32,129 bases of DNA, taken from the IMG/VR virus record IMGVR_UViG_3300045993_000498, positions 1 through 32,129 of that record, one strand, 5' to 3'. Shown here one piece after another: positions 1-32,129 of this stretch. The stretch's first letter is position 1; each line of letters begins with the position of its first letter. The translations under genes and the position numbers were made by a program. This DNA comes from a virus. Below the pieces are notes generated by a model. It saw only the letters and a program-made list of their open reading frames with translations. It ran no database searches and was not told where the DNA came from.

Positions 1-1078
1 AGATCAAGTTGCCGATCATGTTGGCATACTTGCCGGCGCCTTTTTCGACACCAACACAGATCAGGTCGGCGGATTCTTCGGCTTTGAGTTTCACGGAGTT
101 CTTAGAGCGTTTGTCTTCCCAGACAGACTCAAGCACTTTGATGATCGCGCCTTCTTGTTTCCGTTCACGCATTTGTTCATAGAACTCAAGGCATTCGGCA
201 ATGGTTTTCACATTCTTGCCTTCGACCACACGCACACGGCGAGACCAGTATGGAGCAAGTTTCTGTAGGGTAGTCCAACGATCAGAATAGAAAACTTCAC
301 CAAGTCCTTCAAGATATTGCTCAAGAGAAACCACATCCCAGAGCACGATTGTGAACTGGTCCACTTCGGCTTCGGTTGCAGTGTTCCGGACCAACTTAGT
401 GTAGATACCGTTAGATTTCTTACGATCAGGAATGCCAGCGGCAGATTTGATAATCAGCTCACCGTCAAACACTTGGCCACGGAAGTCCTTGAAATCGGCA
501 TCAAAGAGGCCGTACACATTGAGCTCAGAGCCGTTACGAGAGCGGCAAGCTACCGTACCATCTGGGTCAACTGTGATCAGAACGCGGCCGCCGTCTTCCT
601 TTAGGGAAACATTGAAACCACATTTGTTCTCAAATTTCTCGAGATACTTGCGAGTCTTGGCATTGAACTTGTCGCAGAGCATCACGGGATACTCGGGCAC
701 CAGTTTGGGCCAGACTTTGGAGGCCAAGGTGTCGGATGCGCCGCACCGCAGATCATGATGCAGGATTCGGCAAGCAATGGCTGCAGCCGGGAAAGTAAGG
801 GATTCGATGAGCGTCTGGAACTCAGCACGAGCGGCATCACCAGTTACCTTACGGGCAATGAGTCGGTCAAGTACTTCAAAGACACACGGACCGATGTCAT
901 TTTTACCTGTGGTCTTGGGAACTTCGGTGTACCGAATCCAGAAATTGAAACGCGGGTTGTATGCGTACTCGAAACACTTTTTCAGAGTTTCGTTGGAGGC
1001 ATAAGATTTCAGAATTGCCAGCTTCTCGTTAGTGGAAGCCGTCTGGGCAATCTGATCGACGATTTTGAAAATAGACAT
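1..1078 (-). CDS. 30: ATP-dependent DNA ligase, T4 gp30-like (3' end outside window)
   Basis: Seals nicks in phage DNA by forming a ligase-AMP intermediate. Reading from the ATG at 1078 down to the window edge gives 359 residues without a stop, so the C-terminus is missing; T4 ligase is about 487 aa. Visible nucleotidyltransferase motifs: motif I KEDGGR with the AMP-accepting lysine at residue 160 (T4 uses K159), motif III-like FDGELI, motif IV EGAIIKV and a motif V lysine pair in VKLKAEES. The N-terminal 130 residues resemble the T4-type helical DNA-binding domain. It is the second gene after a 68-aa gene, 1 nt apart, both read from the promoter at 1316-1344. Confidence 0.93.
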   Translation of the reverse strand, partial: MSIFKIVDQIAQTASTNEKLAILKSYASNETLKKCFEYAYNPRFNFWIRYTEVPKTTGKNDIGPCVFEVLDRLIARKVTGDAARAEFQTLIESLTFPAAAIACRILHHDLRCGASDTLASKVWPKLVPEYPVMLCDKFNAKTRKYLEKFENKCGFNVSLKEDGGRVLITVDPDGTVACRSRNGSELNVYGLFDADFKDFRGQVFDGELIIKSAAGIPDRKKSNGIYTKLVRNTATEAEVDQFTIVLWDVVSLEQYLEGLGEVFYSDRWTTLQKLAPYWSRRVRVVEGKNVKTIAECLEFYEQMRERKQEGAIIKVLESVWEDKRSKNSVKLKAEESADLICVGVEKGAGKYANMIGNLI

Positions 1079-1079
1079 A

Positions 1080-1286
1080 TTAAGCAGCGGTAAAGTCGTA
1101 GGAATATTCATCATCGACCCGGCACATGGAAACCCCACCGGTCGTCATTGCAATCAGAGCTTCTTGCAGCTTGGTGGCTTCACGTGGAGAGACATCAGTC
1201 ACAAAGAGGGTACCGAAGGAAAATTCAGCCTGGGCCGAACCAAGAACCTCGGTCACCCGAGTCAACACAACCGTTTCAAAACCCAT
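1080..1286 (-). CDS. hypothetical protein, 68 aa
   Basis: Short soluble protein starting MGFETVVLTR; no family recognised. An AAGGAAAT ribosome site stands a few bases before the ATG at 1286. First gene after the promoter at 1316-1344, and its stop lies 1 nt before the ligase start, so the two are probably co-translated. Middle residues (REATKLQEALIAMTTGG) predict a helix. Function unknown. Confidence 0.75.
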   Translation of the reverse strand: MGFETVVLTRVTEVLGSAQAEFSFGTLFVTDVSPREATKLQEALIAMTTGGVSMCRVDDEYSYDFTAA

Positions 1287-1315
1287 GATATTTCCTTTGT
1301 TTCAGAAGATGATTC

Positions 1316-1344
1316 ATTATAACACAATAAGAATTATGTGTAAA
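1316..1344 (-). promoter_or_regulatory. sigma70-type promoter for 68-aa gene and ligase
   Basis: Minus-strand TTTACA (1339-1344), 17-nt spacer, TATAAT (1316-1321). The TAA stop of the next upstream gene (1345-1347) directly abuts the -35 box. Member of the 15-copy promoter family of this window. Confidence 0.88.
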
Positions 1345-1626
1345 TTAAAGTAGTTTGATTATTTTACAAAGTAGTTCGTCGGCAAGTTTACTATCTACCC
1401 AAGCAATATAGCCGTCTTCGTCGAGTTCACCTGGGATTATGTGAGCTTTTATCAGCGGTACATATAGTTCACGGTCCCAACCAGAATTTCCGAAGGGACG
1501 TTTTCCAGAAAAGCCTTCTTTTTCTTGTACTAGAGTAGTAAGTAGAAGTTGGAAATAATGCCGAATCGTTTTAGCTCCGGCATCATTTTCCCCCATTTCA
1601 AGATCAAGAACGGGGTGTTTGGTCAT
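1345..1626 (-). CDS. hypothetical protein, 93 aa
   Basis: Soluble protein with an acidic C-terminal half (GELDEDGYIAWVDSKLADEL). No family recognised. The start overlaps the stop of the exported-protein gene upstream (ATGA type), so translation is probably coupled. Third gene of the operon read from the promoter at 3019-3047. Confidence 0.7.
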   Translation of the reverse strand: MTKHPVLDLEMGENDAGAKTIRHYFQLLLTTLVQEKEGFSGKRPFGNSGWDRELYVPLIKAHIIPGELDEDGYIAWVDSKLADELLCKIIKLL

Positions 1627-1994
1627 TTACGTGGTACAGCCTGGACGATTCGGTAACCGGTGTTGGTAGCAGTCTGCCAAAGAGGTTCTTGTACAACGGT
1701 CACTTGGCAATACTTGAGAGCAATTTGTCCACCGGTCATGACTGCTTCGTCAATAACCTTAGCGACATTTGGATCCAACACAGAGAATGCCCAGACGTTT
1801 CCGCCGCGAATTCCATTGGAGTTGCCCTTGATTTTCTCGCCTTCCATGACGAGTTCGCCTTCCCAGGACTTATTCACAAAGCCCTTGGACGAGAACTTTT
1901 GGACGGATCCTACACGGACTCCGTCAGAGTAACATGCTGCCGTTGCTGCCATAGCCGTAAAGGCCAGAGCAGCAATCATGATGATCTTTTTCAT
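1623..1994 (-). CDS. small exported protein with signal peptide, 123 aa
   Basis: N-terminus MKKIIMIAALAFTAMAATAA is a textbook Sec signal peptide: two lysines, a hydrophobic core and an Ala-x-Ala cleavage site near residue 19-20. The mature part begins CYSDGVRVG and holds two cysteines, C21 and one in ALKYCQV, which could pair in the periplasm. It resembles small bacterial exported proteins with a CYSDG...KSWEGEL...LKYC pattern; no function is known to me. AAGGAAAAG precedes the ATG at 1994. It lies between a DUF932 gene and a 93-aa gene. An exported protein in an early operon could act on the host envelope, but that is inference. Confidence 0.82.
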   Translation of the reverse strand: MKKIIMIAALAFTAMAATAACYSDGVRVGSVQKFSSKGFVNKSWEGELVMEGEKIKGNSNGIRGGNVWAFSVLDPNVAKVIDEAVMTGGQIALKYCQVTVVQEPLWQTATNTGYRIVQAVPRK

Positions 1995-2015
1995 GATTGC
2001 TTTTCCTTTTTGAGT

Positions 2016-2984
2016 TTAGACTGTCAAGGCCAGCATGTCGGCCAGGACTTCGTTTTTCACCTTTTCGGCACGGCCGAAGTGTGACTGCCAGAAGGCATGG
2101 GATTCATCACGTTTACGACCGTTGCCGTGTGTGAACAAATCGGTTGCGGCATTCACAACACCCCAAGCAGTACCAACAGAGTACTGAGCACCATCACCTG
2201 ATTTGTAACGATCCATGAGGGTAGCAACTTCCTTGATACGACCAGTGGGTTGATCTTCAGCCAACACGTCCTTCATGTAGAATTTCTTCTCAAAGTACGA
2301 TTGAACGAATTTGTCGGACACTTCGACTTCAGCCAATTTCTTGATCGAAGCGGCAAAGGTTTCCCAAGATTCGTCGATCAGACCCATGTCCATCTTGACC
2401 TGAGTAGCATCCCATTCAATACGGTGAGATTTCTTCACAACACGTTTGGAGTTGTCGTTCAGGGCGACGGTCAGTGTGTTATTGCACACGGTACGAGTCG
2501 AGGTCAGTTTCGCCGTAGTAGCGAGGGTGCCGTCAATTGAAGTCACGAGGAGCAGGTAACCATTCACGTGATCTTTGGTCACGGCTTCGAACGACTTACC
2601 GATTTCAGCGGTAGCCCAGAAGCGTTTCCCACCGAAGAGTGAACCAGCGGCCGAGAGCTTCATGCCGTGCAACTGAGTCAGGTCACGGAAGAATTCCATC
2701 ACCTCAGCTGGTTGGACGATCTTGTAGTCCTTGCCGACGATCGACATAGGTTCCTTGGTATCCGAACGGAACAGGACGCGTTTGCCGTCGAACATGTGTT
2801 GACCTTCAAGCGAGGTGAACTGGACGGCCGATTGGAAGACTTCCCAAGAGAGACCAGCCTCGACAATCCAATCTTCGATTGAAGCGCCAGGAGTCAGTTC
2901 TTGACCGAGACCGTGCCAGGCCTTATCGCCTGCATATGCAAATTCGGCCATGCCGTTTTCGCGGATTGTGATTTCTGCTGCCAT
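2016..2984 (-). CDS. DUF932 phage/plasmid-like protein, 322 aa
   Basis: Matches the DUF932 / TIGR03299 family of phage and plasmid proteins by the N-terminal AWHGLGQEL motif, the SIVGKDYKIVQPAEVMEFF stretch and the central TARLTSTRTVCNNT-like segment (here TAKLTSTRTVCNNT). Length is normal for the family. The biochemical role is unsettled; members often sit in accessory regions of phages and plasmids. First gene after the promoter at 3019-3047, with AAGGAAAAATC before the ATG at 2984. It heads an operon with the exported protein and the 93-aa protein. Confidence 0.88.
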   Translation of the reverse strand: MAAEITIRENGMAEFAYAGDKAWHGLGQELTPGASIEDWIVEAGLSWEVFQSAVQFTSLEGQHMFDGKRVLFRSDTKEPMSIVGKDYKIVQPAEVMEFFRDLTQLHGMKLSAAGSLFGGKRFWATAEIGKSFEAVTKDHVNGYLLLVTSIDGTLATTAKLTSTRTVCNNTLTVALNDNSKRVVKKSHRIEWDATQVKMDMGLIDESWETFAASIKKLAEVEVSDKFVQSYFEKKFYMKDVLAEDQPTGRIKEVATLMDRYKSGDGAQYSVGTAWGVVNAATDLFTHGNGRKRDESHAFWQSHFGRAEKVKNEVLADMLALTV

Positions 2985-3018
2985 GATTTTTCCTTTAAGG
3001 ATTTGTTGAAGATGAGTT

Positions 3019-3047
3019 ATTATACCACAATAAGAAATATGTGTAAA
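3019..3047 (-). promoter_or_regulatory. sigma70-type promoter for the DUF932 operon
   Basis: TTTACA (3042-3047), 17-nt spacer, TATAAT (3019-3024) on the minus strand. TAA abuts the -35 here too, although the upstream gene stops about 11 nt earlier (3061-3063). Confidence 0.87.
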
Positions 3048-3060
3048 TTATTTCTTATTG

Positions 3061-3315
3061 TTAGCCAAGAATTATGACGCGTTTGTCTGGGAAGTGACCA
3101 TCCATAAAATGCTCACCTTGCTCGGGGAATTTGAAGATTTGATTTCGTGGGATTGTGATTTCTTGGCCTTCGACCACTCGTTTGACAGCTGCAGCCGTCA
3201 CAATTCCGTATTGGATCGTGAGCACACGAGCGACGATGTAATGGTCTGGGTTACCCGGGAAGTCGAGAGCTTTAACGACATGACCGGAGCAGAGTTGAGT
3301 TTCGGACTGACTCAT
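3061..3315 (-). CDS. hypothetical protein, 84 aa
   Basis: Small protein rich in beta-strand-forming segments (GHVVKALDFPG, YIVARVLTIQYGIVT, VEGQEITIPRNQIFKF), possibly a small beta barrel. No family recognised. Its ATG overlaps the TGA of the 26-aa membrane ORF (ATGA), which supports coupled translation. Last gene of the operon from the promoter at 3618-3646. Confidence 0.7.
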   Translation of the reverse strand: MSQSETQLCSGHVVKALDFPGNPDHYIVARVLTIQYGIVTAAAVKRVVEGQEITIPRNQIFKFPEQGEHFMDGHFPDKRVIILG

Positions 3316-3392
3316 GATTTTCTAAGAATGAGATAAAGTGGGAGAAGAACGGCGGTTGCGATCAGGGCGACAAAAAGCTTAAGCGGCTTCAT
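3312..3392 (-). CDS. membrane microprotein, 26 aa
   Basis: Translates to MKPLKLFVALIATAVLLPLY followed by LILRKS: one transmembrane helix with a positive residue cluster at each end. An AGGAAG ribosome site lies 6 nt before the ATG at 3392. The start sits inside the end of the 68-aa gene and the stop overlaps the start of the 84-aa gene (ATGA), so it is a tight coupled trio. Too short for most gene finders. Function unknown; an inner-membrane role is inferred from the helix only. Confidence 0.6.
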   Translation of the reverse strand: MKPLKLFVALIATAVLLPLYLILRKS

Positions 3393-3585
3393 TTTGGGCT
3401 TCCTTCAGAGCTGCACGAGCCATCCGTTTCATACGGTTAGTCGCAGAGACATCGGAAACATAAGTTTCGCCAACCCAGAGAACGATAGGGAAGTTCTTTG
3501 AGGAAACATCGGTCACAATACCGCGGATTTTAGTACCGTTGAAAAGGTTACGACCTTCGATGGTTTCGTAAGTAAGTGTGATCAT
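3379..3585 (-). CDS. hypothetical protein, 68 aa
   Basis: Starts MITLTYETIEGRNLFNGTKI and ends with a basic then alanine-rich helix (NRMKRMARAALKEAQNEAA). The conserved leader (CATCTTCTCCAAATCACAAA, then GGAAAATC) precedes the ATG at 3585. Family not recognised. First gene of a three-gene operon with the 26-aa and 84-aa ORFs. Confidence 0.72.
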   Translation of the reverse strand: MITLTYETIEGRNLFNGTKIRGIVTDVSSKNFPIVLWVGETYVSDVSATNRMKRMARAALKEAQNEAA

Positions 3586-3617
3586 GATTTTCCTTTGTGA
3601 TTTGGAGAAGATGGTTT

Positions 3618-3646
3618 ATTATACACCATCCATCATTATGTGTAAA
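3618..3646 (-). promoter_or_regulatory. sigma70-type promoter, 68/26/84-aa operon
   Basis: TTTACA (3641-3646), 17-nt spacer, TATAAT (3618-3623). The TAA of the upstream 56-aa gene (3647-3649) abuts the -35 box. The downstream leader is almost identical to those below the promoters at 5855 and 7103. Confidence 0.88.
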
Positions 3647-3817
3647 TTAATTGGTGCTCTCTTTATAGTACCCAAGAGGTTCAAATCTGCGCTTCATATC
3701 CTCTATAGTCAGAGGAATGTCTATAATCTGAGACTCATGTTTCTTGTTGTGAGAATCATAGTCTTGCTTAGGTACCCAGATAAGACAGTAAGGACAAAAA
3801 TATTGTTCGATTTCCAT
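3647..3817 (-). CDS. small C2H2 zinc-finger-like protein, 56 aa
   Basis: Reads MEIEQYFCPYCLIWVPKQ, then DYDSHNKKHES. The spacing C8-x2-C11-x11-H23-x3-H27 is that of a classical C2H2 zinc finger. The rest is a charged tail (IPLTIEDMKRRFEPLGYYK). No strong ribosome site before the ATG at 3817; an in-frame GTG lies three codons upstream. The stop abuts the -35 box of the next promoter, as for the proven-looking genes here, which supports it as real. Its left neighbour on the other strand is a homing endonuclease that also has an N-terminal Cys/His cluster. Possible DNA- or protein-binding regulator (inference). Confidence 0.6.
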   Translation of the reverse strand: MEIEQYFCPYCLIWVPKQDYDSHNKKHESQIIDIPLTIEDMKRRFEPLGYYKESTN

Positions 3818-3837
3818 TAGATTCACATCATAATTGA

Positions 3838-3845
3838 TTAAATAG
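3838..3845 (+). promoter_or_regulatory. T4-late-like promoter box TTAAATAG
   Basis: TTAAATAG about 90 nt before the homing endonuclease start. T4-type late promoters (consensus TATAAATA) are read by gp55 with gp33, both encoded in this window. Equivalent boxes precede the other two endonuclease genes. Confidence 0.45.
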
Positions 3846-3936
3846 AGATATGGTTAGATTAAACTTGGAACTTTAATCAACCCAGTAAGGTAAAACCGAG
3901 CTGTCCCATACATGGGTATTTATTAAAGGTAAAATT

Positions 3937-4593
3937 ATGGCCACATCTAATTGGATTAAAGTTTGTTGTTTCTGTGGTATGGAAACTAAAAATCGCAGAC
4001 ATGAATCTATTTGTAAAGAAAATCCCAACCCACAAAAATGTCTTAATGCTTACACAAAGGCAAGACTAAACGGTGAGGAATATCAAGTTTCCGATGAAAC
4101 TCGTGAAAAATTAAGAATTTCTAATATAGGTAGAAAACACTCACCGGAAACAATAGAAAAATTAAGAACGGTAATGGCTAAAGCTGTAGAAAATAATCCA
4201 GATTCATACAGTGGAAGATACAATCGCGGTAATGTGAAAGAAATTATATGCTCCAATGGCTATAAAGTACTAGGATCGTGGGAAAGTGCTTTTGTTGAAT
4301 ACTGCATTATGAATCAAATTAGCATTGAACAGCCAAAGGTTTCTTTTGATTATCATTATGATAGAACTAGACAATATTTCCCAGATTTCTATCTAAATGA
4401 GTATGACTGTTACGTCGAAGTTAAAGGTTTCAAAACCGACAAAGATATAACTAAATGGAATTCTATGGTTTCAAATAATCACAAGTTGATGATTATAGAT
4501 AAAAGAACTATTTCCAAAATAAAAGATAATTCAATTAATCTAGAAATATTAATGCAGAATTATATGGTTCAACCCCAGGGACTTGCACCCTGA
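3937..4593 (+). CDS. homing endonuclease, PD-(D/E)XK type with NUMOD3, 218 aa
   Basis: Three parts are visible. Residues 10-35 form a zinc-ribbon-like cluster (VCCFCGMETKNRRHESIC). Residues about 50-80 fit the NUMOD3 DNA-binding repeat (SDETREKLRISNIGRKHSPE). The C-terminal half has a PD-(D/E)XK core: an acidic helix (SWESAFVEY), then FPDFY and YVEVKGF with the PD...ExK residues. The gene is on the opposite strand to its neighbours and more A/T-rich with different codon choice, as expected for a mobile endonuclease. Its last 29 bases overlap, antisense, the 3' end of the tRNA gene. A cleavage site near the tRNA is likely but unproven. Confidence 0.83.
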   Translation: MATSNWIKVCCFCGMETKNRRHESICKENPNPQKCLNAYTKARLNGEEYQVSDETREKLRISNIGRKHSPETIEKLRTVMAKAVENNPDSYSGRYNRGNVKEIICSNGYKVLGSWESAFVEYCIMNQISIEQPKVSFDYHYDRTRQYFPDFYLNEYDCYVEVKGFKTDKDITKWNSMVSNNHKLMIIDKRTISKIKDNSINLEILMQNYMVQPQGLAP

Positions 4594-4640
4594 CCATAGA
4601 AATTATGAGTTTCCGGCACTACTAATTATGCTAGAGTTGA
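4565..4640 (-). tRNA. tRNA with CAT anticodon (Met or Ile2)
   Basis: A 76-nt cloverleaf with encoded CCA. Acceptor TCAACTC/GGGTTGA with discriminator A; D-stem GCAT/GTGC with loop AATTAGTA; anticodon stem GGAAA/TTTCT with loop CTCATAA (anticodon CAT); variable loop ATGGT; T-stem CAGGG/CCCTG with loop TGCAAGT. The D-loop has A18 instead of G18 and the T-loop has G55 instead of U55, so the usual G18-psi55 contact is lost and replaced by an A/G pair. Sequence alone does not separate elongator Met from lysidine-modified Ile. Probably transcribed from the promoter at 5354 after the 90- and 118-aa genes. The 3' end overlaps the opposing endonuclease gene. Confidence 0.88.
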
Positions 4641-4692
4641 ATGACTTGAGGCCGCTGTTCCCCTGTAGAACTTACGAAGCATGTTCTATTTA

Positions 4693-5049
4693 TTACCAGG
4701 TGCGGAGTTTTCGCATTTCTTCTGGGTAGATTGAGTAATCTTCTGGGACGCCCATTTCCACGTTGTGGTGATGCTCATTGTCCAGCACGTCTTCAAGCCA
4801 CCGCATGCCGTAGGCAAACCGCGGTACGGCGAATTTCGGAATGTCTTCTGAGGCGACATAGAAGCACAGATCGGCGCGGCCACCAGTGGGTTCATCACCA
4901 ACCGCGTCTTCGTAGTCCGGGGCGGTTTCAAACACACCGATAAACTTAGCATGAGTCTTGAGTTCTTCCAAAATGAAAGCCTCAAATTCTTCCGGGGTGC
5001 CATCACCCATCAGGGTATTCGGCCACACAACAACTTGTTTGAAATCCAT
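4693..5049 (-). CDS. hypothetical protein, 118 aa
   Basis: Acidic soluble protein (VVVWPNTLMGDGTPEEFEAF near the N-terminus, then FETAPDYEDAVG and a HHHNVEMG stretch). It looks like a family of phage proteins of unknown function. AAGGAATAATC precedes the ATG at 5049. An overlapping frame (4686-5006) is taken as a shadow because it lacks a ribosome site. Second gene after the promoter at 5354, just upstream of the tRNA. Confidence 0.75.
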   Translation of the reverse strand: MDFKQVVVWPNTLMGDGTPEEFEAFILEELKTHAKFIGVFETAPDYEDAVGDEPTGGRADLCFYVASEDIPKFAVPRFAYGMRWLEDVLDNEHHHNVEMGVPEDYSIYPEEMRKLRTW

Positions 5050-5051
5050 GA

Positions 5052-5324
5052 TTATTCCTTACCTTTCAGGACAACACCAAAATGAGATGACCGAGCCAGA
5101 GATGCACCACCATTGAACGAGGTCCAATTATCGTAGTAATCCACGACTTCGTACTCAACCTTAGCTTCATTGAGCTTCGCGGCGACTTTCAACATGAAAC
5201 CCTGAGCGTCTTGGCCTTGCCGATAGAAGTACCCGCGGCGCACAATGAAAGAACCGTCTTTCTTACGAGAGACTTGATCGACTGAATGTCCGAGGACTTC
5301 TTTGAGCTGTTTGAGAGTTAGCAT
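5052..5324 (-). CDS. hypothetical protein, 90 aa
   Basis: Starts MLTLKQLKEVLGHSV; the middle has a basic strand (KDGSFIVRRGYFYRQ) and a helix KVAAKLNEAKVEYEVVDYYD. It resembles small phage proteins with an alpha/beta fold; none recognised by name. The conserved leader and AAGGAAAATC precede the ATG at 5324. First gene after the promoter at 5354-5382; the 118-aa gene follows 2 nt later. Confidence 0.75.
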   Translation of the reverse strand: MLTLKQLKEVLGHSVDQVSRKKDGSFIVRRGYFYRQGQDAQGFMLKVAAKLNEAKVEYEVVDYYDNWTSFNGGASLARSSHFGVVLKGKE

Positions 5325-5353
5325 GATTTTCCTTTGTGATTCGGTATGTGTCT

Positions 5354-5382
5354 ATTATACTACAACGAGTATTATGTGTACA
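5354..5382 (-). promoter_or_regulatory. sigma70-type promoter, 90/118-aa genes and tRNA
   Basis: TGTACA (5377-5382, one change from TTTACA), 17-nt spacer, TATAAT (5354-5359). The spacer is identical to that of the promoter at 7103. The upstream TAA (5383-5385) abuts the -35. Confidence 0.83.
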
Positions 5383-5580
5383 TTAATCGAAGCTCTGGAT
5401 TATCTTATCCCGTTGCAGCACTTCCTTCAGCTGTATGTCGATGAACTGACCGCAGAGTTTCTTAGCTTTTTCACAACCTGGGTTACCGAAGGGAAGCAGC
5501 GAATAGATCCGTTTGAGCTGCATCAGTGTTTTCTGGGCAGCAACTTGCGTTTCAACGAGATCATTCAGTTCTTTACACAT
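5383..5580 (-). CDS. hypothetical protein, 65 aa, paralogue of next gene
   Basis: The start is placed at the ATG at 5580 (MCKELNDLVETQVAAQKTLM) because AAGGGAAAAATC stands before it; the longer frame upstream overlaps the 76-aa gene. The core RIYSLLPFGNPGCEKAKKLC aligns with QVYSALPREAKVIFDELISV of the neighbouring 76-aa protein, so the two look like a tandem duplication. All-helical prediction. Function unknown. Confidence 0.7.
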   Translation of the reverse strand: MCKELNDLVETQVAAQKTLMQLKRIYSLLPFGNPGCEKAKKLCGQFIDIQLKEVLQRDKIIQSFD

Positions 5581-5590
5581 GATTTTTCCC

Positions 5591-5821
5591 TTAGACGAAT
5601 TGGACGTTCTTGCGAATCTTCTTGGACATCTTGGAGATGATGCCGAGCTGCACAGAGATGAGTTCATCAAAGATCACCTTGGCTTCACGGGGAAGCGCAG
5701 AGTACACTTGATGGTATCGTGTGATGACACGGACGGCTTCGTCCTTCTTTTCATGGAATTTAACCTGGTCGGCATCCACGAGGATATTCCGACCGTAGGC
5801 AAACATTGTGACTTTTTCCAT
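5591..5821 (-). CDS. hypothetical protein, 76 aa, paralogue of previous gene
   Basis: Starts MEKVTMFAYGRNILVDADQV and ends with a lysine-rich helix (ISKMSKKIRKNVQFV). It shares the (R/Q)(I/V)YS-x-LP...(F)(I/E)x-(I/V)QL pattern with the 65-aa gene 10 nt downstream. The conserved leader and AAGGAAAAATC precede the ATG at 5821. First gene from the promoter at 5855. Function unknown. Confidence 0.72.
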   Translation of the reverse strand: MEKVTMFAYGRNILVDADQVKFHEKKDEAVRVITRYHQVYSALPREAKVIFDELISVQLGIISKMSKKIRKNVQFV

Positions 5822-5854
5822 GATTTTTCCTTTGTGATTTGGAGAAGATGGTTT

Positions 5855-5883
5855 ATTATACTACACTCAGAATTATGTGTAAA
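5855..5883 (-). promoter_or_regulatory. sigma70-type promoter, 76/65-aa pair
   Basis: TTTACA (5878-5883), 17-nt spacer, TATAAT (5855-5860), followed by the repeated leader. The upstream TAA (5884-5886) abuts the -35. Confidence 0.88.
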
Positions 5884-6384
5884 TTATTCCCAAGTCACTC
5901 CGCCTGCAACAACCGTACCCAGGATCTGGATTACAGCAAACTTGGTACCAGAATTTACCTTGGCGCGTGCCTCAGCGAAGTCTTGTGCCTCTTTCAGAGC
6001 TTCAAACTTGTTGATTGGGGACAGGCCACCCGTTATAACAACACAAACGCTGTAGCCCGGTTTCTTTTCCGTAGCTGGGGTAACACAGGGCTCGGGCTGA
6101 GCTGAGCGATTTAGAGTCCAATTCACGGGAGACGAGCGATAAGGCATGTCTTGTCGCTGACTAGCAGTCAGCAGAACGTCAAAAACATCGCGGACTTGAT
6201 CTTTGCGCACAGTTCGGATTACTTTGTTGTTTTTACAGAGTGCGGCCATCGGAGACTTGGCATGCGGCAGATTGCGCCACTTGATGTCCTTTTCATTTGG
6301 GCACTTAGTAGACACAATGACGCTACGACCTTCATCGTAGTAGAAGTCTTTGAGACGAATGTCGGAGGATTTATACATAGACAT
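5884..6384 (-). CDS. hypothetical protein, 166 aa
   Basis: The start is placed at 6384 (MSMYKSSDIRLKDFYYDEGR), where AAAGGAACTCGCC gives good ribosome-site spacing; a longer frame begins 10 codons earlier without one. Residues 1-80 are basic/aromatic; a Pro/Ser linker (PYRSSPVNW...PEPCVTPATEKKP) follows; the C-terminal 55 residues (GYSVCVVITGG...AQDFAEARAKVNSGTKFAV) look like a compact alpha/beta domain. Second gene of the operon from the promoter at 6645. No family recognised. Confidence 0.7.
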   Translation of the reverse strand: MSMYKSSDIRLKDFYYDEGRSVIVSTKCPNEKDIKWRNLPHAKSPMAALCKNNKVIRTVRKDQVRDVFDVLLTASQRQDMPYRSSPVNWTLNRSAQPEPCVTPATEKKPGYSVCVVITGGLSPINKFEALKEAQDFAEARAKVNSGTKFAVIQILGTVVAGGVTWE

Positions 6385-6401
6385 GGCGAGTTCCTTTCGT
6401 G

Positions 6402-6638
6402 TTAAGCCATACAATCATAAGCATCGTGAGAAAACGACCGGCCGTACTGCAAACAGTAAGCTTCCCAGACAGCGTTTTTCGTGCGATCTAAAGAAAATCT
6501 GTAATCATTGTACTCGTCGACCCAGTCGAACATACGATCCGACGGGTCCTTGCCGTTGTCCTTACTCCAGCAATGGGCATACTTATTCAGCATGCCAGAG
6601 ATGTAGTTAAGGCGTTTGATTTGTGTTTTCGTTTTCAT
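6402..6638 (-). CDS. hypothetical protein, 78 aa, leaderless transcript
   Basis: Starts MKTKTQIKRLNYISGMLNKY; basic N-terminus and an aromatic acidic middle (FDWVDEYNDYRFSLDR). The ATG at 6638 lies only 6 nt after the TATAAT box, so transcription should begin at the A of the start codon. There is no ribosome site upstream, and the next in-frame ATG (codon 16) has none either. Function unknown. Confidence 0.68.
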   Translation of the reverse strand: MKTKTQIKRLNYISGMLNKYAHCWSKDNGKDPSDRMFDWVDEYNDYRFSLDRTKNAVWEAYCLQYGRSFSHDAYDCMA

Positions 6639-6644
6639 AGGGTA

Positions 6645-6674
6645 ATTATAACAGGACGACCTATTATGTGTAAA
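6645..6674 (-). promoter_or_regulatory. sigma70-type promoter with 18-nt spacer, leaderless gene
   Basis: TTTACA (6669-6674), 18-nt spacer, TATAAT (6645-6650). Start codon 6 nt downstream of the -10. The upstream TAA (6675-6677) abuts the -35. Confidence 0.85.
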
Positions 6675-7070
6675 TTAACCGAGAAGAGCGATGGCTTGAG
6701 ACACAGAGAGTTTGTACATTTTTTCACCAGGAGTCTTGATGACGAATGGGAACTTGTAAGACGAAGCTTTGTAACCACAGAACATCACCATACCCAGAGT
6801 CGGCGATGTGTAGATCTTGTCCTTATTGAACTTAGAACCAAGAATCTTGGCACCGACATTGAGCAGATCCGACATCATGGGAGCGACAGGCTTATTAGCA
6901 GGGGCATCAGCAGAGCGTGTGATACCGACCAACTTACCAGTCATACGATCGGCAGAAAAACGGATCGTTCCGATACCAAAGTCGACACCATGCTTGGCCG
7001 ACACAGCAGCAAGAGCGGCGGTCAGATCAGCACGGATTTGAGACACTTGGGTTTTGGTAAGAGTAGACAT
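6675..7070 (-). CDS. hypothetical protein, 131 aa
   Basis: Starts MSTLTKTQVSQIRADLTAAL. A helical N-terminus is followed by a beta-rich middle (VDFGIGTIRFS) and the motif KFNKDKIYTSPTLGMVMFCG, then a C-terminal FVIKTPGEKMYKLS segment. It looks like a conserved phage protein of unknown function. AAGGAAATC precedes the ATG at 7070. Single-gene operon from the promoter at 7103. Confidence 0.75.
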   Translation of the reverse strand: MSTLTKTQVSQIRADLTAALAAVSAKHGVDFGIGTIRFSADRMTGKLVGITRSADAPANKPVAPMMSDLLNVGAKILGSKFNKDKIYTSPTLGMVMFCGYKASSYKFPFVIKTPGEKMYKLSVSQAIALLG

Positions 7071-7102
7071 GATTTCCTTTGATGATTTGGAGAAGATGGT
7101 TT

Positions 7103-7131
7103 ATTATACTACAACGAGTATTATGTGTAAA
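7103..7131 (-). promoter_or_regulatory. sigma70-type promoter, 131-aa gene
   Basis: TTTACA (7126-7131), 17-nt spacer, TATAAT (7103-7108). Here the upstream gene reads through the -35 (codons ATT TAC ACA TAA) and stops inside the spacer. Confidence 0.88.
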
Positions 7132-7678
7132 TTACCAGGTTCTTGTTTCCTTTCCAGACACAAGCATTTTTGATCTCACCCTTCTCAATCGTACCATCTT
7201 GAATGATTTGGAACAGAGAAGCTACCGTCACTTCAAATTCAAGACCCCGAGGGTCCAACACCTTGAACAGCTTGTTTCCGCGGTAACGGTTCACTGTGTC
7301 AATGATGGTAAACCCAGACAGAGGTTCGTTCTCCCAGACTCGTGGTGCATAAGCTTCTTCAATTTTCTCGTTGTGGGTAACACGATTACTTTGGTGACCG
7401 GTACCCATCCCAGTGTTGCGCCATATATACTCTACCCATTCATGCTGCCACGAACCATCCGGATTCTGGGAAACATTACCTCGGTATGCCCAATCGTACT
7501 GTGTTGCTTTCCTCTTTACATCCGTTTTCAGAGTAGGCTCGTGTGGATGAAGAAACCCAAAATTGTGGATAGTCTCTGTAAAAGTCTTATAGTCGGGCTT
7601 GTCATATTCGTGTTCTATAACTTTCATAGAGACGACATATAGTTGTTTGGGAATTTTGGAATGGGTGGGGGTTTTCAT
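7121..7678 (-). CDS. hypothetical protein, 185 aa
   Basis: The start is tentatively set at 7678 (MKTPTHSKIPKQLYVVSMKV); the frame extends 15 codons further with a hydrophobic run, and none of the possible ATGs has a clear ribosome site. Aromatic-rich middle (YDWAYRGNVS, WQHEWVEYIWRNTG) and a beta-rich C-terminus (GNKLFKVLDPRGLEFEVTVA). No family recognised. The plus-strand endonuclease gene separates it from nadV, so it must be read through from the NAD operon or have an unseen promoter. Its last codons form the -35 box of the next promoter. Confidence 0.7.
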   Translation of the reverse strand: MKTPTHSKIPKQLYVVSMKVIEHEYDKPDYKTFTETIHNFGFLHPHEPTLKTDVKRKATQYDWAYRGNVSQNPDGSWQHEWVEYIWRNTGMGTGHQSNRVTHNEKIEEAYAPRVWENEPLSGFTIIDTVNRYRGNKLFKVLDPRGLEFEVTVASLFQIIQDGTIEKGEIKNACVWKGNKNLVIYT

Positions 7679-7683
7679 TTTGA

Positions 7684-7691
7684 ATAAATAG
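7684..7691 (+). promoter_or_regulatory. T4-late-like promoter box ATAAATAG
   Basis: ATAAATAG 17 nt before the endonuclease ATG at 7708, followed by an AAGGAAATAAAA ribosome site. The transcript leader would be very short. Confidence 0.45.
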
Positions 7692-7707
7692 TTAAAAGGA
7701 AATAAAA

Positions 7708-8640
7708 ATGGCAAAACATACAAAAGTTAGAAGAAAACCCACTATATACACAGGGTTCGAATTGTGTGAATATTGTGGAAAACATCAGGCTATTTATACT
7801 TTGGTCTGTGGGAAATTGTGCTGTGCTTCTACTGCAGGAAATTGTAAAGAAACAAGGAGAAAAGCAGGCGAACGAATTTCTATTAGTAGGAATACAGAAG
7901 TAGAACCTGGAATAACAAAAGCAAATCTTATAGCAAACAAAATTTCTCAGAACAAAAGAAACAATGTTGATCCGATTACTGGATTAGATATGCATCAAGT
8001 TGGTGGTAGAAAATCTTCTTTGAGCAAATTTAGAAATATAGACCCAATTACTAGTCTAAATATGCATCAGAAGACTGGATTAAAATATAAATCTTGGTGT
8101 GAATCAATTGAAGGTAAAGAATTCTATGAAGCTTTTGGTAAGGATCTATCAGAGATGATGACAACTGTAGATCCTATTACTGGTCTAAGTGAAGCTCAAC
8201 GAAGAGCAAAACTAATGATTAACACAAAATTGTCTAATGTTGATGAGAATGGACTAAATTCGTTCGATAGAACACATTGGGTTGGTGGCAAAGGCGGTTT
8301 CATTGAAGGTGTGTATTACCAATCATCAAATGAGAAAAGATTCTTAGAACGGATGCAAAGAGATGGATTTCTTAGCAATATTGTCCGCGGAACTAAAATT
8401 TCATATACTTTTGAATCATCTGAAAAATGCTATCTGCCAGACTATATCTTAGGGAATTCTCTCTACGAAATAAAATCTAAGTATACTATGTTTGGCCCAG
8501 ACAACAAATACTTACCGGCAAATTTAGCAAAACTTAATGGTGCCAAAAATACCGGATTTAAAGTATTTGTTGTACTTGATGATGTTACTATTGCATTAGA
8601 AGACTTCGTTGGAACGGTCTCTCACCTCTTGGAAAGTTGA
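7708..8640 (+). CDS. homing endonuclease, PD-(D/E)XK type, 310 aa
   Basis: N-terminal Cys/His cluster (LCEYCGKHQAIYTLVCGKLC). The middle has three copies of a motif around VDPITGLDMHQ, IDPITSLNMHQ and VDPITGLSEAQ (residues about 88-165), probably DNA-contacting modules. C-terminal nuclease core: an acidic helix (SSNEKRFLERM), then YLPDYILG and LYEIKSKY with the PD...ExK residues. Opposite strand to its neighbours and A/T-rich. The last 45 bases overlap, antisense, the 3' end of nadV. Distantly like the endonuclease at 3937 in architecture but with a different middle. A mobile intron-less homing endonuclease is the best reading. Confidence 0.8.
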   Translation: MAKHTKVRRKPTIYTGFELCEYCGKHQAIYTLVCGKLCCASTAGNCKETRRKAGERISISRNTEVEPGITKANLIANKISQNKRNNVDPITGLDMHQVGGRKSSLSKFRNIDPITSLNMHQKTGLKYKSWCESIEGKEFYEAFGKDLSEMMTTVDPITGLSEAQRRAKLMINTKLSNVDENGLNSFDRTHWVGGKGGFIEGVYYQSSNEKRFLERMQRDGFLSNIVRGTKISYTFESSEKCYLPDYILGNSLYEIKSKYTMFGPDNKYLPANLAKLNGAKNTGFKVFVVLDDVTIALEDFVGTVSHLLES

Positions 8641-9999
8641 AGTAAAAGCGACTTCCCCGTTTTCAAAGTAAGTCTCCATGGAATCTTTCCAGACAAAACC
8701 TTTGTCTGTCCAATTCGTTGGTTGAGTAACAGAGGTTTGGTATTCTCCAGCACCATTATCCCAGAGATTTACTTTACCTCGTTTAGAAGTTTTTCCAGAA
8801 CCGGTAATTGGATCTTTCCAAATTTCTCTCCATTCCCCATTGACACAAACCGCGGAAGCTTTCATGGCGAATTGCTGATCATCTCTTTGTGGGTGACCCA
8901 ATAAAGCGCCACCCATGCCGAATGCTATGTTGTCAGCAGACCAACCGCAGACATCAACGACAGTGCGGAGGATAGAAGACAAAGACAAAGAGTCAATGCC
9001 GTCACCCCATATAACACGAACATTATTGAGTACCTTATAGCCTTTGGAATTTTTAACAAATCCGAACTTTTCACCAAGAATCTTAAAAATCCTCGGGAGG
9101 ACGTCCACAGGATCACCAGAGTCAGGACGAATAACAACAGTTGCCCCAGAGGATAATACATCATCTTTTAGCTCCGTTCCCCACATTTCGCAGGCTTTGT
9201 AAATATCATACGAGTCGGACACCACGGCAAAGACAGCGTCAGGTTTACCGAACTGCTTGACCATATTGCGGTAAGCATCTACTTCATGTTCACGACCCCA
9301 ACTTGTAATGGTACTGTGTTCGGAAGCCGGGATTGAGTAGCCACATACATCACCCCCATATACATCCATAACATGCAAGACGCCAGATATAGTGTCAGTT
9401 CCAAGAAAGTTAACCAAATGGGCCGCCCCACCGAGGCGGGCACTTTCTTCGCTAGATACACCGCGAGCACCAAAGTCGTGCAGTTTAAAATCAATAAGAG
9501 TAGGGTCACCAGACATCTCCAGGTAGTTTAGAATTTCTTGCTTGATGTGCCAAGAAGTAGTCCCGACAGTTGTAGGATACCATATAGCACGGAGTGCGGC
9601 AGTTTCAACCCATGTGGTGAGCCAGAAACACTTTGGATCCGTATTCTCGATTGTGCAGAGGACATTTTTAGTTGGGATAATAAGCCCTTCCTTTGCTGCC
9701 CTAATCCGAAGCGGTAACTTACCTTCATGTTGATCAAGAATGTACTGCCAGCCTTCTTTATTGAATGGCTCTCCATGCGCAGTCCAAATTTTTTCTGCAT
9801 AGTCGATTTGCGCCTGTGTGATTGGCTCGGCCAAATACTTTGCAAGTGCCTGTACTCCGAGAAATTCTGTTCGGTCATATTTGCCTCCGCGTGATTCGAT
9901 GTAAGAGTAGACATACTCAGTGCCTGGTGGGTATTGTTTCCACATTGAGACTTTGTACGAGTCGGTATCTGTGATGATTGAGTGAAGTTTGTTTGTCAT
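8596..9999 (-). CDS. nadV: nicotinamide phosphoribosyltransferase (NadV/NAMPT)
   Basis: Makes nicotinamide mononucleotide from nicotinamide and PRPP. Full-length at 467 aa. Family signatures: IITDTDSYKVSMWKQYPPGT at the N-terminus, DFGARGVSS near 174, the catalytic histidine in SIPASEHSTI near 226, the phosphoribosyl-binding IRPDSGDP near 291, and FGMGGALL near 375. It follows nadM (25 nt apart) on one transcript from the promoter at 11059, with AAGGAG before the ATG at 9999. Together they rebuild NAD+ from nicotinamide. The 3' end is overlapped by the plus-strand endonuclease. Confidence 0.96.
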   Translation of the reverse strand: MTNKLHSIITDTDSYKVSMWKQYPPGTEYVYSYIESRGGKYDRTEFLGVQALAKYLAEPITQAQIDYAEKIWTAHGEPFNKEGWQYILDQHEGKLPLRIRAAKEGLIIPTKNVLCTIENTDPKCFWLTTWVETAALRAIWYPTTVGTTSWHIKQEILNYLEMSGDPTLIDFKLHDFGARGVSSEESARLGGAAHLVNFLGTDTISGVLHVMDVYGGDVCGYSIPASEHSTITSWGREHEVDAYRNMVKQFGKPDAVFAVVSDSYDIYKACEMWGTELKDDVLSSGATVVIRPDSGDPVDVLPRIFKILGEKFGFVKNSKGYKVLNNVRVIWGDGIDSLSLSSILRTVVDVCGWSADNIAFGMGGALLGHPQRDDQQFAMKASAVCVNGEWREIWKDPITGSGKTSKRGKVNLWDNGAGEYQTSVTQPTNWTDKGFVWKDSMETYFENGEVAFTSTFQEVRDRSNEVF

Positions 10000-10023
10000 G
10001 GTAAGCTCCTTATAATGACAGGG

Positions 10024-11019
10024 TTAAGAAATCTGTGGGTTGAGATGTGCCGCGGGCGGCATTACTCCAAGCATGTAAGAAATGATAGAAAGGTGATCGT
10101 CGTACAACTTCATAGAAGCCATGACTTCACGGATAGGAAACCAGCCGCATTCCATAGCGTCATCGGCTCCATTGGCGCGGGGAAGACTTCCATCAATGTT
10201 GGGTTGTACTTTAAAGTGGGCACAAAGTGTGACACGGGGAATTCCACAGCCACGAGTAGGATCATCAAAAAGATGTTGAGCTACATAAGAACCGCGCAGA
10301 ACTTTTTCTGGTACACGAATGTTGGTCTCTTCTTGAAGCTCACGGACGGCACAGTCTAGGAACGTCTCAGTGCGATTCTTAAATCCGCCCGGTAGTGCCC
10401 ATGTGCCTCTACCTGGAGCACGAGCTCTTTGAATCAGCAACACATGCCCTGAGCATTCCACTAGAGCATCGGCGCAGGAGAATGACAGAGTTTCTGGGAA
10501 TGGATAATCTTTGAATAGCTTTTGTTCGTTCAGGAAGTACTTCCAATCTTCAACGACTTCTGGGGTATATCCAGACCAACCTGTGTTGAAACGGATACGA
10601 CGGATTTCGGTAGAGTTGATGTTATATGGTGTCGTAAGATTTACAAATTTGTACTGTGGGAACCATTTCAGATAGTCGTTTCCATCTTTCATGTGTCCGA
10701 AGAGGATAGTTTCTTTGGTGTGCCGAGAGTACTCTGTTGCGATGTTTGTAACATCAGAAATCCACTGAGTATTAGAATACTTGTAGTCGTTCAGAGGGAC
10801 GATTGTGATGTCCTTGATAGATTCGTGCTCAAGGAATAGTTCGATCTCTGCTTTGCGCTCGAGATAGTCATATGGATTCTTAATCGAACGAGCAGCATTG
10901 GCTGATCCGACTAGAATCACAAGATTAGTACATTGAGATTTGGCTTGACGAATGATTTCTTTGTGGCCCGAATGAATCGGTTGAAATCTGCCGATGAGAA
11001 TACCGGTGGTTGATTGCAT
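10024..11019 (-). CDS. nadM: bifunctional NMN adenylyltransferase / Nudix hydrolase (NadM-Nudix)
   Basis: Joins NMN and ATP to give NAD+; the second domain cleaves a nucleotide such as ADP-ribose in related enzymes. The N-terminal domain has the nucleotidyltransferase motif GRFQPIHSGH. The C-terminal domain has a complete Nudix box starting GGFKNRTE and ending RELQEET. The start is set at 11019 (MQSTTGILIGRF) because AAGGAG lies 6 nt before it; a longer frame starts 7 codons earlier without one. Total 331 aa, normal for the fused family. First gene of the operon, nadV second. The pair equals the NARP2-type NAD+ reconstitution pathway of phages. Confidence 0.94.
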   Translation of the reverse strand: MQSTTGILIGRFQPIHSGHKEIIRQAKSQCTNLVILVGSANAARSIKNPYDYLERKAEIELFLEHESIKDITIVPLNDYKYSNTQWISDVTNIATEYSRHTKETILFGHMKDGNDYLKWFPQYKFVNLTTPYNINSTEIRRIRFNTGWSGYTPEVVEDWKYFLNEQKLFKDYPFPETLSFSCADALVECSGHVLLIQRARAPGRGTWALPGGFKNRTETFLDCAVRELQEETNIRVPEKVLRGSYVAQHLFDDPTRGCGIPRVTLCAHFKVQPNIDGSLPRANGADDAMECGWFPIREVMASMKLYDDHLSIISYMLGVMPPAAHLNPQIS

Positions 11020-11042
11020 TATAAACTCCTTATGTTGCAAAT

Positions 11043-11051
11043 GTATTTATT
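11043..11051 (-). promoter_or_regulatory. possible late promoter box AATAAATAC for nadM
   Basis: Minus-strand AATAAATAC just downstream of the early-type promoter and 23 nt before the nadM start. One base off the T4 late TATAAATA core; could be chance in an A/T-rich leader. Confidence 0.25.
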
Positions 11052-11058
11052 CAAGTCA

Positions 11059-11087
11059 ATTATAACACGATTAGAAGTATGTGTAAA
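11059..11087 (-). promoter_or_regulatory. sigma70-type promoter, NAD+ operon
   Basis: TTTACA (11082-11087), 17-nt spacer, TATAAT (11059-11064). The upstream gene stops at 11090, two bases before the -35. Confidence 0.87.
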
Positions 11088-11089
11088 AT

Positions 11090-11395
11090 TTATTGTCGGC
11101 CGAACAGTTCATCCAGAATGTCGGCCAGAACATACCTAGGTTCTGTGTCCGTAGCACCACATTCTGAGTACCGATGCATCACAACCGCGACAGCTTTATA
11201 GACTGTGTTCCATTGATCAACTTCTGGGAGTGAAGGATCCACATTGTTGACTGCTTTCTTGAGAGCAGTATTCAGAGCCCGAGCTGCCAGCTTGGATTTT
11301 GCGGCCAATTTAGGTTCGTCATCAAATGAGTACAGCTGCCATTGGTCGGCCGTGATCTTTGGATCAATTTTGAATGTTTTGTTCAAGTTTTTCAT
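11090..11395 (-). CDS. hypothetical protein, 101 aa
   Basis: Starts MKNLNKTFKIDPKITADQWQ; Ala/Lys-rich helix in the middle (LAAKSKLAARALNTALKKAV) and an acidic C-terminus (VLADILDELFGRQ). No family recognised. The start overlaps the upstream stop by 4 nt (ATGA type). Last gene of the four-gene operon from the promoter at 12468. Confidence 0.7.
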   Translation of the reverse strand: MKNLNKTFKIDPKITADQWQLYSFDDEPKLAAKSKLAARALNTALKKAVNNVDPSLPEVDQWNTVYKAVAVVMHRYSECGATDTEPRYVLADILDELFGRQ

Positions 11396-11622
11396 ACTAA
11401 AAGTTCCTTCATGATTACAAATTTGGCCTCTGGGATAGAGCGGCAGAGGTCACCATTCACAGAGATGTGCTTAAACGACTTAATGAGCACTTTGAAATTG
11501 CCCAGAGTAAGCGTACGAGAGTCCGTTCCCTTCTTGGATACCGGTACGGCACCAGAAGAGAAGTAAATAGTATCCCACAGCTCGTCGGATACGGTTTTCA
11601 TTTGAAAGTGCAGATTAGACAT
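11392..11622 (-). CDS. hypothetical protein, 76 aa
   Basis: The start is placed at 11622 (MSNLHFQMKTVSDELWDTIY), whose ATG lies inside the end of the Toprim gene (TATGTCTAA), so it depends on coupling; a longer frame starting at 11673 is less likely. Beta-rich sequence with FKVLIKSFKHISVNG. Function unknown. Confidence 0.62.
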   Translation of the reverse strand: MSNLHFQMKTVSDELWDTIYFSSGAVPVSKKGTDSRTLTLGNFKVLIKSFKHISVNGDLCRSIPEAKFVIMKELLV

Positions 11623-12133
11623 AATTAGACAATAGGTTATCAAGTTCTTCTTCGGTAGAATCTCCGACATCATGTGATGTAAGAACTACTGCTTCATGGC
11701 CGAATTCAGCCAATTTGAGTCCGGGTGCATCATTATCGCACAGCGCAACTACTTTCCGATTCAGACACTTCAGGAAATCTTTGAGGTCCTGAGTCGGATT
11801 ATTCGAGAGAACTGCCAGAGCAGAGAATCCCCGAGAACAGAGCCGAGCAGCATCAAACATTCCTTCGACCAAGAAAACAAGATGTGGTGTCAGATGGAGA
11901 CTTTCGACTCCAAAGACGACCAAAGTTCCCTCAGTTTTGTAAGTGTAGTATCTACCTTCCTTGGGATCATTACGACGAGTTTTGTCTGCTAAAAAATTAT
12001 ATTGTTGATAACCACAGAGTTGGCCAGACAGGTTGTACAGCAGAGCAGTTGCGACATGGTTTTCTTCGTCCAACAGAAACCGATGTAGGCCTAAATCCAC
12101 ATGGCGGTCTTTGAGATGTTGGACGAGTGTCAT
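11615..12133 (-). CDS. small Toprim-domain protein (DnaG-type), 172 aa
   Basis: A stand-alone Toprim fold of the DnaG-primase type: the glutamate motif in VFLVEGMFDAARL (about residue 90) and the acidic pair in VVALCDNDAPGLKLA (about residue 133). The N-terminal 85 residues (LLYNLSGQLCGYQQYNF...GRYYTYKTEG) match the part just before Toprim in small phage and plasmid primase-like proteins. No zinc-binding or helicase domain is present, so it is not a full primase; T4 gp61 is about twice as long. Possible roles are primer synthesis with a partner or RNA/DNA processing. Third from the promoter end of a run of four genes, behind the 101-aa gene at 12136. Confidence 0.78.
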   Translation of the reverse strand: MTLVQHLKDRHVDLGLHRFLLDEENHVATALLYNLSGQLCGYQQYNFLADKTRRNDPKEGRYYTYKTEGTLVVFGVESLHLTPHLVFLVEGMFDAARLCSRGFSALAVLSNNPTQDLKDFLKCLNRKVVALCDNDAPGLKLAEFGHEAVVLTSHDVGDSTEEELDNLLSNYV

Positions 12134-12135
12134 AA

Positions 12136-12441
12136 TTACTTAAATTCGATGAGGATGGCAGAGGAAGGGCGGATGTATGTATCGGCGCGCCAATCGTAGG
12201 AGTCCTTACATTCAATGACTTCCTTGATGATTGCCCGAGAGCATTTGGCGAACAGTTCGGCGCCAATATCGGAACCTAATTTGCCGTCATTCTCTACAAC
12301 GATACAGACTTTGTTCCCGAGTAATTGATCATAATCAACAGTGCCGATATTACACCCGGCAACCTTAACATACTTCCGAACGACATTCAATGCCTTTGTG
12401 ATTTCGGAATCCATATCCAACATTTTGGAGAACTTACCCAT
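12136..12441 (-). CDS. hypothetical protein, 101 aa
   Basis: Starts MGKFSKMLDMDSEITKALNV; alpha/beta pattern with strands KVCIVVENDG and YIRPSSAILIEFK. GGATAGATC precedes the ATG at 12441. First gene after the promoter at 12468, 2 nt before the Toprim gene. No family recognised. Confidence 0.7.
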   Translation of the reverse strand: MGKFSKMLDMDSEITKALNVVRKYVKVAGCNIGTVDYDQLLGNKVCIVVENDGKLGSDIGAELFAKCSRAIIKEVIECKDSYDWRADTYIRPSSAILIEFK

Positions 12442-12467
12442 GATCTATCCTTTGTTTCAGATGATTC

Positions 12468-12496
12468 ATTATAACCCATGGCGGGTTATGTGTAAA
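12468..12496 (-). promoter_or_regulatory. sigma70-type promoter, Toprim operon
   Basis: TTTACA (12491-12496), 17-nt spacer, TATAAT (12468-12473). The upstream TAA (12497-12499) abuts the -35. Spacer G/C-rich (AACCCGCCATGGG). Confidence 0.88.
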
Positions 12497-12958
12497 TTAT
12501 TTGAGGAGAAGCGGATCCGCGTTAGCTTCGATAGCTGGTGCCGCTTCTGTGGGTTCCGTCACATCTTTCTGCTTAGTCGCCCAAGAGTAGAGCGACTTAA
12601 CAACGAACCAAAGCCCCGTGAACAGGCCGATTGTCAGCAACAGGAACACTGCAGCTCCACCATCTCCAGACGAAGATCTTGAACTCCGTGAAGAGGTCCG
12701 AGATTTTGAACTTGATCTGAATGCCGAAGGTTTGCTTGTCGAAGATCTAGTAGTCACAGACCTAGTAACGCCACCCGATTTGTTAGACGAAGTTATTGTA
12801 AAACCTCTTGGTCCAGAAGTCTGAGTAATATGGGAACCGTTTCCAGTCTTAGTCTTTGTTTTGTAAGATGTACTTATCTTATTACCCGTGACTCTGGTTA
12901 CCCTTGTTCGTCCACCACCCATATTCGCAGAACTAGTGGTACGGCTTGTCATTGTCAT
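12497..12958 (-). CDS. Ser/Thr-rich single-pass membrane protein, 153 aa
   Basis: Residues 1-95 are low-complexity, rich in Ser, Thr, Arg, Lys and Gly (for example SSKSRTSSRSSRSSSGDGG) and strongly basic. Residues about 101-123 (GAAVFLLLTIGLFTGLWFVV) form one transmembrane helix, followed by a short Ala/Glu tail. No N-terminal signal peptide. The design suggests an inner-membrane anchor with a disordered basic arm that could bind nucleic acid. The ATG at 12958 follows AAGGAAAATGAA. Alone on its transcript from the promoter at 12993. Family not recognised. Confidence 0.72.
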   Translation of the reverse strand: MTMTSRTTSSANMGGGRTRVTRVTGNKISTSYKTKTKTGNGSHITQTSGPRGFTITSSNKSGGVTRSVTTRSSTSKPSAFRSSSKSRTSSRSSRSSSGDGGAAVFLLLTIGLFTGLWFVVKSLYSWATKQKDVTEPTEAAPAIEANADPLLLK

Positions 12959-12992
12959 TTCATTTTCCTTAGTTACTAATTTCCTATTTTAT

Positions 12993-13021
12993 ACTATAAC
13001 ACGATCGGAAATATGTGTAAA
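12993..13021 (-). promoter_or_regulatory. sigma70-type promoter, Ser/Thr-rich membrane protein
   Basis: TTTACA (13016-13021), 17-nt spacer, TATAGT (12993-12998). The TAA of the topoisomerase gene (13022-13024) abuts the -35. Confidence 0.83.
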
Positions 13022-14338
13022 TTACAGGACACTTAGATAACGCTCCATCGGATTTGTCTTACACAGCTTTGTGTGTTCTGTGTTACACAGTCTAATCTTT
13101 TCCTCTAACGATTCTACGGCATCCGTAGTACAACTGTATAAAGGGATATTGATAAAGCTCTTGCCATGTTCAGCTATGGTCACTTTTGTTTTAATGACTT
13201 CAAGCAGTTGTTCTTTATTCAGTTGACGGAAATCAATCTTACGGTCAACAACCATCTTGATGAACTTTGCCTTGTCGGTCATTTGGCTGATTTGAGAAAG
13301 CAGTTCAAACTTTTCATAGATGATCTTTTCCTCAAACTTTTCCAGACGATGGTCACAGAAGTAGGCAAGCAGATCAGCAGCAGAATCAAACAGTTTCAAC
13401 TTACCATCGGTGCCGAGTGTGGTGATGTTCTCTGTGTGCGACTTACGAAGTTTGAAGAACTTGATCGGATCGGTATCAATTTTATCACGAGCAATAGCCG
13501 TAACTTTCACATCAAAGCAGAAACCTTCCTCTGAGCAATTGTCTTCGTAGTCCTTGATCTTGTCTGCATCAAGTAGATCATTTAGAAACTCTACATATTT
13601 GGCACGGTCGTAACCAACTGGGAGTTCAGAGATCTTGTAAGTGAACTTACCGACATACTCTACGAGACCTTCTGTGTACCATGTTGCAGTATTCTCTGTG
13701 TCCTGAGTTACGGTTCCACGGAAGTGTGGGAAGGTGGGTGGAATTGCTTCCTGAGCCTTCAAGAACTTCTTGGGGTCCTTGAGATATTTCTTAACGGCAA
13801 CTGTGAGGTCCTTAATCGAACGAGGGAGAATGTTGCAGGCGAAACCCACGGCAATACCTTGGGTACCATTCACGAGCACCCATGGGATAGTCGGCAGATA
13901 GTAAGCAGGTTCTGGATTCTCTGGGTCCGGAGATTTAGAAGTCACTTCTGTGTCGATGAAGTACTTCTTGAACTCTGGACTCAGTGTACAGAAAATGTAG
14001 CGTGACCCGGCAGCCTCTTGCACGAGTCGTGAGCCGAAGTTACCATGGCCGGTAAAGATGGGGCAGTTGTTGTTCCAATCAGCCGTCAAGGTTACCACAG
14101 CACCCATCGCGGATTCTTCACCGTGGTGATAGTTATACTTGGCCAAACCACCACCAAGTTCTGCAACCTTGACCTTCTTATTTGCATGCTCAGTAAGCAT
14201 AGAATAGATTAATTTACGTGCAGCAGGTTTCACTCCATCGATTGCAGATGGAATGGCACGATTTTCAACCGTATACATCGAATAGGCTTTGAAGCCCGAG
14301 TCGATTTCATTTGAGATTGAGGATTCAATAACTTTCAT
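13022..14338 (-). CDS. 52: type II DNA topoisomerase medium subunit, T4 gp52-like
   Basis: DNA-breaking subunit of the phage topoisomerase, equal to the GyrA/ParC N-terminal part. Landmarks: YTVENRAIPSAIDGVKPAAR, then HHGEESAMGAVV and NFGSRLVQEAAGSRYI with the catalytic tyrosine at about residue 114. The C-terminal third is a coiled-coil/KLRKSHTENI-type region. 438 aa from the chosen ATG at 14338, which overlaps the stop of the large subunit gene (ATGA); an ATG four codons upstream is the alternative. Works with the product of 14335-16161. Confidence 0.95.
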   Translation of the reverse strand: MKVIESSISNEIDSGFKAYSMYTVENRAIPSAIDGVKPAARKLIYSMLTEHANKKVKVAELGGGLAKYNYHHGEESAMGAVVTLTADWNNNCPIFTGHGNFGSRLVQEAAGSRYIFCTLSPEFKKYFIDTEVTSKSPDPENPEPAYYLPTIPWVLVNGTQGIAVGFACNILPRSIKDLTVAVKKYLKDPKKFLKAQEAIPPTFPHFRGTVTQDTENTATWYTEGLVEYVGKFTYKISELPVGYDRAKYVEFLNDLLDADKIKDYEDNCSEEGFCFDVKVTAIARDKIDTDPIKFFKLRKSHTENITTLGTDGKLKLFDSAADLLAYFCDHRLEKFEEKIIYEKFELLSQISQMTDKAKFIKMVVDRKIDFRQLNKEQLLEVIKTKVTIAEHGKSFINIPLYSCTTDAVESLEEKIRLCNTEHTKLCKTNPMERYLSVL

Positions 14339-16161
14339 GACAGCATCCAATTTTTGCGGCCATCGGCTGAATCACCGAAGGCCATTTCCAATTTTTCGAA
14401 ATCTGCAGCATCGGCATTCACTTTGATGAATCGCGGGTTTTGCAGACACTGTTTGTAGACTTCCTTGGGCATAGAGCCCAGACCTTTAAAATAATCCACT
14501 GTATAACCTCTAATATTAGCAGCTTCATATTCGTCCTTTGAATAGAATGATTTCAAATCTTTACCCTTGGTACAATAGTACAAAGGCGCAGTGCAGCGAT
14601 TGATGCGTCCTTCAGTAAACAACTCGGGCCAATTTGAGAACAGATTCATAAGCAGAGCAAAGATGTGATCACCATCGGTATCAGAGTCCGTGAAGATAGC
14701 AATCTTACCATAATTTAAGTCTTCGGCAGGTTTGCCAAATGATAGACCGATGATAGAGAGCAACTCAGAGATTTCTTTATTCTTGATAATGTCGACCGGT
14801 TTCATTCCGCGTACATTCATTACCTTACCCTTGAGTGGATAAGCTCCATCCGTCTTGGGGTTCCGCACAGAGATATGGCAACCGACGGCCGAGAGACCTT
14901 CTACGATGTATAGGATTCTCTTCTCGGGGTCTGAATCAGTTGCGGCAATGTGATTCACCACACGAATTTTAGCCGTAGACTTTTGTTTCTTGGCAAGTTC
15001 TCGAGCCTCAGCCTGTTCCTTCTTGTAAAGGATAGCCTGAATCATTGGGTCCAGAATCTCTGGGCTATTCAGAATCTGCTTGGCAATCTTATCAAAATCA
15101 ATACCGGACAAATGTTCAGCCACTTCTGCTGCCGTATTTGTAATCCGTTCCTTGGTCTGTGAATCAAATTTCATGTTCACAAAGCCGCGGAGGATAGATA
15201 CGAATGTCAGATGCTGTTTGATCTGATTCGGGAGCACTTCAATCTTGTGTTTCTTCTTGATGTGAAGCTTTAGAGTCGCCACAATTTGATCAAGCACATA
15301 GTTTACATGAGTGCCGCCGTTCTTAATCCATAGTCCGTTGACATATGAATGAAGTCGGAATTCTTCTTGTTCACCAGATGGGCCAAAGATCAGAGTGTTC
15401 TTTTCGTCTTGGGCAATTACAAAATGCTGGCAATACTTGGAAGCATAGTCCTTGGCATTCTTGATCTTGATCTTTTCAGAATTGAATGTGAACGCGATCT
15501 GAGGATGGCATGCAGCCAGATTTTCAATTCGATCCTGAATGAACTTAATGTGGTCTTCCGAGATCTCAAGGATTCCGAATGCAGATAACTCTGGTATAAA
15601 AGATACCCGAGTAAATTGTTTAGTCGAAGCCTTGGTTACTACGGACTTCACTTTTGCATGATCTGTGGTAATCATCTTAAGATAATTCTTACCGTCAGAT
15701 GTTTCGCCAATGAATTCTTGTGAGAATACAGCAGTCGCAAACGAACCGACACCATTGGCACCAATTGTTTCACGATCATTTGAGAAGTTTGAACCGGATC
15801 GGGCACGAGTCCATGCAAGCACCGGCCGATAATTCTCCTCGTGTTTTACAACTGGGATACCGCGGCCATTATCTTCGACTGTGATTCGCCATGTATCATT
15901 CTCGAGACCATTTTCTTGTTTGGCAAAGTCAATGTGAATCTTATTGGCGAATTTGAATTCGGTCCGAATAGCTTCATCAATTGAGTTGTCAATAATCTCC
16001 GAGATAATTTTGAGCAGTCCCGGGATTATGTGCAGTGTTTGGTATTCGCCAAAGAACATGCCAGATACTTCCTCGGTGGATACCGAACCAATATACATGG
16101 CCGGGCGAATTCGCATATGCTGCGCATCCGTCAGTTCCATAAATTCTTCTTTTGTTTTCAT
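14335..16161 (-). CDS. 39: type II DNA topoisomerase large subunit, fused gp39-gp60
   Basis: ATPase subunit of the phage topoisomerase. GHKL ATPase motifs: SEIIDNSIDEA, VEDNGRGIPV and GANGVGSFATAVF. The Toprim domain follows: YIVEGLSAVGCH supplies the glutamate and FTDSDTDGDH the acidic triad. In T4 these parts are split between gp39 and gp60; here they are one uninterrupted 608-aa frame. It overlaps its upstream neighbour and gp52 by 4 nt each, so the three genes are translationally coupled. Confidence 0.95.
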   Translation of the reverse strand: MKTKEEFMELTDAQHMRIRPAMYIGSVSTEEVSGMFFGEYQTLHIIPGLLKIISEIIDNSIDEAIRTEFKFANKIHIDFAKQENGLENDTWRITVEDNGRGIPVVKHEENYRPVLAWTRARSGSNFSNDRETIGANGVGSFATAVFSQEFIGETSDGKNYLKMITTDHAKVKSVVTKASTKQFTRVSFIPELSAFGILEISEDHIKFIQDRIENLAACHPQIAFTFNSEKIKIKNAKDYASKYCQHFVIAQDEKNTLIFGPSGEQEEFRLHSYVNGLWIKNGGTHVNYVLDQIVATLKLHIKKKHKIEVLPNQIKQHLTFVSILRGFVNMKFDSQTKERITNTAAEVAEHLSGIDFDKIAKQILNSPEILDPMIQAILYKKEQAEARELAKKQKSTAKIRVVNHIAATDSDPEKRILYIVEGLSAVGCHISVRNPKTDGAYPLKGKVMNVRGMKPVDIIKNKEISELLSIIGLSFGKPAEDLNYGKIAIFTDSDTDGDHIFALLMNLFSNWPELFTEGRINRCTAPLYYCTKGKDLKSFYSKDEYEAANIRGYTVDYFKGLGSMPKEVYKQCLQNPRFIKVNADAADFEKLEMAFGDSADGRKNWMLS

Positions 16162-16379
16162 TTATTCAATCGGTTGAGTATAGATAGAAATCTATTTATC
16201 TTACGGAAACCTAAAATGTAAGCGATACCAGCTAGATCATCGATACCGACTTTAGGTTTTCTAATATCAGATTCAGAAATATCTACCTTCTTAAGATCAA
16301 GATGATCCTTCCCTGTGCCAGCTTCGGCTATAAATTCCTTCCGTGCATCATCAAGAAAAGAGTTTATGTCGAACTTCAT
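16158..16379 (-). CDS. hypothetical protein, 73 aa, leaderless transcript
   Basis: Starts MKFDINSFLDDARKEFIAEA and ends with a basic helix (ILGFRKINRFLSILNRLNK). The ATG at 16379 stands 6 nt after the TATAAT box, so the mRNA should start at the start codon. The gene overlaps the topoisomerase large subunit start (ATGA). No family recognised; possibly a topoisomerase accessory by position only. Confidence 0.68.
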   Translation of the reverse strand: MKFDINSFLDDARKEFIAEAGTGKDHLDLKKVDISESDIRKPKVGIDDLAGIAYILGFRKINRFLSILNRLNK

Positions 16380-16385
16380 ACTCTC

Positions 16386-16414
16386 ATTATAACACAGAGA
16401 AGATTTTGTGTAAA
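16386..16414 (-). promoter_or_regulatory. sigma70-type promoter, topoisomerase operon (leaderless)
   Basis: TTTACA (16409-16414), 17-nt spacer, TATAAT (16386-16391), 6 nt from the ATG. The upstream TAA (16415-16417) abuts the -35. Confidence 0.87.
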
Positions 16415-16645
16415 TTAATTGTTTACCTGAATGATGTAATCCGAGACACCATAGTAGCTGGTGGTTTTCCCACGGAATGCTGGCTGTGCCTCAAGTCCGG
16501 CCCGGGCAGATGTAGCGTTGGGTGCAATCACTGTAACGAAGAAAGGTTCCGAAGAACCCTCTACGATTATTTTGTAATGAAACGCTCTAGTTGGGATTTG
16601 GCCATTTGACGGTTGTAGGTCCAGAGGTTCTGAATTTTGATTCAT
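16415..16645 (-). CDS. hypothetical protein, 76 aa
   Basis: The start is placed at 16645 (MNQNSEPLDLQPSNGQIPTR), where AAGGAAAACTAT gives proper spacing. Beta-rich core (FHYKIIVEGSSEPFFVTVIA) followed by a helix (NATSARAGLEAQP), resembling small phage proteins that modify or bind nucleotides; not identified. It overlaps the preceding gene by 59 nt in another frame. Confidence 0.65.
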   Translation of the reverse strand: MNQNSEPLDLQPSNGQIPTRAFHYKIIVEGSSEPFFVTVIAPNATSARAGLEAQPAFRGKTTSYYGVSDYIIQVNN

Positions 16646-16844
16646 ATAGTTTTCCTTTTTGGCCGCACGCGGCAAACCAGTTACGTTTTCTTTCTTCCAT
16701 AGCCGAAGATCCATTTGACTTCGAGGCAGAAAGTGCCCATTCATCTTTGCAGTTCACCTTTGGATGATGACACCGAAGATTCCATTCAAAGTTTTCCTCT
16801 GGTGCAGAATGAATGCAGTCTCTGCAAAATTTTGGATAATTCAT
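16587..16844 (-). CDS. Cys-rich small protein, probable zinc binder, 85 aa
   Basis: N-terminus MNYPKFCRDCIHSAPEENFE followed by RCHHPKVNC: four cysteines in the pattern CxxC...C..HP..C typical of small phage zinc-binding proteins, with another in WFAACGQKG. The start overlaps the upstream stop (ATGA). Function unknown. Confidence 0.65.
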   Translation of the reverse strand: MNYPKFCRDCIHSAPEENFEWNLRCHHPKVNCKDEWALSASKSNGSSAMEERKRNWFAACGQKGKLYESKFRTSGPTTVKWPNPN

Positions 16845-17113
16845 AATGTAATCTTCACAATCTTACATATTCCGCCATTAGGTAGAGCTCGAGCACAAGC
16901 TGCAATAGCTATTTCTCGAGTTGGAAATAGTGGATAAGGACAACGATAAGGGTCATTGTTTCCCATTTCAGTTGGATTCATATATGCCTGTTGCCAGTAA
17001 TGTGGTGGCTGAGTAGAAGTTGTCCAAGCCATGTAGCCCTCGGCCTGTGCCATGGGTAAAATTACTTCTTTAGCTTGAGCCGAATATTCAGATACTTCAA
17101 TCGCATTAGTCAT
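16841..17113 (-). CDS. hypothetical protein, 90 aa
   Basis: The start is placed at 17113 (MTNAIEVSEYSAQAKEVILP), overlapping the upstream TGA with GGA 7 nt before. The C-terminal part (PYPLFPTREIAIAACARALP) looks like a short alpha/beta domain. No family recognised. Confidence 0.62.
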   Translation of the reverse strand: MTNAIEVSEYSAQAKEVILPMAQAEGYMAWTTSTQPPHYWQQAYMNPTEMGNNDPYRCPYPLFPTREIAIAACARALPNGGICKIVKITL

Positions 17114-17310
17114 ACTTGGTTCCATCCCATAGTCTTTTCACGCTCTACATATTGAGCAAGTTGTTTACGAAGACTAACAATCTGTTCATGTGCTTCAAGC
17201 AATTGTACTTGTACTTTACCGAGATCATTTGCTAGTATAGCATTGGTCTCTTTGTACACATTTGTCATTGTCATCAAGGCTGTAATCACCTTTGTGTAAT
17301 CTTCGTTCAT
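17110..17310 (-). CDS. small coiled-coil protein, 66 aa
   Basis: Nearly all helical with heptad character (DLGKVQVQLLEAHEQIVSLR, then KQLAQYVEREK). Starts MNEDYTKVITALMTMTNVYK; the ATG overlaps the stop of the MazG-like gene by 4 nt. Function unknown. Confidence 0.65.
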   Translation of the reverse strand: MNEDYTKVITALMTMTNVYKETNAILANDLGKVQVQLLEAHEQIVSLRKQLAQYVEREKTMGWNQV

Positions 17311-17705
17311 TCTAAATATTCCTTGGGCGGCCGATCATCACCTTCTTTGAAGGTCTTTGAGTACAGAGTCAGCATACGAAGGTTGCACATTGCATGAGCC
17401 AAATGTGGGAGGCCAGACTCTTCATCATTTTCTTCACCTGCTTGCCATTTTGCCATGTGACGCATTGCGCATTCAAATGGGACAGACCAATCCATACCCT
17501 TGGCCCAGTTCCATGCTTTATACTTCTTCTGACCATATTCCCAGACTCGAGCTTCATCATACAGAGTAACCATGGGAATAAGACTCAATCTGGGCTTGCC
17601 ATTGTTGTAGCGAGCACCAGTACCCTTGGCATCAGAATCAATATTACCGATTCCGTTTTGTTGAAGTGGATGGAACGTTAACATTTCATGTGTATCTTCC
17701 ATCAT
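17307..17705 (-). CDS. MazG-like dATP/dGTP diphosphohydrolase domain (DUF5664), 132 aa
   Basis: Matches the DUF5664 family of all-alpha NTP pyrophosphatases: KPRLSLIP, EARVWEYGQKKYKAWNWAKG, MRHMAKWQAGEENDEESGLP and HLAHAMCNLRML supply the ExxE/ExxD-like metal-binding helices. Family members hydrolyse dNTPs, and some (MazZ) belong to the 2-aminoadenine DNA pathway; no PurZ or DatZ is seen in this window, so that link is not supported here. The start overlaps the DUF4406 stop. Likely nucleotide-pool control. Confidence 0.82.
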   Translation of the reverse strand: MMEDTHEMLTFHPLQQNGIGNIDSDAKGTGARYNNGKPRLSLIPMVTLYDEARVWEYGQKKYKAWNWAKGMDWSVPFECAMRHMAKWQAGEENDEESGLPHLAHAMCNLRMLTLYSKTFKEGDDRPPKEYLE

Positions 17706-17998
17706 ACTTCCCCAGGTTCATAAATTTTCATCTCAAGTCGTTCGGCAATATGCCGTTCTAGAGTTGCTCCATTAGATTTTTCCCAACCCGGAAGCAGAGC
17801 AATTGCCTGACAAGATACTAATTCTTTAATGTCGGCGCGCATGCAATCTGCCCAAGCCATTTTGGTGTCTGGGTTGATTTCTGCTGGAGAAATTACCTCA
17901 AATCCTTTGAGGCGTAGATGAGCTGCTTTGGCAGCAAATGCTGGAAAGTTGTGGTTCTCATAGCCGCTCATCGGGCCGGCAATATAGATACGACTCAT
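17702..17998 (-). CDS. DUF4406, nucleoside 2-deoxyribosyltransferase-like, 98 aa
   Basis: Starts MSRIYIAGPMSGYENHNFPA, the signature of DUF4406, and goes on with FEVISPAEINPD and ALLPGWEKSNGATLERHIAE, the nucleotide-binding loop and helix of this Rossmann-like family. Related enzymes move deoxyribose between bases; phage members have not been well tested. It stands directly before the MazG-like gene (TGA/ATG overlap), so the two may work on the same nucleotide pool. Confidence 0.85.
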   Translation of the reverse strand: MSRIYIAGPMSGYENHNFPAFAAKAAHLRLKGFEVISPAEINPDTKMAWADCMRADIKELVSCQAIALLPGWEKSNGATLERHIAERLEMKIYEPGEV

Positions 17999-18171
17999 TT
18001 CTTCTTCTCTTCCTTCACTGGCCGCATTTCAGACTGCAGCTGAGCCTGGATCATGTTTCGACGATACACAGAGCGCATGACTGGGTCGGTAATAGTAGAC
18101 AAGATGTACTTCGTCGTAGACGAGAGTTTAAAATGACCATTTGGTTTGTGGAGGCCTTCATACAATTTCAT
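17995..18171 (-). CDS. hypothetical basic protein, 58 aa
   Basis: Reads MKLYEGLHKPNGHFKLSSTT and ends in a lysine tail (PVKEEKKK). AAGGAAACATT precedes the ATG at 18171, and the stop overlaps the DUF4406 start (TCATGA). Helical middle (DPVMRSVYRRNMIQAQLQ). Function unknown. Confidence 0.68.
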   Translation of the reverse strand: MKLYEGLHKPNGHFKLSSTTKYILSTITDPVMRSVYRRNMIQAQLQSEMRPVKEEKKK

Positions 18172-18180
18172 AATGTTTCC

Positions 18181-18402
18181 TTAATAATAACAGTTGGTTT
18201 CAAAATTCCAATGACGGCAGTCATAGAATGTAATTCTAAACACACGGCCTAAAAGACCAAGTTCAAAATTTGCTCCGGGATGATCACATCTCCGATATAT
18301 GTTGAACTGGAGTTCAAACACAACCGAGTCATAATGATATGTTTCAAATTCTAAGTATTTGTATCCATAGATGTGGAATGCCTTACTTGATAAAACGCTC
18401 AT
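18181..18402 (-). CDS. hypothetical protein, 73 aa
   Basis: The ATG at 18402 (MSVLSSKAFHIYGYKYLEFE) is chosen; a TTG two codons earlier is possible. Aromatic beta-rich sequence with HYDSVVFELQFNIYRRCDHP. It overlaps the end of the 57-aa basic gene by 20 nt in another frame. Family not recognised. Confidence 0.6.
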   Translation of the reverse strand: MSVLSSKAFHIYGYKYLEFETYHYDSVVFELQFNIYRRCDHPGANFELGLLGRVFRITFYDCRHWNFETNCYY

Positions 18403-18556
18403 ACTCAATCATCTCATTCTCACTATCCAGTCCATACTCAAGAGTTTTGTCTTCTTTGCGTTTGGGCTTTATTGTCGCGGCCGCGGCTTTCTTTTTTCGT
18501 TCAATGTGAGTTTGGTTCTCAAATTCGGAATTTTTAGGCCGGAATGTGTTCTTCAT
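18383..18556 (-). CDS. hypothetical highly basic protein, 57 aa
   Basis: Reads MKNTFRPKNSEFENQTHIER, then KKKAAAATIKPKRKEDK and an acidic C-terminus (YGLDSENEMIEYERFIK). Overlaps the end of the gp59-like gene by 23 nt. Ribosome site weak (AAAGAATC). The coding pattern and the tight overlaps on both sides favour a real gene. Confidence 0.6.
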   Translation of the reverse strand: MKNTFRPKNSEFENQTHIERKKKAAAATIKPKRKEDKTLEYGLDSENEMIEYERFIK

Positions 18557-19097
18557 GATTCTTTATTGTTAGATAGTTGACGGGAGAGAAAAAACTTTTA
18601 TATTTGATCAGCTTCAAGAGCTTAGGCCGGGCAAATGAGAATTGTGGTGAATCAAGTACTTTGATCAGGTTATCGGTTTCATGGTCCATCAGCAGAACAA
18701 ACTCTGGAGAATAAATTGAAGCCAAATAATTGAAGATTAGTTGGTGGAATTTAAACTCACCTTTTTCCATGTACTTGGTGTATTCTTCTTTTAGCACATA
18801 GGAAATAGATTCACGGCGCTTCTTGTATTCGATATAATTGTCAAGGATTTCTTGTTTGTTTCCAAACTTGATGTCCAAATCTTTCAGTTCGTTTCCAATG
18901 CAAGCGTATACAATATTTTGTGTTGTCTGAAAATTGTTTGATACCCAGTCATATTTATACTTTATGCCGCCAGGCAGCTTATCAAAAGCCTTGGAAGCCA
19001 CAGTAGTCTGGGTGCCGTATTTCAGAATGGAATATTTCTCATTCATGAAATGCAAATGAAACCCATGGTAATAGGAGAATGCTTTTCTTGGATTCAT
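18534..19097 (-). CDS. 59: helicase loader, T4 gp59-like (tentative), 187 aa
   Basis: Residues 7-26 (FSYYHGFHLHFMNEKYSILK) align by eye with the start of T4 gp59 (YKLYLMIKQHMNGKYDVIKY), and the C-terminal IFNYLASIYSPEFVLLMDHE aligns with the gp59 FKLLQSNIISFETFILLDSF region. gp59 loads the replicative helicase on forked DNA. Gene order also fits T4, where rnh, a small gene, 33 and 59 are consecutive; here rnh, three unknowns, gp33-like and this gene. The start shares a base with the gp33 stop (TGATG). The match is to remembered sequence, so confidence is moderate. Confidence 0.62.
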   Translation of the reverse strand: MNPRKAFSYYHGFHLHFMNEKYSILKYGTQTTVASKAFDKLPGGIKYKYDWVSNNFQTTQNIVYACIGNELKDLDIKFGNKQEILDNYIEYKKRRESISYVLKEEYTKYMEKGEFKFHQLIFNYLASIYSPEFVLLMDHETDNLIKVLDSPQFSFARPKLLKLIKYKSFFSPVNYLTIKNHEEHIPA

Positions 19098-19354
19098 CAG
19101 AAACCTTCGAGAGTAGCCTCATCCGAACGAATCAGTTCATTTTCAATTGCCGAGCGCTTTACCTTTTCAAGTAGAACCTCTGACATATATGGAAGTAATG
19201 CCATTGGGTCCTTGTCTGACTCTTCTGAGAACTTTAAAATAGCCTCAAAATAAGTCAGTCCGGGAGATTCCAAGAGCATATTTTCGATGTACTCGGCAAA
19301 ATTAGTCTTAGACAAAAACACAGTCTTGTCGATAGAATAATCAAATTCTTTCAT
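19097..19354 (-). CDS. 33: late transcription co-activator, T4 gp33-like, 85 aa
   Basis: Residues 22-75 (IENMLLESPGLTYFEAILKF, then LLEKVKRSAIENELI) line up with T4 gp33 IEKMVEEFGMSYLEATTAFL and IIEKIQSEAIDENLL. gp33 bridges RNA polymerase, the gp45 clamp and sigma gp55 at late promoters. T4 gp33 is 112 aa; this one lacks most of the N-terminal arm. The phage also encodes gp55 in this window. The ATG overlaps the upstream stop, and the gene is coupled to the gp59-like gene downstream. Confidence 0.8.
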   Translation of the reverse strand: MKEFDYSIDKTVFLSKTNFAEYIENMLLESPGLTYFEAILKFSEESDKDPMALLPYMSEVLLEKVKRSAIENELIRSDEATLEGF

Positions 19355-19524
19355 TTGAATTTAACCGAGTCTTTGAGAAATTTGGCCACGCGATTGTCAT
19401 TCACAATCGCCGTTACATACTTTTTGTCGTAAATCATTTCTTCTGATCCAACGATAACCTTTACATTTGAATAAACATCCGGCACAGTAGCTGAGCGGTA
19501 TTGGTATTTAATCGTAGTAGCCAT
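19351..19524 (-). CDS. hypothetical protein, 57 aa
   Basis: The start is placed at 19524 (MATTIKYQYRSATVPDVYSN), 1 nt after the upstream stop; a longer frame reaches 19668 but runs over the 140-aa gene. Two beta strands and a basic tail (AKFLKDSVKFK). Ribosome site weak. Occupies the place between rnh and 33 where T4 carries dsbA, but no sequence similarity to DsbA is seen. Confidence 0.6.
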   Translation of the reverse strand: MATTIKYQYRSATVPDVYSNVKVIVGSEEMIYDKKYVTAIVNDNRVAKFLKDSVKFK

Positions 19525-19525
19525 T

Positions 19526-19948
19526 TTATTGACGAGCCTCTTCAAGATAGTTAAGAATTTCAAGTTGCTTGCGGCACCAGTTGTATTTGGTGTCCAATTC
19601 CTTATAGATTTGCCAACCGATGTGGTCATCTTCATCCATGTAGAATTTAGTCGAAACCGTTTCATCATTCAGGAAATAGTCCAGATAGGTACGATATGCA
19701 ATCATGCAGTCATACATATCCTTGCCGTCTAATCCCTTGAGAAGATCTTCCGTATATACACAGTTTGCCGCCCAAGTGTCGTGGTAATTAGTACCTTCAA
19801 CGGTGAGCACACATTCCATCTTCTCAGAAATACCATCAAAGAATCGCTTATGGAGTTCATATGCTACCATAATGAAATCCGAGGAACTTTCGATAACGGC
19901 AGAGTCAATCACTTCTTTAGTAATCGACTTAATTTCTTTCATATTCAT
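19526..19948 (-). CDS. hypothetical protein, 140 aa
   Basis: Acidic, aromatic protein (YHDTWAANCVYTEDLLKGLD; YMDEDDHIGWQIYKELDTKY). Starts MNMKEIKSITKEVIDSAVIE at 19948, overlapping the upstream stop (ATGA). Appears alpha-helical. No family recognised. Confidence 0.7.
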   Translation of the reverse strand: MNMKEIKSITKEVIDSAVIESSSDFIMVAYELHKRFFDGISEKMECVLTVEGTNYHDTWAANCVYTEDLLKGLDGKDMYDCMIAYRTYLDYFLNDETVSTKFYMDEDDHIGWQIYKELDTKYNWCRKQLEILNYLEEARQ

Positions 19949-20358
19949 AGAACATCCACCATCATTTTGTGAGTAATTCGAGGATACAGAGTTGGCAGGT
20001 TCTTTTTCAGAACTGCCTCAAAAACCTTGGCTTCTGGTTCAGACAAAAGTTCCAAGAGATTCTTGGTGTGAAAGTACTTTGTCTTTTTCACAATCTTCGG
20101 ATTGAAGATGATCTCTGTGATGATATTCATAGTGCCTTTGGATAGCAAATATGCACCACAGAGCGACCGATGGAAGTCCGAGAACTTGTACTTGAGATCA
20201 TCAAGATCAAAGTCGATCCATTCCTCATTACATGCGTGATGAATATAGAACCTGACGAGTGGGCTTTCGGCACACACCTGTTTCAGGGCGTCTTCGACAT
20301 TTGACGCGTTAGACACGTTTGTCAAAATTTCGTCAAGTTGAAAATCAGCTACTCGCAT
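19945..20358 (-). CDS. DUF6433-like phage protein, 137 aa
   Basis: The C-terminal LLELLSEPEAKVFEAVLKKN plus LPTLYPRITHKMMVDVL fits DUF6433-type proteins common in T4-like phages, where a two-domain helical protein ends in an L-x-x-x-EA-x-V...Y-x-x-(I/L)T pattern. The ATG shares a base with the RNase H stop. It is the first full gene below the promoter that lies inside rnh. Role unknown. Confidence 0.6.
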   Translation of the reverse strand: MRVADFQLDEILTNVSNASNVEDALKQVCAESPLVRFYIHHACNEEWIDFDLDDLKYKFSDFHRSLCGAYLLSKGTMNIITEIIFNPKIVKKTKYFHTKNLLELLSEPEAKVFEAVLKKNLPTLYPRITHKMMVDVL

Positions 20359-21290
20359 TAGAAAAAATCTCCTATTTTAGAATATAACACGTTCATTTTG
20401 TGGTTCACAAAGAAATTCATCAGTTTCATTTTATCAACTTTGTGACCCTTATGTTCATTATAACACGCGATTGTATTAGTGTAAATTATTTCTGGTGTAT
20501 GTTCGTAAGACACAAGCATTTCATTCCGAGAGTAGTTTCGACGTTCCTCTTCGGTTGCGCAGGCATCGATCGGATTTTTGGCAGCATAGAATGTGGCCAA
20601 ATACTTCTCAGAGATCGGTGGCGCGCGTTTCTTATCGGTTAATGTGAACCAATCATCTGAACATTTGATACTGGGAACACCGTCGCCTGCGTCGCCTCGT
20701 ACGATCTTCTCAATGAGAGCATTTTTTGGCTTGCCTTCTGGTTTCACCAATTTCTTGGTAAGAGGAGACCACTGCTTCACATTCTTAAACCGATGGAGTT
20801 GAAAGTGGTCTTTATCGGAAGAAACAATAAGAATTGGATCGGCCTCAATTTCGCCGAACAGATTTTCTTCTTGATCATCTCGGTTCTGGTCTTTATGTTT
20901 ACACAGAGCACCAATAATGTCATCGGCTTCGGCTTTATCAATGGCGAGAACATTGTAGGGGAAATAGTCCCTCAGTGCTTGCTGAATGTAAGCTGAGGTT
21001 TCAAAAACAAATGCCCAGTCAATCCCTGATGTATCTGTTTCACGTTTTTGTTTGCGTGCCCACTTGTAATATGGAAAGGCATCCTTGCGCCAAGAAGGTG
21101 AGTCAAATGCGACCACAACTTCGGAACCGTAGGTGTTCTTGTGCATCACCTGCTGAGCACGGATGGTATTTAGAACCATGTGCATCATCATATCTCGAGA
21201 TTCGTCCGAGGGATTTTGAGCACATGACTTTGCAGCTGCATCCAAAAAGATAGGTGCTAGGTACACTTGAGAAAAGTCAATTAGTAGCAT
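20358..21290 (-). CDS. rnh: RNase H / 5'-to-3' flap nuclease, T4 Rnh-like
   Basis: Removes RNA primers and 5' flaps during lagging-strand synthesis. FEN-like acidic residues are visible: LLIDFSQVYL at the start, VVVAFDSPSWRKDAFPYYK, DKAEADDIIGAL, ILIVSSDKDHFQL and IVRGDAGDGVPS. KNVKQWSPLTKKLVK matches T4 RNase H. 310 aa, close to the T4 length of 305. An early-type promoter sits inside the last 130 bp of the gene. Confidence 0.95.
   Translation of the reverse strand: MLLIDFSQVYLAPIFLDAAAKSCAQNPSDESRDMMMHMVLNTIRAQQVMHKNTYGSEVVVAFDSPSWRKDAFPYYKWARKQKRETDTSGIDWAFVFETSAYIQQALRDYFPYNVLAIDKAEADDIIGALCKHKDQNRDDQEENLFGEIEADPILIVSSDKDHFQLHRFKNVKQWSPLTKKLVKPEGKPKNALIEKIVRGDAGDGVPSIKCSDDWFTLTDKKRAPPISEKYLATFYAAKNPIDACATEEERRNYSRNEMLVSYEHTPEIIYTNTIACYNEHKGHKVDKMKLMNFFVNHKMNVLYSKIGDFF
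20457..20485 (-). promoter_or_regulatory. sigma70-type promoter inside rnh
   Basis: TTTACA (20480-20485), 17-nt spacer, TATAAT (20457-20462), in the coding sequence of rnh (codons for IYTNTIACYNEH). It would start the DUF6433-gp33-gp59 transcript independently. A weaker TATATT element follows at about 20388-20393. Confidence 0.78.
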
Positions 21291-21294
21291 ATTT

Positions 21295-21516
21295 TTACCG
21301 GGTTTGTTTTCTTAGACCTAAAAGAATCCACAGAGCAATAGCAAATTGCCAAAATGCTGGTTTCCTAACCATACCCGGAACTTTATTCCAGAGATCAAAT
21401 TCTGCAAGCACATTTGTTTCTAGTGCTAAGTAGATTTTCCATGCCACCCAGAATAAGGCCAGTACAATAAGTATTGTACCAACCGTCACAGAGAATAGAA
21501 AGAATGCAAATTCCAT
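21295..21516 (-). CDS. small membrane protein, 73 aa
   Basis: Starts MEFAFFLFSVTVGTILIVLA followed by LFWVAWKIYLAL: one long transmembrane segment at residues 3-31. A second hydrophobic segment is at 54-68 (FWQFAIALWILLGL), ending in basic residues. No motif recognised. Second gene after the promoter at 22032, just upstream of rnh. Confidence 0.7.
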   Translation of the reverse strand: MEFAFFLFSVTVGTILIVLALFWVAWKIYLALETNVLAEFDLWNKVPGMVRKPAFWQFAIALWILLGLRKQTR

Positions 21517-21518
21517 GA

Positions 21519-22001
21519 TTATTCAGCCCAAATGTTCTTCACATATGATTTGGCAACAGGTCGAGTCTGACCCAGAGTTGTTACTGCCCAGTCAACGACT
21601 TCGTTCTTGTCTTGACCTGCCGCTTTGGCTTCGGCAATTTTCTGCCGAATGAGTGATGCGTTGGAAACCTTCCCACCGCGATTCACAACTTTGACTTTTT
21701 TCTTCTCTTTTGTGATGTCCACTTCTTTACCGTGGGCATCCAAGAAAGCCGTAGAGACTTCCTCAAGCTGTACGTTCTTATAGAAAACATTAGAACCAAT
21801 GCTGACTGAATCGGCCGATAAACCGGGGCCACCACACGACTTGGTCAGATTCAGTGAGATGATGTCGATGAATGACCCAAAACGAGCCATACATTTATCT
21901 CGGGCATCATCTTCGGTCAGCGCCTCCATAAAGACGGTATTGAGTTCGGCCGCATCTTGTTCAGCTGGGTCCGAGAAATAGGTGATAACGTAACGATTCA
22001 T
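21519..22001 (-). CDS. hypothetical protein with C-terminal helical phage domain, 160 aa
   Basis: The N-terminal half (MNRYVITYFSDPAEQDAAEL...ARFGSFIDIISLNL) is alpha/beta. A basic linker (KEKKKVKVVNRGGKVS) leads to a C-terminal segment (SLIRQKIAEAKAAGQDKNEV, then TRPVAKSYVKNIW) of a kind that recurs in phage proteins as a small helical, possibly DNA-binding module. First gene after the promoter at 22032. Function unknown. Confidence 0.7.
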   Translation of the reverse strand: MNRYVITYFSDPAEQDAAELNTVFMEALTEDDARDKCMARFGSFIDIISLNLTKSCGGPGLSADSVSIGSNVFYKNVQLEEVSTAFLDAHGKEVDITKEKKKVKVVNRGGKVSNASLIRQKIAEAKAAGQDKNEVVDWAVTTLGQTRPVAKSYVKNIWAE

Positions 22002-22031
22002 AGTTTACCAGTTAGGGTTGGTGATGGGTTC

Positions 22032-22060
22032 ATTATAACACAGGGAAGAATATGTGTAAA
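22032..22060 (-). promoter_or_regulatory. sigma70-type promoter, 160-aa/membrane/rnh operon
   Basis: TTTACA (22055-22060), 17-nt spacer, TATAAT (22032-22037). The TAA of gp46 (22061-22063) abuts the -35. Confidence 0.88.
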
Positions 22061-23782
22061 TTATTTTGAGAGGTCCTTGATCAGGCTGAATCCGGATTCT
22101 TTGTACATTAGTAAATTCCCATCAAACACCTCGGCCAATTGGTCCTTAGATTTGTGAGAGATGATAAAGATGTTCGAACTCTTGAACTCTTCCATGTCGT
22201 CAATGAGCGCTAGGAAATTGTCGATGCCCTTCTGATCCAGACATTCCAAGATTTCGTCGAGGAACAAGATGTTGCAGTCGAATGAGTTCCTTATCTTAGA
22301 TAGTTGACGGAACGTAAGCAGCAGGGCTGTGTCGATACGAGTCTTTTCGCCAGCAGAGAATGAGCCGTATGTAAAGTCATCTCGGTGTCGTGACTTGATG
22401 ATTTCGTTGAACTCAGAATCAAGATTGAATGAAATAAAGAAGTCAAGTTTCTCTAGGTAACCGTTGATCAAACCATTGATGATCGGAAGATACTGGTCTA
22501 CGATCTTGGTTTTGATGCCAGAGTCTTTGAAGAGTTCGATCATCAGATTGTTGTAATCCTGCTCGGCATTTAACTTAGACTGTTTGTCCTTTAGTACTAA
22601 TGCTTCCTGTGCGGTTTGTTTGAGCTCGGCCTTAAGGTCAGCCAGTTCTTCTGATTGAGCATAGTCGGCCAATTCAGACTCAAGTTCTCCAATGTCTTTA
22701 TTCAGACGAGTGACCGTACCATTGTCGGCAAAGTTGCTTGAGTTTGCATCTGAGATGATTTCATTGATGGAACCAATTTCTGCCATAAGACTTTCTTGGT
22801 CGTAAAGTTTGGCAACGAACTCATCCTTTTTATTGGATAGCTCTTGCATCTTTTCCATTGAAGGGGAAACGATAGTCAGTTTGGCCTTTTCATCCAACAG
22901 CGATGCACAGACAGGACAAGAATCTTCATGCTTCACGGAGTCAATCTTTTCCAAGTGTTTGGCAATTGCATCATCGAATGTTTTGATACGCTCTAATGTT
23001 GTCTGGTGATCTTCTAGTTTCTTCTTGGCAAGCTTGTACAGAGTATTTTTTTCTAGAATTGTTGCAGTCTTTTCTTTGATCCGTGCTTCGAGTGTTACTT
23101 TTTCTTCTTGTAGTGATTCAAGTTTTGATTTGAGTGCAGCAACCGAATCACCTTGGATGGATTGTAGGCGATCAATGTGTGCCTTCTGTAACTTGGCCTT
23201 AGTGAAGCAACTTTTGAGTTCAAGATCAATGAATTTGATTTCTTCCTTGTACTTGGAAATTTTTGACTTCAGGATTTGATTCATGAATGAGAACACCTTA
23301 ATGTCAAGGATCTCTTCAATGAAGGCACGGCGTTCTTGAGTTCTCAGAGTCATGAACGGTTTATAGTTCTCAACTGAGAGCACAGACGTCTGTAGGAATG
23401 TCTTGATGTTTGTACCAATGATGTTGGTCTCTAGATATTCTTGGAAGTCATTTGAGATTGTTTGATCAAGTGCTACACCATTCTCAAAAATCTCAAAGAT
23501 GTTTGGTTTGATACCGCGACGAACCAAGTAAGACTTACCGTGAGATTCAAACTCAATCTCAACCACCGTGCCTTTTTGGTTCACGGAGTTCACAATCTGT
23601 GGTCGATTGATCTGCTTAATAGTTTGATTGAATAGACCAAAAGTAATCAGGTTGGCAATCGTAGACTTAGCAGAGCCATTGAAGCCCTGAATAACCGTAC
23701 GAGAGTATTTCTGTAGGTCAACTTCCAAAAATGCATTACCGATGGAGAGGAAATTTTTCCCTCTAACTTTGCTTATAATCAT
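22061..23782 (-). CDS. 46: recombination endonuclease subunit gp46 (Rad50/SbcC-like)
   Basis: ATPase partner of gp47 in resecting DNA ends for recombination-dependent replication. Walker A GFNGSAKST at residues 33-41 (Ala in place of the usual Gly in GSGKS). A long coiled coil from about 170 to 400 is interrupted by the zinc hook CPVC near 288. ABC signature SFSAGEKTRID is near 473 and Walker B LFLDEILECLD near 505. 573 aa, close to T4 gp46 (560). It follows gp47 two bases after its stop. Confidence 0.96.
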   Translation of the reverse strand: MIISKVRGKNFLSIGNAFLEVDLQKYSRTVIQGFNGSAKSTIANLITFGLFNQTIKQINRPQIVNSVNQKGTVVEIEFESHGKSYLVRRGIKPNIFEIFENGVALDQTISNDFQEYLETNIIGTNIKTFLQTSVLSVENYKPFMTLRTQERRAFIEEILDIKVFSFMNQILKSKISKYKEEIKFIDLELKSCFTKAKLQKAHIDRLQSIQGDSVAALKSKLESLQEEKVTLEARIKEKTATILEKNTLYKLAKKKLEDHQTTLERIKTFDDAIAKHLEKIDSVKHEDSCPVCASLLDEKAKLTIVSPSMEKMQELSNKKDEFVAKLYDQESLMAEIGSINEIISDANSSNFADNGTVTRLNKDIGELESELADYAQSEELADLKAELKQTAQEALVLKDKQSKLNAEQDYNNLMIELFKDSGIKTKIVDQYLPIINGLINGYLEKLDFFISFNLDSEFNEIIKSRHRDDFTYGSFSAGEKTRIDTALLLTFRQLSKIRNSFDCNILFLDEILECLDQKGIDNFLALIDDMEEFKSSNIFIISHKSKDQLAEVFDGNLLMYKESGFSLIKDLSK

Positions 23783-23784
23783 GC

Positions 23785-24834
23785 TTATACCTTGAGCAGT
23801 TCCAATGCCTCTGAGTAGGTCTCAGAGATCATTTTCTTAAGTAGTACTTTGTCTAGTCCTGTGTTCATATTGTCGACCACGTGGTCAATCATATTAAGAG
23901 TAGTCTGAAATTCAACTTTGGCCTTCATTGATTCTTCCACCGACTTAGTAATTTTGTCATCAACTATATTTACATCATGGGGATTATTCAGGAGCAAATT
24001 CTGGAAGAATGAGTCAAACTTGTAATGGTTCGTCTTGTTCTTAATAATCAGCTTAATGAACTTATCCTTGGCCTGTGTGAAATCGTAGTATTGGTCTATA
24101 GTGTCATCGTACTCGATCTTTTCATACAGTGTATGTTCGTTCCGAATGAAGTCAAGCTTATTGATGTCCGGATCAAATGCCCAAAAGCCTTTGGTATCAT
24201 TACAGTCTGCCCAGTCAAGTTCATATGGTGTGCCACAGTACAGCACATTGTCCTTGCGGCTGATGGTGTGATAGTGTCCACTGAATACTAAGTTGTAGTT
24301 CTTGAAGATAGTATGATCGGCACCAGTTTCGGCAATTTGAAATTTGTGCAGGCGGAAGCGAGCAAATTCAAAGTGACCCACAGCAAAATCTGATTTTGAA
24401 TTTGTAGCATACTCGTTGCTTTCCTGCATGAGCGAATCGTTGATCCACGGAAAGAAGTCAAACGTCTTACCTTCCACAGTAAATGTACATGGGCAAGCAT
24501 CGATTACAATCTCATGAGGTGCCGACAGCAATCGTACAGAGTTCACTTCATTAGTGGACTTGTAATAGCAATCATGGTTACCAGAAATGATGTATACGGT
24601 TAGGTGGCGTTTTGCACACTCAGCAGTATACATTTTCTTGGCATTATGTAGTGTAAGAAAGTTGATAGTCTTACGTTTGTCATATAGATCACCAAGTTGA
24701 AAAATCGTAGTAATCTTGTGTTCGTCTATGTAAGCGAACAGATCCTTAAAGAATTTTTCAAAGTAGTCATAATAAATTGGGTTGTCTGAGCGCACGCCGA
24801 AATGCATGTCGCCAATTATAGCAATTTTACTCAT
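23785..24834 (-). CDS. 47: recombination endonuclease subunit gp47 (Mre11/SbcD-like)
   Basis: Metallophosphoesterase nuclease. Phosphoesterase motifs in order: IGDMHFG (residue 7), QLGDLYDKR (about 46), ISGNHDCYY (about 84) and FSGHYHTISR (about 183). 349 aa, as in T4 gp47 (339). Its ATG shares a base with the stop of gp55, and gp46 follows. The gp46/47 pair degrades the host chromosome and processes phage DNA ends in T4. Confidence 0.96.
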   Translation of the reverse strand: MSKIAIIGDMHFGVRSDNPIYYDYFEKFFKDLFAYIDEHKITTIFQLGDLYDKRKTINFLTLHNAKKMYTAECAKRHLTVYIISGNHDCYYKSTNEVNSVRLLSAPHEIVIDACPCTFTVEGKTFDFFPWINDSLMQESNEYATNSKSDFAVGHFEFARFRLHKFQIAETGADHTIFKNYNLVFSGHYHTISRKDNVLYCGTPYELDWADCNDTKGFWAFDPDINKLDFIRNEHTLYEKIEYDDTIDQYYDFTQAKDKFIKLIIKNKTNHYKFDSFFQNLLLNNPHDVNIVDDKITKSVEESMKAKVEFQTTLNMIDHVVDNMNTGLDKVLLKKMISETYSEALELLKV

Positions 24835-25499
24835 CAGTCTTTAGCTAGGTCAAATAGATTTGGTTCAACTACCTCTTTGCTCTTTTTTGCCTTCTCTGCC
24901 TTGGCGTATGGGGTTAGATTTTTGTGTCGTAGAGATGGATGCAGGTTGCCAGTCTTTTCGGAAGTCTTGCGTTGTTCAAAGTAGTCAACGAAGATTTCAT
25001 TTTCCTTTAGGAAGTCAACAAAGGCGTTGGTACCTTCTGTATCGCCCTCAAGATTTTGTTGTATGAATTCGGTCGTTACTTTTTCATTGATCAATCGGGC
25101 CCTAATGGAAGTCTGTTTCTGTTCCATTTTGATACGGCCAATGAAAGCATTCCAGCAAAGCTGGGAAGCATACCCAAAGAAGTTATCGGACTTGAGAGGA
25201 TCGAAGAGATGGAATTTAGCGGTGAGCTGGAGAATAGCATCAGAGATCATGTCGGATCTGTAGCTGTATCCAATAAAGTTATGCATACGAGACATCTTGG
25301 TGGCAATCTGTACAATAGCATCAGCTACCTTGGGAGGCATCGGAGGTCGTTCTGTATCATTTGCTTTTGTGACTAGATAAAGTTCACGGTATTCCTTCAT
25401 TACGCCCAAGATTTCCTTGTTGTTAACGTAATGATTGTTCTCTGCAATCTTTTCAATGTAGTCTTGTTGTTCCATGGGTTTGATGCTTTTAGTTGACAT
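24834..25499 (-). CDS. 55: late-transcription sigma factor, T4 gp55-like
   Basis: Small sigma70-family factor that directs host RNA polymerase to TATAAATA-type late promoters. Aligns with T4 gp55 in YVNNKEILGVM, ANDTERP..., NFIGYSYRSDMISDAILQL and the region GYASQLCWNAFIGRIKMEQK (T4 [20 protein letters not shown]). 221 aa against 185 in T4, the extra residues being at the C-terminus. The -10 box ends only 8 nt before the ATG, so the mRNA has almost no leader and no ribosome site. Heads the gp55-gp47-gp46 operon. Confidence 0.93.
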   Translation of the reverse strand: MSTKSIKPMEQQDYIEKIAENNHYVNNKEILGVMKEYRELYLVTKANDTERPPMPPKVADAIVQIATKMSRMHNFIGYSYRSDMISDAILQLTAKFHLFDPLKSDNFFGYASQLCWNAFIGRIKMEQKQTSIRARLINEKVTTEFIQQNLEGDTEGTNAFVDFLKENEIFVDYFEQRKTSEKTGNLHPSLRHKNLTPYAKAEKAKKSKEVVEPNLFDLAKD

Positions 25500-25507
25500 G
25501 ATAAATT

Positions 25508-25536
25508 ATTATACACTAATTAGATGGGTTTGTAAA
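25508..25536 (-). promoter_or_regulatory. sigma70-type promoter, gp55-gp47-gp46 operon
   Basis: TTTACA (25531-25536), 17-nt spacer, TATAAT (25508-25513). The predicted start of RNA is about 2 nt before the gp55 ATG. Confidence 0.83.
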
Positions 25537-25550
25537 ATATTTCTGAGCAA

Positions 25551-25558
25551 TTAAATAG
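25551..25558 (+). promoter_or_regulatory. T4-late-like promoter box TTAAATAG
   Basis: TTAAATAG 27 nt before the endonuclease start, pointing into endonuclease-gp4. It lies back to back with the early gp55 promoter. Confidence 0.5.
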
Positions 25559-25584
25559 TTCTATGGATAAACCGTCAATCTCAA

Positions 25585-26529
25585 ATGAATAACTTAGAAA
25601 TTTACCCCAAAAATTACACAGATAGAACACCATACTTCTATATCATAAGACACAGAAGTTCTGGGATGCTTTATGCTGGGTCTAGATGGAAGATTGGTTG
25701 CAAACCAGAAGAATTGCTTGTAAATGGTGGTTACACAACTTCATCTAGAAGAATAAAAGAAATCGTAAAAAGAGAAGGTCTAAATTCTTTTGAGATATAT
25801 TTAATAATGACCGAAGCAGAATGTGGTTTAGATGTGTTCCACTATGAAACTAGATTTTTAAGACAATATAGCATTTCTAATAGAAAGAATTGGTATAACG
25901 GACACGATAATTTCTCAAGCTCAGCATTCAGTAATGATGTTTTTAAGAAGAATATGAAAGCCAAATACGGATTTGAATATTCTTCTCAGGTACCTGAGAT
26001 CAATAAAAGAATGAAGAATTCAAGAAAAAATAAGCCAGAAGAAGAAAAACAAAGAATCAATAAATTAAAGTCGAGGCCCGGCAATTTGAATGGAATGTAT
26101 GGCACATGTAGAATTGGTAAAGACAATCCATTTTATGGTAAAACACATACAGAAGAAAACAGATTAAAGTTCTCAGATAATCTTAAAGATAAAGTAATAG
26201 TTAAAGATGAGATTGGAAACACATCTAGAGTATCTCGTGATGATCCAAGATATGTTTCAAAAGAATTAGTTTCTATAAACTGTGGTTGGGTAGTTGTGAA
26301 AAATGAATCCGGCCAAAATCTAAGAGTCCCATCGGATGACCCAAGATTTTTGAATGGAGAATTAGTTTCTATAAACAAGAACCGACAACACACCGAAGAT
26401 TTCAAAGATAAAATGTCTAAAATTGTGTCAGGTATGAAATGGTACAATAATGGTGTATCATCATTAAGATCTAAAACTAATCCTGGTGGGGAATGGTTGC
26501 CAGGTAGAATAAAGTGGGCAAAAATATGA
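25585..26529 (+). CDS. homing endonuclease, GIY-YIG-like with NUMOD3 and tandem repeats, 314 aa
   Basis: The N-terminal domain (YFYIIRHRSSGMLYAGSRW... SSRRIKEIVKREG ... HYETRFLRQY) has the spacing of a GIY-YIG-like nuclease with degenerate YII/YAG and a likely metal-binding glutamate. Residues about 165-195 are a NUMOD3 motif (NPFYGKTHTEENRLKFS). Two copies of a unit follow: IVKDEIGNTSRVSRDDPRYV and VVKNESGQNLRVPSDDPRFL, each ending in ELVSIN. The C-terminus WYNNGVSSLRS...GRIKW is a known tail of such phage endonucleases. A/T-rich. Its stop overlaps the gp4 ATG, so it has become part of the gp4 operon. Confidence 0.78.
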   Translation: MNNLEIYPKNYTDRTPYFYIIRHRSSGMLYAGSRWKIGCKPEELLVNGGYTTSSRRIKEIVKREGLNSFEIYLIMTEAECGLDVFHYETRFLRQYSISNRKNWYNGHDNFSSSAFSNDVFKKNMKAKYGFEYSSQVPEINKRMKNSRKNKPEEEKQRINKLKSRPGNLNGMYGTCRIGKDNPFYGKTHTEENRLKFSDNLKDKVIVKDEIGNTSRVSRDDPRYVSKELVSINCGWVVVKNESGQNLRVPSDDPRFLNGELVSINKNRQHTEDFKDKMSKIVSGMKWYNNGVSSLRSKTNPGGEWLPGRIKWAKI

Positions 26530-26969
26530 GTAGGCATCCAAAACCAAGGAAATGGGTACCTAAACACCCAGAGAAATATATTGGTGATGTTAACAACATT
26601 ATCGCAAGATCTTCTTGGGAAATAAAAATGCTTAATTGGCTAGACAATCATCCGTCTGTGATATGTTTTAACTCAGAAGGCTTGGTGGTTCCCTATTTAA
26701 GCCCTGTTGACAATAGGCAACACAGATACTATGTGGATTTTTTGGCAAAGATGGTGCTCAAGGATGGTTCAACTAAAACCTATGCAATCGAGGTCAAACC
26801 CAAAGCACAATGTTTGCCACCACGCAAAAACAGGAACAAAGAACGAATGATCATCGAAGTCTCTACCTATGTCGTCAATCAGGCAAAATGGGCACATGCC
26901 AAAATGCATTGTGACAAACTTGGTATTGCATTCTTGGTACTCAACGAAAATGATTTAGGAATAGCATGA
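26526..26969 (+). CDS. 4: head completion protein, T4 gp4-like
   Basis: Acts at the last step of head assembly before tail joining. Matches T4 gp4 (gp50/65) in HPEKYIGDVNNIIARSSWEI, VVPYLSPVDNRQHRYYVDF, YAIEVKPKAQ and the end EVSTYVVNQAKWAHA. These residues (WE..., D, ExK) have a PD-(D/E)XK nuclease-like layout. The ATG at 26526 overlapping the endonuclease TGA is preferred over a GTG four codons earlier. 147 aa against 150 in T4. Confidence 0.9.
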   Translation: MSRHPKPRKWVPKHPEKYIGDVNNIIARSSWEIKMLNWLDNHPSVICFNSEGLVVPYLSPVDNRQHRYYVDFLAKMVLKDGSTKTYAIEVKPKAQCLPPRKNRNKERMIIEVSTYVVNQAKWAHAKMHCDKLGIAFLVLNENDLGIA

Positions 26970-27598
26970 CAGATCTTGCAAAAAGAAATACATCTTCAAT
27001 CTTCGAGGAGATTAAGAAGGACCCAAAGTACAAAGCTGAACGGAGTTCAGATTGGTTCAAATCTAAAATTAAGGATTTGGCTCCTATGGCTCCAGTCGAC
27101 AGGGCAAATCTTATGGCACAAACTAGGGATTCAATGCAGTCCAATAGGCTGCTACCAGGAACTCTTACATTCTTTGCATACGATCCTAAATACAAGGAAA
27201 CCCTACCGTACTACGATAAGTTCCCTCTATCCTTTATTATAGGGATTGACCGATCTGGTTTCACAGGCCTGAACTTCCACTATTTGTCTATCCCAATGCG
27301 GATCAGGCTTTATGATGCAATGTATACTGTGGCAAAGCAGTCAGTGAATAAAACTACACAACAGGTTTTAGTTCTAAACTGGAAACTACTATCTAACTTT
27401 GCTAGGTTCCCAGCTGTGGCTCCAGCAGTAAAGAAATACCTATTTGGTCATGTCCAATCCAAGTTTATAAAAATCCCATTGGAAGATTGGAAAACAGCTA
27501 TACTTCTAGAGAATGCTGAATTTAAAAAGGCATCAGCTTCCGCTGTCATATCTATATCGACTCAAATCGCAGCTAATGCGTTAAAGGGTCGAGAGTAA
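26966..27598 (+). CDS. conserved T4-like phage protein, unknown role, 210 aa
   Basis: The central motif TLTFFAYDPKYKETLPYYDK, then FPLSFIIGIDRSGFTGLNFHYL, is familiar from many T4-like phages, but I cannot name its function. The N-terminus is charged, the C-terminus (SASAVISISTQIAANALKG) helical. The ATG overlaps the gp4 stop, so it belongs to the gp4 late operon and is probably virion-related. In T4 the corresponding place after gp4 holds gp53, which is elsewhere here (30681). Confidence 0.7.
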   Translation: MTDLAKRNTSSIFEEIKKDPKYKAERSSDWFKSKIKDLAPMAPVDRANLMAQTRDSMQSNRLLPGTLTFFAYDPKYKETLPYYDKFPLSFIIGIDRSGFTGLNFHYLSIPMRIRLYDAMYTVAKQSVNKTTQQVLVLNWKLLSNFARFPAVAPAVKKYLFGHVQSKFIKIPLEDWKTAILLENAEFKKASASAVISISTQIAANALKGRE

Positions 27599-27669
27599 AG
27601 TTACCATCGGTAGGTAATATTAGATTCATTCTACGTGGGTCTAAGCAGTGCCAGAGTATTCTACTATAG

Positions 27670-27745
27670 TTGCCTCCTAGGGTTATTAGCTTTAGCTACA
27701 GGGCTGAGGAAACCGAATGCCCTGACACCAAAAGCTTCCTAGCAA
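27670..27745 (-). repeat. nested long hairpin within the candidate RNA
   Basis: Four helices stack inward: TTGC/GCAA (27670-27673 with 27742-27745), CTAGG/CCTAG (27677-27681 with 27738-27742), AGCTTT/AAAGCT (27688-27693 with 27731-27736), CAGGGC/GCCCTG (27699-27704 with 27719-27724). The first two share base 27742, so one of their pairs is exclusive. Small internal loops separate them. It works on either strand. Confidence 0.65.
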
Positions 27746-27752
27746 TAAGTAT

Positions 27753-27760
27753 TATAAATA
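27753..27760 (+). promoter_or_regulatory. perfect T4 late promoter box TATAAATA
   Basis: TATAAATACTTTA, close to the T4 late consensus TATAAATACTATT. It would transcribe rightward, antisense to gp26 and gp54, with no plus-strand gene until 29636. It lies inside a 17-nt palindrome. A second, weaker copy GATAAATACTTA is at 27829-27840. Confidence 0.4.
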
Positions 27761-27929
27761 CTTTAGATGTGAACCTCTTTTAGTAACCCTCCATTGCATT
27801 CCGGGTAGCTAGTCCCTAGCTTATACCTGATAAATACTTATAGGCACAGCTTTAGTATTAGCTTCCAAAGTCCACATGAATAGAATATGGTTCATCGTAG
27901 ATGAACACAACTATCCTTTCTATAGAATA

Positions 27930-27958
27930 ATTATATCACGCAGTTTTGCTGATGTAAA
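27930..27958 (-). promoter_or_regulatory. sigma70-type promoter facing a gene-free region
   Basis: TTTACA (27953-27958), 17-nt spacer, TATAAT (27930-27935): same geometry as the 14 promoters that precede genes, but with no gene downstream. Confidence 0.75.
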
Positions 27959-27990
27959 ATCTTTTTAGCACAGTTAAGTTGTTGATCACA

Positions 27991-28023
27991 AACAGGTTTC
28001 TCATCCTGTTACATTTAGTAACA
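27991..28023 (-). other. two overlapping hairpins after the gp26 frame
   Basis: TGTTAC/GTAACA (28007-28023) and AACAGG/CCTGTT (27991-28010) share four bases and exclude each other. They lie just after the frameshift-product stop. No clear T-run follows, so terminator function is doubtful. Confidence 0.35.
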
Positions 28024-28025
28024 AT

Positions 28026-28906
28026 TTAGAACATATTAGCAAGGGAATGCTTTATATTTTCTTTTTCGATGTCGGCATTTATAAGTGCCATTTCAATATC
28101 TAGTTCCCATCTTGTCATCTGATCAATGCTATCGGAAGAATATCCAAACTTATACCGTAGCATATGCATCGCCTTGAAGTAATCCTCTAGATCGGCATAC
28201 CCAAGGCTTATAGAAAAAAATTCTCGAACCCAGACAAAGTATGTTCGTGTCGCAGTCCACAGTGCTTACAAGTATAGGAAGAATCTACCTTTACCATCGG
28301 CATAGAATCTAAGAACTGCACAATATCCTTTTGCTGCAGTGGAGTCATGGAATTGATGAACTCAATCTTTTCTTCCAATGTAGTTTCAAGAATCTCTTCA
28401 TCGGTATAGATCATGTCAATGCAGCTAGCAACAGTCTCAATACCAGAAGTCGAATCCTCTAGAGTGGCAAAAGACTCAATGAAATTGGACAGAGTTGGGT
28501 GCCGAAGTGAAATTGTATAGACCGTACCAGGAATCTTGATTTTCATGTTCCCGGTAGGCTCTGGTTCAAGCTTGGCTGTAGTAACATCAACTTGGAACTC
28601 AGTCTGAGCACCTTCTTTGCAATCACATTTGCCCACCAGATTAACGATCTCACCTACAGACTTAGATCTGATGTGTAGGAATAGGAATTCCATATCATAG
28701 TACGGATGAGTATCTGGATCTACCGTGCCGTTTGTACAGGCAAATACAGTAGCCTTGAGAGCAGCTGCCACTGTTTCTACATTGTTTTCCTGTAGAGCCA
28801 AAAGAAGAGCCTTTTCTTCTTTCACTGTGAACGGTCTGAAGGTGACTGTTTTCTTGGTCGAAGGCAGTTTAACTGTATAAACTGGCTGAATAATGAGTTG
28901 TTTCAT
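28026..28906 (-). CDS. gp26-gp51-like frameshift fusion, 293 aa (predicted)
   Basis: If ribosomes slip back one base on seven T's (28214-28220), gp26 loses its last residue and continues as SISLGYADLEDYFKAMHMLR through DQMTRWELDIEMALINADIE to a stop at 28026, adding 62 residues. The added frame has no start codon near its beginning and no ribosome site. Its M-T-x-(W/Y)-E-x(5)-M-A-L-I-N-x-D-I-x-K pattern looks like gp51 or the T-part of tail-assembly chaperones. A stem starts 6 nt after the slip site. The alternative is a sequencing error in the homopolymer: one more T would fuse the frames outright. Confidence 0.65.
28171..28220 (-). promoter_or_regulatory. -1 frameshift signal: slippery T7 plus downstream stem
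   Basis: Zero-frame codons AAT TTT TTT CTA TAA present the heptamer T_TTT_TTT (28214-28220). After the 6-nt spacer CTATAA comes GCCTTGGG (28200-28207), which pairs with TTCAAGGC (28171-28178): six Watson-Crick and two G-U pairs around a 21-nt loop. Confidence 0.62.
28208..28906 (-). CDS. 26: baseplate hub assembly protein, T4 gp26-like
   Basis: The zero-frame product is 232 aa, close to T4 gp26 (208). It belongs to the T4 baseplate-hub chaperone family by KTVTFRPFTVKEEKALLLAL near the N-terminus, the middle segment KIPGTVYTISLRHPTLSNF and the C-terminal zinc-type SSYTCKHCGLRHEHTLSGFE. An earlier Cys pair (KCDC) is present. Acts in tail baseplate assembly and is not a major virion part. AAAGAAATATT precedes the ATG at 28906. 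Follows gp54 on the minus strand with a 22-nt gap holding GTTAATTAAC. Confidence 0.83.
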   Translation of the reverse strand: MKQLIIQPVYTVKLPSTKKTVTFRPFTVKEEKALLLALQENNVETVAAALKATVFACTNGTVDPDTHPYYDMEFLFLHIRSKSVGEIVNLVGKCDCKEGAQTEFQVDVTTAKLEPEPTGNMKIKIPGTVYTISLRHPTLSNFIESFATLEDSTSGIETVASCIDMIYTDEEILETTLEEKIEFINSMTPLQQKDIVQFLDSMPMVKVDSSYTCKHCGLRHEHTLSGFENFFL

Positions 28907-28928
28907 AATATTTCTTTCACTTGGTTAA

Positions 28929-29585
28929 TTAACTGCCATCAAACTGAAACTGATCAAACATTTGTTTCAATTCTGCATTTTCTAGAGAGGCACTTTGTTT
29001 ATCTGCTAGCGTCTGATCAGTAATAGATGTGTTGGCAGCGATCGGTCCATTTTCTATAGTTTCAAAAACAAACGACACTGGAAGCGACATAATTCCATTA
29101 CTAGCATAGTCCAGAGATACATTGTTTATGATCTTTGGCACAACTCGTTTGAATGAATATGAATGTTTAACAATGCCTTCCAAATCTATCATGTAGAGAT
29201 TTAATGTTTCTGCCGTATAGGAATCTGGAAAACTTAGATTTCTTCTGTTTTTAGCCATAATCTCGCGCCATTTGTCGAAGAACTTGAATGTTGAGTATTC
29301 TTGATCAACATAGAATTGTAGCATCAAATCTTGGAAGTCGTAATCGTAGACATACTTTCGTTTTATACCAACTTCGAAATAGTTGTCATTCGTCATGAAG
29401 TTGATCATGGGTGTCTGGGCCCCATGGCAGTACAGAGAAAGTTTGTTAGTGTCAAGCTCAGAACTAAATTGCTCTAGATCTGGTGGTAATGTGATAACAG
29501 CAAAGAACAGATATGGTCTTGCTATATTAGCATTTCTAATCTGGGAATTAAAGCTGCTTAGAGGCTGTGGGGAAATATCTGGCAT
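28929..29585 (-). CDS. 54: baseplate tail-tube initiator, T4 gp54-like
   Basis: Has a tail-tube-like fold pattern: SLYCHGAQTPMINFM, then YDYDFQDLMLQFYVDQEYST and FKFFDKWREIM, then SFKRVVPKIINNVSLDYASN and MSLPVSFVFET, as in gp19/gp54 proteins. Its place next to gp48 favours gp54, which sits between baseplate and tube, although at 218 aa it is shorter than T4 gp54 (320). A gp19-like tube paralogue is the alternative. The flexible C-terminal tail (ITDQTLADKQSASLENAELK) is unusual. Transcribed on minus, away from gp48. Confidence 0.62.
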   Translation of the reverse strand: MPDISPQPLSSFNSQIRNANIARPYLFFAVITLPPDLEQFSSELDTNKLSLYCHGAQTPMINFMTNDNYFEVGIKRKYVYDYDFQDLMLQFYVDQEYSTFKFFDKWREIMAKNRRNLSFPDSYTAETLNLYMIDLEGIVKHSYSFKRVVPKIINNVSLDYASNGIMSLPVSFVFETIENGPIAANTSITDQTLADKQSASLENAELKQMFDQFQFDGS

Positions 29586-29597
29586 GGTGGTATCGCA

Positions 29598-29605
29598 TTA
29601 AATAA
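29598..29605 (+). promoter_or_regulatory. late-like box TTAAATAA for gp48 operon
   Basis: TTAAATAA 30 nt before the gp48 ATG. It lies 3 nt from an oppositely directed box, so the two late start sites overlap. Confidence 0.4.
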
Positions 29606-29608
29606 TTA

Positions 29609-29616
29609 GTATTTAA
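29609..29616 (-). promoter_or_regulatory. late-like box TTAAATAC for gp54-gp26
   Basis: Minus-strand TTAAATAC 23 nt before the gp54 ATG at 29585. Divergent partner of the gp48 box. Confidence 0.4.
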
Positions 29617-29635
29617 TCCCACTTTAGCATAAAAT

Positions 29636-30679
29636 ATGGCAACAACAATCTATAAGACGACATCCGACATTGGTCTACTCCAAAACGACCAAAAGATTCT
29701 GTCGTTTCCCTCTTACTTGGGTTCAAATGCCAGAGATGAAGCAGGCAATGATTTTCTGTACATGATCATCAAGATCAACAACTCGGAAAACGGTTCTACT
29801 CTTAATGATGATACCTCTAAAGGACCAGTGGTGATTCCAAATACTCAGCCTGGTATCATGTCTGGCACACTTGCCACAAAAGGCAATACAAATACGGCAC
29901 AAAATGATACAAACATCAACCGTAGATATTCAGCTGATGCCGTTGGTTCAGAACAATGGATCACAAAGAAGGGTCTTGTTCGGTTAGATAAAGTTATCGT
30001 TCTGCCTATGCCAAACAATCTCAGTATAGATACAAAAGTGAATTATGATACATCATCTGGTGATGCTATTTCTGCGCTTGGGGATATTGCCTCATCTGTT
30101 TCAGCCAATGGGTGGATGTCAACGGGTTCTGCTCTTATGAAATCTATGGGTGCTAGTATTGCAGCTGGAGTTGTAAATGCCGCCGGCGAAAGGGCCGGTG
30201 TTAATGAAGTAACAGGCCAAGATGCTACCTCGGCCGCTAAATTAAGAGCTAGAGGTAGAGAAGCAGTTAATCCAAAGAAAGAACTTTTGTTCAAAGATTT
30301 GGATTTTAGAATTTATGCTTTTGAGTATATCTTTGCTCCAAAAAACAAGGCCGAGTCCGATATGATTCAAGAAATCATACGAACCTTTAGATTTTATGCA
30401 CTGCCAGAACTTAGTAAAACAAAGATGTTTTACACTTTCCCTGCTGAATTTGAGATTATTTTCATGAAGGGTGGAGAAGAAAATCTAACTATACCAAGAA
30501 GAACACCTGCTGTGTTGTCGGATGTTTCTGTTTCATATACTCCTGGTGCTGCCACTTGGGCTAACTTACCAGATGGTTTCCCACCACAAATCTCGATTTC
30601 CCTTGCCTTCAATGAACTAGAACTTGTTGATCGTAGCCGTGTTTGGGACAAGAAATCTGTAATCACATCTGGATATTAA
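29636..30679 (+). CDS. 48: baseplate tail-tube cap, T4 gp48-like
   Basis: The C-terminal half carries the gp48 hallmarks: NPKKELLFKDLDFRIYAFEY, FAPKNKAESDMIQEIIRTFR, YTFPAEFEIIFM and SDVSVSYTPGAATWANLPDG. 347 aa against 364 in T4. The middle (residues about 140-200) is Ala/Ser/Gly-rich and small-residue-helical, a possible pore-facing or flexible part. gp48 caps the baseplate and starts the tail tube with gp54. Starts a plus-strand operon with gp53 and gp27. No strong ribosome site precedes the ATG. Confidence 0.82.
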   Translation: MATTIYKTTSDIGLLQNDQKILSFPSYLGSNARDEAGNDFLYMIIKINNSENGSTLNDDTSKGPVVIPNTQPGIMSGTLATKGNTNTAQNDTNINRRYSADAVGSEQWITKKGLVRLDKVIVLPMPNNLSIDTKVNYDTSSGDAISALGDIASSVSANGWMSTGSALMKSMGASIAAGVVNAAGERAGVNEVTGQDATSAAKLRARGREAVNPKKELLFKDLDFRIYAFEYIFAPKNKAESDMIQEIIRTFRFYALPELSKTKMFYTFPAEFEIIFMKGGEENLTIPRRTPAVLSDVSVSYTPGAATWANLPDGFPPQISISLAFNELELVDRSRVWDKKSVITSGY

Positions 30680-30680
30680 A

Positions 30681-31220
30681 ATGTCATACTTCAACAATTT
30701 TAACTATACCACATTTGAGTTCAATGCCGATACAGCGGTAGTAAAAGACATCTTTTCTAGATCAAAGTTTATCTCCGAATACAAGCCATACACAGATTTA
30801 TATGACTTATATGAAATTCAAGATGGTGAGACCGTAGAATCTATGGCATATAAAATCTACGACTCTGCTGATCTTCATTGGGTCATAATGATCTTCAATG
30901 ATTTATATGATGTAGTAGAAGATTGGCCTCGAGATTCTGCTTCGTTTATTGCATACTGTGAAAATAAATACGGCATCTACAAAGACTCAGTAAAACACTG
31001 GGTTGATTCTTCCGGTCATGTGTCTGGTGAGACTAAATTATTCTCTACTCCGTGGGTTCCGCCAAGCAATCCCGGTCTTCCAGGAAATACCGAATATGTG
31101 CCAATTACCTTCTCTGAATATGAAGCCGATCTGAATGACAAGAAGCGTATTATTCAAATTCTTAAACCAGAACTATTGGCTGAATTCATTAAACAATTCA
31201 AAAATTCTTTAAATGTCTGA
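30681..31220 (+). CDS. 53: baseplate wedge protein, T4 gp53-like
   Basis: The LysM-like stretch YEIQDGETVESMAYKIYDSA followed by DLHWVIMIFNDLYDVVEDWP corresponds to the gp53 region PEELANAIYGNPQLYWVLLMCNDN. The C-terminal KKRIIQILKPELLAEFIKQF matches T4 LRQIKIIAKSDINSFMNDLI. 179 aa against 196 in T4. gp53 joins wedges to the hub in T4. It starts 1 nt after gp48 and overlaps gp27 by 8 nt. Confidence 0.9.
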   Translation: MSYFNNFNYTTFEFNADTAVVKDIFSRSKFISEYKPYTDLYDLYEIQDGETVESMAYKIYDSADLHWVIMIFNDLYDVVEDWPRDSASFIAYCENKYGIYKDSVKHWVDSSGHVSGETKLFSTPWVPPSNPGLPGNTEYVPITFSEYEADLNDKKRIIQILKPELLAEFIKQFKNSLNV

Positions 31221-32129
31221 TACCAAGAATACTATTACCTCACCAGGTGAGGTAAACATAACCAGACTTGAGATAAAGTCATCAAATGGAAAGTTTCTAG
31301 ACATAAGTGCTATTTTTGCCGACTTGACTTTGTATGAGGACATTTTTTCCAATACGATGTCTGGTTTCATTCTGATGCAAGATTCTCTTGATCTGCTCAA
31401 TACACTTCCTATGACCGGTGAAGAATTGCTGTTTGTTGATCTTCAGACTCCTACATTGAAACAGAAGATAACGAAGACATTCTACATTTATAAGATGGCT
31501 GGATTTGCTTCAGAAAAGCGCAAATCCACTTATATGCTTTACTTCTGTTCTCTTGAGTTGATCAACTCAATGAACATGAAAATCTCAAAATCATTTAAGA
31601 ACAACATATCGGATACGATCACAACTATTCTTAAAGACGAGAAGTTCCTAGGATCTCAAAAGACATTCGAGTGTGAGAAAACTTCCAATAGCTATAATGT
31701 TGTGGTGCCTTACTGGACTCCACTACAGACGATTAATTGGCTTAGCACCAAGAGCTTAAATAATAAGAATGCTTCAAACTTCTTATTCTTTGAGAACAAT
31801 AAAGAATTTAGATATTCATCTATAGATTTGATGGTAGCAGCTAAACCAACTAGAGAATATATCAATTCAGATGTCAACTCAAATACTACTACCGATGACA
31901 ACGAAGCGAAGTACTCAATGGTAGAATTGATAGAGATGCCTATTACATATGACTACATCAAGAATCTCTCGGCTGGAATGTATGGTGGTACTTTGTATAC
32001 ATATGATCTGACGACAAAGAATATAAAGAAATCTACATATGACTATATAGATAGATTTGACTTGGTTAATCATACAAACAAAGCTCCAATAAGAACAAAT
32101 TCTTTGTTTAGAAATAATGCGGCATCTCT
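31213..32129 (+). CDS. 27: baseplate hub protein, T4 gp27-like (3' end outside window)
   Basis: The frame is open from the ATG at 31213 (inside the end of gp53) to the window edge, giving 305 residues; T4 gp27 is 391 aa. Similar by eye to gp27: ISAIFADLTLYEDIFSNTMS with GFILMQDSLDLLNTL at the start, and VPYWTPLQTINWLSTKS where T4 has VPDIPWTSTFENYLSYV. gp27 forms the trimeric hub holding the gp5 spike. The C-terminus is missing because the window ends. Confidence 0.8.
   Translation, partial: MSDTKNTITSPGEVNITRLEIKSSNGKFLDISAIFADLTLYEDIFSNTMSGFILMQDSLDLLNTLPMTGEELLFVDLQTPTLKQKITKTFYIYKMAGFASEKRKSTYMLYFCSLELINSMNMKISKSFKNNISDTITTILKDEKFLGSQKTFECEKTSNSYNVVVPYWTPLQTINWLSTKSLNNKNASNFLFFENNKEFRYSSIDLMVAAKPTREYINSDVNSNTTTDDNEAKYSMVELIEMPITYDYIKNLSAGMYGGTLYTYDLTTKNIKKSTYDYIDRFDLVNHTNKAPIRTNSLFRNNAAS

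Follow-up and report, generated by a model that had tools for sequence, protein, structure and literature searches.

In the window, by which we denote the whole stretch of viral DNA analysed here (32,129 nt), gp26 very probably encodes the short form of a tail assembly chaperone (TAC-N), and a programmed -1 slip on T_TTT_TTT would add a gp51 domain to give the long form (TAC-NC). Production of gp26 and of a gp26-gp51 fusion from one gene by frameshifting was already proposed in the initial annotation of this DNA, and our comparison of related loci argues for it. The case is real, conserved and functionally coherent, and it is largely anticipated by published work; making a short and a long tail chaperone from one gene by a slip is standard in other phages and has already been reported for T4-like phages.

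The window belongs to a T4-like phage and comes from a 32 kb virus record without a larger genome behind it. Profile searches identified subunits of a type II topoisomerase, SbcC/SbcD-like nuclease subunits, a late sigma factor, head closure and DNA end protector proteins and a baseplate tail tube cap; a gp53-type wedge protein and NAMPT are also encoded. The gene of a frameshifted tail chaperone would be expected between those of the tail tube and the tape measure; here a tail-tube-type gene lies immediately upstream of gp26, a gp2-type gene converges on the other strand, and no tape measure gene follows. The features of the locus are collected in Table 1. The gp2-type gene and the gp26/gp51 frames, which converge, are separated by about 430 bases (27599-28025) with no listed ORF and no Rfam match, the Rfam search of positions 27500-28950 having returned nothing. 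Within this gap, TATAAATA at 27753-27760 (+) resembles a T4 late promoter.

Table 1 Features of the gp26/gp51 locus. Positions are those of the window.
Feature	Positions	Strand	Evidence or remark
Tail-tube-type protein, 218 aa, upstream neighbour of gp26	28929..29585	-	phrog_45 tail tube, E 3e-27
gp26, zero-frame product (TAC-N), 232 aa	28208..28906	-	PF12322, 173.8 bits; phrog_150, E 2e-48
Slippery heptamer T_TTT_TTT, gp26 register	28214..28220	-	Read from sequence; T_TTT_TTN in 98/98 survey loci
Zero-frame stop TAA, one codon past heptamer	28208..28210	-	Read from sequence
-1 frame extension, 62 codons + TAA: gp51 / TAC-C domain	28026..28214	-	phrog_634, E 6.6e-11; dN/dS ~0.10-0.13
Hairpin, 6 nt past heptamer	28171..28207	-	Arms 28207-28198 with 28181-28171; inner pairs 28195-28194 with 28185-28184
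Predicted junction-spanning tryptic peptide, window phage			HEHTLSGFENFFSISLGYADLEDYFK

The PF12322 match of gp26 covers residues 8-231 and its score of 173.8 bits lies well above the Pfam cut-off of 24.5. The 3' end of the gene reads GAG AAT TTT TTT CTA TAA, with exactly seven T at 28220-28214 in the X_XXY_YYZ register of the gp26 frame. After a -1 slip, reading would continue as TCT ATA AGC CTT GGG TAT and onwards to a TAA at 28028-28026, and the predicted fusion has 293 aa (231 + 62 residues) and a mass of about 33 kDa. The first possible start in the -1 frame of the window is the ATG at 28169, 45 nt past the slip, and no ATG, GTG or TTG precedes it. In profile search, residues 3-56 of the 62-residue -1 product match phrog_634 (gp51, 'baseplate hub assembly catalyst') with an E value of 6.6e-11. 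The form of the gp26 end, the 62 open codons without a usable start and the likeness to gp51 had all been described in the initial annotation and are confirmed. The -1 product (28029-28214, -) also gives a weak match, below cut-off, to DUF6760 (PF20546; E 0.0015). This family was found above cut-off in none of seven related records and in none of 14 control genomes, and a literature search on the match found no papers. DUF6760 is a family from contractile injection systems, and the TAC-C relationship may be a wider one.

A slippery heptamer near the end of an ORF is not rare in the window: eight heptamers of slippery type occur in the last 90 nt of the 50 ORFs of at least 100 aa, and three of the eight are followed by at least 62 open -1 codons. 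The case for gp26 consequently rests on conservation and not on the heptamer alone. Despite these similar heptamers near other ORF ends, we rejected a chance occurrence in gp26 on the grounds of the conservation described below. One of the other ORFs, an exonuclease-like one (20358-21290, -), also ends in T_TTT_TTC with 138 open -1 codons; the ORF that follows (19945-20358) starts with an ATG of its own that overlaps this stop, and the arrangement is probably a plain gene overlap.

A tblastn search matched 630 GenBank phage records, most of them from marine cyanophages. The DNA analysed consisted of IMG/VR loci and reference phages; the main survey comprised 98 gp26 loci chosen by gp26 similarity, and 52 representatives with less than 70% identity in gp26 were taken from them. 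Conservation of the T run and of the -1 frame in relatives, which the initial annotation had put forward as a check, was borne out. T_TTT_TTN is present in the same phase in 98 of the 98 loci: TTTTTT always begins on a third codon position, and between the heptamer (T TTT TTN) and the stop of gp26 lie 0-2 codons. An open gp51-like -1 frame of 56-68 codons follows in all of these loci except where one contig ends early. The same site is present in KVP40 and in Cronobacter phage S13, which were examined after the survey. Heptamer, codon phase and open -1 frame are common to Kyanoviridae and several other lineages of the T4 superfamily.

Across the 52 representatives, the X base is T throughout, though the amino acid of its codon varies (N, S, D, A or T). 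The first Phe codon is TTT in every case, as compared with 363 TTT to 212 TTC (37% TTC) for Phe elsewhere in the gene. With the 52 treated as independent, log10 P is about -10.9 for the X base and -10.4 for the first Phe codon, values that shared ancestry makes too small. These two are the only well-filled codon columns of gp26 having an invariant third base, the next best reaching 87%. The invariant bases indicate selection on the nucleotide sequence, beyond Phe-Phe alone. Pairwise NG86 estimates of dN/dS for the -1 frame between the window and loci L002, L003 and L013 were 0.015/0.13, 0.048/0.48 and 0.18/1.37, that is, about 0.10-0.13, and changes are commonest at third positions of the -1 frame. 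By this comparison, the -1 frame is under purifying selection.

Counting against the frameshift, four more distant phages outside the 98 loci carry a -1 gp51-like domain and no intact heptamer: Cygsa01 (L098), Vibrio 1.255.O (L100), Klebsiella phi1_146021 (L101) and Vibrio D528 (L102). At the slip position their degraded heptamers retain only ATTTTC, CTTTTT or CTTTTC, and T still precedes the Phe codon. Expression of the domain in these phages may depend on single-tRNA slippage or, in three of the four, on restart at TAATG.

An alternative reading is that gp51 is a separate small protein with its own start, reached by coupled restart after the gp26 stop or from an internal site, and that no fusion is made. 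We consider this improbable, even though a separate gp51 is annotated in the GenBank records of S-PM2, phiN3 and P-HM2 and, in the window, AAGG precedes the ATGs at 28169 and 28163. A start at 28169 would remove the first conserved helix region of the gp51 domain, and the window and 20 other representatives are without ATG, GTG or TTG in the interval from -30 to +24 nt around the slip. Relatives with an ATG-started gp51 at this place had been named beforehand as evidence against the frameshift, and this is in part what we found: an ATG lies within the same interval in 25 of the 52 representatives, and in some phages separate initiation may contribute product. The heptamer is nonetheless present in 52/52, and an independent gp51 gene would need no T_TTT_TT fixed at synonymous gp26 sites. 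The T4-type gp51, moreover, has a gp26-like part in front, which also speaks against a separate small protein.

Slippage of the RNA polymerase on the T run, with mixed mRNAs yielding an in-frame fusion, is a still less probable explanation. A run of seven T can slip in transcription and such a run is present at the site; most relatives, however, have six T only (TTTTTTC), always in the X_XXY_YYZ phase, and this strict phase is required by tandem tRNA slippage and not by transcript slippage. That a hairpin follows the heptamer also favours slippage in translation. Homopolymer errors are common and the site is a homopolymer, but it is hardly credible that the assembly is in error here, or that a once fused gene was recently broken by a frameshift mutation, given the same arrangement in all 98 loci, complete cultured phage genomes included, and in close contigs from several other metagenomes (seven T and the -1 frame in L002-L005, with 90-91% identical gp26).

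For the programmed -1 frameshift, the hairpin past the heptamer would be the stimulatory element. Of the 8-bp stem first described, the spacer and the pairing of 28207-28201 with 28171-28177 stand, and there are further inner pairs; the eighth pair, 28200-28178, is instead a G-U alternative to the G-C pair 28200-28179 of the minimum free energy (MFE) structure. The 57-nt fold has an MFE of -17.4 kcal/mol and a z score of -2.38, with 6 of 200 shuffles folding as well, and L002, L003 and L013 share its outer stem without change. Covariation in the window's own clade was too sparse to be informative, consisting of one double change in three distinct sequences, which 159 of 500 shuffles reach. Averaged over the 52 representatives, the folding energy reaches its minimum (-8.2 kcal/mol per 50 nt) immediately past the heptamer. 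Not all loci have the hairpin, however: stems differ and some loci have none. With a mean z of only -1.2 over these representatives, a universal stimulatory structure is not supported.

We propose that ribosomes on gp26 would reach AAT TTT TTT and be held there by the downstream hairpin, and that in a fraction of passages both Phe tRNAs would slip back one base on T_TTT_TTT. Most ribosomes would stop one codon later and release TAC-N (gp26, 232 aa), and the remaining ones would read the -1 frame to its stop, giving a TAC-NC of 293 aa with the 62-residue gp51 domain at its C-terminus. We infer that slippage occurs, at some frequency, and that the products act as chaperones. By analogy to lambda G/GT, TAC-N and TAC-NC would together cover the tape measure protein and bring in tube subunits as the tail is assembled. 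Lambda gpG/gpGT reportedly represents a conserved -1 frameshift of tail assembly genes, as Xu, Hendrix and Duda are said to have described in 2004. Common to lambda and the window are a slip near the end of the gene after a tail-tube-type gene and a long form, here predicted, that is minor and has a C-terminal extension. The two differ in the heptamer, G_GGA_AAG in lambda as opposed to T_TTT_TTN here, and in that the window phage is a myophage of the T4 superfamily.

The AlphaFold2 model of gp26 has a mean pLDDT of 89. Its two best matches in the PDB are the HK97 tail assembly chaperone 2ob9 and 3fgx, a Bacillus protein that is uncharacterised. The former ranks first in Foldseek (prob 0.85, E 0.46) and scores a Z of 7.3 over 82 residues; the latter reaches a Z of 7.5. 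Both scores are moderate (Z < 8) and concern the N-terminal part of gp26. A sequence search of solved structures returned nothing credible. The moderate fold matches of the model and the upstream tail-tube-type gene agree with a role as tail assembly chaperone, as given to these proteins in published work.

Tail assembly chaperones of T4-like phages were named by Vladimirov, Gautam and Davidson (2022, Virology 566:9), as cited in PMC10885494 and PMC12846349. In the parts of these two papers that cite that work, poly-T -1 signals are reported in TAC-N genes of T4-like phages (PMC12846349), and some T4-like phages are said to do without frameshifting, carrying one short gene and one longer gene that is fused (PMC10885494). 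The initial annotation had linked T4 hub assembly to the chaperone scheme; the link is supported by the moderate 2ob9 and 3fgx matches and by a T4-type gp51 made of a gp26-like and a gp51 domain, but going by these citations of Vladimirov 2022 it is not new. The window agrees with the T4-like chaperones as cited there in having TAC-N and TAC-NC of one chaperone and a poly-T -1 signal (PMC12846349), whereas its own clade, with T_TTT_TTT and a hairpin, may lie outside the coverage of the 2022 paper. The chaperone locus of Vandenendeviridae and Andersonviridae (phage Adele, PMC12846349) is similar in that the -1 frame is always open after TAC-N, the T-rich slip motif is conserved and the downstream frame is annotated as a separate hypothetical gene; it differs in its motif, GTTTTT.

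The heptamer is absent from Straboviridae phages with a separate full-length gp51 (e11/2, Acj61, KFS-EC, Pm5461 and 44RR), and the gp26 of e11/2 retains Phe-Phe, but as TTC TTT. The gp51 of e11/2 has 249 aa, lies on the strand opposite to gp26 and matches both phrog_150 (residues 3-248) and phrog_634 (147-246). Because of these two matches we read it as a gp26-like domain joined in frame to a gp51 domain, and therefore the frameshift product of the window would correspond to T4-type gp51 and the zero-frame product to gp26. In T4-type phages (e11/2, L093) gp26 is homologous and gp51 holds a gp26-like domain with the same gp51 domain, whereas the genes are separate, on opposite strands and without a heptamer in gp26. 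This offers a clean comparison, within one phage superfamily, of a frameshift-made and a gene-duplicated route to the same two proteins.

A tentative evolutionary reading, which we think possible though rather unlikely, is that the T_TTT_TTN frameshift was ancestral in the T4 superfamily (Kyanoviridae, KVP40-type phages and several proteobacterial lineages). T4 and its close kin would then have exchanged it for a duplicated gp51, fused in frame and encoded on the opposite strand, and in Ackermannviridae-like phages a weaker site or restart would have taken its place. It was noted in 2010 that the gp51 of cyanophages has only about 20% of the usual length and is without the first ~200 residues (PMC3037559). 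The frameshift would account for this 'stub', the ~200 residues that it misses relative to its T4 counterpart being gp26, joined by the slip; the ancestral reading, if true, would explain why cyanophage gp51 seems to miss them.

A chaperone isoform is probably misannotated or unannotated in many genomes of marine cyanophages and KVP40-type phages. The gp51 annotated in P-HM2 (L103, 2274-2366) is a 30-aa ORF starting inside the domain, and the -1 frame runs back from there to the heptamer; in other cyanophage records only gp26 is annotated under the match. GenBank record MG010123.1 (H111), named Staphylococcus phage SAJK-IND, encodes a gp51 that shares 97.6% identity with its counterpart in an E. 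coli T4-like phage, and judging by this identity the record is probably mislabelled or contaminated.
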